From positions 806,001 through 870,000 of the forward strand of contig NZ_SOBH01000001.1 of NCBI RefSeq assembly GCF_004365635.1: DNA of 64,000 nt, read 5' to 3'. Shown one piece after another: positions 1 to 64,000 of this stretch. Made by a program: the position numbers and the translations under genes. The DNA is from Litoreibacter halocynthiae. GTDB lineage: Bacteria > Pseudomonadota > Alphaproteobacteria > Rhodobacterales > Rhodobacteraceae. Every line of letters begins with the position of its first letter. Positions within the stretch are counted from its first letter, which is position 1. The notes below the pieces were generated by a model. It worked only from the letters and a program-made list of their open reading frames with translations. It made no database searches and was not told the origin of the DNA.

Positions 1-830
1 CAACGTCCGCAGTTGAAGGGGCCGTCGATGCGACCACCGAAGCTGCGTCCGATGCTGCTGAGGCCACAACCGAAGCTGTGACCGAAACCGTTGAAGGTGC
101 AACAGAAGCTGCTGCTGATGCTGCGGACGCCGTAGAGGGTGCCGTTGAAGGCGCGGTCGAGGGGGCAACAGAAGCTGCCTCTGATGCTGTAAACGCCGTT
201 GAAGGTGCAGCTGAGGAAGCCGCCGACGCTGCATCCGACGCTGTTGATGCTGCGACCGAGACTGCTGGCGAAGCAGTCGACGCTGCAACGGACGCTGCCA
301 GCGATGCTGCCAACGTTGTGACAGACACCGCTTCAGACGCAACCGAAGCCGCGGCTGACGCAGCCGCCGATGCGACAACTGCGGCATCTGACGCTGTCGA
401 AGCAACAACAGAAGCCGCGACCGATGCTGCGAACTCTGCTGGAGAAGCAGCGACCGAGGCAACCGAAGCTGCAACTGATGCTGCGAACGCTGTAGCTGAC
501 ACGGCCAACGACGCTGCGACCGCCACAACGGAAGCTGCAACCGACGCTGCGAACGCTACTACTGACACGGCAACTGATGCTGCGACCGCAACAACAGAAG
601 CTGCGGACGCTGCAACCGACGCAGGTACAGACGCGGGTTCGATGGCTGGTATGTCCGAGCTGCTGACAGTTGATGGCTTTAACTACGACAAAGTTGTCGA
701 AATGGTCGACAACTCCGAGCTTGGCGCCGTTGCGAAAACAACCCTGAAAACAGGTTTGAACAAAGCCAAGGACAACCCAGAGATGTTGTCTACCGTCTTG
801 GACCAAGTCAAAGCTGCAATGGGCATGTAA
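1..830 (+). CDS. Acidic Ala-rich repeat protein, 5' end cut off by window edge
   Basis: The reading frame is open to the left edge (codons in phase from base 3), so the gene begins upstream. A GTG at 78 is in frame but is unlikely to be the real start, because the same repeat continues before it. About 215 residues consist only of A, D, E, G, N, S, T and V, in imperfect 11-residue units such as TTEAATDAANA and VEGATEAASDA. There is no Lys, Arg, His, Cys or aromatic residue until the C-terminus. The last 60 residues (from MAGMSELLTVDGF) are of normal composition and look globular. The 11-mer periodicity and Ala content suggest a long amphipathic or LEA-like helix. No family was recognised and the N-terminus is unseen, so localisation is unknown. 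A terminator hairpin follows. Confidence 0.75.
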   Translation, partial: TSAVEGAVDATTEAASDAAEATTEAVTETVEGATEAAADAADAVEGAVEGAVEGATEAASDAVNAVEGAAEEAADAASDAVDAATETAGEAVDAATDAASDAANVVTDTASDATEAAADAAADATTAASDAVEATTEAATDAANSAGEAATEATEAATDAANAVADTANDAATATTEAATDAANATTDTATDAATATTEAADAATDAGTDAGSMAGMSELLTVDGFNYDKVVEMVDNSELGAVAKTTLKTGLNKAKDNPEMLSTVLDQVKAAMGM

Positions 831-884
831 AGCTCGTTGCGGGGCCTGGACATCTTGAATGATGCCCAGGCATTGCACCAATAG

Positions 885-921
885 AAAACGCCGCGTCGGA
901 TATATTCCGGCACGGCGTTTT
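885..921. terminator. Bidirectional terminator between convergent genes
   Basis: The arms AAAACGCCG (885-893) and CGGCGTTTT (913-921) are perfect complements. A further inner pairing CGGA/TCCG lies inside the loop. Each strand ends in a T run, so it can serve both the repeat protein (plus) and fpr (minus). Confidence 0.75.
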
Positions 922-945
922 GAATTTCCGAGGTTGTCTTAAGCG

Positions 946-1791
946 TTAGCCCACAAAGGCCTTCTCGACCACGTAATGCTTGGGGTCGCTATTGGCACCT
1001 TCTTCCAGTCCGAACCCTTCGAAGATTTCCTTGAGGTCCATATTCAGGCCAATGGATCCACAGACCATCGCGCGGTCCGTTTCTGGGGACATGGGGGGAA
1101 CGCCCAGCTCCTCGAACAGCTCACCCGAGCGTAGCTTGTCGGTAATGCGGCCCATCTTCGGGCTATCTTCGCGTGTGGTCGTCGGGTAATAGACCAGCTT
1201 CTTGAGGTTTTCCTCGCCGATCAATTCACCCAGCAATTCATCCGTGCGGATTTCGTCGATCAACTGGCGGCCATATTCCAACTCTGCCACTTCGCGGCAG
1301 GTATGGGTGATGATGACCTCGTCATAGTCCTCGTAGGTTTGCGGGTCCCGCAACAGGGACGCGAACGGGGCAAAGCCGGTGCCGGTGGCAAAGAACCACA
1401 ACCGTTTGCCCGGAAGCAACGCATCGTGGACCAGTGTGCCAACGGGCTTGGGGCGCAGGATGATCTCGTCACCCACTTTGATATGTTGCAGCTTGGAGGT
1501 CAGCGGGCCGTCCTGCACCTTGATCGAGTAGAACTCCAACTCCTCATCCCAGCTGGGGGAGGCGATGGAATAGGCACGCAGCAGCGGTTTTTGCTTGCCG
1601 GTGTCTGGGTTCGGGTCACCCATCAAGCCGATCATCACGAACTCGCCGGAGCGGAAGCGCAAAGACGCAGGGCGCGTCACGCGAAATGAGAACAGGCGGT
1701 CCGTCCAGTGCTTTACCTCGGTGACGGTTTGCGCGTCAGGCAGGGTGGGGACGGCTTTTACGGGTGCGTTCATAGCTGTAACTTCATTCAT
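946..1791 (-). CDS. fpr: Ferredoxin--NADP(+) reductase
   Basis: A 281-residue FAD flavoprotein that exchanges electrons between NADPH and ferredoxin or flavodoxin. The FAD-binding motif RAYSIASPSW, the NADP-binding GTGFAPFASLLRDP, the VCGSIGLN segment and the C-terminal HYVVEKAFVG are all present. This is the bacterial Fpr type, in which the tail stacks near FAD. It lies 73 nt downstream of the cys operon on the same strand. No cysJ is visible, so it is a plausible source of reduced ferredoxin for the sulfite reductase (inference). A second possible start is Met at 1773 (MNAPVKAV); neither start has a strong Shine-Dalgarno sequence. A perfect 10-bp hairpin sits just upstream of the 1791 start. 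Confidence 0.92.
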   Translation of the reverse strand: MNEVTAMNAPVKAVPTLPDAQTVTEVKHWTDRLFSFRVTRPASLRFRSGEFVMIGLMGDPNPDTGKQKPLLRAYSIASPSWDEELEFYSIKVQDGPLTSKLQHIKVGDEIILRPKPVGTLVHDALLPGKRLWFFATGTGFAPFASLLRDPQTYEDYDEVIITHTCREVAELEYGRQLIDEIRTDELLGELIGEENLKKLVYYPTTTREDSPKMGRITDKLRSGELFEELGVPPMSPETDRAMVCGSIGLNMDLKEIFEGFGLEEGANSDPKHYVVEKAFVG

Positions 1792-1800
1792 AGCAAATAT

Positions 1801-1825
1801 CCGGAGAGGTGAATAACCTCTCCGG
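1801..1825 (-). other. Perfect 10-bp inverted repeat upstream of fpr
   Basis: CCGGAGAGGT (1801-1810) and ACCTCTCCGG (1816-1825) flank a 5-nt loop. There is no T run on either side, so it is not a textbook terminator. It ends nine bases before the fpr start, and its arms contain AGAGG, so it could affect fpr translation or stabilise mRNA ends within the cys transcript. Confidence 0.6.
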
Positions 1826-1864
1826 CCCTTCTAGTGCTCTTGGAGCGATTGTTAAATGGGACGA

Positions 1865-2278
1865 TCAGCCGCGCAGGCGGGCTTGGTAATTGTGTGCCTT
1901 CCAATCGGCCCGCGCGAGCCATTGATCCTCGGGTTGCCGTGCTGCGAGTTCGTCGTCGATTTCGACCTCGTCGAAGCCGGACCGACGGGCCATTGCATAT
2001 TGGTCCGCGATGACGTGACCGCGAGCACGCAGGCGTCCGTTGAACCCCATCAGGCGCAGACGGCGCGCGATGCTGAAGCCGCGACCGTCGGCTGAACTTG
2101 GAAAATCTACGCGGATCATTTCTATTTTGCTCAAACGGTTGGCAATCCCCGCAGGGTCGGCATCTGACGCGACGTCGATGCAACACGGCGTGTCATTGGC
2201 AGGCAAATCGGCCAAATCGGTGAAGCCGCGGTCCCACGTATCGGGGGCGAAACCGGTGTCTGTGATTATAACGCTCAT
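1865..2278 (-). CDS. DUF934 domain protein of the sulfite-reduction operon
   Basis: 137 residues, starting MSVIITDTGFAP. The start overlaps the cysH stop in an ATGA, which indicates translational coupling. The body (IEMIRVDFPSSADGRGFSIA, RLRLMGFNGRLRARG, VIADQYAMARRSGFDEVEID) matches DUF934, a family found almost always beside cysH and cysI in proteobacteria. No catalytic motif or cofactor cysteine cluster is visible. A role as an accessory factor in sulfite reduction is inferred from context and from my memory of mutant-fitness work, which I could not check. The reading frame extends upstream into cysH but that part is not used. Confidence 0.88.
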   Translation of the reverse strand: MSVIITDTGFAPDTWDRGFTDLADLPANDTPCCIDVASDADPAGIANRLSKIEMIRVDFPSSADGRGFSIARRLRLMGFNGRLRARGHVIADQYAMARRSGFDEVEIDDELAARQPEDQWLARADWKAHNYQARLRG

Positions 2279-2994
2279 GCTGCGTTCTCCCGTCTGATGA
2301 CTTTGCCATCCACAATGTGAATGCCGCATTCGGATTTCTCCATACCCCGCCAGCGGCCTGCGCGCGGGTCTTCCCCCGCCGCAACCTTGGTGGTGCACGG
2401 CGTGCAGCCGATGGAGGTGAAGCCGCGGGCCACCAATGGATGGCGGGGCAGGTCGTGTTTGTCCAAATAATTGGCGATTTGCGCAGTGTCCCAGCTGGCC
2501 AGAGGATTCACTTTGATCTTGCGGTCCTGCTTTTCGTAAAGCGGGAGCTGAGCGCGTGCGCCACCATGCGCCCGCTTGCGACCGGTGATCCAGCCGTCAA
2601 ACTCTGCGAGCGCCTCTTCCAACGGCTGTGTTTTGCGCAAGGAGCAGCAGGCGTCAGGGTCGATGGTGTGCAAAATGCTGTCGACGTCGCTCTCCAACAG
2701 TTTTGCGCGTGACGGGCGGATGACCCGCACATCGGTGAGCCCCAAGATATACGCGACCTCACGCTGATAGGTCAGCGTCTCTGGAAACAGCATTTCGGTG
2801 TCCAGAAACAGGATGGGCGTGTCCGGTGCGATCTGGCTGACCATATGCAACAGCACGACGCTTTCCGCGCCGAAGCTGGAGACCATGGCAACGCGCCCGA
2901 TCTGGACGTCATCCAAGACATGTTTCAAAATCGTCTCCGCACCACTTTTGCGGTGCAGGATGTTGCGACGTTCGGCGAGTTCCTTAAGCGGCAT
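2275..2994 (-). CDS. cysH: Adenylylsulfate (APS) reductase, assimilatory, CysH family
   Basis: 239 residues. It reduces APS (or PAPS) to sulfite with thioredoxin or glutathione. The four cysteines that hold the [4Fe-4S] cluster in APS-type enzymes are present (CC at 116-117, C197 and C200 in GCTPC), as is the catalytic cysteine in SECGIH (C223). The substrate-binding SSFGAESVVLLH and TGRKRAHGGARAQLP motifs are also visible. The cluster cysteines favour APS over PAPS as substrate. The start at 2994 (MPLKELAERR) overlaps the cysI end by 11 nt. The upstream in-frame extension is translation of cysI sequence and is rejected. Confidence 0.93.
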   Translation of the reverse strand: MPLKELAERRNILHRKSGAETILKHVLDDVQIGRVAMVSSFGAESVVLLHMVSQIAPDTPILFLDTEMLFPETLTYQREVAYILGLTDVRVIRPSRAKLLESDVDSILHTIDPDACCSLRKTQPLEEALAEFDGWITGRKRAHGGARAQLPLYEKQDRKIKVNPLASWDTAQIANYLDKHDLPRHPLVARGFTSIGCTPCTTKVAAGEDPRAGRWRGMEKSECGIHIVDGKVIRRENAA

Positions 2995-4648
2995 CGGCTT
3001 TGACCTCCGGATACAGGGCGGCTTTAAACGGCGCGAGGCCGAGGCGGCGATAGGCGTCGATGAAGCGTTCGTTTTCATCCTCGCGGTTTTGCAAATAGGC
3101 ACCGATCAGGCGCTCAATCGCTGGTACGATTTCGTCATATGCGAAGCCCGGTCCGGCGCGTTCACCCACTGCGGCGGTCTCGGTGTGATCGCCACCAAGT
3201 GTGATTTGATAGTTCTCCACGCCCGCGCGGTCCAAGCCAAGGATGCCGATATGGCCTACATGATGGTGGCCACAGGCGTTGATGCAGCCCGAGATTTTGA
3301 TCTTCAGATCACCGATTTCATGCTCCAGCTTCAACTCGTCAAACCGTGTTGCGATTTGTTGCGCGACAGGGATCGAGCGGGCGGTTGCCAGCGCGCAGTA
3401 ATCCATGCCGGGGCAGGCGATGATGTCGGAAATCTTACCGATATTTGCAGTCGTCAGATCAACAGATTTCAAGCGGGCGTGGATCGCAGGAAGGTGCGAT
3501 TTGTGCACGTGGGGCAGGATAACATTCTGCTCATGGCTGATACGAAGTTCGTTATGTGCAAATTCACGGGCAATCGCGGCCATCTCGCGCATCTGCGCAG
3601 AGGTCGCATCGCCGGGTGTTTGGCCATGCTTTTTGATCGAGATCGACACAATGGAATAGTCGTCGTTTTTATGTGCCGTCAGATTGGTATCCGCCCAAGA
3701 GCGGAATACTGGATCGCTGTGATAAGCGTCCTTGAACGCCGCAACAGAGCCGTTCTTGAATTCGGGCAGTGCGAACTGCGCCTCGATGTCTTTGAGCATC
3801 TTCTGGTCAACGCCACCGAACTGAGGTTTCAGCAGTGCAAAACGATCCTCAACCAAGTCGCGGATGGTCTCGATGCCGTTCTCGTGCACGGTGATCTTGA
3901 TGCGGGCTTTGTATTTGTTATCGCGGCGGCCCAGAAGGTTGTAGACGCTGACGATGGCCTCGCAATAGGGCAACAAATCCGCTTTGGGCAGGAAGTCCCG
4001 CAGCACCTTGCCGATCATCGGTGTGCGGCCTAAACCGCCGCCTACAATGATTTCATAGCCCTCTTCACCGTCACGCGTCAGCAAGCGAATGCCGATATCA
4101 TGCGCTTTAATAACGGCGCGGTCATTGGCCGATCCGGTCACGGCCAGTTTGAACTTACGGGGCAGGAACTGGAATTCCGGATGGTCAGTGGACCACTGGC
4201 GCAGCAACTCAGCAGTCGGGCGCGGGTCGGCGACCTCGTCCTTCGCGGCCCCTGCAAAATGGTCTGCGGTGACGTTACGGATCGTGTTGCCGGAGGTTTG
4301 GATGGCGTGCATGCCAACCTCGCCCAAGGCGTCCAGCATGTCTGGAACGTCCTTCAGTTTTGGCCAGTTGTACTGGATATTCTGGCGCGTGGTGAAGTGG
4401 CCGTAGCCCTTGTCCCACTTGTCCGCGATGTTCGCGAGCACATCCATCTGGCCGCCATTCAGCGTGCCATAGGGGATCGCCACACGCAGCATATAGGCGT
4501 GCAATTGCAGGTAGAGGCCGTTCATCAATCGCAGCGGCTTGAACTCGTCCTCGGTCAGGGAGCCGTCAATGCGGCGTTCCACCTGGGCGCGAAACTGGGC
4601 GTTGCGTTCCGCGAGGAAGTCGCGGTCGAAGTCATTGTACTGATACAT
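2984..4648 (-). CDS. cysI: Sulfite reductase hemoprotein (nitrite/sulfite reductase), ferredoxin-type
   Basis: 554 residues. It catalyses the six-electron reduction of sulfite to sulfide at a siroheme-[4Fe-4S] centre. Both cysteine motifs that hold the cluster and the axial ligand are visible (ACPGMDYC and SGCINACGHHHVGHIG). The two-fold repeated ferredoxin-like halves are recognisable (PYGTLNGGQMD with TTRQNIQYNW, and the second half with NELRISHEQNV). The start overlaps the stop of the preceding DUF2849 gene in a TAATG. The operon lacks the flavoprotein subunit CysJ, so electrons probably come from ferredoxin or from an accessory protein encoded in the operon. Confidence 0.93.
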   Translation of the reverse strand: MYQYNDFDRDFLAERNAQFRAQVERRIDGSLTEDEFKPLRLMNGLYLQLHAYMLRVAIPYGTLNGGQMDVLANIADKWDKGYGHFTTRQNIQYNWPKLKDVPDMLDALGEVGMHAIQTSGNTIRNVTADHFAGAAKDEVADPRPTAELLRQWSTDHPEFQFLPRKFKLAVTGSANDRAVIKAHDIGIRLLTRDGEEGYEIIVGGGLGRTPMIGKVLRDFLPKADLLPYCEAIVSVYNLLGRRDNKYKARIKITVHENGIETIRDLVEDRFALLKPQFGGVDQKMLKDIEAQFALPEFKNGSVAAFKDAYHSDPVFRSWADTNLTAHKNDDYSIVSISIKKHGQTPGDATSAQMREMAAIAREFAHNELRISHEQNVILPHVHKSHLPAIHARLKSVDLTTANIGKISDIIACPGMDYCALATARSIPVAQQIATRFDELKLEHEIGDLKIKISGCINACGHHHVGHIGILGLDRAGVENYQITLGGDHTETAAVGERAGPGFAYDEIVPAIERLIGAYLQNREDENERFIDAYRRLGLAPFKAALYPEVKADAA

Positions 4649-4950
4649 TAAAATAACTCCGCCTGTTTGCCGTGGTTGTAATTGGATGGGCCGCGGGTGC
4701 GGAACTCTTCGCGAAAATGCGTGGGTTGCGGGATGCCGTCTTCCAGCGCCACGTCGATCAAGTAGACGCCTACGACCACGTCAGGTTGCGAACTGCCGTC
4801 TAGCAGGCGCAGATCGCCATGGGCCAAGTCCTCGATCACTTCGGCGTCGGCAAGTTGGCGCGACCATTGATCGTCAGCGGTCAGGTATACCACATCGCCT
4901 TCCAGCAACGCATTGGCGGTGACGACTTTTGGGATAAAGGGCTTGCTCAT
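4648..4950 (-). CDS. DUF2849 domain protein
   Basis: 100 residues, MSKPFIPKVVTANALLEGDV onward. It contains the family hallmarks VTANALLEGDVVYLT, GVYLIDVALEDGIPQPTHFREEFRTRGPSNY. It lies between cysG and cysI with a 4-nt overlap to cysG (ATGA) and a TAATG overlap to cysI, so it is translated in one coupled unit with sulfite reductase. It has no cysteine and no obvious cofactor site. Published genome-wide fitness work, as I remember it, tied this family to sulfite reduction as a possible electron-supply factor; that is not verified here. Confidence 0.9.
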   Translation of the reverse strand: MSKPFIPKVVTANALLEGDVVYLTADDQWSRQLADAEVIEDLAHGDLRLLDGSSQPDVVVGVYLIDVALEDGIPQPTHFREEFRTRGPSNYNHGKQAELF

Positions 4951-6326
4951 ATCGCAGTCTCCAATTCGTGTTGCTGTGCGGCGTTGAGTGCCGCGCGGGG
5001 GGCGAGGCCAAGGAAGACCAGCGCAGGGCCGGTCAGGTTGGCTTGGGTCAAGGTCGGCTCCAACTCGCCCAAGGTGGTGGCGAGGATGCGTTGGTCGGGG
5101 CGCGACGCGTTCTCGATTACCGTCACCTGCGTTAGGGCATCGGCCCCGTGCATCAGCAGACGGCCTTGGATGAAACGGGCGGATTTCTTGCCCATATAGA
5201 TCGCGGCGACTTCGCCTGCGCGGGCGAGGGTCTTCCAGTCGTGATCGGCAAAGCCCTTGGTGTCGTGGCCCGTGATGAAGCGCACGCCAGAATTGCGTCC
5301 GCGTTTAGTGAAGCTTTGCCCAAGGGCCGCAACCGCCGCGGAAGCAGAGGTAATACCGGGCACGATGCTCCACGCGACGCCGGAAGCTTCGCAGGCTTCG
5401 ATTTCCTCGTCCAAACGGCCAAATACAGTTGGATCACCGGACTTGAGGCGCACAACGTGAGAGCCGTTGCGGGCGTGGCTGACGATCATCTCGTTGATCG
5501 CGTCTTGCGTGACTGATGGGCCAAAGCCTTCCTTGCCAGCGGACAGCATAATTGCCTCGCGGCGGGCCAATTCCAGAATTTCAGGGGCGACAAGGCGGTC
5601 ATAGATCACCACATCGGCTTCATCCAAAGCCTTGCGGGCCTTCAATGTCAGCAGTTCGGGATCACCGGGGCCAGCACCGACCAGCTCAACGCGGCCTTCT
5701 TTGGCGTGCGCGGACAGGTGCTTGTCGAGCAACGCATCCAACGTCGTTTCGGCGTCTTCGCTGGTTGCGATGTCTTTGGCGTAATACTCTGCCCAAAACT
5801 CGCGACGCTTTACGCCGAAGGGCAGGGCTTCGGCCTTGGTGCGAAAGGCTTTGCCGATACGCGCCATAAGGCCCAATCGAGGGGATAACCGCTCTTCGAT
5901 GTCTTTCTTGATAGCGCGGGCCAGAACGGGGGCCGCACCTTCGGTGCCAATCGCCACGACGACAGGATCACGATCCACCATGGCGGGCGTGATGAACTGA
6001 CTGTCTTCAAGATTGTCGACAATGTTTACAAGCGCCCCTTCGCGATTTGCCAAATCGGCCACGCGGGCGTCCTCGGCATCATCCTCGTTGGCCGCATAGA
6101 ACAGGCGGGCGCACACGGCGTCGCCTGCTTCCATGGCGCGCGCGATCAGAGTCAGGCGGCCTTCGGCAGCCCAAGTTACAATTTCGGGGGCGGGGTCGCT
6201 GGCGACCACAGTCAAGTTGGCTTCCGTCTTGAGAAGCAGCCGTAATTTCGCCAACGCGGCCTCGCCTCCACCGGAGACGACCACGCGACGACCCTCAAGG
6301 GCCATAAAAATCGGAAAGTGCTTCAT
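4947..6326 (-). CDS. cysG: Siroheme synthase (uroporphyrinogen-III C-methyltransferase / precorrin-2 dehydrogenase / ferrochelatase)
   Basis: 459 residues, the full CysG fusion. The N-terminal half (about 1-200) has the NAD-binding VVVSGGGEAALAKLRLLL segment of precorrin-2 dehydrogenase/ferrochelatase. The C-terminal half (from about 215) has the SAM-dependent methyltransferase motifs VGAGPGDPELLTLKA, VIYDRLV, VRLKSGDPTVFGR and VPGITSA. It makes the siroheme needed by CysI. It is the first gene of the operon; a divergent Lrp-type regulator lies 137 nt upstream, with an Lrp-box-like palindrome in the gap. Confidence 0.93.
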   Translation of the reverse strand: MKHFPIFMALEGRRVVVSGGGEAALAKLRLLLKTEANLTVVASDPAPEIVTWAAEGRLTLIARAMEAGDAVCARLFYAANEDDAEDARVADLANREGALVNIVDNLEDSQFITPAMVDRDPVVVAIGTEGAAPVLARAIKKDIEERLSPRLGLMARIGKAFRTKAEALPFGVKRREFWAEYYAKDIATSEDAETTLDALLDKHLSAHAKEGRVELVGAGPGDPELLTLKARKALDEADVVIYDRLVAPEILELARREAIMLSAGKEGFGPSVTQDAINEMIVSHARNGSHVVRLKSGDPTVFGRLDEEIEACEASGVAWSIVPGITSASAAVAALGQSFTKRGRNSGVRFITGHDTKGFADHDWKTLARAGEVAAIYMGKKSARFIQGRLLMHGADALTQVTVIENASRPDQRILATTLGELEPTLTQANLTGPALVFLGLAPRAALNAAQQHELETAI

Positions 6327-6358
6327 CTGAGGCGTCCTTCGTTGCTTGCCCCCATATT

Positions 6359-6373
6359 TAGAAAAATTTCCTA
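6359..6373. promoter_or_regulatory. Lrp-box-like palindrome in the cysG / lrp divergent promoter region
   Basis: TAGAAAAATTTCCTA agrees with the Lrp consensus YAGHAWATTWTDCTR at 13 of 15 positions by my count. It lies 33 nt upstream of the cysG start and 90 nt upstream of the divergent regulator gene, in an AT-rich gap. Binding by the neighbouring regulator is inferred, not shown. Confidence 0.45.
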
Positions 6374-6463
6374 ATAATGCCTACCCATACGATACAATAA
6401 GGAATAATGTTCGTTTTGGGGTGAATTTGGGAACATATGTTTCGCAATGGAGGGAAATTGGGA

Positions 6464-6925
6464 ATGGCAGCACAGATAGACGCAATGGACCGGAACATAC
6501 TCGCGCAACTGCAAGAGGACGCGTCACAGAGTCTTGATGAAATTGCCCGCAAAACAGGCTCTTCCAAGACGCCTGTGTGGAACAGAATCAAGAAGTTGCG
6601 CGCGGCGGGAGTGATCCGTCAGGACACTGTGGTTCTGGACCCTGAAAAGCTGGGGTTGGAGGCGTGTTTCTTTGTGCTGATCCGCACATCGGAGCATGAG
6701 AGCGATTGGCAGGAGAAGTTCCTGCACGCGCTTCAGGCGCGGCCAGAGGTGCTCGAAGCGCATCGACTTGCAGGTGACATTGACTACATCCTGAAGGTGA
6801 GGGTGGCCAACGCGCGCGCCTATGATGTGTTTTATCAGGCCTTGATCTCGGAAGTGCGGATATTCAACGTCACGGCATTGCTGTCGATGGAGGAAATCAA
6901 ATCCACAACGGCGCTTCCATTGTAG
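6464..6925 (+). CDS. Lrp/AsnC family transcriptional regulator
   Basis: 153 residues. The N-terminal AsnC-type helix-turn-helix is visible (MDRNILAQLQED, LDEIARKTGSSKTPVWNRIK), followed by a RAM/ligand-binding domain with HRLAGDIDYILKV and the C-terminal VTALLSMEEIKSTTALPL. The ATG at 6464 has GGAGGG nine bases upstream and is preferred to the ATG at 6437, which would add nine unusual residues. It is transcribed divergently from the cys operon, which makes that operon its most likely target. The ligand (an amino acid or sulfur compound) is not predictable from sequence alone. A bidirectional terminator follows. Confidence 0.88.
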   Translation: MAAQIDAMDRNILAQLQEDASQSLDEIARKTGSSKTPVWNRIKKLRAAGVIRQDTVVLDPEKLGLEACFFVLIRTSEHESDWQEKFLHALQARPEVLEAHRLAGDIDYILKVRVANARAYDVFYQALISEVRIFNVTALLSMEEIKSTTALPL

Positions 6926-6928
6926 TGC

Positions 6929-6962
6929 AATGCGGCGGCCCAAAAGGCCGCCGCCGCATTTT
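6929..6962. terminator. Bidirectional terminator, lrp-type gene / M20 peptidase
   Basis: ATGCGGCGGCC and GGCCGCCGCCGCAT form a GC-rich stem with a small bulge around the loop CAAAA. The stem is followed by TTTTA on the plus strand. The convergent M20 peptidase stop codon lies inside its right edge. Confidence 0.65.
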
Positions 6963-8334
6963 ACTTCGACATAGCGTCAAGCACACGCACCCAAGACCGG
7001 ATACCTTTGTGAAAGCTGGATAAATCGTATTTTTCGTTGGGTGAGTGGATCTGGTCGTCATCTTTGCCAAAGCCGATCAGCATGGCATCCATGCCTAGAA
7101 TGTCCTTGAAGTGACCCGCAATCGGGATCGAGCCACCACAACCGACGAAGGTCGCCGGGTTTGGCCACTCGTCTGACAGCGCGGCACGAGCTTGTTCAAA
7201 AGCAGGGTGGTCGGTCGACATCTCGGAGGCCGATCCTGCGCCGTGGCCTTTGAATTCCACAGTGCAATCTTCGGGCAGCTGCGCTTGTACGAAGGCGCGG
7301 AAGCTTTCACGCAGCTTTAGAGGGTCTTGACCCGGCACCAGACGGAAGGAGATTTTTGCGCTGGCCTGTGATGGCAGAACGGTCTTGAACCCGTCGCCCT
7401 GATACCCACCGGAAATTCCGTTTACTTCGCAAGTCGGGCGCGACCAGATCATTTCCAACCCGGTGCGACCGTCCTCGCCCGCAGGAACGCCAAGGCCGAC
7501 TTCCCCCAGAAATTCGCTGTTGTCGAAGCCCAGATCGTTCCATTGCTGGGCGATATCGGCGGGAAGTTCCTCCACCCCGTCATAGAAATCAGGCACCATG
7601 ATGCGGCCGGAGGCGTCGTGCAGGCTGGCGATGATCTTGGCCAACACGCGGATCGGGTTGCGCGCGATGCCGCCGTACATGCCGGAATGCAGGTCTTTGC
7701 TGGGGCCGGTGATCGTGAGTTCCTCTCCCAAAAGTCCTCGCAAGCGCGTGACAATGGCAGGGGTGCTGTCCCCGAACAGGCCGGTATCACAAATCAACGC
7801 AATGTCGGCTTTCAACTCGTCCGCGTTTTCTTGCATGAAGGGCACGAGGGACGGCGAGCCGCTTTCCTCTTCACCTTCAAAGAACAGCGAGATTTTGGCT
7901 GGCAGCGTGCCGTGGACAACTTTCCAGGCGCGGCAGGCTTCGACGAAGGTCATCAGCTGACCCTTGTCGTCGGACGAGCCACGGCCACGGATGACGGGAC
8001 CATTGTCGGTGTCTTCCAATCGCGGCTCGAATGGCGGATTGCTCCAGAGCGACAGTGGATCAACGGGCTGCACGTCGTAATGGCCGTAGAACATCACATG
8101 TGGGCCTTCGCCCTCCGCGTGCGCGACAACCATCGGATGGCCCGGAGTTGGGCGTTTGGAGACGTCAAAGCCGATGCTTTGCAAGTCGTCCACCAGCCAG
8201 TCGGCAGCGGCGTCACAGTCCTCCTTATAGGCAGGATCCGTCGAAATCGACGGAATGCGAAGAAGTTCCAGTAGTCTGGCGACGGCGGATTCCAGATCCC
8301 CGTCGACCTGATCCAATACAGCGTCCAGTGTCAT
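6961..8334 (-). CDS. M20/M28 family dipeptidase
   Basis: 457 residues, of CNDP/ArgE-like M20 architecture. The first metal His-Asp motif GHYDVQPVDP, the bridging Asp in GRGSSDDKGQ and the catalytic/metal Glu pair in FEGEEESGSPS are all present. So is the dimerisation-domain motif DLHSGMYGG and the late metal His region (FGKDDDQIHSPNEKYD). It hydrolyses short peptides or acyl-amino acids in the cytoplasm; no signal peptide is seen. It stands alone between a terminator and a divergent exported-protein gene. Exact substrate is not predictable. Confidence 0.9.
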   Translation of the reverse strand: MTLDAVLDQVDGDLESAVARLLELLRIPSISTDPAYKEDCDAAADWLVDDLQSIGFDVSKRPTPGHPMVVAHAEGEGPHVMFYGHYDVQPVDPLSLWSNPPFEPRLEDTDNGPVIRGRGSSDDKGQLMTFVEACRAWKVVHGTLPAKISLFFEGEEESGSPSLVPFMQENADELKADIALICDTGLFGDSTPAIVTRLRGLLGEELTITGPSKDLHSGMYGGIARNPIRVLAKIIASLHDASGRIMVPDFYDGVEELPADIAQQWNDLGFDNSEFLGEVGLGVPAGEDGRTGLEMIWSRPTCEVNGISGGYQGDGFKTVLPSQASAKISFRLVPGQDPLKLRESFRAFVQAQLPEDCTVEFKGHGAGSASEMSTDHPAFEQARAALSDEWPNPATFVGCGGSIPIAGHFKDILGMDAMLIGFGKDDDQIHSPNEKYDLSSFHKGIRSWVRVLDAMSK

Positions 8335-8511
8335 GTTGTTCAGCCCCCATGCCGAAATATTTGGTCATAAGGTTAACAGTCACGACAGTGCTGTCCAGCA
8401 CCAAGGGCCGGTTTTCGCGGGTATCGAAACAATAGCAATTCCCCCTTGAGACTAGGGTCAATTTGGCGCGTAATGACGGTTAACAATGATCTATATGTTG
8501 AGGTATTTTCC

Positions 8512-9099
8512 ATGGTTTCCACTCTACGTAGCGTAAGTGTAGCGATTATTCTGGCTGGATCAGCGACAAGCGCGGCCGCTGAGTCGCTCTCGTACAAGGA
8601 TGCTCGGCGGGTTTTGCCGAAGGGAAATCGCACCGTAGCCGAACTGCGCGAGACCTCCTTTCTGGACGAGAAGCAGCAAGCAATCGTGCTGTCGCTAAAA
8701 GATACCATTCCTTACTTCGGCGCGCTGGCGCTGTCGCCGGATGAGGGGCTGTTTGTCGATTGGTTGAATGCCTCGGCGCAACACCATTCGATTGAAGCCG
8801 CGCGTGCGGCAGCGCTCAAACATTGCGAGGCCAACCGGAAGAAATCATCGGCCAAATGTGTCGTGGTTCTCGAGGTGTCGCCCAAGGGCGCGAAACCTGA
8901 AGCACCATTGAGCCTGTCCGCCGAGGCTGCGGACAGCTTGAGGGGAGAGTACCGCAAATTGAAGGCACCCAAGGCCTTCGCCATTTCGCCAAGTCAGGGC
9001 ACGTTCGGCTTTGCCGGCGGAGACGGGGCGAGGGCGCTGTCAGCTTGTGCCAAGTCGGGTGGCGGGGCTAAAGATTGTACCGTGGTGGTGGCGGATTGA
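8512..9099 (+). CDS. Exported protein of unknown function upstream of hemA
   Basis: 195 residues with a signal peptide (MVSTLRSVSVAIILAGSATS, likely cleavage after SAAA). The ATG at 8512 has TGAGG eight bases upstream. The body has YFGALALSPDEG, an Ala-rich helix with a cysteine (AALKHCEANR), CVVVLEVSPK, and a closing ALSACAKSGGG with DCTVVVAD. The spaced cysteines suggest periplasmic disulfides. Homologues in this order are, as I recall, sometimes labelled as aminolevulinate synthase only because they neighbour hemA; nothing in the sequence resembles that enzyme. Function unknown. Confidence 0.8.
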   Translation: MVSTLRSVSVAIILAGSATSAAAESLSYKDARRVLPKGNRTVAELRETSFLDEKQQAIVLSLKDTIPYFGALALSPDEGLFVDWLNASAQHHSIEAARAAALKHCEANRKKSSAKCVVVLEVSPKGAKPEAPLSLSAEAADSLRGEYRKLKAPKAFAISPSQGTFGFAGGDGARALSACAKSGGGAKDCTVVVAD

Positions 9100-9216
9100 C
9101 CGGCCTACACCCCGTCTTTTTCGTGGGGTGGCAAAATGTAGCCTATTCTAGGATGCCAAAATTCGTTAAACGCGGTAGAACTGTTCTAATGCCACAGCAA
9201 AAAGGCTGCCAAACCT

Positions 9217-10440
9217 GTGACTTATGACTCTGCGCTCGACACTGCCTTGCAACGCCTGCACGACGAAGGCCGCTACCGGACCTTTATTGATGTAGAGCGC
9301 GCGCGCGGTAACTTCCCTCATGCGGTTTGGACCAAGCCTGATGGAACGACGCAAGACGTGACGATCTGGTGCGGCAACGACTACTTGGGCATGGGCCAAC
9401 ACCCCGTAGTGCTGGCGGCGATGCACGAAGCGCTGGATGCCACTGGTGCGGGCTCTGGCGGGACACGCAATATTTCGGGCACGACCGTGTACCACAAGCG
9501 TTTGGAGGCCGAACTGGCCGACCTGCATTGCAAGGAAGAGGCGCTGCTGTTTACCTCTGCCTACATCGCCAATGATGCCACTCTGTCGACTTTGCCTAAA
9601 CTTTTTCCCGGATTGGTAATCCTCAGCGACAATCTCAACCACGCGTCGATGATTGAAGGCATTCGCCGCAACGGCGGTGCGAAGCGCATCTTCAAGCACA
9701 ATGATCTGGATGACCTGCGAGCCCAACTGGAAGCTGTTCCGGCGAACCTGCCGAAGCTTGTCGCATTCGAGAGCATCTATTCGATGGATGGTGACTTTGC
9801 GCCAATCGAAGCGATTTTGGATTTGGCCGATGAATACAACGCGCTGACCTATATCGACGAGGTCCACGCCGTTGGCATGTATGGCCCCCGAGGTGGCGGT
9901 GTGGCCGAGCGGGACGGGTTGATGAGCCGTATCGACATCATCAACGGCACCCTTGCCAAAGCCTATGGCGTTATGGGCGGGTATATCGCGGCATCCGCGA
10001 AAATGTGTGATGCGATAAGGTCTTACGCGCCGGGGTTCATCTTCACGACGTCGCTACCACCTGCTGTTGCGGCGGGGGCTGCGGCCTCTGTTGCTCATTT
10101 GAAAACCGACACGGCATTGCGCAAGCAACACCAAGACGGTGCGGCTGCGTTGAAGCTGCGTTTGAAGGGGTTGGGCCTGCCGCTCATCGACCACGGCTCG
10201 CACATCGTGCCTGTCCATGTCGGTGATCCGGTGAAGTGTAAAATGATCTCTGATCGCTTGCTGGATGACCACGGTATCTATGTGCAGCCGATCAACTTCC
10301 CGACTGTGCCGCGCGGGACCGAGCGGCTTCGGTTCACTCCGTCTCCGGTTCATGGCCCAAAACAGGTCGATGCACTGGTTCACGCGCTGGACGAGTTGTG
10401 GTCCCATTGTGCGCTGAATCGCGCCGAGATGGCGGGTTAG
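9217..10440 (+). CDS. hemA: 5-aminolevulinate synthase
   Basis: 407 residues. A PLP enzyme condensing glycine and succinyl-CoA to 5-aminolevulinate, first step of tetrapyrrole synthesis by the C4 route. Motifs: [43 protein letters not shown] (Asp that holds the PLP ring nitrogen) and [13 protein letters not shown], with the Schiff-base lysine at position 248. The start is GTG at 9217. No in-frame ATG lies closer, and the resulting N-terminus ([18 protein letters not shown]) matches the Rhodobacter-type N-terminus as I recall it. I found no FnrL-type TTGAT-N4-ATCAA site in the 117 nt upstream. Confidence 0.96.
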
Positions 10441-10514
10441 CCGCTTTTCTGCACTGCAACACGCGGGTGTGATGTGCTACTGTTCATGGAATGCGGCGGC
10501 GTGGGGACGAATCG

Positions 10515-11762
10515 ATGCCGCATTTTGGGATAACGGATAACAGCGGGCAGACGCGGATGTTGGGGCGAAACAAACAGCCCAAATCGGAAAAGACCGAGGA
10601 GACTCGGGGTTTCGACGCGTTTGAAATGCGCCTCGGCGACATGATGCGCGGCGAACGTGCGACATTGGGTAAATCCTTGCTCGACGTGCAGCGCGAGTTA
10701 AAGATTAAAGCCACCTACATCGCCGCCGTAGAAAATTCTGATCCATCAGTTTTCGAAACACCCGGCTTTATCGCCGGATATGTCCGCTCCTATGCGCGTT
10801 ACTTGGGGATGGATCCTGATTGGGCATTTGAGCGGTTCTGCAAAGAAAGCGGATTTGCTGGTGTCGAAGGGTTATCGGGAACATCCGCATCTTCGCGCAA
10901 AGAGAACAAGACTCGCGCAAAAGCGGTGGGGGAAGAGGCGATAATCCGCCCCGTTGCCCCCTATGCGCCTTCGGGTGAAAGCATTTTCTCCAAGATCGAA
11001 CCGGGTGCCATCGGCTCTATTGCAGTGCTGTTTGGTCTGATCGGACTGATCGGCTACGGCGGTTATTCGGTGCTTCAGGAAATCCAGCGTGTGGAATTTG
11101 CGCCTGTGGATCAATCCCCGAGCCTGTCAACGGATGTCGCATCGCTTTCCACGACGCTCCCTCAAACGGAAGTTGCGACGGGTTTCGTAGCACCTGCACC
11201 GGATGCCCTTGACCGTCTGTACCGCCCGCAAGCTCTTGAGGCTCCGGTGTTGACGGCACGTGATGGTCCCATCGCCGCGCTGGACCCGAATTCCAACGGG
11301 GCGTTGGTGGTTGAGGACGATCCGCGATTTGCGTCGTCCGCGCTAAGCCGCACTGCAAACGACGCGCCAGCGCTCGCCACGCCACAGGTTTTGGCCGAAA
11401 ACGCAGAAGATGTAGTGTTGTTCGCAACCCGTCCGGCATGGGTGCGCATCTCCAACGCGGACGGGTCGGTACTGTTCGAGAAAATCCTCGACGCGGGCGA
11501 GACATATGTCTTGCCACAAACCGACGAGCAGCCAACCCTACGCGCGGGCAACTCCGGATCTTTGTTCTTCAATATCAAGGGCCAAACCTACGGCCCTGCT
11601 GGTCCGGGCACCTCTGTGGCGAAGAATGTACCGCTCGGGGTAGATGTCATTACCGAAAACTATGCCGTGGCCGACACCACCGACGCCTTGTTGTCGGAGG
11701 TCCTGACTGCGATGGCGACGACACCAATTGTAATCGACCCGAACGCGCCCGCGACCGAATAG
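10515..11762 (+). CDS. RodZ-like membrane protein: HTH_25 domain, TM helix, DUF4115
   Basis: 415 residues. Cytoplasmic N-terminus with an HTH_25-type helix-turn-helix (GERATLGKSLLDVQRELKIK, TYIAAVENSD, FIAGYVRSYARYLGMDPDWA). One transmembrane helix lies at about 165-188 (IGSIAVLFGLIGLIGYGGYS). The periplasmic end carries a DUF4115-type beta domain (RPAWVRISNADGSVLFEKIL, RAGNSGSLFFNIKGQTYGPA). This is the layout of RodZ, which links MreB to the cell-wall elongation machinery, so a morphogenesis role is likely but unproven. ATG 10515 is chosen because GGGGA lies seven bases upstream. ATG 10491 would add eight residues. ispG follows 93 nt downstream. Confidence 0.82.
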   Translation: MPHFGITDNSGQTRMLGRNKQPKSEKTEETRGFDAFEMRLGDMMRGERATLGKSLLDVQRELKIKATYIAAVENSDPSVFETPGFIAGYVRSYARYLGMDPDWAFERFCKESGFAGVEGLSGTSASSRKENKTRAKAVGEEAIIRPVAPYAPSGESIFSKIEPGAIGSIAVLFGLIGLIGYGGYSVLQEIQRVEFAPVDQSPSLSTDVASLSTTLPQTEVATGFVAPAPDALDRLYRPQALEAPVLTARDGPIAALDPNSNGALVVEDDPRFASSALSRTANDAPALATPQVLAENAEDVVLFATRPAWVRISNADGSVLFEKILDAGETYVLPQTDEQPTLRAGNSGSLFFNIKGQTYGPAGPGTSVAKNVPLGVDVITENYAVADTTDALLSEVLTAMATTPIVIDPNAPATE

Positions 11763-11855
11763 CCAACGGTTAATTCCGGAGGACACGTTGCGACCCTCTT
11801 CGGTGAGGGCTATATCACCAAAGAACAGCAGTAATCGCACAAGGCTAGTAGGCCC

Positions 11856-12986
11856 ATGTCCTCCCTCCATTCCATACGCCCGTGGCGTCAGATCGACCGC
11901 CGCAAATCCCGCCAGATCATGGTCGGCAATGTGCCGGTTGGTGGCGATGCGCCGATCACGGTGCAAACCATGACGAACACCGATAGCTCCGATGTGGCAG
12001 CGACTGTTGCTCAAGTGCAGGCATGTGCCGAAGCGGGCGCAGACATTGTGCGCGTGTCCACGCCCGATGAAAGCTCCACCAAGGCCCTGCGAGAGGTGGT
12101 GAAGGAAAGCCCGGTTCCGATCGTGGCCGACATCCATTTCCACTATAAGCGCGCCATTGAGGCCGCCGAGGCTGGCGCGGCTTGCCTGCGGATCAATCCC
12201 GGAAATATCGGCGATGCGACGCGTGTGCGCGAGGTAATCAAGGCCGCGAAAGACCACGGATGCTCCATCCGGATCGGGGTGAACGCAGGCTCTTTGGAGA
12301 AACATCTCCTTGATAAATATGCCGAACCCTGCCCTGAGGCGATGATCGAAAGCGGGATGGATCATATCCGCATCCTGCAAGACAACGATTTCCACGAGTT
12401 TAAAATCAGCTGCAAAGCCTCGGACGTTTTTCTTGCCGCCGCCGCCTATCAAGGGTTGGCGGAGATCACGGATGCACCGATCCATCTGGGAATTACCGAG
12501 GCTGGCGGGCTGACCTCCGGCACCATCAAATCTGCCATTGGCTTGGGCAATCTGCTGTGGAGCGGCATTGGTGACACCATTCGGGTGTCTTTGTCCGCTG
12601 ACCCTGTTGAAGAAGTCAAAGTCGGCTATGAAATTCTCAAATCTCTAGGCCTGCGCCATCGCGGTGTGAACATCATTTCCTGCCCGTCTTGCGCACGACA
12701 AGGTTTCGACGTGATCAAAACGGTTGAGGCATTGGAGAAACGTCTGGAGCACATCAAGACACCGATGAGCCTCAGCATCATCGGCTGCGTGGTCAACGGG
12801 CCGGGCGAGGCACTGATGACGGATGTCGGGTTCACCGGCGGCGGGGCAGGGTCCGGCATGGTGTATCTGGCGGGCAAACAAAGCCACAAGCTGAGCAATG
12901 ACCAAATGGTTGAGCATATCGTCGAGCAAGTTGAGAAGCGCGCCAGTTTGATCGAGGCGGAAATGGCAGCTGATGCGGCTGAATAA
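11856..12986 (+). CDS. ispG: 4-hydroxy-3-methylbut-2-en-1-yl diphosphate synthase
   Basis: 376 residues. Next-to-last enzyme of the MEP isoprenoid pathway, converting MEcPP to HMBPP on a [4Fe-4S] cluster. Substrate-barrel motifs [32 protein letters not shown] and [10 protein letters not shown] are present. The three cluster cysteines are in [11 protein letters not shown] and [11 protein letters not shown]. The length is that of the two-domain bacterial form. The gene for the next protein starts directly after the stop codon. Confidence 0.96.
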
Positions 12987-13436
12987 ATGCTTAAATATTT
13001 AGCTGTCGCACTCATCTTGGCGGTGGTCGCCTTGGCTGCCATCGTGCGTTTGCGCCCGATTACGCCAGAGGCATGGCATGTCGAGCCCGAGACTATCGCC
13101 AGCAAAGGGGAGGCTGGGCACTTTGCAGCCACCAAAGGCGGAGATATCGCGCCCTACATGGTCGAAGGCACCGTGCTAGAGGTTGCGAATGCCTTGAAGG
13201 CTCGCATTGAGGCTACTCCCGGCACGACATTGTTGGCGGGCAATTTGAACGAAGCTTTCGCCACCTATGTCACGCGCTCCAAATTTTGGGGGTTTCCCGA
13301 CGTCACTAATATCAAGCTGGAACCAATGGGGGACCAAACTGCCGTTCATATGGTTGCGAGACTGGTGTACGGGAAAGCGGATTTCGGGGTGAACGAGGCG
13401 CGTGTACGCCACTGGTTGGGCGCGGTGAAGGGCTAG
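12987..13436 (+). CDS. DUF1499 family membrane-anchored protein
   Basis: 149 residues. One N-terminal hydrophobic segment (LKYLAVALILAVVALAAIV) acts as signal anchor. The C-terminal VARLVYGKADFGVNEARVRHWL is the DUF1499 signature, split here by my quoting limit at ARLVYGKADFGVNEARV. The start abuts the ispG TAA with no gap, so the two are probably cotranscribed and coupled. No catalytic residue is recognised and the function is unknown. Confidence 0.82.
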   Translation: MLKYLAVALILAVVALAAIVRLRPITPEAWHVEPETIASKGEAGHFAATKGGDIAPYMVEGTVLEVANALKARIEATPGTTLLAGNLNEAFATYVTRSKFWGFPDVTNIKLEPMGDQTAVHMVARLVYGKADFGVNEARVRHWLGAVKG

Positions 13437-13439
13437 TCG

Positions 13440-13673
13440 TTAACCCGTCACGCAACTACCGCCAGTTTCCCGCCACATCGGCACGTTCAAAGACATCTCG
13501 CAGCGGGCCATAAAGACGCGGCCACCTACAGTCAGACAGCGGTTTTCGCCCAGTTCGACCCGCGCGCCGGATTTGTCCGTGCAGTAGCATTCCACTGTCT
13601 TACCAGAGGGCGACGTCACATCAGCGCTGATTGGCAGGGTCAGCACGGCGAAAGCCAGAGCATATTTCCACAT
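13440..13673 (-). CDS. Small exported cysteine-containing protein
   Basis: 77 residues with a signal peptide (MWKYALAFAVLTLPISADV). The mature part has five cysteines (VECYCTDKSG, ENRCLTVGG, MARCEMSLN, GGSCVTG) and resembles small periplasmic proteins of unknown function. It ends only three bases from the convergent DUF1499 gene and is divergent from prfA, about 50 nt away. Confidence 0.7.
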   Translation of the reverse strand: MWKYALAFAVLTLPISADVTSPSGKTVECYCTDKSGARVELGENRCLTVGGRVFMARCEMSLNVPMWRETGGSCVTG

Positions 13674-13726
13674 GGCCCTAGATTAGCACACTTGACCCCA
13701 CACTTCCAAATGTTCATCAACGCCCC

Positions 13727-14779
13727 ATGGTTCCATTGGACAGACTTCAGCAAATCACCGAACGGTTTGAGTATCTTGAGGCGCGGCTCGCTTCCGGTGA
13801 CACGGAAGATTTTGCAGGCATTTCGCGTGAGTATTCAGAGCTTAAGCCTGTCGCAGACGAGGTGGCGGCTTACCGTCAATTGATCACCGATATCGACGAT
13901 GCGCGGGCGATGATGAGCGACCCTGAAATGCGCGAACTTGCGCAAGAGGAGTTGCCTGCTCTGGAAGCCCGGCTTCCGGAGGCCGAGGACTCGATCAAAC
14001 TGGCGCTCCTGCCCAAGGATGCCGCCGACGCGCGGCCCGCCATGCTTGAAATTCGCCCAGGAACGGGCGGCGACGAAGCGGCGCTGTTTGCGGGGGATCT
14101 GCTGAATATGTATCGCCGCTATGCGGAAGCGCGCGGTTGGACCTTCGATTTGATCGAATATCAAGAAAGCGAGCTGGGCGGCGTTAAAGCGGTCACGGCC
14201 CACATCAAAGGGCAAAACGTGTTTGCCCGATTGAAATTTGAAAGCGGTGTTCACCGCGTGCAGCGCGTGCCAGTGACTGAAAGCGGCGGGCGGGTGCACA
14301 CCTCTGCGGCAACCGTGGCCGTATTGCCTGAGGCAGAGGAAGTCGATATCGACATCCCCGCCAGTGATCTTCGGCTGGACACCATGCGCGCGTCGGGGGC
14401 AGGGGGGCAGCACGTCAACACCACTGACTCCGCTGTGCGCATCACCCACATCCCGACGGGGATTATCGTCGTCAGTGCCGAGAAGTCGCAACACCGTAAC
14501 CGCGAGATTGCCATGCAGGTCATGCGCACGCGCCTGTATGATCTGGAGCGTCAGAAGCTGGATGACGAACGCTCTGCCGCGCGCAAAAGCCAGATTGGCA
14601 CCGGTGACCGCTCCGAGCGCATCCGCACGTATAACTTCCCGCAAGGCCGTATGTCGGATCACCGTATCAACCTGACGCTGTATAAACTTGACCAGATCAT
14701 GCAAGGCGATCTGGACGAAATTATCGACGCGCTAACGGCTGACGCGCAGGCTCAGATGCTGGCCGAACAGGGGCTATGA
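13727..14779 (+). CDS. prfA: Peptide chain release factor 1
   Basis: 350 residues. Reads UAA and UAG stop codons and triggers peptidyl-tRNA hydrolysis. The catalytic GGQ is at 226-228 within [19 protein letters not shown]. The domain-2 segments [18 protein letters not shown] and [16 protein letters not shown] are typical. The C-terminal [19 protein letters not shown] follows. It overlaps prmC by 4 nt (ATGA), the usual prfA-prmC coupling of factor and its methylase. Confidence 0.96.
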
Positions 14780-15552
14780 GCGACGCGCTGTCTTCGGCCA
14801 TCGTGCGGTTGCATGAGGCCGGTATTCCCGATCCATCCAATGAAGCACGCCGCCTCGAGGCGCTGGCTGCCGAACAGAACATGGACCTTGCTGAGCTTGT
14901 CGCGCGTCGTGTGACCCATGAGCCGTTTTCGCACATTGCCGGACGGCGTGCGTTCTGGAACCATGAGTTCATCGTTTCCAGCGCAGTTCTCGACCCGCGC
15001 CCTGACACGGAAACACTGGTGGAAGCTGCGTTAACACTGCCTTTCGATACCGTGCTGGATCTGGGTACGGGGTCGGGCTGTATCCTGTGTTCTTTACTGG
15101 CGGAGCGCCTTTCGACGACTGGTACGGGTACGGATATCTCGCCGGATGCCCTCGACGTGGCGCGGCGCAACGCAGCGCTGACCGGCACGCAAGTGCGCGC
15201 GACATTCATCGAAAGCAACTGGTTTGCAGGGGTGGACGGACGCTTTGATCTCATCGTCTCCAACCCGCCCTATATCACCGAGGCTGCTTACCGCGACCTG
15301 CATCCAACGGTCCACCGGTTCGAGCCGCGCATCGCTTTGACACCGGGGGGCGACGGGTTGGACCCATACCGTGTCATCGCGGCAGAAAGCACCAAGTTCC
15401 TTACCGAAGACGGCTTTGTGCTGGTGGAGATCGGGTATGATCAGGGGGCGCTTGTGCAGTCTCTTTTTAAACAACACGGCTGGCGCGACGTCGCTTGCAT
15501 CCCCGACCTCAACGGCAAAGATCGTGTGATCCGCGCAAAAGCACCGGAATAG
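14776..15552 (+). CDS. prmC: Release factor glutamine methyltransferase
   Basis: 258 residues. SAM-dependent N5-methylation of the GGQ glutamine of release factors. SAM motif [17 protein letters not shown] and the catalytic [14 protein letters not shown] are present, preceded by the PrmC helical N-terminal domain with [11 protein letters not shown]. It is translationally coupled to prfA. The following 222 nt contain no gene. Confidence 0.95.
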
Positions 15553-15632
15553 CTGATTAACAGGCAATTTCCCGCGTTAATTAGCAGAATCAGCTTGCAA
15601 ATGACCGGCTTGGCTGCTTTTGTCTTCTGCAG

Positions 15633-15662
15633 TAGGTCGCAGGCGTTTTAAGCGCCTCCTAC
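15633..15662. other. Bulged hairpin in the prmC - DUF4167 gap
   Basis: GTAGG-tcgc-AGGCG pairs with CGCCT-CCTAC across a 7-nt loop. No T run follows on the plus strand, so it is a weak terminator candidate or a 5'-leader structure for the DUF4167 gene. Nothing else was recognised in 15553-15774. Confidence 0.3.
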
Positions 15663-15774
15663 GCTTAAGCCCAAAAAAAGGTCTCGATTCTAACGTCATG
15701 GGGACGCCGCCAGCTTGGAAGCGGATAGGATCGAAAAACAGGACCGAAGCTCAAACGGCTGGAACCCAAAACAC

Positions 15775-16425
15775 ATGAGATCATCGAAGTCCCGCTCGCG
15801 CGGAAAGAGCCGCAATAACAACAACAACCGCTCTGGCGTTAATGTCGTCAACCGGGTGTTCGACAGCTCCGGCCCTGAAGGCAAAGTGCGCGGCACTCCG
15901 CAGCAAATTATCGAGAAATACCAGCAGTTGCACCGCGATGCGCAGCTGTCGAATGACCGTGTTGCCGCTGAAAACTTCTCACAACACGCTGAACACTATG
16001 CGCGTATGCTTGGCGAAGCGATGAAAGAGCAAGAGGCCCGTCGCGAGGCGCATGAAGCCCAGCAACAGGCGCAGCGTGAGCAGCAGCAAAAGCGCGATCA
16101 GAACCAAAACCAAAACCAGAACCAGAATCGTGACCAGGCTCAAAATCAGAACCGTGATCAGTCGCGTGATCGCAACGAAGATCAGCAGCCGGATGTTCGG
16201 GTTGATGATATGTCACCTGCAGCACTTGCCGCAGCGGCAGAGGCGCGTGCGGGCGGCGGCAATCAATCTGATGTGATCGACCTTTCCGGTGATGCCGATT
16301 CCAGTGAAAGCGGCTTGGTCGAGACGGCTGAAGCCGCGCCAAAGCCAGCCCGCAAGCCTCGGACACGCAAGCCTAAAGCCAAGCCGACCGAATCTTCGAC
16401 GGATGAAACACCTGCAGCTGAGTAA
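15775..16425 (+). CDS. DUF4167 domain protein with Gln/Asn-rich and basic tail regions
   Basis: 216 residues. Start MRSSKSRSRGKSR: basic N-terminus with an Asn run, then the conserved DUF4167 core NVVNRVFDSSGPEGKVRGTP, QIIEKYQQLHRDAQLSNDRV and AENFSQHAEHYARML. A long charged helix follows, then QNQNQNQNRDQAQNQNRDQ repeats. The end is Lys/Pro-rich (RKPRTRKPKAKP). The composition suggests nucleic-acid binding and intrinsic disorder; function unknown. The in-frame ATG at 15715 would add 20 residues unlike the family. The stop sits in the loop of a perfect hairpin shared with the convergent rsmA stop. Confidence 0.82.
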   Translation: MRSSKSRSRGKSRNNNNNRSGVNVVNRVFDSSGPEGKVRGTPQQIIEKYQQLHRDAQLSNDRVAAENFSQHAEHYARMLGEAMKEQEARREAHEAQQQAQREQQQKRDQNQNQNQNQNRDQAQNQNRDQSRDRNEDQQPDVRVDDMSPAALAAAAEARAGGGNQSDVIDLSGDADSSESGLVETAEAAPKPARKPRTRKPKAKPTESSTDETPAAE

Positions 16426-16433
16426 TCAGCTGC
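16414..16433. terminator. Hairpin whose loop holds two convergent stop codons
   Basis: GCAGCTGA (16414-16421) and TCAGCTGC (16426-16433) are perfect complements around GTAA. The DUF4167 TAA (16423-16425) and the rsmA TGA (16426-16428 on the minus strand) abut here. There is no T run, so terminator function is uncertain. Confidence 0.4.
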
Positions 16434-17268
16434 GGGCGATTTCGCGCGCTAATGCGCAGAACGCTTCCAAAGAAACCTGCTCCGCCCGCTCTGTCGGTGG
16501 AATGCCTGCGGCCCGAAGATGGTCTTCAATCTCTGGTCCCACGACTTTCAACGCGGCACGTAGCATTTTGCGACGTTGATTGAAGGCGGCTCCGACCACT
16601 CTCGATAACACTGCGGCATCTGCTTCAAACCGTGGTTTTTCGAGCGCGGTTAAATGGACCACAGCCGAATGCACCTTTGGCGCTGGCACAAACGCCTCAG
16701 GGGGCAATTCCATCACGATACGCGCGTCTGCCCGCCACTGGGCCAGCAGCGCCAGTCTTCCGTATTTTTTGCTTCCCGGTGCTGCGACTATCCTCTCGGC
16801 CACCTCGCGCTGGAACATTAAAGTCAGGCTTTGCCAGAAGGGCGGCCAGTCTTTCGGGGTCAACCATCGGACCAGCAATTCGGTGCCGACATTATAGGGC
16901 AGGTTCGCTGCCACGCGGATCGGCGGGGTCAGGTGCTCTAGGGGGTTGATCTCCAGCGCGTCGCCTTCGATTACCTGCAACTGTCCGGGATAAGCGGCGG
17001 TAATTTCTGCCAGTGCAGGCAAGCATCGCGGGTCCTTCTCGACGGCAAGTACGCGCCGTGCCCCCTCAGCCAATAGCCCACGGGTCAAGCCTCCGGGCCC
17101 CGGACCAACCTCAAGCACATCGCAACCAGACAGGTCACCCGCTTGACGCGCGATTTTCGCGGTCAGGTTCAGATCCAGCAGGAAGTTCTGGCCAAGGCTC
17201 TTCTTTGCCGACAACTCATGGTTGCGGATCACGTCCGAGAGTGGGGGAAGCCCGTCTATTTGCGCCAC
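16426..17268 (-). CDS. rsmA: 16S rRNA (adenine(1518)-N6/adenine(1519)-N6)-dimethyltransferase
   Basis: 280 residues. KsgA-type SAM enzyme dimethylating two adjacent adenines near the 3' end of 16S rRNA. Motifs: [35 protein letters not shown] (SAM motif I), [12 protein letters not shown] and the catalytic [12 protein letters not shown]. The start is GTG at 17268 with a GAGG upstream, two bases after the pdxA stop. Family N-termini ([17 protein letters not shown]) support this over the longer frame. It is last gene of the lpt operon. Confidence 0.94.
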
Positions 17269-17269
17269 G

Positions 17270-18235
17270 TCATCCTCGCTTGCCCGCCATATCCCACGCC
17301 ATGCGCAAGGCTGCGATTGTGGAGGTAGGATCAGCCAAACCTTTGCCTGCAATGTCGAAAGCTGTGCCATGATCGGGAGAGGTGCGGATGAACGGCAGTC
17401 CCAAGGTCACGTTGACCCCGCCCGAAAAGTCGATTGTCTTGATCGGTATCAGGGCTTGGTCATGATACATGCAGATCGCCGCGTCATAGCCAGCACGGGC
17501 TTGCGCGTGGAACATGGTATCGGCGCTCATCGGGCCGGACAGGCGCATTCCATCTTGCGACAAGCGTTCCATGAGTGGGGAAATTAGCGTGATCTCTTCG
17601 GTTCCCATTGCGCCGCCTTCGCCCGCATGGGGGTTCAGTCCTGCGACGGCCAATCGCGGCTCCGCGATCCCGAAGTCGCGGATCAACGCCGCTTGGGTGA
17701 TGCGAAGGGTGTCTTCCAACAGCTCGGATGTAAGAGCATCGGGAACATCGGCCACGGCGATGTGGATGGTCACCGGAACGACCCGCAAATCAGGACAGGC
17801 GAGCATCATCACCACGCGTTCGACACCGGCCAAGGCTGCAAGGTATTCCGTGTGACCCGGATAGGCAAAATCAGCGCCGTCTTTGAGAGCCTTCTTGTGA
17901 ATTGGCAGCGTGCAAAGCGCCGAGGCAGAGCCTGTGCTCACCAGCTCGACCCCGCGCGCGATAACGTCGATCACCCCTTGCGCGTTACGCGGATCGGGAA
18001 CACCCGCTGTGGCGTCGCCGGCAAAATCATGGTGCAGCAAGGGCAGGGCGGTCTCTTGTCCAGTGACTTCTGAAAGAGACGTCACTTCAGACACGGGACT
18101 AGTGAGGTGCCGACGATCGGCAAGAAGCACCATCGGCACTTCACCACGCACCGCGGCAAAGGCAGAGTGGGCGATTTCAAGGCCAACGCCCGCAGGCTCG
18201 CCGCAGCTTACCACGACGGGCGGACGCGGGTTCAT
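17270..18235 (-). CDS. pdxA: 4-hydroxythreonine-4-phosphate dehydrogenase
   Basis: 321 residues. NAD-dependent oxidation in the DXP-dependent pyridoxal phosphate pathway. The family signature [13 protein letters not shown] is present, as are the metal-site regions [24 protein letters not shown] and [15 protein letters not shown] and the closing [20 protein letters not shown]. It overlaps the surA stop by 4 nt (ATGA) and is followed after two bases by rsmA, the conserved surA-pdxA-rsmA order. Confidence 0.94.
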
Positions 18236-19488
18236 TGCTCGACGATAATCGCGTCAGCGCGCAGTTCTTCAAGGAAGCTGTCAGCATAAGAGGTGATGCG
18301 TTGATTGAACAACTGCTCACGGACACGACTGCGCAAGTCAACTTCTTCACCATTCTCGTCCAGCGGGATATCCAGCGTCCGGCCGCACAGCATCAGGTAG
18401 ACCAAGAACTGTCCGTTCTGACGTGTCAGCGCGGTGGAGACTTCATTGCTGTCGAGCTTTGCCAATTCGAGGGCGATGTCTCCGGGCACGTCAGCGGTGG
18501 GCAAGACAGTGCGTTCGAAATACTCCGCCGGCAGGTCTTTCGCAGGTGTATACAGATCGTCGCAGGTGTCGTAGCGTTCCTCAAAAGCTTTGGCTTGCGC
18601 CAACGTCTCGGCATTCCGACCACCCGGGAAAAGCACGGTTGCATATTCCAACGCTTGGGTTTCCGGTGATCCTGCCTCGGTTTCTTCAAGGCCGCGCAGT
18701 TGGAACACACCTATGGCGTTCCCAAGGTTTAGTGGTTCGCTCACTTCGCCCGGTCCAAGTGTCAGCACGGCGGCACGGATTTGCGGAGGAACATTGCCCA
18801 AAGGAAGCCATTCAAGACGCCCGCCACGCCCACGGGTGGGGGAGGCGGAGTAGCGCCGTGCGGCCGCACTGAATGCGCTTTCAGATGAAATGGTCTCTGA
18901 CAGGCGTTGCGCCAATGCTTGGTTGCGCTCCGCAGATTGGGGGGCAAGAGGCAAAACGATTTCGGCCAACAGAACCCGCGCGCCGCCCGTGGTGCCTTGA
19001 AGAGCCAAAGCGCGGTCGACCTCTGGTTCCGACACTTGGCTACGCGCACCAAAGCGACCCTGTACCAACTCGCGCCATGCAAGTCCCGCGATCACGAAGT
19101 CGCGGAAGGTTTCTGCTGACACACCAGCCTGGCTCACGGCCTTGATAAACTCATCAGCAGTCAGGTTTGCGCGGGACGCGAACTCTTCCATGCCTTCGAC
19201 GATTTGCTCCTCCGTCGGGGTAATCCCCGCGCGTCGCGTTTCCATCAGGCGCAATCTGTCATCGATCAGCCCTTTGCGGGCTTCGGTTTTTGCGTTTCCG
19301 GGAGCGCGGAGCACATTGAGAAACAGCTCGCGTTGTTGAAGCTCGTAATTCGTGATGACCAGATCATTCACCGTAATGGCGGTCTGGAACAGCCCTTGCT
19401 GCTGCGCACTTGCTGCAGGCGCAAGAAAGGCCAGTGCTGTAAGGGTGAAAGCAAAAATCCGGGTCAGGAGCGCATGTTTCGGCATCAT
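18232..19488 (-). CDS. surA: Periplasmic peptidylprolyl isomerase, SurA-like chaperone
   Basis: 418 residues. Signal peptide (LTRIFAFTLTALAFLAPAAS, cleavage near ASAQQ). The SurA N-terminal chaperone region follows (ITVNDLVITNYELQQRELF). One parvulin-type domain is recognisable (RRYSASPTRGRGGRLEWLPL, LTLGPGEVSEPLNLGNAIGV), then a C-terminal region with C and LDENGEEVDL. It would help outer-membrane proteins such as LptD fold, matching its place directly after lptD. ATG 19488 is preferred. A GTG at 19518 would extend it into the end of lptD. Confidence 0.9.
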   Translation of the reverse strand: MMPKHALLTRIFAFTLTALAFLAPAASAQQQGLFQTAITVNDLVITNYELQQRELFLNVLRAPGNAKTEARKGLIDDRLRLMETRRAGITPTEEQIVEGMEEFASRANLTADEFIKAVSQAGVSAETFRDFVIAGLAWRELVQGRFGARSQVSEPEVDRALALQGTTGGARVLLAEIVLPLAPQSAERNQALAQRLSETISSESAFSAAARRYSASPTRGRGGRLEWLPLGNVPPQIRAAVLTLGPGEVSEPLNLGNAIGVFQLRGLEETEAGSPETQALEYATVLFPGGRNAETLAQAKAFEERYDTCDDLYTPAKDLPAEYFERTVLPTADVPGDIALELAKLDSNEVSTALTRQNGQFLVYLMLCGRTLDIPLDENGEEVDLRSRVREQLFNQRITSYADSFLEELRADAIIVEQ

Positions 19489-19505
19489 ATTATCTGCTCT
19501 GTTCT

Positions 19506-21662
19506 TTATCCGTTGCACTGTCTGGCGAAGCTGCCCCCGCCGATCCCCCGCGCGCCGAAACCCGCAAGCTGGACCGACAGGCTCAGGTCCGTCGTTGGCG
19601 ATACACTAGTCGAAGTCGTGAAGCGGCGCGAGACCGAAAGGTCCATTTTTGCGCATTCGTTCTGGTAGCTAATCCCTAGCCCTGCCTCGGTGGTGCGATC
19701 ATTGACAAAATCGTAGCGCAGCTCGCTGGACAAGGTCCAGTGCCGCGACACGCGGTAAGCACCCTCAAAGGCCAGTTCCGAGGTGTCCGTGGGCCGACCT
19801 TCGGCCACATCAGCTTCGAGCCAAGCGAAGGTCGAGGCCAGCTGAAACGTGTCCGTCGTCCAGCCCATACGCATTTCGTTTCGCGCGAAAGAGAATTCGT
19901 CGTCAAAGATGGCGCGGTTGATCAGATCGAAGCTCTCGCCGACCTTCAACTGGGCCGCCACAAGCCAGTCGGACTTCGAGCCGGTCAGGCCGGTCGAATT
20001 GGAAAACTGGTTTAGATCGTCCCGACGCAAGATGCGCCCGACTGTCAGGCCAAGTTTCCAACCGGAATGGCTCTCGCGGGTGTAGGTCAGACCAAGATTG
20101 AGCCGGTTGCCAAGCTCGCGGTTGTCCACACCGGGGGCGCGTGAAAACTCGAAAATATTGGCCTCGTCGAATTCGACCAGCAGGCTGTCCTCATTGTCGA
20201 CTTCACCGCTCACGCTGTTCTTCGATAGGACGAGTTGAACAACGGGTTCCAGCAAGTGGTTAGCCCGTGCGCCCTGACGCAACATCGGCCACCGCCATTC
20301 TATGGCGGCATAAGGTGTGACTTCCACGGTGTCGTCAAAAGCAAGCGTCGGGTTCGCGCGGGGCTGGCGAATTTTGTAGCCGTCGATAAAGATCGCACCC
20401 TCGGCCGCGACCATCATCCCGTTGCTCCATAACCAATCCCTGCGCCATTCGGCCGAGGTGGAAATGCGCACCACATCACGCGACAGACCTGCGCTTGTCG
20501 GGTCAGCGTCCGCGCGACGATAATGCCCGTGGGTCTGAGCCGTCAGAGTGGCGATCCCGCCAAGCGACGACGGGGAAAATCGTTTGATGTAAGTCGCGTC
20601 GCCCACAAGTGTCGGCAGGGTGCGGTTGTCATCGCCATCGCGCAACGATTTGTAATGGATCAGCTCCGCGCCGATATACTCGTCTCGGCGGGCGCGATCG
20701 ACCGAGATCGCGCTGTCGAGGATGTCCTTGTCGGAATAGCCGTAAAGCAGCAGGTAGCCTGGGTCTGACACCAGTTCCACGTCAAATTTGCCGGTAAAGC
20801 CGCGGCCCAATGCAAATGTGCCGTCGGCAAACAGGTAGCTGCGTGCGTCGAGGTTGCTCACATTGTCATCGGTCACCGCGCCGTTCAGTTCGATTTCGCC
20901 TTTCGCGAATTTTTGGCGATAACGCGCTTCCAGCGTTCTCGCTCCTTTGCTGGTCACCCATGGCGTTAAGGTCAGATCGGCATGATCCCCCAGCGTGAAG
21001 AAATACGGTGTGCGTAATCCAACACCCAAATCGCCGTTGGAGCGGAGTTCGGGAAACAGAAACCCGTTTGACCGCTTCACGGACGGGTCTGGAAGTCGCA
21101 GATAGGGAGTATAGAAAACCGGAACGCCAAGGACCCTTAGCGTTGCCTCATCAAAATAGATCTGGCGCTCGGTCGCGTCATGAACAACACGCTTCGAGCG
21201 AATTTCCCAAAGTGGCACCGGATCGCTTTCACAGATGTGACAACTGGATGCGATGGTTTTGTAAAACTGGGTGTAGCGCCCCTCGGTGCGGCGAATTTCA
21301 GCTGCGGCGACCTGAAGCTGGCGCGCGTAAACCACGCGGGCGCTTTTCAACACGCCGTCCCGCAGGTCACCGGACAATTGCGCAAAGTCAGCGACGATCA
21401 GGGTATCGGTTTTGTCGATGATGTAAATCGGCCCCGTGACCACCAAGGTATCAGTTGCGCCGTTATACGAAATTGATTGCGCCCGAAGCCGCACCCCGTT
21501 TTGCAGGATTTCCACATTTCCGGAGGCGCGCAATTCCTGAGTGCCGCTTGCAAAGACGACGCTGTCAGCCACAAGGCTCGCGGTTTCCACGGCTTGCTGC
21601 TGTGCAAAGCCGGGGGCTGCGGCGCTTGCAGCCATAAGTAAACCAAACAGGGCCGCACGCAT
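19506..21662 (-). CDS. lptD: LPS-assembly protein LptD
   Basis: 718 residues. Signal peptide MRAALFGLLMAASAAAPGFA. An N-terminal OstA/LptA-like jellyroll (ADSVVFASGTQELRASGNVE, YNGATDTLVVTGPIYI) precedes a large beta-barrel ending in alternating strands. The motif ASSCHICESDPVPLWEIRS holds cysteines that could form the plug-barrel disulfide. The barrel places LPS in the outer leaflet, receiving it from the LptA bridge. The start lies one base after the lptG stop. The longer upstream frame is lptG sequence. Confidence 0.94.
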   Translation of the reverse strand: MRAALFGLLMAASAAAPGFAQQQAVETASLVADSVVFASGTQELRASGNVEILQNGVRLRAQSISYNGATDTLVVTGPIYIIDKTDTLIVADFAQLSGDLRDGVLKSARVVYARQLQVAAAEIRRTEGRYTQFYKTIASSCHICESDPVPLWEIRSKRVVHDATERQIYFDEATLRVLGVPVFYTPYLRLPDPSVKRSNGFLFPELRSNGDLGVGLRTPYFFTLGDHADLTLTPWVTSKGARTLEARYRQKFAKGEIELNGAVTDDNVSNLDARSYLFADGTFALGRGFTGKFDVELVSDPGYLLLYGYSDKDILDSAISVDRARRDEYIGAELIHYKSLRDGDDNRTLPTLVGDATYIKRFSPSSLGGIATLTAQTHGHYRRADADPTSAGLSRDVVRISTSAEWRRDWLWSNGMMVAAEGAIFIDGYKIRQPRANPTLAFDDTVEVTPYAAIEWRWPMLRQGARANHLLEPVVQLVLSKNSVSGEVDNEDSLLVEFDEANIFEFSRAPGVDNRELGNRLNLGLTYTRESHSGWKLGLTVGRILRRDDLNQFSNSTGLTGSKSDWLVAAQLKVGESFDLINRAIFDDEFSFARNEMRMGWTTDTFQLASTFAWLEADVAEGRPTDTSELAFEGAYRVSRHWTLSSELRYDFVNDRTTEAGLGISYQNECAKMDLSVSRRFTTSTSVSPTTDLSLSVQLAGFGARGIGGGSFARQCNG

Positions 21663-21663
21663 G

Positions 21664-22761
21664 TCAGCCGTCCTCCGTGTGCAACAGCAAGCCCAGTGAC
21701 AGGAAGATTCCTGCAAGCGGCGGGGCCCACGCGGCAACCAGTACCGGAATTTGCCCGTTCTGGCCAAGCACCTGAGCAAAGTTTCGCAAAAAGAAAATTC
21801 CAAACCCCATGAGGACCGCGAACAACACCATCAGACCAGTGCGCCCGAAGCGAGTATGACGCATCGTGAAGCCAGCCCCGATCAGCACCATCGCGGCCAG
21901 TAACACAGGGTTCGCAAGCTCCATATTCAGCCAGACTCGGTGCTGCAGGGCGGAAAACCCCGCACGGTCCAGTTGCCGGATGAACCTTGGCAGATCCCAG
22001 ATCGGAATCGACTCCGGGCTTCCGAAGCTGTCTCGAATTTGATCACGGGTCAGATCGGACTTCACATTGATTTGCGGGTGAAGTACCGCGCCGGCTTCTG
22101 GATTTTCCAGATCGGAGAAGGTCCAACGCTTTGCCTTGGACAGAACCCAGCTCCCTGGCTCCAGCAGCGCCTCGGCAGCTTCGATGCGGTAACTGACCGA
22201 ACCGTCGCGGTTGAACCCGTAGAAGGTGACTCCGAAAAACCGCGTCCCATCCAGATTGGAGCGCTCTGCGCGGATGACCACCTGACCTCCGGCGCTGGCC
22301 TGACGCAACCAAAGCCCTTCCTCGGAGACGGAGCTAACCGACCCGCCTGTATTGGCGTAACGGCCGGAGACAACTTCAAATTGTTTGGACGTGGCCGCAA
22401 CGATGGGGTTCAGAACAGCTACACCAAGTGCGCCGAAAACGAGAGATGTCAGGACAGGGGCTGCCAGCGAACGCAGCGCAGAACGCCCCGACGCACGGGT
22501 CACAACCAGTTCGGACGTCCGCGCGAGACCAAGGAAAAGCGTGATGGTCGCAAGCACAACCAACAGCGGAAGCATACGGTACATGGCGGCGGGGGCATTC
22601 AGCAATGCAAGCTGTCCTGCTTCCATGACGCCAACCTGATCACTGTCAAACCGGCGCATTTGCTCGACCAGATCAATCAGCAACACGATGCCGAAAAACA
22701 CACCGAACACCAAGGTGAACGACCATGCGAACCGGCGGGCAAAATAAATATCAAGCCTCAT
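21664..22761 (-). CDS. lptG: LPS export ABC transporter permease LptG
   Basis: 365 residues. YjgP/YjgQ family inner-membrane permease with three N-terminal membrane helices (AWSFTLVFGVFFGIVLLIDL and following). A periplasmic jellyroll lies at about 130-260 and three C-terminal helices follow (VLLAAMVLIGAGFTMRHTRF, GLMVLFAVLMGFGIFF). With LptF and the LptB ATPase (not in this window) it extracts LPS from the inner membrane. It overlaps lptF by 4 nt. The F versus G assignment follows gene order. Confidence 0.92.
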   Translation of the reverse strand: MRLDIYFARRFAWSFTLVFGVFFGIVLLIDLVEQMRRFDSDQVGVMEAGQLALLNAPAAMYRMLPLLVVLATITLFLGLARTSELVVTRASGRSALRSLAAPVLTSLVFGALGVAVLNPIVAATSKQFEVVSGRYANTGGSVSSVSEEGLWLRQASAGGQVVIRAERSNLDGTRFFGVTFYGFNRDGSVSYRIEAAEALLEPGSWVLSKAKRWTFSDLENPEAGAVLHPQINVKSDLTRDQIRDSFGSPESIPIWDLPRFIRQLDRAGFSALQHRVWLNMELANPVLLAAMVLIGAGFTMRHTRFGRTGLMVLFAVLMGFGIFFLRNFAQVLGQNGQIPVLVAAWAPPLAGIFLSLGLLLHTEDG

Positions 22762-23885
22762 GCCGGTATCCCTTTCGGGGTGCGTCCGCGCATACGTTTC
22801 ATTGATGTCGAATAAAGCAAGAGGGCCGAGATCAAGGCCCCCACGGCAGGAGCAGCGTAGGCCAGCCAGAACAATGCCGCGTCTTTGCGGGCGGCTTCTT
22901 CTGCTACGTTGGAAACCATTTGCACCAGAATAATCAGCACAACGGCGATGACGACCTGCCGCCAGACCCCGAAACGCGAAAAGCCCCCAAGCATCAAAGT
23001 GGCAAATCCCATAAGTGGGACGACAATTGCCAGAAGCGATTTGGCGAAGCGGTCATGCGCTTCGAACAAAAAGTCTGGCAAGTCGCCATGGGCCGAGGCC
23101 AGATCCGCCTCGGACGGGCTGAGCAACACTGGCGTGGACAATTCTCGGAGGTCGCGATTTCGCGCGCCACTTGGGCCGATCAAGGCCCCGATATTATATG
23201 CAAAGTCTTCGAAGGCGACCGTGGATAAGCGGCCAGTGTCTTTATGAAAAGTTTGGGCCAGCCCGTTGCGCATCACCAGCCGTGGACCGGATACCGCGCG
23301 CACCAGAAATGCGCGTTCCGCCGTGTAGGTCACCACCGCTGTCGGATCGCGGCTGTCTTCCAAGAACAGCTCGTCAAGTTCGCCCAGCTCTGTGATATTA
23401 CGGATATATACGGCGATATCCGATGTCGGATGTAGGAACTGGCCTTCTTTCAGGAACTGCGCGGTGATGTCTTTGGATATTTCCTGACTGCGTCCCGCAA
23501 GTTCGGTACGCGCCGCGGGAACAAGAACATGTGCTAGGATCGCGACCAGAACGGCAACTAACACACCGAAATAGATCACGGGCCGCCCGATCCGCAGGGA
23601 CGAGGCTCCTGCCGTTTGCAGCACGACCATCTCGGAATCCGAGCTCAGGCGGTTTGTGACATAGACAGCTGCTACAAATGCCGAAATCGGCAGCACAATC
23701 AGGATGACATACGGCAAGGTGAGCAGGGTGAACTCCAGAAACACCAATGCGGTCTGGCCATCGCTGATCAGTTGGTCAAACAAGCCAATCGCGCGGTTCA
23801 CCCAATATACGGATACCAAAACAAGGGAGAAGAAGCCGAACAGGATCAACAATTGCGACAGCATGTATCTGTCGAATCGTGCCAA
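22758..23885 (-). CDS. lptF: LPS export ABC transporter permease LptF
   Basis: 375 residues of the same fold as LptG. N-terminus MARFDRYMLSQLLILFGFFS; helices around LTLPYVILIVLPISAFVAAV and VYFGV-type segments; the motif NRLSSDSEMVVLQTAGASS is the conserved cytoplasmic coupling loop. The periplasmic domain has FLKEGQFLHPTSDIAVYIR. The C-terminal helices end in a basic tail (KRMRGRTPKGIP). It is the first gene of the operon, divergent from pepA across a 123-nt promoter gap. Confidence 0.93.
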   Translation of the reverse strand: MARFDRYMLSQLLILFGFFSLVLVSVYWVNRAIGLFDQLISDGQTALVFLEFTLLTLPYVILIVLPISAFVAAVYVTNRLSSDSEMVVLQTAGASSLRIGRPVIYFGVLVAVLVAILAHVLVPAARTELAGRSQEISKDITAQFLKEGQFLHPTSDIAVYIRNITELGELDELFLEDSRDPTAVVTYTAERAFLVRAVSGPRLVMRNGLAQTFHKDTGRLSTVAFEDFAYNIGALIGPSGARNRDLRELSTPVLLSPSEADLASAHGDLPDFLFEAHDRFAKSLLAIVVPLMGFATLMLGGFSRFGVWRQVVIAVVLIILVQMVSNVAEEAARKDAALFWLAYAAPAVGALISALLLYSTSMKRMRGRTPKGIPA

Positions 23886-24008
23886 ATTCTGTCCTCCCTA
23901 GTTGTTGAGACACTTTTTAGCGCAAAATCTGGGGGTGGAACAGGGGGTTCTGGTCATTGCTCTCTGCCCGCGCTAGCAATGGGGAAACTCTCCAATATAG
24001 GCAGACTC

Positions 24009-25481
24009 ATGACCGCTTTGATCCCAGTAGACTTCGCCGCCACCGACATTGACGCCATCAAGGATATGGAGGGACGTCTGGCCATTTTTGTGCCCCCCGC
24101 CGGCACACTCGATGCAACGGCCAAACGGGTCAACAGGTTGACGCGCGGCTCGATTGCCCGCGCGGTATCCGGTGATGCCTTTGAAAAGCTGGAAGACGGC
24201 GCCGCGATGGTCCTGTCTTATCCGGTGAATATCCCTGCCGAGGCAGTGATCATTGTGAAGCTGGCGCGTCGCCCGACCGTGGGCGAGGCCCGCAAAGCGG
24301 GGGCAACTCTGGCCAAGCAAGCGGGCACGACCAAGGTCCACGCACTGTGTGGCAACCTGCGCCGCGCCCACGAGTTGGCCTATGGTATGATTTTGCGCGC
24401 TTACGAGTACACCGACCAGAAAACTGCCGAAAAGACCGCCCATGAGGGTGCTTCCTTTGTGGTCAATGCGCCCGACGATGTGAAAGCGGCGTTCGATGGG
24501 CTGGACGCCTTGGCCGAAGGCGTATTCTTCACCCGTGACTTGGTGAACATGCCTGCAAACGTGCTAACCACGACCGAGTTCGCCAAGCAATTATCTGACC
24601 TGAAAGACCTTGGCCTCAAGGTCGAAGTGCTGGAGGAAAAAGACCTCGAAAAACTCGGCATGGGCTCGTTGCTTTGTGTGGGGCAGGGGTCTGACAGCCC
24701 GTCCAAAGTTGTTGTCATGGAGTGGAACGGCGGCACCAAAGGGGACAAGCCGTTTGCCTTCGTCGGCAAGGGCGTGGTCTTCGACACGGGGGGCATCTCG
24801 CTGAAACCTGCAGCTGGCATGGAAGAAATGACCATGGATATGGGCGGCGCTGGTGTGGTCGCAGGCGTTATGAAAGCGATCGCAAAGCGTAAGGCCAAAG
24901 CAAATGTGGTTGGCCTTGTCGGATTGGTCGAAAACATGCCGTCGGGCAACGCCGTTCGTCCCGGTGACGTGGTGACCTCGATGAAAGGCGACACGATTGA
25001 GGTGATAAACACCGACGCCGAAGGCCGCTTGGTTCTGGCGGATGTGCTTTGGTATGCGCAAGAGCGGTTCGAGCCGCTGGGCATGATCAACCTCGCGACG
25101 CTGACAGGGGCCATCATCATCGGTCTGGGGCACGAGAATGCAGGTGTGTTCTCCAACAATGACGCGCTGGCCAATGCATTCCTGAAGGCCGCCAATGTCG
25201 AGGAGGAAGGCGCATGGCGTATGCCAATGGGCAAGGCCTATGACGATAAGCTGAAATCACGGATTGCGGATATGCAGAACGTTGGCGGGCGCCCCGCAGG
25301 CTCCATCACCGCGGCACAGTTCCTGCAACGCTTTGTGAAGCCGGAAACCCCATGGATTCATCTCGACATCGCAGGGGTGGCATCGGTGAAAGAGGAAACC
25401 GGTTTTGCACCTAAGGGCGCCACTGGTTGGGGTGTCCGTGCATTGAACCGCCTGATCATGGACAATTTCGAGGGCGAATAA
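24009..25481 (+). CDS. pepA: Leucyl aminopeptidase
   Basis: 490 residues. M17 metallo-aminopeptidase. The catalytic half has VGKGVVFDTGGISLKPAAGM (lysine and aspartate ligands from about residue 253), GLVENMPSGNAVRPGDVV and the signature NTDAEGRLVLADVL at about 334, then ATLTGAIIIGLGHENAGVFS. The ATG at 24009 (MTALIPVDFAATDI) is chosen. The frame is open for 131 codons upstream but that sequence is antisense lptF and the promoter gap. holC starts two bases after its stop, the conserved pepA-holC pair. Confidence 0.93.
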   Translation: MTALIPVDFAATDIDAIKDMEGRLAIFVPPAGTLDATAKRVNRLTRGSIARAVSGDAFEKLEDGAAMVLSYPVNIPAEAVIIVKLARRPTVGEARKAGATLAKQAGTTKVHALCGNLRRAHELAYGMILRAYEYTDQKTAEKTAHEGASFVVNAPDDVKAAFDGLDALAEGVFFTRDLVNMPANVLTTTEFAKQLSDLKDLGLKVEVLEEKDLEKLGMGSLLCVGQGSDSPSKVVVMEWNGGTKGDKPFAFVGKGVVFDTGGISLKPAAGMEEMTMDMGGAGVVAGVMKAIAKRKAKANVVGLVGLVENMPSGNAVRPGDVVTSMKGDTIEVINTDAEGRLVLADVLWYAQERFEPLGMINLATLTGAIIIGLGHENAGVFSNNDALANAFLKAANVEEEGAWRMPMGKAYDDKLKSRIADMQNVGGRPAGSITAAQFLQRFVKPETPWIHLDIAGVASVKEETGFAPKGATGWGVRALNRLIMDNFEGE

Positions 25482-25483
25482 CC

Positions 25484-25951
25484 ATGGGGGCTGCCTTTTT
25501 CTACCATATGACCACGCAGCCCGTAGACGTGACCTTGCCCATGCTGTTGGGCAAGGCACGCGGGGCGGGGTGGCGTGTCGCGGTCAGGGGTCGCGATGCC
25601 GCAAGACTGGATCATTTGGACGGGAAGCTGTGGGAGGCGGACGGGTTTCTTGCCCACGGTCTCGCAGGTGGTCCGCATGACGCGGAACAGCCGATTTTAT
25701 TGACCGAAGCGGTCGAGGCACCGAACGGTGCAAGCTGTCTTGTTAGTCTTGATGGTGCAGAGATCGCACCTGAAGAGGTCAATGGGTCGGATCGCACGAT
25801 GATCCTGTTCGACGGTAATGATGGTGATGCTGTCAGCGTCGCGAGGCAGCAGTGGAAATTGCTGACAGAGGCGGGATGTACGGCGCAATATTGGGCTCAA
25901 GATGGTGGGTCGTGGGCAAAAAAGGCGGAGCACCCCAAGCCCGAGAAATGA
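25484..25951 (+). CDS. holC: DNA polymerase III subunit chi
   Basis: 155 residues. Start MGAAFFYHMTTQPVDVTLPM. The family features are the small N-terminal strand-helix, LGKARGAGWRVAVRG, LDGKLWEADGFLAHGLAGG and the closing RQQWKLLTEAGCTAQYW with a Lys-rich tail. Chi links the clamp loader to SSB. Position after pepA supports the call. Nothing was recognised in the next 98 nt. Confidence 0.88.
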   Translation: MGAAFFYHMTTQPVDVTLPMLLGKARGAGWRVAVRGRDAARLDHLDGKLWEADGFLAHGLAGGPHDAEQPILLTEAVEAPNGASCLVSLDGAEIAPEEVNGSDRTMILFDGNDGDAVSVARQQWKLLTEAGCTAQYWAQDGGSWAKKAEHPKPEK

Positions 25952-26049
25952 GTATGCCCGCGGCACTGGGTTGTAGGACACGAAAATTCTGAAGAAAAAC
26001 CGTTAGGACTCAGTAAGTAGTGTCGATGAGGCTGTTTGAACCCGTATCG

Positions 26050-27672
26050 CTAGAACAGGCGTTGCAGACCCTCAATGACTACCAATGACCCGGCGGCAAG
26101 GCTGGATAGCGAAAGGCCACGGGCCATCAGTGTTTCGTAATCCAGCCACCATGGCTTTAATCGCCCTGCTACTTTGCCGTGCAAATCATGGAGCATTTGC
26201 AACGCCTTGAGGCGCTGATCTGCGTTGTCTGCATCCGCGTATTCTTTCGCCAACGCAACCATGGTGAGCGTCAGCATTTGGTCCGGTCCTTGGCCTGCGG
26301 CTTCGTGGTAGGCGTCGATCTGAAAACATATGGTCTCGCTTAATCGGTCGCGCGCATCGGGGCCGGAGATCAATTGCACCGCTTGCAGGGGCAGGCCGAC
26401 GCGCAGTTTGGAGGCGTGTTGCCGCAGCCACCTGGCGGCGAAGATGCCTAACCCGATCAGGCATAATCCGGCGGCCAAAAACGCGATCGGAGTGTAATCA
26501 AGCCCACTAAGCTTGGACCAGAAGGGAACATAGGGTGCCGGTGGGTCGGTCGGATCTGACGCGTCCATTCTTCCGACGCGATACATGGCGAGTCCTGCGG
26601 CAAGCGCCCCGATAAGGATCACCAGCGCTAGCTTCCACCAGATACCAGACGCCTTTCGCGCAGATTTCTCGCGTGGATATGGGCTTGGGGATTTTGTAGG
26701 TGGCGGCTCTGGTGGGCTGGGCGGTATGTAGAAGTCGTCTCCGAAGTCGTCGTGTTGCTTGACGGCAGGCGGAGAAGAAGGTGGCTTGCCCCCGAGATTT
26801 CGCTCCAGAAGAGGGCCAAATTCATCGATGGAAGCCACGAACGGGTCATTGCTGTTGGCCTGGGGCAAGAGCGCTTCGATCTCGGCCAAAGCTTCGGTGG
26901 CATTTGGGCGGGCGGCGGGGTCTTGGGACAGAAAGCGCGCTAGAAGACCATGCAGCTTTTCCGGCGCATCTTGGACGTTGGGCCCGACAGCCGAAAGTGA
27001 TCCCTTGACCAACGCCCCTAGAGTATCTGCCTTACGGTAGGTGCGACCCGTGACCATTTCGTACAGCACGGCGCCGATGGCCCAAATATCGACGCTGGCA
27101 CCCTGCTGCATCCCGAACAGCTGCTCTGGTGTCATATATAGCGGCTTGCCCGCATATTCGCCGACCATTGTGGTCCTGCCGAGATTGCTGTCTTCGGTGA
27201 GGTGCCCAATGGCGTTGAAATCGATGAGAACCGGAAAGCGACCCCGCTGCAAAATCAAATTCTGTGGGCTGATATCGCGGTGGATAAAGCCCGCGTCATG
27301 GATCACCTGCAATGCCTGTAGCACCCGCACCATGATTTGGAGCGCGATATCGACTGGAAATGCACCGTTGGTCTGCAATTCCTCCTTGAGGGAGGGGCCT
27401 TCGATGTAATGATATATGAGGATCAATTGATCTTCGACGGTTTGCTGTCCGATGAAGCGCTGCAACCCTGGGTGCTTGAGGCGGCGCATCAGGTCGGCCT
27501 CGCGTTCCACGGCGCGGCGGGCGGCTTCGGTCATTGGCCTGATCTTGACAACAGCAAAGCCCGTGCCGTCGAGTTTGCGAACCCGCCATGTTTGCCCGAG
27601 CGACCCTTTACCCAAAAAATGCCATTCGCCGTAGTCGGGCAATTGGGTCTCTATTTTGGGGTCAATCTCCAT
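26050..27672 (-). CDS. Membrane-bound eukaryotic-type Ser/Thr protein kinase
   Basis: 540 residues. Kinase domain about 15-270: glycine loop GKGSLGQTWRV, ATP-binding lysine K43 in VVKIRP, catalytic loop HRDISPQN (131-138), metal Asp D151 and the activation-segment end TPEQ. The usual DFG is DFN (LIDFNAIGHL). A Pro-rich linker (PPSPPEPPPTKSPSP) leads to a helix at about 345-364 and a second at 395-413. A C-terminal cytoplasmic helical part follows. ATG 27672 has CAGGAG nine bases upstream. A TTG at 27723 and ATG at 27702 in the same frame are less well placed. The substrate is unknown. It lies 90 nt from a membrane-anchored protease gene on the same strand. Confidence 0.88.
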   Translation of the reverse strand: MEIDPKIETQLPDYGEWHFLGKGSLGQTWRVRKLDGTGFAVVKIRPMTEAARRAVEREADLMRRLKHPGLQRFIGQQTVEDQLILIYHYIEGPSLKEELQTNGAFPVDIALQIMVRVLQALQVIHDAGFIHRDISPQNLILQRGRFPVLIDFNAIGHLTEDSNLGRTTMVGEYAGKPLYMTPEQLFGMQQGASVDIWAIGAVLYEMVTGRTYRKADTLGALVKGSLSAVGPNVQDAPEKLHGLLARFLSQDPAARPNATEALAEIEALLPQANSNDPFVASIDEFGPLLERNLGGKPPSSPPAVKQHDDFGDDFYIPPSPPEPPPTKSPSPYPREKSARKASGIWWKLALVILIGALAAGLAMYRVGRMDASDPTDPPAPYVPFWSKLSGLDYTPIAFLAAGLCLIGLGIFAARWLRQHASKLRVGLPLQAVQLISGPDARDRLSETICFQIDAYHEAAGQGPDQMLTLTMVALAKEYADADNADQRLKALQMLHDLHGKVAGRLKPWWLDYETLMARGLSLSSLAAGSLVVIEGLQRLF

Positions 27673-27762
27673 CGGCGCAAACTCCTGCTGGGGAATTTTC
27701 ATCCTTGGGATAGAGTTTGGCAAGCTTTGATTGACGTAAGGGAAGTTTTGCGGCTCGCGTCT

Positions 27763-28341
27763 TCAGCGTTCCAACACAAGCATGCGGCGGTTTATTTCGA
27801 TGCGTTTGAACCGCTCTAAATAATCCATACCCAGCAGGGATGTATCCAATTTGCCTTCGTTGACAAATGCGCGTACGCGACCTTCCTCTAGATCACCCAA
27901 ACTTACATCCGCTAAGGTAACGCGCGCTGTACGGACTTCGCCGTTGGCCGTGCTGGCGCGGCCGCCAAAGACTAAAGTCTCGGTGTCGATCCCGACGCGC
28001 TCCGCATCTTCTTGGGACAAAACAACGCTGCTTGCACCGGTGTCGACAATGAATTCCACTGGAACATCGCCCACATGCAACGTCAGGTGATAATGCCCGT
28101 CACTGCGCACGGGCACTTCGATGCGGCCGTTCTCGAATGTGCTTTGGCGGGGTAGGACGGTTTTGGACACGTCATTCCAAAGCCCGTAAGCGACGATGAC
28201 GCCGACGAAAATGAATCCCCACAATGCGGCTTGGCGCGCCATCTCGCCCATTCGGGCGCGATTGGAGATCAAAAAATATCCCGCAATCACGGAGCCGAGC
28301 AGAACGAGGTAGATGAGGCGGGCGGTGTCTTGGCTATCCAT
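27763..28341 (-). CDS. Membrane-anchored retropepsin-like aspartic protease (TIGR02281-type)
   Basis: 192 residues. Two hydrophobic helices (about 8-24 and 38-54) precede a clan AA protease domain. The catalytic motif is VEFIVDTGASSVVLS with Asp100, followed by RVGIDTETLVFGGRASTANG and the DTSLLGMDYLERFKRIEI end that completes the half-pepsin fold. Such proteins dimerise to form one active site. The domain is expected on the periplasmic side. It precedes the kinase gene on the same strand, so cotranscription is possible. Confidence 0.88.
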   Translation of the reverse strand: MDSQDTARLIYLVLLGSVIAGYFLISNRARMGEMARQAALWGFIFVGVIVAYGLWNDVSKTVLPRQSTFENGRIEVPVRSDGHYHLTLHVGDVPVEFIVDTGASSVVLSQEDAERVGIDTETLVFGGRASTANGEVRTARVTLADVSLGDLEEGRVRAFVNEGKLDTSLLGMDYLERFKRIEINRRMLVLER

Positions 28342-28362
28342 AGCTCTAATATAGGGGCTAGG

Positions 28363-28989
28363 TCAGGTGCCTGCCACCACTCCAAACTCGCGCAGGCCGT
28401 CTAGGACGAATTGCACCGACAGCGCCGCCAGCAACATTCCCATCAGGCGGGTGATTACCTTGATCCCGGTGTCGCCAATTACGCGCTCCATCAGGCCCGC
28501 CATCAAGAACATGCCGAAGACGACGGCAAGCACGGACAACATGACACCGTGAACGGCGGCCACATAGGTGAAATCCGCGCCCGGTGTGCCGGTTAAAAGG
28601 ATCATTGTCGCCAACGCTCCCGGACCTGCAATCAAAGGCGTGGCCAGCGGGAAGACCGAAGGGTCTTCGTCACCAGGCCCATCGACCTGATCTTCGCGGC
28701 GTTGGGTGCGTCGCTCAAAAAGCATATCGAGCGCTGTAACGAAGAGCAGAACACCCCCCGAGATGCGGAAGGCCGCCATTGATATCCCGATAAAGTCCAG
28801 AAGCGCTTCGCCCGCCAGCCCGAATAGCGTAAGCAGGAATATCCCGACCAGACACGACCGGATTGCGATCCGCAGACGGTTGCGGAAATCCATACCAGAA
28901 GTGAGCGCCACGAAAAGCGGTGCAAGCCCGATCGGGTCGATCACCACGAACAGGGTGACAAAGGCGGTGATTGCGATAGAGAGTTCCAT
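28363..28989 (-). CDS. MarC family integral membrane protein
   Basis: 208 residues with six predicted membrane helices. Family features: VVIDPIGLAPLFVALTSGMD near the N-terminus, GGVLLFVTALDMLF, PLATPLIAGPGALATMIL and RLMGMLLAALSVQFVLDGL. MarC proteins resemble transporters by topology but no substrate is established. It is divergent from the following dehydrogenase gene. Confidence 0.9.
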   Translation of the reverse strand: MELSIAITAFVTLFVVIDPIGLAPLFVALTSGMDFRNRLRIAIRSCLVGIFLLTLFGLAGEALLDFIGISMAAFRISGGVLLFVTALDMLFERRTQRREDQVDGPGDEDPSVFPLATPLIAGPGALATMILLTGTPGADFTYVAAVHGVMLSVLAVVFGMFLMAGLMERVIGDTGIKVITRLMGMLLAALSVQFVLDGLREFGVVAGT

Positions 28990-29054
28990 TTCCTCGCCCT
29001 ATATGTTTGTTTCACGAAGGAAAACCCTTTGTCGGCATATCTGGGAGATTTGAC

Positions 29055-30101
29055 ATGACGAATGTGATGACAGGCATGGTCCTGACGGGTCATGGCGGCC
29101 CTGATATGCTGGAATGGCGGGACGATATTGCAGTTCCGACGCCAAAACCCGACGAGGTCCTGATCGAAGTGGCGGCCTCTTCGGTCAACAACACCGATAT
29201 CAACACGCGGATAGGCTGGTATTCCCAGACCGTACGCGGGGCGACCGATGCGGTCAGTGAAACCTCGGACGTGGATGCGTCATGGTCCGGCACGCCCCTT
29301 GGCTTACCACGCATTCAGGGCGCGGATGTGTGTGGCCGGATTTCGCAAGTCGGGCGCGACGTTGACCCGAACCGAATTGGCGAGCGTGTTTTGGTACGGA
29401 CCATGCAAAATCATGATGGCGCCGTGTGGACCATGGGGTCGGAATGCGATGGCGGCTTTGCCCAATTCTGCGTGGCTCGCGCCCATGATGCCCTTGTGGT
29501 GGACAGCAGCTGGAGCGATCTGGAACTGGCCACGCTTCCCTGCGCTTACTCCACGGCAGAGGGCATGTTGCAACGCGCATCCCTCAAGGCTGAGCGTGTG
29601 TTGATCACAGGAGCATCCGGTGGAGTTGGGGCTGCGGCAGTGCAATTGGCAAAAATGCGTGGGGCGCATGTGACTGCAGTTACAACACCTTCCAAAGCGG
29701 ATGCCGTGCGAGAATTGGGTGCGGACGCAATCTTAACCCGCGATGAAACCCCGCCGCGCGGTGCATTTGATGTGCTGGTGGATTTGGTGGCCGGCCCCGG
29801 TTTTCCAGACATGCTCGACGGGTTGGCCGATTTTGGGCGCTATGTGTGCTCTGGCGCGATAGCAGGTCCGATTGTCGAGCTGGATGTGCGAAAGCTCTAT
29901 CTGCGCGACCTGAGTTTCTTTGGATCGACCTTTCAGCCGGACAACATCATGCCCGACTTGATCAGCTATGTGGAGGCAGGGCGATTGCGGCCGGCGGTGA
30001 CCGCAACATTTCCGCTGCGAGACCTGAAGGCTGCCCAAGCCGCGTTCGCTGCCAAAACACATGTCGGCAAGATCGCGATTGATGTGGCGGGCGGAACTTA
30101 G
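29055..30101 (+). CDS. Zinc-binding-dehydrogenase-fold (quinone oxidoreductase-like) MDR protein
   Basis: 348 residues of the medium-chain dehydrogenase/reductase fold. A GroES-like N-terminal domain (VAASSVNNTDINTRIGWYS) is followed by the Rossmann motif LITGASGGVGAAAVQLAKM. The structural-zinc cysteine cluster of alcohol dehydrogenases is absent, which points to a quinone reductase-like member. The ATG at 29055 has GGGAG seven bases upstream. Its TAG overlaps the stop of the convergent ABC-F gene. Substrate unknown. Confidence 0.85.
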   Translation: MTNVMTGMVLTGHGGPDMLEWRDDIAVPTPKPDEVLIEVAASSVNNTDINTRIGWYSQTVRGATDAVSETSDVDASWSGTPLGLPRIQGADVCGRISQVGRDVDPNRIGERVLVRTMQNHDGAVWTMGSECDGGFAQFCVARAHDALVVDSSWSDLELATLPCAYSTAEGMLQRASLKAERVLITGASGGVGAAAVQLAKMRGAHVTAVTTPSKADAVRELGADAILTRDETPPRGAFDVLVDLVAGPGFPDMLDGLADFGRYVCSGAIAGPIVELDVRKLYLRDLSFFGSTFQPDNIMPDLISYVEAGRLRPAVTATFPLRDLKAAQAAFAAKTHVGKIAIDVAGGT

Positions 30102-31939
30102 CTTTCCGCCTTTTCCAGTTTGGACTGCGCCTTGACCCACATGGCCTCTGCGCGGTCCATGGCCTCCATGACCTCGGAATACTTCTTCTGCCAGACCGCG
30201 CGCTTGTCGGCCATGTGGTCTTCATAGACCTTCGGGTCGCCAAGACGCTTTGCCAACTCATTCTGCATTTCCGACAGCTTGGCGACACGGGCCTCGCATT
30301 TTCGCACGTCCGAACGCAGGGCCAGGATGTCATCGCGCGATGCGGTCTTGGCCTTCGGCTTGTCTTTCTGAGGCTTCTCTGGCGGTGCCAGAAGCAGCTT
30401 CCGGTAGCTGGGGAGGTCGTCGTCATACGGGTTCACGCGACCGTCTTTAACCAGCCACAGACGGTCTGCGACGAGAGACAGCAAGTGCATGTCGTGTGAC
30501 ACCAGAATGACCGCGCCGGAATAGGCGGTCAGCGCTTGCACCAAGGCTTCGCGGCTTTCGATATCAAGGTGGTTTGTCGGCTCATCGAGGATCAACAGAT
30601 GCGGCGCGGGCAGGGTGGCCAATAGCAGCGACAGACGTGCCTTTTGCCCACCAGAGAGACGACCCACTTCTGTGTCCGCCTGATCAGGGCCAAGGCCGAA
30701 GCTGGCAAGACGGGCGCGCAGCTTGGATTGCCCCTCATGGGCGCGTTCCCGGATAAGGTGTTCCAGCGGGGTTTCGTCAACGAAAAGCTCGTCGACTTGA
30801 TGCTGGGCAAAGAAGCCGATGCGCAGTTTATTGGAGGTCGACATGCGCCCTCCCATAACTTCAAGACGGTTAGATAACATCTTGGCAAGAGTGGATTTTC
30901 CCTCTCCGTTCCGACCCAGAAGTGCGATGCGGTCGTCTTGATCGATGCGCAGGTTCAGGTGGCTCAGAATAACTTTTCCATCGTATCCAACAGACGCGCT
31001 TTCAGTGCTGATGATCGGCGGTGACAGCTCTTCCGGTTCAGGGAAGGTAAACACCACACGGGCCGCGTCTTCGGGGGCGGTGATCGTTTCCATCTTCTCC
31101 AGCATTTTCACGCGGGATTGGGCCTGCTTGGCCTTCGACGCCTTGGCCTTGAAGCGGTCCACAAAGGATTGCAGGTGCGCGCGTTGCAAATCCTGTTTCT
31201 TGGCGGCCGCAGCCTGCACCGCACGGCGCGCGGCGCGTTGGCGGGCGAACTGGTCGTAGTTGCCGGAATAGAACGTCAGCTGTTTGTCTTCGAGATGCAG
31301 GATGCCGTTGACCGAGCGGTTCAAGAGTTCTCGGTCGTGCGAAATGATGATGACCGTATGCGGGTAGCGGGTCAGATAATGCTCCAGCCACAACGCGCCT
31401 TCGAGGTCCAGATAGTTGGTCGGCTCGTCGAGCAGCAGCAGGTCCGGCTCCGAGAACAGCACTGCGGCCAGGGCCACACGCATCCGCCAGCCACCCGAAA
31501 AGTCGGAGCAGGGACGGTGTGTTTCCTCGGGCGTAAAGCCAAGACCCACCAAGATCGAAGAGGCCCGCGCTTCCGCAGACCATGCGTCGATATCTACCAG
31601 ACGGGTCTGGATGTCGGCGATGCGGTTGGGGTCTGTGGCCGTTTCGGCCTCGGTCATCAGGCTTGCGCGCTCTTTATCCGCGTTCAGAACGGTGTTGAGA
31701 AGAGAGACCTCGTTCGACGGCACTTCTTGGGCGATCCCGCCAATGCGGGCGCGGTCCGGCATAGTGATCGTGCCGCTCTCCAGAACCAGTTCACCACGGA
31801 TCAATTTGAACAGGGTGGTTTTGCCCGTCCCGTTGCGCCCCACGAGGCCAACTTTGTGACCCGTAGGGATATTGGCCGAGGCGCCCTCAAACAGGGAACG
31901 GCCTTCGACGGCGTAGCGGAGTTCTGACATGCTTAACAT
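30098..31939 (-). CDS. ABC-F family ATP-binding protein
   Basis: 613 residues without membrane helices. There are two ABC domains: VGRNGTGKTTLFKLIRGE with FSGGWRMRVALAAVLFSEPD and LDEPTNYLD, then LGRNGEGKSTLAKMLSNRL with LSGGQKARLSLLLATLPA and LDEPTNHLD. The basic interdomain linker (RFKAKASKAKQAQSRVKMLE) is the P-site tRNA interaction motif of ABC-F translation factors. A C-terminal coiled coil is present. The class is Uup/YheS-like. The start MLSMSELRYAVEG at 31939 matches the family; longer frames are rejected. Divergent from ndk over 106 nt. Confidence 0.92.
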   Translation of the reverse strand: MLSMSELRYAVEGRSLFEGASANIPTGHKVGLVGRNGTGKTTLFKLIRGELVLESGTITMPDRARIGGIAQEVPSNEVSLLNTVLNADKERASLMTEAETATDPNRIADIQTRLVDIDAWSAEARASSILVGLGFTPEETHRPCSDFSGGWRMRVALAAVLFSEPDLLLLDEPTNYLDLEGALWLEHYLTRYPHTVIIISHDRELLNRSVNGILHLEDKQLTFYSGNYDQFARQRAARRAVQAAAAKKQDLQRAHLQSFVDRFKAKASKAKQAQSRVKMLEKMETITAPEDAARVVFTFPEPEELSPPIISTESASVGYDGKVILSHLNLRIDQDDRIALLGRNGEGKSTLAKMLSNRLEVMGGRMSTSNKLRIGFFAQHQVDELFVDETPLEHLIRERAHEGQSKLRARLASFGLGPDQADTEVGRLSGGQKARLSLLLATLPAPHLLILDEPTNHLDIESREALVQALTAYSGAVILVSHDMHLLSLVADRLWLVKDGRVNPYDDDLPSYRKLLLAPPEKPQKDKPKAKTASRDDILALRSDVRKCEARVAKLSEMQNELAKRLGDPKVYEDHMADKRAVWQKKYSEVMEAMDRAEAMWVKAQSKLEKAES

Positions 31940-32045
31940 GCCCTGCGTTTCGCCTATGCGGGCAGGGGTGTCAATTGGGCGCTTTTCATGAGCAGACCAC
32001 CATGCTAGGTGCGCCTCAAATTCACTCTTGGTAAGGACCCGCATC

Positions 32046-32468
32046 ATGGCTATCCAACGCACATTCTCGATCATCAAACCAGACGCCACCAAACGCAACC
32101 TGACTGGCAAAATCGCTGCCAAGTTCGAAGAGGCCGGTCTTCGCATTGTTGCTTCCAAGCGCATTCAGCTGACGCTGGCCCAAGCGCAGCAGTTTTACGG
32201 TGTCCACTCCGAGCGCCCGTTCTTTGGTGAGCTGTGTGAGTTCATGATCTCCGAGCCGATTGTTGTTCAGGTTCTGGAAGGCGAAGACGCCATCGCGAAA
32301 AACCGCGAAGTTATGGGTGCAACCAACCCTGCGGACGCAGCAGACGGTACCATCCGCAAAGAGTTCGCGCTGTCCATCGGTGAAAACTCCGTACACGGTT
32401 CCGACGCGCCAGAGACCGCAGCAGAAGAAATCGCGTTCTTCTTCTCCGGCCTAGAGCTGGTTGGCTAA
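32046..32468 (+). CDS. ndk: Nucleoside diphosphate kinase
   Basis: 140 residues. Transfers gamma-phosphate between nucleotides through phospho-His117 in [10 protein letters not shown]. The N-terminal [18 protein letters not shown] and the [11 protein letters not shown] and [18 protein letters not shown] segments are typical. ATG 32046 has AAGGA nearby upstream. A strong terminator follows. Confidence 0.97.
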
Positions 32469-32494
32469 GACTTCGGCTACAGAAATTTGGGGAA

Positions 32495-32528
32495 GGGCCG
32501 CGCAACTTCAGGTTGTGCGGCCTTTTTC
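32495..32528 (+). terminator. Rho-independent terminator after ndk
   Basis: GGCCGCGCAAC and GTTGTGCGGCC pair (one G-U) around a short loop and are followed by TTTTTCTTT. Confidence 0.85.
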
Positions 32529-32534
32529 TTTGCA

Positions 32535-32864
32535 CTAGCGGTGCAGGCCGACGCCAATCGCATCAAGGTCAGCTTCTAACGCACTGATATTTTTGTTGAA
32601 GTGTTTGGCTTTCAACGCATCAAACTTAACGCGCAGCGCAACTTTTTCCGCACCTTTGCAATCGTTCCATGGTCTACCCTGAAGGGCCATCACCAAGGCG
32701 TAAAAGCCGATGAAGTGGGGGCGGTCGCCATTTTCCAAAAGCTTGGCGTAAGCCGCATCGGCTCCAAGGGCACGCAATGCCTCGGCTGACTGAATGCCTA
32801 CTCGGGCCAAGCTGGCCTCGTAGGCGGGGCCAAGGTTACGGATAGAGGAAACAGGGTCGGTCAT
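32535..32864 (-). CDS. TfoX/Sxy C-terminal domain protein
   Basis: 109 residues. SIRNLGPAYEASLARVGIQS is the helix-hairpin-helix-like TfoX_C signature. LENGDRPHFIGFYALVMALQ and GRPWNDCKGAEKVALR follow. Only the C-terminal domain is present, without the N-terminal TfoX domain of competence regulators. Such short forms are of unknown role, so a link to competence should not be assumed. Confidence 0.82.
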   Translation of the reverse strand: MTDPVSSIRNLGPAYEASLARVGIQSAEALRALGADAAYAKLLENGDRPHFIGFYALVMALQGRPWNDCKGAEKVALRVKFDALKAKHFNKNISALEADLDAIGVGLHR

Positions 32865-32906
32865 AGAACCTGCTTAATCTCATCGGTATCGCAGAGGAAA
32901 GGGGCT

Positions 32907-33011
32907 TTATAAGCTAGCCCAATCCGAAAAGCCGGCGGGCGGCGTTGGTCGCGGAGACTTGGTATCCTGCGGTTGCGGGTTTGGAGTCGGGGCTGGTGCT
33001 TCATAGGCCAT
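32907..33011 (-). CDS. 34-residue Pro-rich small protein with strong expression signals
   Basis: Sequence begins MAYEAPAPTPNPQPQDTK and ends in PAGFSDWASL. AGGAGG stands eight bases before the ATG at 33011. A consensus sigma-70 promoter lies about 47-75 nt upstream of the start codon. The signals are better than for most genes in this window, which is why it is listed although short. No family is recognised and no signal peptide or membrane segment is seen. The aromatic-ended tail FSDWASL may be the conserved part. The frame stays open upstream for 74 more codons, but that region contains the promoter. Confidence 0.6.
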   Translation of the reverse strand: MAYEAPAPTPNPQPQDTKSPRPTPPAGFSDWASL

Positions 33012-33057
33012 TTTAGCGGCCTCCTGTTTAATAAAAATACTCACTAAAGACGAAGGC

Positions 33058-33086
33058 ACCATAGCACTTTGACGCGTAGGTGTCAA
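33058..33086 (-). promoter_or_regulatory. Sigma-70-type promoter for the 34-codon gene
   Basis: On the minus strand, TTGACA (33086-33081), a 17-nt spacer and TATGGT (33063-33058). Transcription would begin near 33050, leaving a leader of about 40 nt with AGGAGG. Confidence 0.6.
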
Positions 33087-33087
33087 A
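33068..33087. promoter_or_regulatory. Palindromic operator candidate over the -35 box
   Basis: TTTGACGCGTAGGTGTCAAA is an interrupted palindrome (TTTGAC...GTCAAA, with outer symmetry extending one base further inward-skipped). It covers the -35 hexamer and most of the spacer, so a bound repressor would block the promoter. Regulator not identified. Confidence 0.4.
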
Positions 33088-33421
33088 AATGAGGCGGAAA
33101 TGTGACGGGGAGTTTGGGCAACAGCGCAAGAATCACCGCTGGCGAGTTTTCCTTGCGAGCCGCAACATATTGACGAATTCCACAAGATATTCCCACATTT
33201 TGCAAATTTGCCGCGGGTTTTCCCCCCTTTCAAGCCCTTTTAGCGATTGAGGATCGCGTGTACTTTTGCGAGACTGATTCAAGCTGTTTCAACTAAAGGC
33301 AGCCGAGGCGGGTCGAATTATCCCAAGAACACGCGAGCAGGGCAAACCTTGTCGCAAACTCTCATTTTAGATGCGCGTGCTCTTGCGAGTTCGCGCAGTG
33401 TTTCGAGACGGGGACAATTGC

Positions 33422-36400
33422 ATGAAGATCTGGACCTCCCGCGATATTGCGGCACCAATTCTGATCTTACTATCGGTTATTTGGATGGGGCTCGGATTGG
33501 TTGCCACCTCCGCACAGGCCACGACCTTCACGTCCACTGTCCCTGGAACGTCAATCACATTGCCTACAGAATACCCTGAGGCAGGGGGCGTTGCCATCGT
33601 CATGATTGGCCTGAACGGTAACATATATTACCAGTTCTCCGACCCCGCCAACGCGTTTGTCGGCTTTAACAACCGTCCCAATCGTCCGGAGTTGGGAGGG
33701 AATCCTTTCACCATAAATGATCCGATCCCGCTTGATTGCGGCTTTTCAAGCTGCCGGGACTATTTTGGTGGTGGCCTTGCACGGGTCCATATCCGGTTTT
33801 CGGCCTATGACGGGGACACCCAACCGGGTGGCTTTGATGAAAATGACATCACTCTGCGAATAAACGGCTTCGATGTGGGGAGTTGGTCTGGCCTAACGAC
33901 CGAACGGACCAATGACAACGGCACGCGGTCCTTCGGGTTTAGAACCGGTTTTGGAAACAACACATTTAACACGGGCTGGTTCGCGTCCTCTAACTCCGGC
34001 TTAATGGATTCGTTGCTGGACACAGGGCCTACAGGTCAGACCACAATTCAGGTTTTTGACGACGACCCGAACGACAACTATTGGGATTTCCAGCGCGGCC
34101 CAAGCTTGCAGAACTCGAACATCCAAACGGTTGCCCCGGGTATGACAATCGAGAAGTCTGCCAACCCGACCACCTATAACGACGTCGGGGACGAGATTGA
34201 CTACACTTTTGTCCTGAGAAATATCGGTTCCGTTCCAATCCGCAATGTAGGCGTAACTGACGACAGGATCAGCGCGCAGGGTGGAAGCGTCACCTGCGAT
34301 GACCAAGTCATTTTAGACAGCCCGTCCGGTGCTGCCCAACCGTTTCAAACGATTTGTCGCGCAACTTACACTGTTACGCAGGCCGACATCGAGGCCGAGC
34401 AGGTCACCAACGTAGCAACCACCCAAGGTACCCCGGATTTTGGTGTGTTGGGTGCAGTTACGGATACCGAGACGGTCACCGGCCCACCTGCAATTCCTGC
34501 AATAACCCTCGAGAAATCAACGACAAGTGCAGCGTTCGGTGCGGCCAATACAACTGTGCCCTATGAATTCAGGGTCGAGAATACCGGCAACGTCACGCTG
34601 ACGGACATCACGGTCACGGACCCGAACATCCCCGGCCTGTCTTGCACCTTTGCAACAATGTTGCCGGATGCTGTCGAAACCTGCGCGGGAACTTATACGG
34701 TATTGCAAACTGACGTGGACAGTTTTGCCGCGGGGACGCTGCTTCGCAACGACGCCGAGGTCACCGCAGACGCGGCGACTGGCGGGGTCGTACAGGATAC
34801 GGACTTTGTGGAATTAAGCGGACCGGCCGCAGCACCCGCTTTGACCATCGTCAAGCGTGCCTTGACCGGGACGTATGATAGCGTCGGCGATGTCGTCCAA
34901 TACGCCTTCGATGTAACGAATACCGGAAATATCACCTTCCCTGCGCCGCCATCCGTGACCGACAGCCTGGGAATTCCCGTGACATGTCCCGCAGGCGCCA
35001 TGGCGCCAGGACGGCAGATCACCTGCACAGCAGAAATTTCCGTGACGCAACCTCATATCGATGACGGTCAGATCGACAATACCGCCACCGCGGAAATTTC
35101 GATTGCGGGTGTTAACCTGTCTGAGAGTGACAGCGCGATGGTGACGGCCACGCGCTCGACAGGTCTGACACTGACCAAGCGTTTGGCGTCCACCAGCCCG
35201 ACAAGCTTTGCGGCAGACGCGATAACGCTCAGCTACGAATATGTTTTGCGGAATACCGGGAATGTCACGCTAGAGGCCGTCGGCGTCATTGATGACAAAA
35301 CGACTGTGAGCTGCCCCGCATCCGAAATCGCACCGATGTCCCAGATCGTCTGTACCGCAGACTACATCACCTTGCAGATGGATGTGAACGATGGTGGCGT
35401 AACAAACACCGCGACGGCATCCGCCACCCCGCGTGGCGAGACTGTCGCGATCGAAAGCGTGGAGCAAGAGCTGACGGTGCCAGCCGTTCAAACACCATCT
35501 TTGGCACTGGCAAAAAGCGCCGGCGCGCCAGCCCCCAGCTTTAGCCTTGGCGCGACGATCACCTACACATTCGATGTGACGAACGACGGCAATGTAGACA
35601 ATCCGGGTCCGATCACCATCACTGACAGCAAACTTGGCGCACCATTCGAGTGCTTCGTAGGGCCTTTGCTTGCAGGGACAATGCAAAGCTGTACGCGCGA
35701 CTACACACTGACTACGGCTGATCTGCAGTCCGGCTTGGTCGTAAACTCTGCGACCGCAAGTGGCGGTGGTGTAACGTCGCCCAGCGATGGCGCAACGGTG
35801 TCCAACAGCGAAACGCCCGAAGTGACGCTGACCAAGACGGCATCGCCTTCGCCTATTCCCGCTGGCGTGACCTCCGTTACATATACGTTCAACGTTCAAA
35901 ATACGGGTACGGCGCAATTATTGCTGTCGACCAACCCGATCACGGTAAATGACCCCAATGTCGGAGCGGTCGATTGCTCGGCGCAGCCGGCAACACTCGA
36001 TGCGCCGACACTCCTTGCGGCAGGGGAGTCTTTCGACTGCACTGCGAGCTACACCTTAACGCAGGCCGAGATCGACGCGGGCGAGGTCGTGAACACGGCG
36101 TCCGCATCCTTCCCGTTCAACGACGGCTCCGGCGTGCAGACGATTACGTCCGACACCGCAACAGCGACGACACCGATTGCGGAGAACTTGCAGTTCACCT
36201 TTGCCAAGACCGGACCCGCGAGCTTCACCACTGTGAACGAGGTGTTGAGCTACAGCTTTGACATCGTGAATACCGGCAATGTCACGATGACGTCCTTCGT
36301 GCTGACCGATGATCTGATCAGCAACGCAAGCTGTCCTGTGAGCAGCTTGGCACCGTCTGCGTCCACCACCTGTACCGGCAGCTACACAGTCACCCAAGCG

Positions 36401-39400
36401 GACGTTGACGCGGGAACTGTTCTCAACAATGCCAGCGTGACCGGCCTTTCCGCTTCGGGCAGCCAGGACACGCAAACCGATAGCTCCACTGCGACGCGTG
36501 CGGTCCAACCTACCGACCGCGTGTTGAGCGTCGACAAAACTGCCAACCGTTTGGACTTCACCACGGTCGGCCAACAGCTGATCTATGCAATCGAGGTGAC
36601 CAATGACGGGTTGCAAACCCTGACGAACCTGACTGTCACGGACGTTCTTGATGCGGCCTATAGCTGTAACATTCCGACCCTCGCCCCGGGCGCGTCCAGT
36701 AGCAGTTGCACTTTCTCGCATGTTGTCACGCAAGACGACATCGACGCCGGGGAAGTGGTCAACCTTGCGACCGCGTCGGGTTCTGGTGTCGCGCCGCAAA
36801 CCTCTGGTTTGACCATTCCGGGGCCCACCCGAAACGCGAGTTTCACGGCCGTAAAAGACGCGCTGTCCGGCTATACTGTTGACGGCGATTCAATCACCTA
36901 TCGCTTCACCGTGACCAACAATGGCAACGTGCGCATCAACGGTGTTCAGGTCTCTGATCGTGGTCAGCTGTGCACGACGGTCGGAACGCTTGAGCCGGGT
37001 GAAGTTGACAATTCGTGCCAGTTTACCTTCCCTGTCACGCAGGCCGATGTGGATGCTGGCGGTGTCGTAAACACCGCGACTGTCACGGGTACAGGTGCGG
37101 ACGGGACGCCTCTAACTGAGACCCCTCAGGAAACTGTCACAGGCCCGCTCGAAGCCCCTGCATTGACCGTCACAAAAGTCGAAGATGACACCAGCGGCGA
37201 TTTCGGCCTGCCACTCAGCTCCGAGAGCTACACCATTACCGTCACCAATAGCGGCAATGTCACGCTGAACAATATCTCGGTCACCGATGCGCTGATCGGG
37301 CTGGATTGTATCGTGCCGACCTTGGCACCTTCCGCCACTGCGACCAGTTGTGACCCCGTCGGTGGTGGGGCATCCGTTCCGATGACGGGCAGCTACACGA
37401 TTACACAAGCGGATGTCGATCGCGGATCGTTGAGCAACACCGCAAGCGCATCCGGTACAACGATCAATGGTACGACCGTTGGTGATAGTGCAACCGTCGA
37501 GCTGGACAGTCCGGCACAAACCCGCTCGTTGGGTGTTGTGAAGACAAGCGACCTGACTGGCAACTTCGACACGCTTGGTCAGGTGATCACCTACAGCTAC
37601 GATGTGACAAACACCGGCAATACGACCCTGCCGAATGCAATCACCGTCACGGATGACCGAATCTCTTCGGTCACTTGTGATGCACTTCCTGCGGGTGGCC
37701 TACCACCAATGGGGGTTGTCACCTGCACGGGAACCTATGCAATCACACAACCTGATATTGATGCAGGGTCCGTGACCAACACTGCGAGCGCCACGACAAC
37801 GACAACGGCGGGCTCGATCACGTCGCCGGACGCTGTGCTCACACTGAACGCCGACCAAAACTTCGCCATGACCTTGGACAAGCGCTTGAAAAGCACGTCA
37901 GCTGTCAGCTTCTCCGCAGCGGCCGAGCCGCTTATTTATGAATATGTCGTGACCAATAGCGGGAACACGACGATCACTGACGACATAAAAATCGACGACG
38001 ACCGCTTCGGCACGGATTTGGTTTGTACGGCTGTCGATTTGGCCCCAACAGCGCAAATCATCTGCGAGCAGCCCTACAGCACGACCCAAGGCGACGTGAA
38101 TGATGGCGAAGTGACCAACACCGCCACCGCCTACACAGGGCCTAACCTTGGGGCCGCAACGCTCAGCTCCAACAGCGACAGCGTGACTGTACCAGCCTTG
38201 CAAAACCCGCTTCTGGTTGTTGAAAAGAACTTTGTTTCGGCCTCGGGCCTGCCGGTTTCAAACCCGGGATTCTTCGAGGGGCAGGAACTCACTTATAACT
38301 TCGTGGTCACAAATAGCGGTAATGTCTCGATCACCGTTGATCCTGCGACGGTCATCAGTGACCCAAAGATCGGCCCGTTCACCTGCACCGGAATACCAAC
38401 GATACTGGAGCCATCTGACACCTATACCTGCACAGGTCCGGCGTCGCCTTACACCGTCACGGCAAACGACATCCTTCTTGGGTCCGCTGTCAATGTGGCG
38501 ACCGCAACGGGTACACTGCCTGACGCCAGTCAAATCCTATCTGCGCCGAACAGTGCAATCTATCCATTGAATGCAGAACCTGCTGTCTCCGTGCTCAAGC
38601 GCACCGAACCTGCAACAGGTGTCACTTTCGCAGCGGTGAATGACGAGATTGATTATGTCTATGAGGTGACCAACACAGGCAATACTGGATTGCCATCCCC
38701 CGGGACCGTGACGGATGACAAATTCCCGGGTGAAACCATCACCTGCGTTGACCCGTCGGGAGGCACTTTCGCGCGCATAATCGACGAGCCGACGGAAATC
38801 GCAATCTGTACCAGAACCTACACCGTGACGCAGGAAGACCTTGATCGGGGGAGTGTAACCAACGTCGCCTCTGCGACGACGAGCTTTGCGGGTGATCCGG
38901 TGCAGTCCCAACCTGCCACACTTACCGTCAGCGGTGATGTTGAGGCTCTGGTTGCGCTAACCAAAGAAGTGTCACCCACCACGCCAGCGTCCGCAGGCGA
39001 TATATTGACCTACACGCTGACCGCAACGGCCTCGGGCAACCAAACCATTTTGGGTGCAAGCATTTCCGACCCGTTGCTGCCATCTCTCAGCTGCCTGCAA
39101 TCTGGTGCGAGTGTTACCAGTGCAGACCTTGACCCGAACGGCGATCCGCTGATTTGTACGGGCACGCTGACAGTCACTCAGGCGATGGTCGATGATCAGG
39201 AAGTCCGCAACACCGCGAATGTGCGCGGAGCTGCCCCCGACGGGACGATCGTTTCAACCGATACCGAAAACGTTTTGGGAGTCGATGCACCGAACGACGA
39301 GCTAACTGTTACGAAACGTATCAACCCGGAGCCGATCAGCGGAACCGACCCAGCCTATACCCAACCGGGTCAAGTGGTCACATTCATCGTTGAGGTTGAA

Positions 39401-42400
39401 AACACGGGCAACATCACGGTCGACAACATCAATGTCACCGACGACCTGATCGCAGGGACCTGCAATGTCGGCACGCTGGCACCTGGGGATAGAAACGACA
39501 GCTGTGTGTTCACCCTTACGGTGATGCAAGACGAGGTTGATGCCGGTTCGTTCACCAACGAGGCGACGGCATCGGGCACACCACGCGCGGGAGCCGGTCC
39601 GACGGTCGGGATCGACGATGTATTGGTTCTCGGCCCGCCCGCAGAGCCTGCAATTGCGTTTAACAAAGAAGCCAATGTGACCGACTTCTCGGCGGCAGGT
39701 GACGTGATCACCTATACGTTTACGGTCGCCAACGCGGGCAACGTGACGCTGTTCGCGCAGCCTTTTGTGACTGACGCCGCTATTCAGCCCGGCCCCTTCG
39801 CCTGTGGTACAATTCCGGCAGGTGGCCTTGCGCCGCAGGAGTTTGTTTCGTGCACGCGGGATTATCCCGTCACGCAAGCCGACGTGGACGCGGGAACGAT
39901 TACGAACAACGCAAGTGCCACCAGTGCTGAAGCCCCGACGCCGGAAGTCGCAAGCGTTACAACCACTGGTACGCGCACTCCGGGTGTGAGCCTGACAAAA
40001 ACACCGTCGATTACAGCGGATGCACAAATCGGTAACATAATCGAGTACACCTATCGTGTTAGTAACACAGGCAACGTGACCCTTGATGCGGTGACGATGG
40101 CGGACACGCATACCAGCGCCACGACCACAGCGCCCCTGAGCATCGCGGGCGACGTGCAAGTCGTTGATGCGGGTGTTGCCAACGACTCGACCGATGCGGG
40201 GGCTAACGGGATTTGGGATAGCCTCGCACCTGGTGATGCGGTTGAATTCAGTGCCGAATATACTGTCACGCAAGCCGATATCGACGCGAGGCAGGTGTTG
40301 TCCAATACCGCAAGCGTCAGCACATCCAGCCCCGCCGGGACAACCCCGCCAAGTGACAGCGTAACGGTCAATGTGCCGGTCGAAGTGTCGAACCCGGGTA
40401 TTGCCGTTGAAAAGACAGTGACGGGAAGCACCGGCAGTGCCGCTGATGACGTCGTGAGTTTCGAGATCGTTGTTCGCAACACTGGTAATGTAACGCTCGC
40501 AACACCGGTTCTCGACGACGATCTGACCCGAAACGGGGGCGCAGTTCTCGCTTTGACCACGGGGCCAACTCTCGCGTCCGGGAATGCCGCACCATTGGCA
40601 ACTCTCGATGTGGGTGAAGTCTGGACCTATCAGGCAAGCTACACCCTGACCCAAGCCGATGTGGATGCCGGAGGGATCGACAACACGGTGCTTGTCACGA
40701 CCACGTCACCGGACGGAACGCCCGTTTCAGACCGGTCTGGCAACGGGTTGCCCGGGGGCGAAGACAGCCCGACGCCGTTCGACATTGTTGTTGATCCACA
40801 AATCTCGTCGTTGAAAACCATTACCTCCAGCACGATCGCCGTGGATGAGGTGGTGACGTTCCAGATCACAGTTACAAACGACGGCAATGTCACCCTGAAC
40901 AGTGTCAGTGTTGACGATACGCTGACGCGTGTGGATGGAACCGTTCTGGCACTCGACGCGCCGGTGGCTTTCGCGGGGGCTGGCAATGGGTCACCTCAGG
41001 GAACGCTTCTGCCGGGCGAGATCGCGACCTACACCGCGCAATACACTTTGACCCAAGCTGACATCGACGCGGGTGGTATTTCGAACACCGCGGAGGTCAG
41101 CGGCACGCCCCTAAGCGGTGTTCCCGTAACGGATACATCCGATGACGGGGATACCGGAGCAGGGGATACCGGCGACGATCCGACGGTTTTGGACATTCCC
41201 GAAGACCGCGCGATTGAGCTGGTTAAAAGACTCGTGGATGGCGAACCTGCGAATTTCACCGAGGATGGCGCCATCCTGCGATATGAATTCGTGGTGACCA
41301 ACGCGTCCAACGTAACGCTGACCGACGCGATTACGATCACCGACCCCCTGATCACCGATGCAGGGGGTACGATCACCTGTCCTGCGCCACCAGTTGCTCC
41401 GGGTGAAAGCATCAGTTGTTTCGGGGACTATGAGGTTCTGCAATCTGACGTGGATGCCGGAGGTGTCGACAACGCAGCCACCGCAACCAGTGGTGCCACA
41501 ACCAGTCCCGAAGCGACGTTGACAGTGCCTTCTGTGCAGAGCCCGGCGATGGAGCTTTTGAAAGAAGCCGAGGAAGTTCTGGCAACCGACTTCTTCACGG
41601 GTCCCGAGATTTCCTACACCTACACAGTGACCAACACCGGCAACGTGACAATTTTTGATCCGATTGCGGTCGAGGATAACCTGATTGATACGGTGGTTTG
41701 CCCGACACCTTTCCCAACGGAAGGGATCGCTCCGGACGGAACCTATGTCTGTACGGCCACCTATACGGTAACGGCCACTGATGTAGATCTTGGACAGGTC
41801 ACCAACACCGCAAATGCAACCGACGGCACCACACCCAGCCCGACCGTCACGGAAACCATCCCTGATGCAGCGACCCCCTTGCTGGAGATCACTAAGACCG
41901 CCGAAGCAGGTGCGACTTTTGCGGAGGTGGGTGACGAGATCACCTACACATTCGAAGTTCTCAATGCGGGGACGCGAACCTTTGCCTCCGTGGTGACGGT
42001 CTATGACAACCGTCTTGGCGAAATCATCTGCTTCGATCCCGCTGCAGATCCGACAAACGACCCCGATTTTCGCGCTGGTGAAGTGCTGACTTGCACGGGC
42101 ACTGATCAAGTGACGCAAGAGGACTTGGACGCGGGTGAAGTGACCAACGAGGCCTATGCACAAACGCTGTTCGGGGCGGGTGATACTCCGGTCAGTTCAA
42201 CACCGGTTGACGTGACCGTGGCGGCGGATCTAACGCCGGAGCTGACGTTCTCCAAAGTGTCGAGCCCGAACCCTGCGGGCGCTGTCGGCACGGATATTAC
42301 CTATTCGTTTACTGCGACCAATACAGGTAACCAGACCCTTAACACGGTCAGCGTCAGCGATCCCTTCTTCCCGACGCTTGTCTGCTCCACGCCGGAATTG

Positions 42401-45400
42401 TTGCGCGGGGACAGCCTGACCTGCACCGCGACATATGAAATTACGCAAGACGACATTGATGCAGGCGAAGTGCAGAACACGGCGACGGCCACGGCACAGA
42501 CACCGCAAGGTGGCGAGCTGGAAGAGACCAGCGCAGAGACGACAACCATGCCGACTGCCAATCCGCTTATGTCGGTGGTCAAGCGCCCCAGCGTGTCGCC
42601 CTTCGGCCCTGTGGGCAGTTCTGTGACCTACACGTTTGACGTGACCAATGACGGCAACGTGACGCTGTTCAATGTTGCGGTCGATGACAGCTTGGATAGC
42701 GGGCCTGCGTGTGAGATCGCGCGGCTGAATGTCGGGGCAACGGATAGCAGTTGTGCGTTCACGCTTGAAGTAGATCAGGCGCTGGTCGATGCGGGCAGCT
42801 TGACCAACACAGTTGACGTCACCGCTGCAGATCAGTTGGGCAACCCGGTAGATGCCACGGCGACGATTATCACGACTGGCCCGACCCAAGCGCCGTCACT
42901 TGAGGCCACAAAGGTGGTCAGCTTTAGCGGCGTCGCCGTCGGCGATTTGGCCAGCTATACTTTGCAGGTAGAGAACACAGGAAACGTCACCCTTGATAAT
43001 GTGAACGTGACCGACACGATGACGCGAAACCTGAACGGGCGCAGTGTTGCGCTGGACAGCCCGTTTGCACTGGTCGCGTCAAGCGATGCGGATGGCGATG
43101 GCCGGCTCGATGTGGGCGAGACTTGGGTCTACACCGCGACCTTCACGCTGACCCAAGCGGATTTGAACGCTCAGGGTGTGTCGAACACGGTGGTGGTCGA
43201 TGCCATAGGACCGGATACCACACCGGTGAGTGACACATCGGATAACGGCAATGATGGTGACGGCAACTTGACCGACGATCCGACCGTGGTTTCGATCACG
43301 TCGGACCCGCGCCTTGTGGTGACCAAAGAGGTCGTATCGGCAGGCTCCATTGCAGGCGAGCAAGTTGTCTTCCGCATCACTGCGGCCAACACTGGCAATG
43401 TCGATATTGATGGTGTCACGATTGACGACCAACTGACACGAAACGGTGGTGGTGCGCTGGCGCTGACCACGGGGCCAACTCCAGTCGGCGATGCTAGCTT
43501 TATCGGTGCCGGTGAGCAGGTCATCTGGGATGCAACCTACACGCTGCTGCAAGAGGATATCGATGCGGGTGGCGTTGCCAACTCTGCGACCGTTTCGGGC
43601 ACAGGTCCTGATGGTAGCGCAGTGAGCGACCTGTCAGCCGACGGGGACCCATTCGATGGCAATGTGGAAAATGACCCGACCGTTGTGACCATTCCGGCGG
43701 CGCCAGCCTTGGACGTGCTAAAACGTGTGGTTTCGGCGGATGAGCCGTTTGATGGTGGCCGCGTCGAGTTCGCGGTTGAAGTCGCCAATACCGGCAACGT
43801 TACCCTGAGCAGCGTTGCCTTGATCGAGAACTTGCGTCGGCTGGATGGCGCGGCGCTGACGCCGACCAGCGTCAGCTTTGATAGCGCTTCAGAAGGGTCG
43901 GGCGAAGGAACGCTGAATCCGGGTGAAACAGCGACGTACACTGTGAGCTACATCCTGACCCAAGACGATGTCGATGCGGGCGGGGTCAGCAACTCGGTAA
44001 CGGCAACCGCGACAACACCACTCGGTGGCCCGCTTTCTGATGTGTCCCGCGATGACGACCCCTCGGATGGCAATGATGAGGACGATCCGACGATCGCGAC
44101 GATCGAAGCCGCTCCGGCGAATACCTTCGTCAAAACGGCGTCGCAACCCGTGCCGCTCTTCCCGATGATCTATCAGGTGACGTTCACTCTGACGGTCGAG
44201 AATACCGGCAATGTGACGCAAGAGGGCTACCAGATTGCGGATGATCTAAGCGCTTTTGAAGGCTCGGCGGAAGTGTTGCGGGATGCACCGTTCGGGCTGT
44301 CGGTTCGCACCAGCGGCTTTACCGACGCGGCGGTCAATCCGTCCTTTGACGGGGCAGGCGACACCGCGACGTTGAGCGGGAATCCGACCCTTGCGCCGGG
44401 CGAAACCGGAACGGTTGAAATTGATGTGGTCTACAGCACCGAAGGGGCGGGCGTGCCAGCGGACAACGTGGCAAATCTGACCTCCGGTCTTTTGCCAAGC
44501 CCGCAAGATGCGACCGCCAGTGTGGCCGTGACGGACAGTGACGGGGACGGGGTGCCAGACTCCCTAGAATCAGCGACAGCGGACCGTGACGGGGACGGCA
44601 TACCTGACGCAAACGATTACGATCCGACGGGCTATTTCTATTGCGAGGATGACGGGCGCATTCTTGCGGGGGGCTCAATCTCGGTTACGGGGCCATTCGG
44701 CACACAAACCGGTGTCGGGACCAGCAACTTCATCACCATCGTGCGGGATGGCAGTGCAGGGGAGTTCCAGTTCTTTGTCACCCGCGCCGGCACCTACACG
44801 ATCAACCCGACCTATCCGGCGTCCGGTGCCGTGTCGACAAGCCGTTTGGCAAGCCCGACACTCGACGCGACCAGCCTGCTTCCAGCCAATCCGGCCTCTA
44901 TCGGGTCCTCGGAGTTTGGCGCCACCGACCGACTTGCGGACTTCTCCGCAGGGGCGAACCCGTTCTACCTGACCCTGACCTTCGAGGCGGGTGATCCGTT
45001 CATCCTGAACAACAACATCCCGCTGGAAAACTGCGCGGGAACGCCCGATTTGCAGGCAACCAAAGTCGCCGACCGCAATTCGGCTGTGTTCGGCGAGGCG
45101 GTGAACTTCACTCTGACCTTCACCAACAATACGCCGACGACAGTGACCAACGCGACACTGGTCGACCTGTTGCCAGCCGGTATGCTCTACACTCCCAACA
45201 CCGCACGCGTGGATGGGGCCGCGATTGAGCCAACCGTGACAGGCTTGCATCTAGAATGGCCGGGGCAGACCGTGACGCCGGGACAAACCATAAACCTGAC
45301 GCTTTCGGCGCGGGTGGTGGCGAACGGCTCTTACGGTGATCTGACCAACAGAGGGTTCCTTGCCAACGCCGCTGGTGCGCCGATTTCAAACGTCGCCACG

Positions 45401-46006
45401 GCTGTCGTGCGGGTCGAGCCGGAGCATGTGTTTGATTGCTCCGACATCATTGGCAAGGTTTTCGATGACAAGAACCAGAACGGCTATCAGGATCAGGGAG
45501 AGCCGGGCTTGCCCGGTGTGCGCTTGGCGACTGTGCGTGGCTTGCTGATAACGACCGACGAGCATGGCCGGTATCACGTGCCTTGTGCAGAGCTTCCGAA
45601 AGATATCGGCTCCAACTTCACGCTTAAACTCGACACACGGACATTGCCCACAGGCTACCGCGTGACCACGGAAAACCCGCGTGTGATCCGTGTTACGGCT
45701 GGTAAGTTCGCCAAGCTGAACTTCGGTGCGTCGCTGTCCAATGTGGTTGATATCGACCTCACCGCTGCGGCGTTCCTTGGCAGCTCGTCCAAGCCATCTG
45801 CTGCGTTGGAGAGCGGGGTTGATGGGTTGATTGGTCAGATCAAATCGACACCTTCGGTGCTGCGGCTCAGCTACATTCTGAAAGGTGAAGACCGGAAACT
45901 CGCGAATGCGCGACTGAAGGCGGTTGAAAGCCTTGTTCGAGAGCGCTGGAAAGGCTCCGGCAGATACAAGCTCAACATCGAACGCAGCATCAAGCGTGTG
46001 CAGTAG
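33422..46006 (+). CDS. Giant exported DUF11-repeat protein with SdrD_B-like and OmpA-like C-terminus
   Basis: 4194 residues. ATG 33422 with GGGGA upstream gives an N-terminal signal sequence (APILILLSVIWMGLGLVATS, cleavage near AQA). Residues about 30-240 form a non-repeat N-terminal domain with a few cysteines. Residues about 240-3690 are DUF11/DUF7507-type beta-sandwich repeats of about 110-130 residues. I count 28 copies of a YTVTQADVDAG..NTA motif plus one degenerate copy. Most have a cysteine pair; six are cysteine-free with Asp-rich linkers. Then come DSDGDGVPDS and DRDGDGIPDANDYDP loops (about 3705-3735, thrombospondin-3-like calcium sites) and a further DUF11 unit. An SdrD_B-like domain follows (GKVFDDKNQNGYQDQGEPGL, about 4010). 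The tail RLSYILKGEDRKLANARLKA resembles an OmpA-family periplasmic domain. It is probably a cell-surface fibre held at its C-terminus. No LPXTG, RTX or autotransporter barrel is seen. The next gene, 12 nt on, encodes a likely outer-membrane partner. Confidence 0.85.
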   Translation: MKIWTSRDIAAPILILLSVIWMGLGLVATSAQATTFTSTVPGTSITLPTEYPEAGGVAIVMIGLNGNIYYQFSDPANAFVGFNNRPNRPELGGNPFTINDPIPLDCGFSSCRDYFGGGLARVHIRFSAYDGDTQPGGFDENDITLRINGFDVGSWSGLTTERTNDNGTRSFGFRTGFGNNTFNTGWFASSNSGLMDSLLDTGPTGQTTIQVFDDDPNDNYWDFQRGPSLQNSNIQTVAPGMTIEKSANPTTYNDVGDEIDYTFVLRNIGSVPIRNVGVTDDRISAQGGSVTCDDQVILDSPSGAAQPFQTICRATYTVTQADIEAEQVTNVATTQGTPDFGVLGAVTDTETVTGPPAIPAITLEKSTTSAAFGAANTTVPYEFRVENTGNVTLTDITVTDPNIPGLSCTFATMLPDAVETCAGTYTVLQTDVDSFAAGTLLRNDAEVTADAATGGVVQDTDFVELSGPAAAPALTIVKRALTGTYDSVGDVVQYAFDVTNTGNITFPAPPSVTDSLGIPVTCPAGAMAPGRQITCTAEISVTQPHIDDGQIDNTATAEISIAGVNLSESDSAMVTATRSTGLTLTKRLASTSPTSFAADAITLSYEYVLRNTGNVTLEAVGVIDDKTTVSCPASEIAPMSQIVCTADYITLQMDVNDGGVTNTATASATPRGETVAIESVEQELTVPAVQTPSLALAKSAGAPAPSFSLGATITYTFDVTNDGNVDNPGPITITDSKLGAPFECFVGPLLAGTMQSCTRDYTLTTADLQSGLVVNSATASGGGVTSPSDGATVSNSETPEVTLTKTASPSPIPAGVTSVTYTFNVQNTGTAQLLLSTNPITVNDPNVGAVDCSAQPATLDAPTLLAAGESFDCTASYTLTQAEIDAGEVVNTASASFPFNDGSGVQTITSDTATATTPIAENLQFTFAKTGPASFTTVNEVLSYSFDIVNTGNVTMTSFVLTDDLISNASCPVSSLAPSASTTCTGSYTVTQADVDAGTVLNNASVTGLSASGSQDTQTDSSTATRAVQPTDRVLSVDKTANRLDFTTVGQQLIYAIEVTNDGLQTLTNLTVTDVLDAAYSCNIPTLAPGASSSSCTFSHVVTQDDIDAGEVVNLATASGSGVAPQTSGLTIPGPTRNASFTAVKDALSGYTVDGDSITYRFTVTNNGNVRINGVQVSDRGQLCTTVGTLEPGEVDNSCQFTFPVTQADVDAGGVVNTATVTGTGADGTPLTETPQETVTGPLEAPALTVTKVEDDTSGDFGLPLSSESYTITVTNSGNVTLNNISVTDALIGLDCIVPTLAPSATATSCDPVGGGASVPMTGSYTITQADVDRGSLSNTASASGTTINGTTVGDSATVELDSPAQTRSLGVVKTSDLTGNFDTLGQVITYSYDVTNTGNTTLPNAITVTDDRISSVTCDALPAGGLPPMGVVTCTGTYAITQPDIDAGSVTNTASATTTTTAGSITSPDAVLTLNADQNFAMTLDKRLKSTSAVSFSAAAEPLIYEYVVTNSGNTTITDDIKIDDDRFGTDLVCTAVDLAPTAQIICEQPYSTTQGDVNDGEVTNTATAYTGPNLGAATLSSNSDSVTVPALQNPLLVVEKNFVSASGLPVSNPGFFEGQELTYNFVVTNSGNVSITVDPATVISDPKIGPFTCTGIPTILEPSDTYTCTGPASPYTVTANDILLGSAVNVATATGTLPDASQILSAPNSAIYPLNAEPAVSVLKRTEPATGVTFAAVNDEIDYVYEVTNTGNTGLPSPGTVTDDKFPGETITCVDPSGGTFARIIDEPTEIAICTRTYTVTQEDLDRGSVTNVASATTSFAGDPVQSQPATLTVSGDVEALVALTKEVSPTTPASAGDILTYTLTATASGNQTILGASISDPLLPSLSCLQSGASVTSADLDPNGDPLICTGTLTVTQAMVDDQEVRNTANVRGAAPDGTIVSTDTENVLGVDAPNDELTVTKRINPEPISGTDPAYTQPGQVVTFIVEVENTGNITVDNINVTDDLIAGTCNVGTLAPGDRNDSCVFTLTVMQDEVDAGSFTNEATASGTPRAGAGPTVGIDDVLVLGPPAEPAIAFNKEANVTDFSAAGDVITYTFTVANAGNVTLFAQPFVTDAAIQPGPFACGTIPAGGLAPQEFVSCTRDYPVTQADVDAGTITNNASATSAEAPTPEVASVTTTGTRTPGVSLTKTPSITADAQIGNIIEYTYRVSNTGNVTLDAVTMADTHTSATTTAPLSIAGDVQVVDAGVANDSTDAGANGIWDSLAPGDAVEFSAEYTVTQADIDARQVLSNTASVSTSSPAGTTPPSDSVTVNVPVEVSNPGIAVEKTVTGSTGSAADDVVSFEIVVRNTGNVTLATPVLDDDLTRNGGAVLALTTGPTLASGNAAPLATLDVGEVWTYQASYTLTQADVDAGGIDNTVLVTTTSPDGTPVSDRSGNGLPGGEDSPTPFDIVVDPQISSLKTITSSTIAVDEVVTFQITVTNDGNVTLNSVSVDDTLTRVDGTVLALDAPVAFAGAGNGSPQGTLLPGEIATYTAQYTLTQADIDAGGISNTAEVSGTPLSGVPVTDTSDDGDTGAGDTGDDPTVLDIPEDRAIELVKRLVDGEPANFTEDGAILRYEFVVTNASNVTLTDAITITDPLITDAGGTITCPAPPVAPGESISCFGDYEVLQSDVDAGGVDNAATATSGATTSPEATLTVPSVQSPAMELLKEAEEVLATDFFTGPEISYTYTVTNTGNVTIFDPIAVEDNLIDTVVCPTPFPTEGIAPDGTYVCTATYTVTATDVDLGQVTNTANATDGTTPSPTVTETIPDAATPLLEITKTAEAGATFAEVGDEITYTFEVLNAGTRTFASVVTVYDNRLGEIICFDPAADPTNDPDFRAGEVLTCTGTDQVTQEDLDAGEVTNEAYAQTLFGAGDTPVSSTPVDVTVAADLTPELTFSKVSSPNPAGAVGTDITYSFTATNTGNQTLNTVSVSDPFFPTLVCSTPELLRGDSLTCTATYEITQDDIDAGEVQNTATATAQTPQGGELEETSAETTTMPTANPLMSVVKRPSVSPFGPVGSSVTYTFDVTNDGNVTLFNVAVDDSLDSGPACEIARLNVGATDSSCAFTLEVDQALVDAGSLTNTVDVTAADQLGNPVDATATIITTGPTQAPSLEATKVVSFSGVAVGDLASYTLQVENTGNVTLDNVNVTDTMTRNLNGRSVALDSPFALVASSDADGDGRLDVGETWVYTATFTLTQADLNAQGVSNTVVVDAIGPDTTPVSDTSDNGNDGDGNLTDDPTVVSITSDPRLVVTKEVVSAGSIAGEQVVFRITAANTGNVDIDGVTIDDQLTRNGGGALALTTGPTPVGDASFIGAGEQVIWDATYTLLQEDIDAGGVANSATVSGTGPDGSAVSDLSADGDPFDGNVENDPTVVTIPAAPALDVLKRVVSADEPFDGGRVEFAVEVANTGNVTLSSVALIENLRRLDGAALTPTSVSFDSASEGSGEGTLNPGETATYTVSYILTQDDVDAGGVSNSVTATATTPLGGPLSDVSRDDDPSDGNDEDDPTIATIEAAPANTFVKTASQPVPLFPMIYQVTFTLTVENTGNVTQEGYQIADDLSAFEGSAEVLRDAPFGLSVRTSGFTDAAVNPSFDGAGDTATLSGNPTLAPGETGTVEIDVVYSTEGAGVPADNVANLTSGLLPSPQDATASVAVTDSDGDGVPDSLESATADRDGDGIPDANDYDPTGYFYCEDDGRILAGGSISVTGPFGTQTGVGTSNFITIVRDGSAGEFQFFVTRAGTYTINPTYPASGAVSTSRLASPTLDATSLLPANPASIGSSEFGATDRLADFSAGANPFYLTLTFEAGDPFILNNNIPLENCAGTPDLQATKVADRNSAVFGEAVNFTLTFTNNTPTTVTNATLVDLLPAGMLYTPNTARVDGAAIEPTVTGLHLEWPGQTVTPGQTINLTLSARVVANGSYGDLTNRGFLANAAGAPISNVATAVVRVEPEHVFDCSDIIGKVFDDKNQNGYQDQGEPGLPGVRLATVRGLLITTDEHGRYHVPCAELPKDIGSNFTLKLDTRTLPTGYRVTTENPRVIRVTAGKFAKLNFGASLSNVVDIDLTAAAFLGSSSKPSAALESGVDGLIGQIKSTPSVLRLSYILKGEDRKLANARLKAVESLVRERWKGSGRYKLNIERSIKRVQ
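34141..44118 (+). repeat. Tandem coding repeats (DUF11-type), about 28-29 units
   Basis: Each unit of roughly 330-390 nt encodes: a KT/TK start, YTF.VTNTGNVTL, a VTD..L segment, C..LAPG...C, then YTVTQADVDAG...NTATA. Units are diverged, not identical, so the array is old. Two runs of cysteine-free units occur, at about 39982-41205 and 42893-44115. Confidence 0.8.
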
Positions 46007-46018
46007 GGGAGCGGGATT

Positions 46019-49000
46019 ATGAAAATGAACAATACCTTACGCGCCGTTTTGATTGCCTCTACTTCCATGGTGTGGGGCGGGGCGGTAACTGCTCAAGAAG
46101 CGGATTTTGAAACCTCTTGCGCATTGGTCAACGGCGTTCTTCCTGCCAATTGTACGCAAGACAACGCGTCCGAGGTCGTTGTTGTCCCCGCGGGAGAGAA
46201 CAACGAGCTAGATCGCGGCAACGCTGCGGTTGGCGGGGATGGCTTCCTGATCTCCATCGATGGCAAACCTGTCATTGGTGACAAGCGGGTAGAAGACGAA
46301 ATCCGCAAAACTGACATCGCGCTGTCCAACGCGGATGTGCAGGTGAAGTTCGACGGATTGGGTGCGGTACCGCGCCTTGACCTCGTCGCCGTCGATCAAA
46401 CCGAAGCCTTCGAAGCAGGCGATGTTGTCACATTCCGCTCGCGGACAAACTACCCCGCCTACCTGTCGCGCGGCGAGGTGCGCATGGTGGATATCGGCAA
46501 CGCAGCAGGACCGAAAACCTTGGCCGTGGTGCCGGTGCAACCGAACGGCTCCGTCTCAGTGACCATCCCCGAAGGCCGCGACGTTGTTGCTATCCACAGA
46601 GTGTATGACGCGCGCGGGCGCTACAACGAGACCGAACCGCTTTCCCTGCAAGGCAGCGACGACCGTGGACTGTTTGCGCAGGCTGAGGAAGGCACCGACG
46701 CCACCCGTGTCCGTGGTATCCCCGTCTCCGGTGGGGCGATCACCGTCTACGGTAAGGGGGTGCGCTCAGGTGCAACTGTCCAAACCTTGGGCGAGAATGT
46801 TAAGCCTGATGCGGATGGCAGCTTCGTCGTGCAGCGCATCTTGCCTGCGGGCGAACGCGACGTCGAAGTACGGATCAGCGGCGCGGGAGAGGACATCTAC
46901 CTGCAACGCTCCGTCGAAATTCCACGCTCCGAGTGGTTTGGCGTGGCGACGGTGGATCTGACCTTTGGATACCGTGAAGATGCGGGCAAGAACGCCGCAG
47001 GCGGTGCCGTGGATAAGTATTACGACCGAGGGCGGTTGGCGTTTTACGTGAAAGGCAAAACGCAAAAGGGTTGGAACATCACCGCCAGCGCAGACACGGG
47101 CGAAGACGAGTTGAGCGAGATATTCCGCAACCTCGACAAGAAAGACCCGCGCCACCTTCTGCTCCGGCTCGACAGTGAAAAAGCCTATCCCGTTTACGGT
47201 GATGACAGTACGATAGTTGAAGACGCGCCGACCTCTGGCAAGTTCTACTTCAAAGCAGAGCGGGAGGGCAATTTCGCCCTGTGGGGGAACTACAAAGGTC
47301 AGGTCAACGGATCGCATTTCCTGCGCAACGAACGCACGCTTTACGGCTTCCAAGGACATGTGCAGACACAGGCGACGACGTCCAAAGGCGAGCCTCGGGC
47401 AGAGCTTGATCTATATGCCGCGCAGCCAGATACGTTGCCGGGTCGGGATGTGTTCCGTGGCACTGGCGGCTCGGTTTACTTCCTGCAACGCCAAGACCTA
47501 TCCATTGGCTCTGAAACCATCGCCATCGAAATCCGCGACCCTGACACGGGCCGCGTGACCAGTCGCGAGGTGCTCGTATACGGGCGCGACTATGACATCA
47601 ACTACTTGCAAGGTGTCATCACGCTGACGCGGCCTTTAACGGGGGCTACGGGCGGTGGCACGGTGATCACTGACCCGCTGGGCGAGAACACAGTCCAGTT
47701 GACTGTGAACTATGAATTCACCCCGACCGCAGGAACCATCGATGGCTACGCCTATGGTGGGCGGGCGCAATTCTGGGCAACCGATAATCTGCGGTTCGGC
47801 GCGACAGGTCTGGTCGAGCAGACGGACATCGCCGACCAAACGGCATACGGCGCGGACATGCGCTACGAGATTTCCGACACCACATTCCTGGAGCTTGAAT
47901 ATGCCCGCACAGAGGGGCCGGGGTTCGGGTCTAGTTATTCGTCTGATGGTGGCCTGATCGTGACCAACACCAATGCGGTTGGTGGTACGGGTGAGGCCTA
48001 TATGGCCCGTGGGCAAGTGGATCTGAAAGACCTCAACCCGGATCTGAACGGCCAGCTAGGCGCGTATTACGAAAAGCGTCGGGCAGGGTTCTCGACGCTG
48101 GATTACCAGACCACCGTTGATGAGGAACTATGGGGTGTTTACGGCGAGTATGCACCAACTGAACGGCTGTCTTACCGTCTTTACTATGATGATTTCACCG
48201 ATGACGCGGGCAAGGTCGCTCGCGAGGGCGGGCTGGAAGTGACCTATAAGGTCAGCAAACGCCTGACCTACGATTTCGGCATCGAGCATATCGACAAGGT
48301 GACCCCCGCGGGTGCGGCGGACGAGACAGGCAAGCGCACTGACGTTGCTGTGCGCGCGACGATCACGGTGAACCCGAAGTTGGAATACTCCGTGTTCGGT
48401 CAAGCGACGGTTTCTCGCTCTGGCGGGCTGGCACGCAATCACCGTGTTGGTGCAGGCGTGAAATATCAATTCGCACAAAATTGGACCTTTGAGGGCGAAA
48501 TCTCCGATGGGTCGCGCGGGGTAGGGGCGTTGGCGCTGCTGTCTTATGACAATGGCAAGGATGGCACAGCATATTTCGGATACACCCTTGATCCCGGCCG
48601 CAGCTATAACGGCGTGGACCTGAGCGGAAAGGACCGTGGTCAGTTCGTAGTTGGTGGTACCCGCCGCTTGAGCCAAGCGGTCGATGTCTATGCCGAGAAT
48701 ACATATGATCTGTTCGGGCAGCACCGTTCGCTAACCTCGACTTACGGGATCAACTACGCGCGGTCCGAATTCCTGCGCTACTCGGCCTCCGTCGAGGTTG
48801 GTCGCGTGGACGATAGTGCGAACGGTGACTTTGATCGCACCGCACTGTCCTTTGGTGTGCGGTATGAAAACCAGACAGGTGTTACAGGCACCGCGCGCTT
48901 GGAATACCGACGTGACCGCGGGGTCTATAACAACACCAGTCGTGACGGTGACACGATCGCGCTGGTCTCGACCCTGCGCTACAAAATCGATGAAGAGCAA

Positions 49001-49576
49001 CGGTTGCTGTTCAGTTTCGATGGCAGCTACACCGACACTGACGGCTCTTCGATCCCTGACGGGCGCTATGCGGAGCTGACTTTGGGCTATGCCTATCGTC
49101 CCATTGAAAACGACCGGCTGAACGTGCTGCTCAAGTATACCTACCTGCATGACCTCTACGGGCAGGAAGTGGACGGCACCAATGACCCCGGCCCGCGCCA
49201 GAAAAGCCATGTGCTGTCCTTGGACGCGTCCTACGATCTGAACCGCAATTGGACCTTGGGCGGCAAGCTGGGTGGCCGCTGGTCGCAAAGCTCTCCGGAT
49301 GCGACGACGGCGTTTCAGGACAATGATGCGTGGCTGGTCGTGGCGAATGCGCGTTACCACCTGACCCATAAATGGGACGTTCTGGTCGAAGGGCGCGCTT
49401 TGCGGGCAGAGCAGGCGGGCGTCACGGAATACGGCATATTGGGCGCCGCGTATCGCCATATCGGGAACAACTACAAGGTGGGTGTCGGGTATAATTTCGG
49501 GAAATTCTCGGATGACCTGACGGATTTGACTTATGACGACAAGGGCATGTTTATTAACCTGATCGCGAAGTTCTAG
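46019..49576 (+). CDS. Predicted outer-membrane beta-barrel partner of the giant DUF11 protein
   Basis: 1185 residues. Signal peptide (MNNTLRAVLIASTSMVWGGA, cleavage near VTAQE). An N-terminal periplasmic part (to about 300) contains Ig-like or carbohydrate-binding-like strands. A conserved core follows at about 310-540: ATVDLTFGYREDAGKN, FYVKGKTQKGWNITASADTG, NLDKKDPRHLLLRLDSEKAY, PVYGDDSTIVEDAPTSGKFY and LVYGRDYDINYLQGVITL. From about 560 to the end there are alternating amphipathic strands with many aromatic girdle residues, finishing MFINLIAKF, a C-terminal Phe typical of barrels inserted by BamA. GGGGAGCGGG precedes the ATG. No TonB box is evident. It is probably cotranscribed with the giant gene; secretion, anchoring or assembly roles are inferred. 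Confidence 0.8.
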   Translation: MKMNNTLRAVLIASTSMVWGGAVTAQEADFETSCALVNGVLPANCTQDNASEVVVVPAGENNELDRGNAAVGGDGFLISIDGKPVIGDKRVEDEIRKTDIALSNADVQVKFDGLGAVPRLDLVAVDQTEAFEAGDVVTFRSRTNYPAYLSRGEVRMVDIGNAAGPKTLAVVPVQPNGSVSVTIPEGRDVVAIHRVYDARGRYNETEPLSLQGSDDRGLFAQAEEGTDATRVRGIPVSGGAITVYGKGVRSGATVQTLGENVKPDADGSFVVQRILPAGERDVEVRISGAGEDIYLQRSVEIPRSEWFGVATVDLTFGYREDAGKNAAGGAVDKYYDRGRLAFYVKGKTQKGWNITASADTGEDELSEIFRNLDKKDPRHLLLRLDSEKAYPVYGDDSTIVEDAPTSGKFYFKAEREGNFALWGNYKGQVNGSHFLRNERTLYGFQGHVQTQATTSKGEPRAELDLYAAQPDTLPGRDVFRGTGGSVYFLQRQDLSIGSETIAIEIRDPDTGRVTSREVLVYGRDYDINYLQGVITLTRPLTGATGGGTVITDPLGENTVQLTVNYEFTPTAGTIDGYAYGGRAQFWATDNLRFGATGLVEQTDIADQTAYGADMRYEISDTTFLELEYARTEGPGFGSSYSSDGGLIVTNTNAVGGTGEAYMARGQVDLKDLNPDLNGQLGAYYEKRRAGFSTLDYQTTVDEELWGVYGEYAPTERLSYRLYYDDFTDDAGKVAREGGLEVTYKVSKRLTYDFGIEHIDKVTPAGAADETGKRTDVAVRATITVNPKLEYSVFGQATVSRSGGLARNHRVGAGVKYQFAQNWTFEGEISDGSRGVGALALLSYDNGKDGTAYFGYTLDPGRSYNGVDLSGKDRGQFVVGGTRRLSQAVDVYAENTYDLFGQHRSLTSTYGINYARSEFLRYSASVEVGRVDDSANGDFDRTALSFGVRYENQTGVTGTARLEYRRDRGVYNNTSRDGDTIALVSTLRYKIDEEQRLLFSFDGSYTDTDGSSIPDGRYAELTLGYAYRPIENDRLNVLLKYTYLHDLYGQEVDGTNDPGPRQKSHVLSLDASYDLNRNWTLGGKLGGRWSQSSPDATTAFQDNDAWLVVANARYHLTHKWDVLVEGRALRAEQAGVTEYGILGAAYRHIGNNYKVGVGYNFGKFSDDLTDLTYDDKGMFINLIAKF

Positions 49577-49639
49577 TCAGGGTGCAGCAGTGTCATACTG
49601 CCTGAAGATGATCGACTGATCGCGATTGAGAAGGCGCGC

Positions 49640-50629
49640 ATGCCAAAAAACAAATACTATTCCGGTCCGGTGAGTGACCATTTCGACGGTGTACGGTTCC
49701 ACTCGCCAGGCCAACCTTCTCCCGACCGTTCGCTGCGCGATCTGCTGCGGTGGCAGCGGGAAAGCGGCCGCGCGCGATGGCCAAAGTCTGTTCCGGTGAA
49801 CCCATCGACGCCACCCGCAACCAGCGAGTTGCCACGCCTTACGATGGTGGGCCATGCAACGGTGCTGATCCAAGTCGCGGGATTGAACATCCTGACAGAT
49901 CCCGTCTGGTCCGACCGCGCAAGCCCGTTGAGTTTTCTTGGCCCCAAACGCGTCACCGCGCCGGGGATTGATTTTGACGACTTGCCGAAGATTGATGCAG
50001 TCCTGCTGAGTCACAACCATTACGATCATCTGGATATTTCTACGCTCAGGCGTCTGGAGGCGCTGCACCGCCCGCTGATGGTGATGCCACTTGGCACCGA
50101 TGCGACGGTTCGCAAAGGCATTGGAACCGCGCGGATCGCCTGCGAGGACTGGAACAACCGGATTGCCCTGTCACCTGAGGTGTCTGTCTGCCTGACACCC
50201 GCCAACCACTGGTCATCGCGCGGGGTGCGAGACCGGCGCATGGCACTATGGAGCGGCTTTTGGATTGACTGCCCCAAAGCTCAGATTTGGTTCGCAGGGG
50301 ATACAGGCTATGGGGATGGCAAGATTTTCCACGACATTCGCAGCCGACACGGCTCTCCCGATATCGCACTGATCCCGATTGGCGCCTACGAGCCCCGCTG
50401 GTTCATGTCGGATCAGCATGTCGCCCCCGAGGAGTCGGTGCGCATTTTCCGCGATGTCGCTGCCAAGCAAGCGCTCGGATTCCACTGGGGGACATTTCAG
50501 TTGACCCACGAGGCACGTGAGGCACCAAAAGAACTGTTGCTGAGATGTGTGCTTGAAGCAGGGATAGACCCGACGCAATTTCCTGCGTTTGGACCCGGCG
50601 AGGTCTATTCACTGCCGACGGTTCGGTAA
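49640..50629 (+). CDS. MBL-fold metallohydrolase, NAPE-PLD/UlaG-like
   Basis: 329 residues. The metallo-beta-lactamase metal motif is SHNHYDHLD, preceded by VGHATVLIQVAGLNILTDPV. Later ligands are in TPANHWSSRG, WFAGDTGYGDG and the C-terminal GFHWGTFQLTHE. The pattern is that of the NAPE-phospholipase D / UlaG branch rather than glyoxalase II. No signal peptide. Substrate unknown. It follows the barrel gene after 63 nt on the same strand, but no functional link is evident. Confidence 0.86.
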   Translation: MPKNKYYSGPVSDHFDGVRFHSPGQPSPDRSLRDLLRWQRESGRARWPKSVPVNPSTPPATSELPRLTMVGHATVLIQVAGLNILTDPVWSDRASPLSFLGPKRVTAPGIDFDDLPKIDAVLLSHNHYDHLDISTLRRLEALHRPLMVMPLGTDATVRKGIGTARIACEDWNNRIALSPEVSVCLTPANHWSSRGVRDRRMALWSGFWIDCPKAQIWFAGDTGYGDGKIFHDIRSRHGSPDIALIPIGAYEPRWFMSDQHVAPEESVRIFRDVAAKQALGFHWGTFQLTHEAREAPKELLLRCVLEAGIDPTQFPAFGPGEVYSLPTVR

Positions 50630-50683
50630 CCTGAACAAGTTAGAGAGACTGCACTGATGCGGCTCATGTTTTCAAAGGGGAAA

Positions 50684-50758
50684 TGGCTCCGACGGTAGGG
50701 ATCGAACCTACGACCAATTGATTAACAGTCAACTGCTCTACCGCTGAGCTACGTCGGA
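50684..50758 (-). tRNA. tRNA-Asn (GTT)
   Basis: 75 nt on the minus strand with encoded CCA. Acceptor TCCGACG/CGTCGGA, T-loop GGTTCGATCCC, anticodon loop CTGTTAA with anticodon GTT. Confidence 0.95.
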
Positions 50759-50818
50759 ACGGTGAGGCGCGTATAGCAAGCGCGATTCCGGTCGTAAAGA
50801 GGGTTTTGCCCAAATAAT

Positions 50819-51730
50819 TCAGATAACTGAAAACCGGCTTGTTGCGCTGAGTTTGTGCTCGGGTTTCACAAGTTTTCGCTCTGAAAGATCAATCAGATGG
50901 GCAATGACATTTCGCTCGGCCGCGGGCAGAAGTGCGGGGTTTACGCCTATATAGATCCGCGCTGTAAGCTCCTTTGGTGTTTGAAGGCCGGAATTCAAAG
51001 AGGCAAGGATTTGAGATTCGCGCATTCGCCGATGTGTGAGCAATTCCTGAAGTCTGGCAGACGGGTTATCCACGGGTTTTCCATGGCCACTAAAATAGGT
51101 CGCAACCGGATCGCGCTTCGCAAGCATCTCCAGCGAGGCCATGAAATCCGTGAGATGCCCGTCTGGCGGTGATACCATGGATGTCGCCCAACCCATCACC
51201 AAATCACCGCTGAAAATTGCATCTCCCTCGTGCCAGTGGAAACACAGATGGTTCCCCATATGGCCAGGGGTATGCAACGCGGTGAGGCCCCAATCGGACC
51301 CGTCAACACGGACGTCATGGGCAAGGTTGACGTCGGGCAGGAAGGTCGAATCGATGCCTTCGCCACCGCCCAAATCTGTGAACGAGGCCATCACCTCCGC
51401 GCGCCCCGCAGAGCTGCTGCCAAATCCATAGACCTTCGCACCGGTGATCTGTGCCAAAACCATCGCCAAGGGGGAATGGTCAATATGGGAGTGGGTTACG
51501 AAAATGTGGCTGATGCGTTGATGGGCCTCAAGTGCAGAGAGAATAGCGGCCAAGTGCTCTTCATCCGGCGGGCCCGGGTCGATTACGGCAATATCCCGCG
51601 TGCCAAGCAGATATGTGTTGGTGCCTGTGTAGGTCATGGGCGAGGCGTTCGGCGCAAGGATGCAGCGCAGTCCCTCTGAAAGGGTCACGGGCTGCCCCGC
51701 TTTACGCGTGTCTTGCTCGGAATTTGCCAT
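50819..51730 (-). CDS. MBL-fold hydrolase with C-terminal winged helix (LACTB2-like)
   Basis: 303 residues. N-terminal ASPMTYTGTNTYLLGTRDIA and IDPGPPDEEH lead to the metal motif VTHSHIDHSPLA, then TPGHMGNHLCF, IFSGDLVMGWATSM and FSGHGKPVDNPSARL. The C-terminal 60 residues (ILASLNSGLQTPKELTARIY, AERNVIAHLIDL) match the winged-helix tail of the LACTB2 group, some of which are nucleases. Cytoplasmic. Divergent from the histidine kinase. Confidence 0.85.
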   Translation of the reverse strand: MANSEQDTRKAGQPVTLSEGLRCILAPNASPMTYTGTNTYLLGTRDIAVIDPGPPDEEHLAAILSALEAHQRISHIFVTHSHIDHSPLAMVLAQITGAKVYGFGSSSAGRAEVMASFTDLGGGEGIDSTFLPDVNLAHDVRVDGSDWGLTALHTPGHMGNHLCFHWHEGDAIFSGDLVMGWATSMVSPPDGHLTDFMASLEMLAKRDPVATYFSGHGKPVDNPSARLQELLTHRRMRESQILASLNSGLQTPKELTARIYIGVNPALLPAAERNVIAHLIDLSERKLVKPEHKLSATSRFSVI

Positions 51731-51771
51731 CGCTCTTTTCCTTTCGGCGAAGGGGCTTTACGATCCGGAAC

Positions 51772-53091
51772 ATGGCACGGTTCTCAATCAAGCGCTACCT
51801 TCCACGCAGCCTGTACGGGCGGGCGGCGCTCATCTTGTTGGTGCCGATCGTGACGATCCAACTGGTCGTGTCCTTCGCCTTTATCCAGCGCCTGTATGAA
51901 GACGTAACAGCGCAGATGACGCAGAACATTTCGGTGGAACTGCAGCTATTGTTGGACATCGTCGAAGATGCGAAAAATGTCGAAGAAGCTGCCACGAAAC
52001 TGATCCAGACTGCGAACGCTTTGGATATTGATGTGACATTCCCCGGTGCAGACGTGCGGGAGAGACGTCGCTTTACGGATTTGTCCGGACGGGCGATCCG
52101 CGAGACGCTAGACCAGCAATTTGAAACGCTGCGTGCGGTTGATCTGGTCAGCCTCGACAAGACTGTGCAAGCCAGCTTGGAGACGTCGAAAGGCGTCCTC
52201 GAAGTGGCGTTCTCGCGGCGACGGGTGGCTGTCTCTAACCCGCATCAATTGCTTGTTCTGATGCTGTTTACCGCTGTGTTGATGACGGTGATTTCCTATC
52301 TGTTCTTGCGCAACCAGCTGCGCCCGATCCGACGTCTCGCCCGCGCGGCGGAAGCGTTTGGTAAGGGCCGGAACGAGCCATACTATCCGGGTGGGGCGTT
52401 GGAAGTGCGCTCTGCGGGTGCCGCCTTTTTGAACATGCGCGCACGGATCGAGCGGCAAATCGAGCAGCGCACGCTGATGTTGTCGGGTGTCAGCCACGAT
52501 TTGCGCACGCCGCTCACCCGCTTGAAGCTGGGGCTGTCGATGCAGCCGGACACTGAAGAGACCAAAGATCTGATTGGCGACGTCGACGAAATGGAGCGGT
52601 TGATCGAGGCATTTCTGGATTTCGCCAAAGCTGATGCGCAGGAAGAACTGGAGCGCGCCGATCCGATCGACTTGGTCAAGGACCTCGTCGCGAACGCACA
52701 AAGGGCAGGAAAGTCGGTTGAGCTTGCAGGAGATATTCCCGACGCTGTGAACATGAAGCTTCGCCCGCTTTCCGTGCGGCGCGCCGTTGAAAATCTGATA
52801 AACAACGCAGTGCGTTACGGGACGTTCGCGCAGGTTGAAGTCGCAGTGCTGGAAACGGCGTTGCGGATCAGTGTCGAGGATAACGGACCTGGTATTCCCG
52901 AAGCGAGGCGGGAGCAGGCGGTAAAAGCTTTTTCGCGGTTGGATGCATCACGCAACCAAAATGCAGGCTCCGGTGTCGGGCTGGGACTGGCAATCGCGGC
53001 GGATGTGGCACGGTCCCATGGCGGCACATTGCGGCTGGGTGACAGCGATCACCTGGGCGGGTTGAAAGCGGAACTGGTGCTGCCGCGATAG
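51772..53091 (+). CDS. EnvZ-like sensor histidine kinase, orphan
   Basis: 439 residues. Membrane helix at about 18-38 (AALILLVPIVTIQLVVSFAF), a periplasmic sensor of about 115 residues, a second helix at about 155-175, then HAMP (LRNQLRPIRRLARAAEAFGK). The H box is SGVSHDLRTPLTRLK with phospho-acceptor His242, N box ENLINNAVRYG, G1 VEDNGPGIPE, G2 GSGVGLGLAIAADVA. No response regulator gene is adjacent on either side, so its partner is encoded elsewhere. The ATG at 51772 is used. The frame runs upstream across the divergent gene and that part is not credible. Confidence 0.9.
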   Translation: MARFSIKRYLPRSLYGRAALILLVPIVTIQLVVSFAFIQRLYEDVTAQMTQNISVELQLLLDIVEDAKNVEEAATKLIQTANALDIDVTFPGADVRERRRFTDLSGRAIRETLDQQFETLRAVDLVSLDKTVQASLETSKGVLEVAFSRRRVAVSNPHQLLVLMLFTAVLMTVISYLFLRNQLRPIRRLARAAEAFGKGRNEPYYPGGALEVRSAGAAFLNMRARIERQIEQRTLMLSGVSHDLRTPLTRLKLGLSMQPDTEETKDLIGDVDEMERLIEAFLDFAKADAQEELERADPIDLVKDLVANAQRAGKSVELAGDIPDAVNMKLRPLSVRRAVENLINNAVRYGTFAQVEVAVLETALRISVEDNGPGIPEARREQAVKAFSRLDASRNQNAGSGVGLGLAIAADVARSHGGTLRLGDSDHLGGLKAELVLPR

Positions 53092-53099
53092 GGGAGAAG

Positions 53100-53176
53100 T
53101 GGTAGGCCCGGCAGGACTTGAACCCGCAACCAAAGCGTTATGAGCGCTCTGCTCTAACCAGTTGAGCTACAGGCCC
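53100..53176 (-). tRNA. tRNA with CAT anticodon (Ile2 or elongator Met)
   Basis: 77 nt on the minus strand with encoded CCA. Acceptor GGGCCTG/CGGGCCT has two G-U pairs. D-loop AACTGGTTAG, T-loop GGTTCAAGTCC, anticodon loop CTCATAA. The anticodon-stem AGCGC/GCGCT and acceptor resemble alphaproteobacterial tRNA-Ile2 (lysidine at C34) as I remember it, but elongator Met cannot be excluded by eye. Confidence 0.9.
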
Positions 53177-53289
53177 CCTAGGAACGGATGGCTACCAGAC
53201 CGAACGCCCGCGTCAAGTCTCTTAGACGCATCAATTGCGAAAGTGCGGCGGGTGTTTTACACCGGACCCGAAATCAAAAGGAACATGTG

Positions 53290-53748
53290 ATGGATACCGG
53301 ATACCTCCTAAAGCGCTACGCCGTGGTCTCTGTAATCACCATGTTCGCGGTGCTTGTTATCTCGTACCTGCTGGACGTGTTCGCCGGGTTCGACATCGGC
53401 TCAGGCGGTTCAATCGCCACCGCACTTGTTCCCGCCATGGATGCAGGCCAAACCTACGCGAGACGTGTTAGGAAGCAGCCCGAAAGCGGGTTCGCGTGGA
53501 AATTGTCGGCAGTTTTCGTGGTGATAAACGCGGCTTTGGGACTCGCGTTCTCGTTGGTGTTTGTCATGGCGTTCGGCGGTTTGGCTGATGTGTCCGAGTT
53601 ATTGAGCGGGGTAGGTCCGCTGGGGCGGGCCATCATTATTGCCATCGCATTTGCAATCTATTGGCTCGCCAGCCGCTTTTTCTTTGGATTTGGCGCGAAA
53701 AACGAGCTGAAGATGCAAGAAAAGCTGGCCGCGAAGAAGCAGCCATAG
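53290..53748 (+). CDS. ABZJ_00895-type integral membrane protein
   Basis: 152 residues with four predicted helices (YAVVSVITMFAVLVISYLLD, WKLSAVFVVINAALGLAFSL, and two C-terminal). The conserved ATALVPAMDAGQTYARR loop and the charged, Lys-rich end fit this small membrane family of unknown function. ATG 53290 has AAGGA upstream. A longer frame from 53188 would include non-membrane residues. Confidence 0.72.
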   Translation: MDTGYLLKRYAVVSVITMFAVLVISYLLDVFAGFDIGSGGSIATALVPAMDAGQTYARRVRKQPESGFAWKLSAVFVVINAALGLAFSLVFVMAFGGLADVSELLSGVGPLGRAIIIAIAFAIYWLASRFFFGFGAKNELKMQEKLAAKKQP

Positions 53749-53808
53749 ACTCGTGCCCGCTGGCTTGCTAGGTCGGCGCAACTCTAATCTGCTGCCGGAT
53801 GTGACCCC

Positions 53809-54861
53809 ATGACAAAGACCCCGAAGAACGGTTTGACCTATGCCGATGCTGGCGTGGATATTGATGCCGGCAACGCACTGATCGACCGGATCAAGCCCGC
53901 TGCTGCAGCCACCAAACGCTCTGGCGTGATGGAAGGGTTGGGCGGTTTCGGGGCATTGTTCGACCTTAAAGATGCTGGGTTCAAGGACCCGATTTTGGTG
54001 TCTGCCACCGACGGCGTCGGGACCAAGCTGCGCATTGCCATTGATACCGGCCATTACGACACAATCGGCGTCGATCTGGTCGCCATGTGCGTCAATGATC
54101 TGGTGTGCCAAGGCGCGGAACCGCTGCTGTTTCTCGACTACTTCGCAACTGGCAAACTGGACCTCGATACGGCCACGACGATCATCAACGGGATCGCGGC
54201 GGGCTGCGAGGCTTCCGGCTGCGCGCTTATCGGTGGTGAAACCGCCGAAATGCCCGGGATGTATAGCGAGGGTGATTTCGATCTGGCCGGATTCTCGGTA
54301 GGCGCAATGGAGCGCGGGACGGCCTTGCCGCAAGGCGTGGCAGAAGGGGACGTTCTGTTGGGCCTCGCGTCGAGCGGTGTTCACTCCAACGGGTATTCTT
54401 TGGTGCGCAAAGTTGTGGAGACTTCCGGTCACGGCTGGAACGATGCCGCCCCGTTTGCAGAAGGGCAATCCTTGGGAGAGGCTTTGCTGACCCCGACACG
54501 CCTCTATGTGAAATCTGCCTTGGCTGCGGTTCGGGCAGGGGGCGTTCATGCGCTGGCCCATATCACCGGCGGTGGTCTGACCGAGAATTTGCCACGGGTT
54601 TTACCTGAGGGGTTGGGGGCCGAGATCGATCTTGGCACATGGGAGTTGCCCGGCGTGTTCTCCTGGATGGCCGGGATCGCTGGCATTGAAGAAGCCGAGA
54701 TGTTGAAGACCTTTAATTCGGGTATCGGCATGGTGTTGGCAGTCGACCCACGCGCGGCCGAAGCGCTGACCAGCGTTTTGCAAGATGCTGGCGAGACAGT
54801 GTTCCGCATCGGGGCGGTCACGTCGGGCGAGGGCGTTCGCTACTCGGGCCGCCTGCTTTGA
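53809..54861 (+). CDS. purM: Phosphoribosylformylglycinamidine cyclo-ligase
   Basis: 350 residues. AIR synthetase, fifth step of purine synthesis. ATP and substrate motifs: [63 protein letters not shown] and [20 protein letters not shown]. Full family length. It overlaps purN by 4 nt. Confidence 0.96.
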
Positions 54862-55448
54862 AAAAAGTAGCCATTCTGGTGTCAGGTGGCGGCTCGAACA
54901 TGCTGACACTGTGTAGCAGTATGATGGATGACCATCCGGCGAGACCTGTATTGGTCTTGTCAAACGACCCCAGTGCGAAAGGGTTGAAATATGCCGCCGC
55001 ACGCGGGCTAAGCGTGGCGTCCGTGGACCACCGGAAATTTGGAAAAGACCGCGCGGCTTTTGAGGCTGAACTGGTAAAGCATCTAGAATCGGTCGAGCCT
55101 GACATCATCTGCCTTGCAGGTTTTATGCGGGTTCTAACAGCGGGCTTTGTTGAGCGCTACGCAGGACGGATGCTCAATATTCATCCCTCGCTTTTGCCCA
55201 AATACAAAGGGTTGAATACCCATGCCCGTGCGCTGGAAGCCGGTGATGCAGAGGCGGGGTGCTCGGTCCATGTGGTGACACCGGAACTTGATGACGGCCC
55301 CATCCTTGGACAGGCTCGCGTGACCATTGAACCAGGCGAAACAGCTTCAAGTTTGGCGGCCAAAGTGCTTAAACAAGAACATAGGCTTTACCCCGCCGTT
55401 TTGCGCCGTTTCGCTGAAGGTGAACAAGGGGTGCTGGAGTTGACGTGA
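54858..55448 (+). CDS. purN: Phosphoribosylglycinamide formyltransferase (folate-dependent)
   Basis: 196 residues. Transfers the formyl group of 10-formyltetrahydrofolate to GAR. Motifs: [15 protein letters not shown], the hydrophobic [16 protein letters not shown], the catalytic [16 protein letters not shown] (Asn and His) and [14 protein letters not shown]. The start codon is TTG at 54858, overlapping the purM TGA as TTGA. The protein begins KKVAILVSG right after it, leaving no room for another start. Confidence 0.94.
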
Positions 55449-55549
55449 GGCTTGGGCTTCCCTTTTATGCCTAAACGGCTTAATAAAGAGCAGGCTCGGG
55501 GGCGGTCTACAAAGAACAACAACAACAAGCGATTACCCGAAGAACTTAC

Positions 55550-56722
55550 ATGCCATCAGACATCATTACGATCACGACCACCGATGAATTGTCCGCCTTT
55601 TGCGAGCGGGCGAAGGACTTCCCTTACGTCACCGTCGATACGGAATTTCTGCGCGAACGCACCTATTATGCGAAATTGTGCCTGATCCAGCTGGCCATCC
55701 CCGGGGACGACCGCAACGACGCCGTGCTTGTTGATCCTATTGCGGGCGCGGACATGTCGCTGGAACCGCTCTACGATCTGTTCCGAGACGAAAATGTGGT
55801 GAAAGTATTTCACGCAGCGCGGCAGGATCTAGAGATTTTCTACGTCGAAGGCGGCGTGATCCCGAAACCATTGTTCGACACGCAAGTTGCCGCGATGGTG
55901 TGCGACTTTGGCGAACAGGTCGGCTACGAGACATTGGTCCGCAAGATTGCGAAAGCCACGGTCGACAAATCATCCCGCTTTACCGATTGGTCCCGACGTC
56001 CGCTCAGCGATGCGCAAAAACTGTATGCTTTGGCTGATGTGACCCACCTGCGCGATATCTACGAGTACCTGTCCAAACGGCTGGAGCGCACGGGGCGTAA
56101 GCCTTGGGTCGAAGAAGAAATGGCAATTCTGCTCGCACCCGAGACTTATGTCGTGGATCCAGAGTCTGCATGGCGTCGAGTCAAAGTCCGCTCGAACGCA
56201 CCTAAATTCCTTGCCATTGTGCGGGAATTGGCAAAGTTCCGTGAAACTTACGCGCAGGAACGAAATATTCCGCGAAGCCGCGTTTACAAAGATGACGCGT
56301 TGCTTGAGCTTGCCTCCACAAAGCCCAAGGATGAACGCGACATCGGCAAATCCCGTCTGTTGCTGCGAGATGCCCGCAAAGGGCCGATTGCTGAAGGTAT
56401 CGTGGCTGCTGTTGCTATCGGTGTATCTTGCCCGCCTGACAAACTGCCGAAAGTGCCGCCTGCGCGCGATCGATCAAGCATGAATTCAGCCTTGGCTGAT
56501 CTTCTGCGCGTGATGCTGAAAGCGAAAGCCGAAGAGGTTGGAATTGCCCAGAAGCTGATCGCAACCGCATCTGATCTGGACGATATTGCTTTGGGCGAAC
56601 GCGACGTTTTGGCCCTAAAGGGCTGGCGCTCAGAAGTGTTCGGATTGGACGCATTGCGCCTTTGCGGGGGAGAGCTCGCGCTCTCGTGCTCCGGAAGTTC
56701 AGTAAAGATTATAGAGCTTTAG
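55550..56722 (+). CDS. rnd: Ribonuclease D
   Basis: 390 residues. 3'-5' exoribonuclease of the DEDD family acting in tRNA 3' maturation. Exo motifs: VTVDTEFLRERTYY (Asp-Glu), FHAARQDLEIFY (Asp) and LYALADVTHLRDIYEYL (Tyr/Asp). An HRDC domain follows (FLAIVRELAKFRETYAQERN, DDALLELAS). The preceding 101-nt gap has nothing notable. Confidence 0.93.
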   Translation: MPSDIITITTTDELSAFCERAKDFPYVTVDTEFLRERTYYAKLCLIQLAIPGDDRNDAVLVDPIAGADMSLEPLYDLFRDENVVKVFHAARQDLEIFYVEGGVIPKPLFDTQVAAMVCDFGEQVGYETLVRKIAKATVDKSSRFTDWSRRPLSDAQKLYALADVTHLRDIYEYLSKRLERTGRKPWVEEEMAILLAPETYVVDPESAWRRVKVRSNAPKFLAIVRELAKFRETYAQERNIPRSRVYKDDALLELASTKPKDERDIGKSRLLLRDARKGPIAEGIVAAVAIGVSCPPDKLPKVPPARDRSSMNSALADLLRVMLKAKAEEVGIAQKLIATASDLDDIALGERDVLALKGWRSEVFGLDALRLCGGELALSCSGSSVKIIEL

Positions 56723-56731
56723 GCGTCGTTC

Positions 56732-57190
56732 TTAACGCTTCACTGCGCGCCGGTTGCTTTGGCCAATGACTGTAATCGTACGCACCTTGTTCAACCTGTT
56801 TGTCGAAACAGCCCGCGCCACGAAAATCTCGCGAGACCGCTGTGTGCTTTGACGGGTTTGAGTTACGGGTGGCGAGACGCGGAACTCGTAAGTCAGCGTG
56901 CTGAGGTCGTCGCGATCAACCTCCAGCAACTCCGCATTCCAGTAGCCCTGCAAGGACGGCAAGCCGACGGCGCGAATAATCGCGCCCTCCGGCGTTGGTT
57001 CAACTTTAAGCGAAACAACTTGAGCGACAAACGGGCGAGGGTCACGCAAAAGGGCTTCGTCGGTGACGGCCACGGTCTCGGCGCGGTCGCGGCCAAACCA
57101 GTTGAACGGGTTAATGCGCGAGTCGCGGATGCGTCCGCAGGCGCTCACGGTCAGGCTTATCGCCAGAATTGCTAAAATGGTGCGTGTCAT
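56732..57190 (-). CDS. Predicted lipoprotein of unknown function
   Basis: 152 residues. Type II signal peptide with lipobox VSAC (MTRTILAILAISLTVSACGR). The mature part has RINPFNWFGRD, LPSLQGYWNAELLEVDRDD and TREIFVARAV-like strands ending in basic RRAVKR. Homologues with the NPFNWFGR stretch occur in this order as unnamed proteins (from memory). It ends nine bases from the convergent rnd stop. Confidence 0.78.
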   Translation of the reverse strand: MTRTILAILAISLTVSACGRIRDSRINPFNWFGRDRAETVAVTDEALLRDPRPFVAQVVSLKVEPTPEGAIIRAVGLPSLQGYWNAELLEVDRDDLSTLTYEFRVSPPVTQTRQSTQRSREIFVARAVSTNRLNKVRTITVIGQSNRRAVKR

Positions 57191-57328
57191 TGCTCGAGTC
57201 CCCGCCAGCGCCTGTGTTTCCCAATGGAGTAGCGCAACCGAGAGGACTTGAAAAGTCCGGCCTGCACTGGACGATGTGGAACCAGCGGGTTAACTGCAAA
57301 GGAACACTCATCGAAAGGTGCACAGGCC

Positions 57329-57736
57329 ATGGCGCAAGAGGCGTTTGAAGACATAGTTGAGACCTTTGAATTTCTGGATGATTGGGAAGATCGCTATCGT
57401 CATGTGATCGACATGGGCAAGGCAATGGACCCGCTGGATGACGCGCTGAAGGTGCCTGCGACCAAAGTTGACGGCTGTGCAAGCCAGGTTTGGCTTCATC
57501 CGAAGGTAGAGCAGGGCGTGTTCACCTTTGACGGCGATAGCGACGCGATGATTGTGCGTGGCCTGATTGCTGTGCTGAAGGGGCTGTATTCAGGTCTGGC
57601 TGTTGCCGATGTCGCCAAAGTTGACGCCGCCGTCGAATTGGGCCGCCTTGGGCTGAACGAGCATTTGTCCGCGCAACGCTCCAACGGGGTGCGTGCGATG
57701 GTCGAACGCATTCGCACGGTAGCTGCGGCCGCCTAA
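57329..57736 (+). CDS. sufE: SufE family cysteine desulfuration protein
   Basis: 135 residues. Accepts persulfide sulfur from SufS on Cys50 in KVDGCASQVW. EDIVETFEFLDDWEDRYRHV at the N-terminus and LVGLY-like GLIAVLKGLYSGLA later are typical. ATG 57329 is chosen (MAQEAFEDIV). The suf operon itself is not in the window. Its TAA overlaps the stop of the convergent DUF1638 gene in CTAA. Confidence 0.93.
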   Translation: MAQEAFEDIVETFEFLDDWEDRYRHVIDMGKAMDPLDDALKVPATKVDGCASQVWLHPKVEQGVFTFDGDSDAMIVRGLIAVLKGLYSGLAVADVAKVDAAVELGRLGLNEHLSAQRSNGVRAMVERIRTVAAAA

Positions 57737-58362
57737 GCCTGCGATATTAACGCAGTTTCAAGATCGCCGTAGCCGGTGAAACGGTACTCGTATTCCAACC
57801 CTAAAAACTTAGCACAGGCTTTGGCTTTTTCCTCCAAGGCCGGATCGCGGCTTTGGGCCTGATAGACCAACTTTTCGTAATTGCCGAAATACATGTCGCG
57901 CAACTCGGGGTGACGGTCGAGCCCCAGTGGCTTGGTGACGAACGCATCGAACTGGCGGCACAGGAAATCGGTTAGATAGAACGATGTGACCTCGTTGCGC
58001 GCCTCGAAAGCCGCGTTGCCATCGTAGAAGCTGTAGCAGTGGGGCCCGTCGACCATGTCCACGCCCATCTCGTCACATGCGGCTTTCAGCAATCCACCTG
58101 TGCCGCAATCGGCATAGACGACGAAAATCTTGTCGAAACTGTCTTTGTGCTTGGCGACTGCTTCGCGCACGGCGGGCACGATCTTCTCCGGTGTGTTGTG
58201 CAAAATCGCCGGAAGACAGGCGAGGGTCATGTGGTCCCAGCCATTGCCTTCCTTTACCGCCAGAATTTCACGTGCAAGCGCCCCGCAGGCCAACAGCAAT
58301 ACCTTACCCGCGCCCTGTGGTGCGAGGCCTTGGTCGCGAAGCGTGCTGTCGTCAGGTGTCAT
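57733..58362 (-). CDS. DUF1638 domain protein
   Basis: 209 residues. VLLLACGALAREILAVKEGN, LACLPAILHNTPEKIVPAV, IFVVYADCGTGGLLKAACDE and DGPHCYSFYDGNAAF are DUF1638 hallmarks. The cysteines (LACGA, LACLP, DCGTGG, HCYSF) could bind a metal. The family is found near corrinoid methyltransferase genes, and here the corrinoid protein gene is 297 nt upstream on the same strand. Function unknown. It overlaps the preceding small membrane protein gene by 11 nt. Confidence 0.88.
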   Translation of the reverse strand: MTPDDSTLRDQGLAPQGAGKVLLLACGALAREILAVKEGNGWDHMTLACLPAILHNTPEKIVPAVREAVAKHKDSFDKIFVVYADCGTGGLLKAACDEMGVDMVDGPHCYSFYDGNAAFEARNEVTSFYLTDFLCRQFDAFVTKPLGLDRHPELRDMYFGNYEKLVYQAQSRDPALEEKAKACAKFLGLEYEYRFTGYGDLETALISQA

Positions 58363-58543
58363 CTCGTTCGAGCCTTTTGTGAAGGGCGCGGATCAAAAGA
58401 CCGGCAAGCATCGCCAGCGGCAGCAGAGCAGGAATTGCCTGCGCCGCCTGACCCTGGGGCTGCATTTGTGAAAACACGAATACGGTTAGCCCCGCGGCCA
58501 CGACCACGTAACAAAAAATCAAGGCAAGGCGCGTGAAGGGCAT
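58352..58543 (-). CDS. 63-residue membrane protein between corrinoid and DUF1638 genes
   Basis: Start MPFTRLALIFCYVVVAAGLT, with GAGGA nine bases before ATG 58543. Two hydrophobic helices (FTRLALIFCYVVVAAGLTVF and AIPALLPLAMLAGLLIRAL) are followed by a basic-acidic tail (HKRLERDDT). It overlaps DUF1638 by 11 nt, so they are translated together. No family recognised. Confidence 0.68.
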   Translation of the reverse strand: MPFTRLALIFCYVVVAAGLTVFVFSQMQPQGQAAQAIPALLPLAMLAGLLIRALHKRLERDDT

Positions 58544-58658
58544 GGCAAGGTGTCCTCGAAAGACGCGCATGATTGCGCTGAGTGCGCGGGACGTCAAGCG
58601 CTAGCGGAATGACGAACGGGCCCCGCAGGGCCCGTCATACACTGCAATAATCGGCTGC

Positions 58659-59363
58659 TTAGCCAGCGGCCATTTGGTTGTGTTTGCGGGACATAAACTC
58701 TTTCGCCGTCTCCACCGCGACAGCCGCATCACGACAATAGGCATCGGCACCAATGGCCTTGCCGAACTCTTCGTTCAGCGGTGCGCCACCAACCAACACT
58801 GTGTAGTCGTCGCGAATGCCTTTTTCGACCATCGTGTCGATCACGACTTTCATATATGGCATCGTTGTCGTCAGCAGGGCGGACATGCCCAGAATATCCG
58901 GTGTCTCTGCCGCCAACGCGTCAAGATAGGCTTCAACGGAATTGTTGATCCCGAGGTCGATAACCTCGAAGCCGGCACCCTCCATCATCATACCGACAAG
59001 GTTCTTGCCGATGTCATGGATGTCGCCCTTTACTGTGCCGATCACCATTTTGCCGACGCGCGGGGCGCCGGTTTCGATCAACAGCGGCTTGAGGATTGCC
59101 ATACCGCCCTTCATGGCGTTGGCAGCCAGAAGAACTTCCGGAACAAACAAAATGCCGTCGCGGAAATCGTTGCCAACGATGGTCATCCCGCCGACCAAGG
59201 CCTTGGTTAGCACGTCGTAGGGTTCCCATTTTCGCTCTAGCAAGATGTTAACGCCTTCTTCGATCTCTTCTTTGAGGCCGTCGTAAAGGTCGTCGAACAT
59301 TTGCGCGACAAGCTCTTCATCGTCGAGTTCCGACAGGATGATATCGTCTTCTTCGTCTGACAT
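58659..59363 (-). CDS. Corrinoid (B12-binding) methyltransferase protein, MtbC/MetH-module type
   Basis: 234 residues. The helical cap domain (about 1-100, KALVGGMTIVGNDFRDGILF) precedes a Rossmann-like B12 domain. The lower-axial-ligand motif is KGDIHDIGKNL, with His116, followed by GFEVIDLGINN and MSALLTTTMPYM. This is the free-standing equivalent of the MetH cobalamin module. With the homocysteine methyltransferase at 60636-61649 it fits the split methionine synthase of roseobacters. The pterin-binding and reactivation parts are not in the window. Start MSDEEDDIIL at 59363. Confidence 0.92.
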   Translation of the reverse strand: MSDEEDDIILSELDDEELVAQMFDDLYDGLKEEIEEGVNILLERKWEPYDVLTKALVGGMTIVGNDFRDGILFVPEVLLAANAMKGGMAILKPLLIETGAPRVGKMVIGTVKGDIHDIGKNLVGMMMEGAGFEVIDLGINNSVEAYLDALAAETPDILGMSALLTTTMPYMKVVIDTMVEKGIRDDYTVLVGGAPLNEEFGKAIGADAYCRDAAVAVETAKEFMSRKHNQMAAG

Positions 59364-59520
59364 AGGCTTAGAACTCCTCAACACGCGCGTAGGCGTCGTG
59401 GTCTTGCGTTAGTAAAGTGATGCGCCGCTGCGCTGTTTCGGGCGCGACGTTTTGCGACATAGCAAAAGCTTGCACCGACTTGCCCTTGCAAATGTTCTCG
59501 CATTGTTCCAATTTGGGGTG

Positions 59521-60624
59521 ATGAAAAATAATGCTGCAACTGCACAGGGATCGGAGCGGCTGACCGGTCGGATAAAAGGCCGCGGCACGGTGCAAAATGA
59601 TGCTGGCCGCTTTGAACGGTTTACACGCGTCGCGGCCGATGATGGCTGGGATAGTCCTGAAAACGATCTGCCTGTGCTGCGAACGCAGGTCACCTGTGAA
59701 CAGGTGACCAATGCGGTAACGCGCAACACGTCGCCGGACGTACCGTTTGATCGGTCCCTCAATCCTTACCGAGGGTGCGAGCACGGGTGCATCTATTGCT
59801 TTGCGCGGCCAAGCCATGCCTATCTGGGGCTGTCGCCGGGCTTGGATTTCGAGACGCGGCTGATTGCGCGTCCGAATGCAGCCCATGCCTTGGAACGGGA
59901 GTTTCGCCGCCCGAGTTACACCCCTGATGTTTTGGCGATTGGCACCAACACTGACGCTTACCAACCGATTGAGAGAGACCGGCGCATCATGCGTGGCGTT
60001 TTGGACGTTTTGCGGCGATTCAGGCATCCCGTGGCGATTGTGACCAAGGGAAGCTTGATTGAGCGGGACATCGACATTTTGGGAGACATGGCCGCTGACA
60101 GGCTGGCCTCGGCGTCGATATCCATCACCACTTTGAATGCCAAGATTGCCCGCACGATGGAGCCCCGGGTGCCGTCTCCCGCGCGCCGCTTGCAGATCAT
60201 CGAACGGTTGGCCTCTGCGGGTATACCTGTCCGCGTGAGCGTGTCGCCCCTGATCCCCGGGCTGACCGATCATGAGTTGGAAACCATTTTGCAAAAGGCC
60301 CACGACGCCGGTGCAGTCGCGGCCAGTACCATCAGTTTGCGGTTGCCGGGTGAGGTGTCCGACCTGTTTCAGGATTGGCTGGCGCGTGAGCTTCCGGGGT
60401 ATGCCACAAAGGTCATGGCGCGGGTGCGCCAGATGCATGGCGGTCGCGACTATGACTCGACATTCGGTCACCGCATGCGGGGGCAGGGCGTCCATGCCGA
60501 CCTGATGCGGCGACGGTTTAAATCTGCATGCAAACGGATTGGTTTGACGGAGCATCTTCAGCGCCTCCGAACGGATTTGTTTATGCGACCAACGCAAGAC
60601 GGGGACCAGCTCAGCTTGTTCTGA
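59521..60624 (+). CDS. PA0069-family radical SAM protein
   Basis: 367 residues. The radical SAM cysteine motif is RGCEHGCIYCFARPSHA (CxxxCxxC), with LSPGLDFETRLIARPNAA, LAIGTNTDAYQPIER and IVTKGSLIERDIDIL following. The last residues GDQLSLF are a typical family end. Related to the SplB/spore-photoproduct-lyase-like branch, substrate unknown. It lies on the opposite strand between the corrinoid gene and bmt. ATG 59521 has GGGGTG directly before it, poor spacing, so the start is not certain. Confidence 0.88.
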   Translation: MKNNAATAQGSERLTGRIKGRGTVQNDAGRFERFTRVAADDGWDSPENDLPVLRTQVTCEQVTNAVTRNTSPDVPFDRSLNPYRGCEHGCIYCFARPSHAYLGLSPGLDFETRLIARPNAAHALEREFRRPSYTPDVLAIGTNTDAYQPIERDRRIMRGVLDVLRRFRHPVAIVTKGSLIERDIDILGDMAADRLASASISITTLNAKIARTMEPRVPSPARRLQIIERLASAGIPVRVSVSPLIPGLTDHELETILQKAHDAGAVAASTISLRLPGEVSDLFQDWLARELPGYATKVMARVRQMHGGRDYDSTFGHRMRGQGVHADLMRRRFKSACKRIGLTEHLQRLRTDLFMRPTQDGDQLSLF

Positions 60625-60635
60625 GCTGATACCGT

Positions 60636-61649
60636 TCAAGTGCGGGCGCGGCGGCGCGTGATGCGCGGGGCGGGTCCGGCGCCATCTGTGCCGTCGCTCT
60701 CCGACGAGAAGCCACCGAGCTTTTCGGTGATTTGCTCAAGCGCCGGGCGATCACCACGCGGACGGGTTTCAAGGGCCGCGCGCATGCTGCGCAGATGATC
60801 TGGCGTCGTGCCACAGCATCCGCCGATGATTGTGGCGCCGGAATCGCGTGCAAGGCAGGCATAATCCGCCATCAACTCCGGGGTGCCATCATAATGAATG
60901 TGACCATCATGGTATTTCGGGATACCAGCGTTGCCTTTTGCGATGACAGGAATATTTGTCCCTTCAAAGCCAAGCACCGTGCGCAGCAAATCTGACGACC
61001 CGACACCACAGTTCGCACCAAAGGCCAGCGGTTTTTGCGCCAGTCGCCCTGCCAAAGCCGCCAGCCCAGCGGAGGTTAGGCCCATCATCGTGCGGCCAGC
61101 GGTGTCAAAGCTCATGGTGCCACACCATGGCATATCAGCGAGTTTCGCGGCCTCAGAGGCGGCTTTCAGTTCTTCGGGGGCAGAAATGGTTTCGGACCAC
61201 AGAACGTCAGCACCACCGGCCTTCAAGCCCTCGGCCTGTTCGTGAAACATCTCCACCGCACTTTCATGGGTCAGGGTTCCCATCGGCGCCATGATGTCGC
61301 CGGTCGGTCCCATCGATCCTGCGACGATAACGGTCCGCCCCGAGGCGTCTGCAACTTCGCGACCGATCTCAGCCGCCAAACGGTTGAGTTCAAAGACGCG
61401 ATCCTGTGCGTTGTGCAGCTTGAGGCGGGAGGCGTTGCCACCAAAGCTGTTGGTCAGGAACAGGTCAGAACCCGCTTCAACCGCATCGCTATACAGCCGA
61501 CGGATCCGGTCGGGGTGATCAACATTCCAAAGCTCCGGAGGTTCGCCCGCGCTAAGCCCCATGTTGAACAACTGGGTGCCGGTCGCCCCGTCTGCGAGGA
61601 GCCAGTCGCGCTCTGCAAGCAGGCGGCTAAGGGCGTCGGAATTGGTCAT
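60636..61649 (-). CDS. bmt: Homocysteine S-methyltransferase (betaine-homocysteine methyltransferase-like)
   Basis: 337 residues. Zinc enzyme of the homocysteine methyltransferase fold. Zinc cysteines in FGANCGVGSSD and IGGCCGTTPDHL; substrate motifs LLADGATGTQLFNMGL and FLTNSFGGN. This is the module that in MetH binds homocysteine. Next to the free corrinoid protein it probably completes a split B12-dependent methionine synthase; use of betaine as methyl donor, as the usual name suggests, is less likely here. The last 40 residues are a Gly/Arg-rich extension (ITRRRART) beyond the usual fold. Confidence 0.9.
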   Translation of the reverse strand: MTNSDALSRLLAERDWLLADGATGTQLFNMGLSAGEPPELWNVDHPDRIRRLYSDAVEAGSDLFLTNSFGGNASRLKLHNAQDRVFELNRLAAEIGREVADASGRTVIVAGSMGPTGDIMAPMGTLTHESAVEMFHEQAEGLKAGGADVLWSETISAPEELKAASEAAKLADMPWCGTMSFDTAGRTMMGLTSAGLAALAGRLAQKPLAFGANCGVGSSDLLRTVLGFEGTNIPVIAKGNAGIPKYHDGHIHYDGTPELMADYACLARDSGATIIGGCCGTTPDHLRSMRAALETRPRGDRPALEQITEKLGGFSSESDGTDGAGPAPRITRRRART

Positions 61650-61802
61650 TGGCTGGTCCTGTCCTGAATCGGAGTCCGTCAGAGAGCCTGATCACATGAG
61701 TTCCCAGATGAATCAAATTTATAATCATCATAATGATCATGAGTTAGGCCATGTACGAAGTCTGGTACTGGTCGCGTTTGCTAAACAGCAGCGCAGAGAA
61801 AC
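61650..61802. other. Upstream region of bmt with AT-rich palindromes
   Basis: Contains ATAATCATCATAATGATCAT and two related blocks, TGATCACATGAGTT (near 61690) and TGATCATGAGTTA (near 61735). The spacing suggests operator sites, but no known box or riboswitch was recognised. No gene is seen here. Confidence 0.3.
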
Positions 61803-61833
61803 AAAAAAGGCCGCCGGCAATGCTCCGGCGACC
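61803..61833 (-). terminator. Rho-independent terminator after the zeta-subunit gene
   Basis: On the minus strand GGTCGCCGG and CCGGCGGCC form a nine-pair stem (one G-U) around AGCATTG, followed by TTTTTT. Confidence 0.85.
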
Positions 61834-61859
61834 GTTATACGCACCTGTCGGAAGGTGTG

Positions 61860-62174
61860 TTAGGTTTCTGTCAACAGCTGGGATTTGGCTTCAGCCATCA
61901 ATTCCGCCATCTTCGCGCGAATGGTCGCTTCTGTGGCCTTATCGCCAAGATCGCCTGCAACTTTACGGTAAACATCTTCGTCGCCCGCCTCTTCGAAGTC
62001 GGCGCGAACCACTTCTTTGGCGTAGTCTGCAGCGTCGTCGCCGGACTTGCCCATCAAATCTGCGGCCCACAAGCCAAGAAGCTTGTTGCGGCGGGCTTCC
62101 GCTTTGAACTGCATTTCTGCGTCATGGGCGAATTTCGTTTCAAACGCATTCTCGCGGTCATCAAAGGTGGTCAT
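61860..62174 (-). CDS. F1-ATPase inhibitor subunit zeta (DUF1476)
   Basis: 104 residues. N-terminus MTTFDDRENAFETKFAHDAE and KAEARRNKLLGLWAADLMGK closely follow the Paracoccus zeta subunit as I remember it. The four-helix body continues to AKMAELMAEAKSQLL. In alphaproteobacteria the N-terminal segment blocks ATP hydrolysis by F1. Monocistronic with its own terminator, divergent from purC over 195 nt. Confidence 0.92.
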   Translation of the reverse strand: MTTFDDRENAFETKFAHDAEMQFKAEARRNKLLGLWAADLMGKSGDDAADYAKEVVRADFEEAGDEDVYRKVAGDLGDKATEATIRAKMAELMAEAKSQLLTET

Positions 62175-62369
62175 TTAAGGCTCCTGTGGATGTCTGTTAC
62201 TCTTGATATGCCCATGCTTTGGCGCTGACGCAAGGGGGTGGTGCCTTCGCGGGGTGATGTGACGCGGCTTGCATTGCTTGTCTGACCCGCGCGGGTGACG
62301 TATAGGCTCGGCTAACAACGGGATGCGAGTCCCGCACCCGCGCGGGACGCCGCGCCACAGGAGATGCTC

Positions 62370-63131
62370 ATGGCACGCCGAAAGAAGATCTACGAAGGCA
62401 AAGCTAAAACACTGTATGAAGGCCCTGAGCCCGGTACACTTGTCCAGTATTTCAAGGATGATGCAACGGCCAACAATGCTGAAAAGCATGGCATCATCGA
62501 GGGGAAGGGCGTGTTGAACAACCGCCTGAGCGAGTTCTTTATGACCGGCCTCGGCCATATCGGTGTCCCGACCCATTTCATCAAACGCCTCAACATGCGC
62601 GAGCAGTTGATCCGCGCCGTCGAAATCATTCCGCTGGAAGTGATCGTGCGCAACTACGCGGCAGGGTCCATGGCGAAGCGTCTGGGGATGGAAGAAGGCA
62701 CCATGCTGCCGCGTCCCATCGTCGAGTTTTCCTACAAGGACGACGCATTGGGCGATCCGCTGGTGCCGGAAGAATACATTATCGCTTTGGGATGGGCGAG
62801 CCAGCAGGATCTGGACGACATCGTAGCACTTGCCCTGCGGGTCAACGACTTCATGTCTGGTGTTATGTATGGCGTTGGCATCAAGCTGATCGACTTCAAA
62901 ATCGAGATTGGCCGACAGTTTGATGGCGACTTCCAACGCTTGATCGTCGCCGACGAGATCAGCCCCGACAGCTGTCGCTTGTGGGACATGGAAACGGGCC
63001 AGAAGCTCGATAAAGACGTGTTCCGCCGCGATCTTGGTAACCTGGCTGACGCATATACCGAAGTTGCTCGGCGCCTTGGGGTATTGCCAAATAACAATGC
63101 GCCATTGGGCAAGCCCACTCTGATTAACTAA
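62370..63131 (+). CDS. purC: Phosphoribosylaminoimidazole-succinocarboxamide synthase
   Basis: 253 residues. SAICAR synthetase, ATP-dependent joining of aspartate to CAIR. Motifs: [68 protein letters not shown] and [19 protein letters not shown] 62370 has AGGAG at good distance. The ATG six bases earlier is too close to it. Confidence 0.96.
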
Positions 63132-63144
63132 CGGATATCGCCCC

Positions 63145-63519
63145 GTGATTTTACGTTTGCTCAATTCCATCGTCGTGCGGTTTCGCAAGCCGTTGGAATT
63201 GGGTAGCCCGAAAGCCAACAAGCTGGTTCTGGCGCAAATTGCAGAACAAGGTGACGATGGCACGGAAGAGCGTCACGTCCGCCACTTTGCCTACCCCATG
63301 CGCGGCGCCGGCTCGGCCGGTCGCGACCAAGCCATCGAGCTGTTCGCCGAGGCTGGTTTAGACGTGGCTGAAACCCAGTACCGAGACGGTGTCATGGGTG
63401 AGCATTACGCGGCGGTGGCAAACGAAGAATTCGACCAATTAACCGACAGCCTGCGCGACGAGTTTGCCCGCATGGGCTGGGAATACGACGGCTGGGAATG
63501 CGCCGTTTTGAAAAGCTGA
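63145..63519 (+). CDS. RraB-like (regulator of ribonuclease E inhibitor) domain protein
   Basis: 124 residues. The C-terminal half DEFARMGWEYDGWECAVLKS and the HFAYPMRGAGSAGRDQAI core resemble the RraB domain, in which Trp-rich strands end the fold. The start is probably GTG 63145 (MILRLLNSIVVRFRKPLELG); no clear Shine-Dalgarno is seen, so the N-terminus is uncertain. It is sandwiched between purC and purS. Regulation of RNA decay is only suggested by homology. Confidence 0.75.
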   Translation: MILRLLNSIVVRFRKPLELGSPKANKLVLAQIAEQGDDGTEERHVRHFAYPMRGAGSAGRDQAIELFAEAGLDVAETQYRDGVMGEHYAAVANEEFDQLTDSLRDEFARMGWEYDGWECAVLKS

Positions 63520-63532
63520 GGGAGCAAAGATC

Positions 63533-63763
63533 ATGAAAGCACGCGTCCATATCATGTTGAAAAACGGGGTGCTCGATCCGCAAGGTGAGGCCGTGCGCCA
63601 CGCGCTTGGAACTCTGGGGTTCGACGGCGTAAACGGTGTGCGCCAAGGTAAGGTGATCGAGTTGGATCTGGCCGAGGGAACAACTGAGGCTTCGGTCAAG
63701 GACATGTGCGAAAAGCTTCTCGCAAATACAGTGATCGAAAGCTACACGATCGAGCTTACCTAA
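63533..63763 (+). CDS. purS: Phosphoribosylformylglycinamidine synthase subunit PurS
   Basis: 76 residues. KARVHIMLKNGVLDPQGEAV is the family start, and GFDGVNGVRQGKVIELDL and LLANTVIESYTIEL follow. PurS bridges PurL and PurQ in FGAM synthase. The TAA overlaps the next gene's ATG (TAATG). GGGAGC precedes its ATG. Confidence 0.94.
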   Translation: MKARVHIMLKNGVLDPQGEAVRHALGTLGFDGVNGVRQGKVIELDLAEGTTEASVKDMCEKLLANTVIESYTIELT

Positions 63764-64000
63764 TGCGTGCCGCCGTCCTTCGTGAATACAACGCTCCGCT
63801 GTCCATCGAGGACGTGGCAGAACCCGCTTGCCCTGAAGACGGCGTCGTTCTGAAGGTCATGGCGTGCGGGGTGTGCCGCTCCGACTGGCATGGTTGGACG
63901 GGAGAGCATCCTCGCGTAAAGCCGGGGCAAATCGGCGGTCACGAATATTGCGGTGAAGTCGTAGAGGCGGGGCCGTTGGCGACGCATAAGTTGGGCGACA
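63763..64000 (+). CDS. Zinc-dependent alcohol dehydrogenase, 3' end cut off by window edge
   Basis: First 79 codons only. MRAAVLREYNAPLSIEDVAE, CGVCRSDWHGWTGEHP (catalytic-zinc Cys) and GGHEYCGEVVEAG are the GroES-like start of the medium-chain zinc alcohol dehydrogenases. It overlaps purS by one base (TAATG), so it is probably read in the same transcript, although its function in purine synthesis is not expected. Substrate cannot be judged from this fragment. Confidence 0.85.
   Translation, partial: MRAAVLREYNAPLSIEDVAEPACPEDGVVLKVMACGVCRSDWHGWTGEHPRVKPGQIGGHEYCGEVVEAGPLATHKLGD

Follow-up and report, generated by a model that had tools for sequence, protein, structure and literature searches.

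A giant fibrillar adhesin and its barrel partner: a candidate two-gene surface-display unit in Litoreibacter halocynthiae

Two adjacent genes in a 64,000-nt stretch of Litoreibacter halocynthiae DNA (the window) are interpreted here as a two-gene surface-display unit, in which a beta-barrel protein would serve as the dedicated outer-membrane port and anchor of a giant adhesin. We give this reading a probability of roughly 0.55. Its firmest part is that the tail-bearing giant and the barrel protein form one functional unit, which their linkage across genomes makes highly probable. By its sequence the giant is a fibrillar adhesin with a variable N-terminal tip, an isopeptide-type Ig stalk and a conserved C-terminal tail. 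Adhesins of this class, with DUF11 (CLIPPER) stalks, have been published before (PMC12617251). Its barrel partner is apparently undescribed, as no description of the barrel family or of the gene pair was found in the titles and abstract openings of the literature searched.

Results

The gene pair and its setting

The window lies in a genome of 3.68 Mb in nine contigs. The longest plus-strand frame of the giant in the ORF listing runs from 33371 to 46006 (4211 aa). The ATG at 33422, which gives 4194 aa, was preferred as the start because only this ATG is preceded by GGGGA, 7 nt upstream; the in-frame ATG at 33371 has no comparable ribosome site. The second frame (46019-49576, plus strand, 1185 aa) ends in ...NLIAKF, and GGGGAG, overlapping the stop codon of the giant, is a good ribosome site for this gene. 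A sequence-only reading of the same DNA had described an exported protein of 4194 residues followed after 12 nt by one of 1185 residues, with a Shine-Dalgarno sequence at the gap, and the ORF listing together with the two ribosome sites bears this out. Signal peptides had been claimed for both proteins, and an n/h/c pattern with an AxA-type site was seen by eye at either N-terminus. The features are listed in Table 1.

A Pfam scan of ten of the larger ORFs around the pair (21.7-54.9 kb) showed none to be a protein-secretion or sortase gene, in agreement with the earlier remark that such genes are missing nearby. LptF/LptG and LptD are encoded near the pair. A second, shorter pair, with a barrel protein 59% identical and a partner of 1476 aa, lies elsewhere in the same genome, and the closest named relative of the barrel protein is that of Litoreibacter ascidiaceicola (98% identical).

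Table 1. Features of the adhesin-barrel gene pair (window coordinates)
Feature	Position	Strand	Basis
Giant fibrillar adhesin, 4194 aa	33422..46006	+	ORF listing, Pfam
Putative signal peptide of giant, 33 aa	33422..33520	+	By eye
N-terminal tip region of giant	33521..34156	+	No Pfam match above cut-off
Stalk, 29 Ig-like DUF7507/DUF11 repeats	34166..44479	+	Pfam, iterated profile
Last DUF11 domain ahead of tail	45047..45349	+	Pfam
Tail, first half: SdrD_B-like domain	45401..45721	+	Pfam, tail alignment, PDB profile search
Tail, second half: modelled beta-alpha-beta-alpha-beta	45740..46003	+	Alignment, structure model
12-nt gap between genes	46007..46018	+	Ribosome site GGGGAG starts in preceding stop codon
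Barrel partner, 1185 aa, terminal Phe	46019..49576	+	ORF listing, family comparison, model
Putative signal peptide of barrel protein, 25 aa	46019..46093	+	By eye
Family-conserved non-barrel region at the N-terminus, about aa 60-300	46196..46918	+	Alignment, model
Presumed barrel region, about aa 306-1185	46934..49573	+	Alignment, model, strand scan

Stalk, tip and tail of the giant

Pfam matched DUF7507 in 29 stretches of the giant (E = 0) and DUF11 in 17 (7.5e-68). An iterated repeat profile gave 30 matches, made up of 29 full repeats spaced 106-144 aa and a final 40-aa piece, so the repeats noted earlier can be named as 29 DUF7507/DUF11 units. Intramolecular Lys/Asp/Asn isopeptide bonds have been described in the DUF11 and DUF7507 families, renamed CLIPPER and CLIPPER_2, respectively (PMC12617251). 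The corresponding Asp column of the giant holds Asp in 28 of 29 repeats and Glu in one, the Asn column holds Asn in all 29, and Lys is present in the expected upstream stretch of 29/29. The full set is complete in 28/29 repeats by a loose Lys test, in which any Lys within a 22-residue stretch counts, and these residues indicate that the stalk of the surface fibre is probably cross-linked. Both the great length and the tandem isopeptide-type stalk domains of fibrillar adhesins are present. The tip had no Pfam match above the cut-off and so no recognised adhesive domain; a similar tip (E 1e-90 or better) was found in 3 of 20 loci, some of which are not full length, and the next match was not below E 0.6.

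The conserved tail comprises the last 201 residues of the giant and shares 46-99% identity with each of the 28 others aligned. SdrD_B was matched at E ≤ 1 in 22 of the 29 tails, and a search of the tail profile against the PDB returned SdrD B domains and some chance-level matches. The final half was modelled as beta-alpha-beta-alpha-beta, which is the topology of OmpA-like domains, in blocks of pLDDT 70-94 in the best of five models (mean pLDDT 67, compared with 52-54 for the other four); the end of the tail is accordingly modelled with OmpA-like topology. Comparison with true OmpA domains by hhalign was weak (probability 12.5, E 0.0023), and by eye the usual OmpA Asp is not conserved in the tail of the giant. 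In relatives, Pfam detects an OmpA domain in varying places: within the giant, within the barrel protein, or encoded by a gene of its own. At one such locus (L059, barrel 30% identical), the tail profile spans partner residues 1064-1392, followed by Pfam OmpA at 1429-1493. Among unbroken copies the partner frame can be as short as 743 aa or exceed 4900 aa, and the tail is kept through these changes in length and tip. Such variation on a constant tail is what an exchange of tips and stalks on a fixed docking module would produce.

The barrel protein

The barrel protein matched no Pfam or NCBIfam family at the cut-off (best weak Pfam barrel match, E 0.0029) and nothing in the PDB by sequence, and the family profile returned only meaningless channel matches from the PDB. 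Among 33 family members, OMP_b-brl was the most frequent Pfam match (15/33 at E ≤ 0.01) and YadA_anchor was matched by one (4.1e-5), and no TonB plug, other TonB-receptor domain or classical autotransporter domain was detected at E ≤ 0.01. The AlphaFold2 model, built with seven sequences, was poor (mean pLDDT 53, pTM 0.37) and contains 29 strands within residues 662-1184, mostly in blocks of pLDDT 57-86. The top PDB matches of this poor model in Foldseek were outer-membrane barrels (SlpA, TonB receptors, LptD, MtrB and SprA), with TM-scores of 0.37 or less among the matches listed; apolipoprotein B was also among the matches. The 1185-aa protein is presumed from these comparisons to be an outer-membrane beta-barrel, and the barrel-like character recognised in the sequence-only reading is in keeping with the OMP_b-brl matches and the Foldseek ranking.

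Strand number was approached by a crude scan for hydropathy alternation. Residues 304-1185 gave 28-38 strand-like segments over six settings, and the family-averaged hydropathy gave 39-43. The genome's LptD and its two Omp85 proteins, for which 26 and 16 strands are known, served as yardsticks with guessed barrel limits: the scan gave 34-38 segments for the barrel protein at the four settings where it gave 22-27 for LptD, and 14-20 for the Omp85 proteins at the same settings; the remaining settings gave 28-31 for the barrel protein. The counts point to a very large barrel, perhaps of around 36 strands. Searches for the barrel family gave no new member in viral contigs and no match in the phage record collection.

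Linkage of tail and barrel

A barrel match was found in 14 of 100 genomes of the family sample, the window's genome included. The tail ORF lies directly upstream in all 12 two-gene copies with upstream sequence (the window's genome and G021, whose sequence starts inside the barrel, are excluded; G022 is broken), and three further copies (G006, G054 and G067) are each a single ORF. Five Litoreibacter loci and the two of the window's genome all show the pair. Similar results were observed on plasmids: 22 records matched the barrel, and 15 of the 16 opened have a tail-bearing ORF directly upstream, one of these pairs being a remnant next to IS elements and one frameshifted, while the sixteenth holds a single ORF. 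The tail match of a cyanobacterial plasmid pair is weak (E 2.5e-7).

The class sample of 240 genomes, counted with the window's genome, contains the barrel in 10 and the tail in 13. Outside the window's genome, and with fragments G318 and G216:C8 left out, six separate barrels are complete or almost so. A tail adjoins four of them, as seen in the opened loci of G215, G244 and G250 and from the coordinates in G118; those of G118 and G250, from one genus, are split over two frames. The barrel is unlinked to the tail in G216 and G320, two genomes of one genus with two orphan tail ORFs each. Fused tail-barrel frames occur in G156, G267 and the second gene of G320. In G211, whose genome is 81% complete, the tail is full but no barrel was found, and G138, G190 and G309 have partial SdrD_B-type tail matches and no barrel.

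At E ≤ 0.001, the barrel is found in 50 and the tail in 41 of the 349 genomes of the phylum sample; by hand count 36 genomes carry both, 14 the barrel only and 5 the tail only. The same 18 of 349 genomes carry a barrel of at least 190 bits and a tail of at least 80 bits. Both limits were chosen once the gaps in the scores were apparent (the next barrel scores 176 and the next tail from a different genome 45), and in these related genomes the hypergeometric value for the 18/18 match carries no formal probability. All 16 separate barrels of this strong group adjoin a tail by coordinates (window genome's two pairs excluded; fragments G543 and G514 left out). Three of these loci were opened (G501, G600:C25 and G244), and G501 has the reversed order, barrel first. 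Also in the strong group, G561 carries a fusion and the copy of G523 is interrupted by contig ends. Single long frames make up most of the weaker group, with 30 barrel frames of at least 1500 aa, and by hand count 19 of these 30 long frames (1576-2396 aa) hold a tail match in-frame. The identities of tail and barrel correlate over 406 pairs of 29 loci (r 0.85), a correlation owed largely to shared descent and not taken as proof of contact.

Some fusions could be resolved into their parts. A single open frame of 2079 aa in G561, its 5' end cut by the contig, holds a repeat and nearly all of the tail (aa 761-948, positions 1-188 of the 201 in the profile); 9 residues further on follows the barrel protein (aa 958-2079), which lacks its signal peptide. 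A 4548-aa frame in G320 joins the tail's SdrD_B half (3485-3634) to the barrel (3678-4546), and an Acinetobacter plasmid protein of 2008 aa is another tail-barrel fusion. That the same parts occur both joined and as separate chains is strong evidence for joint action of tail and barrel.

Taken over these samples, the barrel, as traced by sequence profiles, is tracking the tail and not the stalk. The claim that the two proteins are one arrangement is sustained by the shared 18 genomes, the adjacency and the fusions. It had further been asked of the giant that its homologues keep a barrel neighbour. This was judged by the tail instead of the repeats because DUF11/DUF7507 repeats are also found in other surface proteins (PMC12617251); the expectation failed in G216 and G320, and perhaps G211, and held at the other two-gene loci examined.

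Comparison with known secretion systems

No scan assigned either protein to a standard secretion type, as the sequence-only reading had proposed. The genome's one secretin adjoins CpaB (above the cut-off) and a TadA-like ATPase (just below it), and is read as a Tad/Flp pilus locus because of these neighbours; its best NCBIfam match, GspD, is far below the cut-off. Type 2 secretion was rejected on the position of this secretin next to CpaB. Two-partner secretion (T5b) was rejected with no POTRA or TPS Pfam match in either protein and no POTRA_2 match in the genome, and the classical autotransporter (T5a) with no autotransporter beta-domain in the barrel protein or the 33 members. Neither protein has an SprA-type or sorting-domain match in Pfam or NCBIfam, which speaks against type 9 secretion. 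A type 1 secreted adhesin is opposed by the Sec-type signal peptide seen by eye and the lack of an RTX match in the giant, and a TonB-dependent receptor by the lack of a plug domain in the 33 members at E ≤ 0.01.

T5b and T5a systems combine a large exported adhesin with one barrel, either as two genes or as a fusion of N-terminal passenger and C-terminal barrel, and the present pair, split or fused, resembles them in this respect. It differs in lacking POTRA, TPS and autotransporter beta-domains, in its presumed barrel of about 880 aa and in its usual order of tail then barrel. The barrel may be similar in size to the type 9 translocon SprA, which has 36 strands (PMC10994853) and whose structure (6h3i) ranks 13 in Foldseek. 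Unlike a true relative of SprA, however, it shows no sequence relation to it, no matched type 9 domain and a low TM-score. Deinococcus SlpA, LptD and MtrB, all large single-chain barrels, rank high for the barrel model, but with TM-scores of at most 0.31 among the matches listed they support the fold class alone. The described adhesins, e.g. Acinetobacter silvestris B9T28_05395, have an N-terminal adhesive region, a tandem isopeptide Ig stalk and an OmpA-like C-terminal domain, to which the tip, stalk and modelled tail end of the giant would correspond; the terms beta-barrel, outer membrane and secretion do not occur in the main text of that report (PMC12617251), whereas here a barrel gene follows the adhesin.

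Discussion

The signal peptides suggest that Sec would export both proteins to the periplasm, where the 1185-aa protein would insert in the outer membrane as a large beta-barrel. The giant would carry its N-terminal tip outermost on a stalk of about 30 isopeptide-locked Ig repeats, with the SdrD_B and OmpA-like tail as a cell-proximal docking module; that it is a surface fibre with its N-terminus out is likely. The barrel would then be a dedicated port that recognises the tail, passes the fibre outward and holds its base. It is the obvious export candidate, because a Sec-exported giant needs an outer-membrane route and none other was found among those sought. Since isopeptide-locked domains are not easily unfolded again, either the chain would pass unfolded and lock outside or the pore would be wide, and a large barrel fits either. 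Docking of the tail on the barrel, with passage of the fibre through it, is what we infer; for the barrel as exporter as well as anchor the chances are about even.

The barrel might instead be an anchor only, holding the tail at the inner or outer face, with the fibre crossing the outer membrane in another way (BAM-assisted or unknown). In favour of this, the last domain of the tail was modelled with an OmpA-like topology, the varying placement of OmpA domains in relatives suggests envelope anchoring, and Acinetobacter B9T28_05395 has been described with an OmpA-like anchoring domain at its C-terminus (PMC12617251). This explanation is rather unlikely, as no other outer-membrane exporter for Sec substrates was found (no POTRA_2, and a lone secretin beside CpaB) and a barrel of the suggested size exceeds an anchor's needs. 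The same OmpA-like topology would allow the giant to stay periplasmic with its end on peptidoglycan, the barrel only linking it to the outer membrane. However, a row of about 30 Ig domains would far exceed the width of the periplasm, the usual OmpA Asp is missing from the window's tail by eye, and tip variability fits surface contact; a periplasmic giant is very improbable.

It is hardly more plausible that the barrel is a nutrient receptor or transporter whose substrate is captured by the fibre. The annotation 'TonB-dependent receptor' in 7 of 22 plasmid records, the TonB-dependent receptors among the Foldseek matches and assorted ABC-transporter genes seen by eye near the pair in several plasmid records would speak for it, but a plug or other TonB-receptor domain is absent from the 33 members, no transporter type is constant beside the pair in the plasmid records by eye, and the ten scanned window neighbours hold no transporter except LptF/LptG of LPS export. 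The dedicated port and anchor remains our preferred reading of the barrel. Its boldest extension, which we regard as unlikely, would be a hitherto undescribed route of secretion across the outer membrane. In it, a single-chain barrel with some 36 strands, comparable to SprA in size but not in sequence, would pass Ig domains, perhaps folded and already locked by isopeptide bonds, and retain the tail as a base plug, in split and fused forms across Pseudomonadota and, more distantly, at least one cyanobacterium.

DUF11/CLIPPER adhesins occur widely among Gram-negative bacteria (PMC12617251), and no account of how they cross or are retained at the outer membrane was found in the titles and abstract openings searched. 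A barrel family that follows the tail across the phylum is a concrete candidate for both steps, and its assignment would correct the recurrent receptor label. If the estimate of about 36 strands is true, the barrel would join SprA, to our knowledge among the largest single-chain barrels. The joint occurrence or fusion of the two genes in many bacteria suggests that sticky fibres are placed on the cell surface in a way not yet described.

Variant arrangements of the adhesin, its tail and the barrel

In Paracoccus alcaliphilus (locus L058, 12006-14980; coordinates of L loci are locus-internal), a remnant of about 200 aa of the tail, the conserved C-terminus of the DUF11 adhesin, precedes the gene for the putative outer-membrane barrel, and IS110 and IS5 elements lie immediately 5' of the remnant; the adhesin gene was probably cut by insertion. 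One alphaproteobacterial genus (L094-L097, L102 and L104) carries two tail genes and a barrel gene, all unlinked, the tail genes having an extra C-terminal extension. A pair of DUF11 adhesin and barrel was also found on an IMG/VR "viral" contig (L059), which may include host sequence. In Eleftheria terrae, genes with FecR and CHASE2 domains, possibly a regulator, immediately precede the pair (L029, 1-2889).

Elsewhere in the window, a coding region contains a tandem repeat.

Repetitive features elsewhere in the window
Feature	Position
Repetitive protein rich in Ala/Thr/Asp/Glu	78-830
66-nt tandem repeat within its coding region	460-604

In other lineages, Pfam OmpA domains were located at the N-terminus of the barrel protein or encoded by a separate adjoining gene (L106, 875-6034; L029, 11236-15453; L028, 9787-10869), and the OmpA part therefore appears to move between partners.
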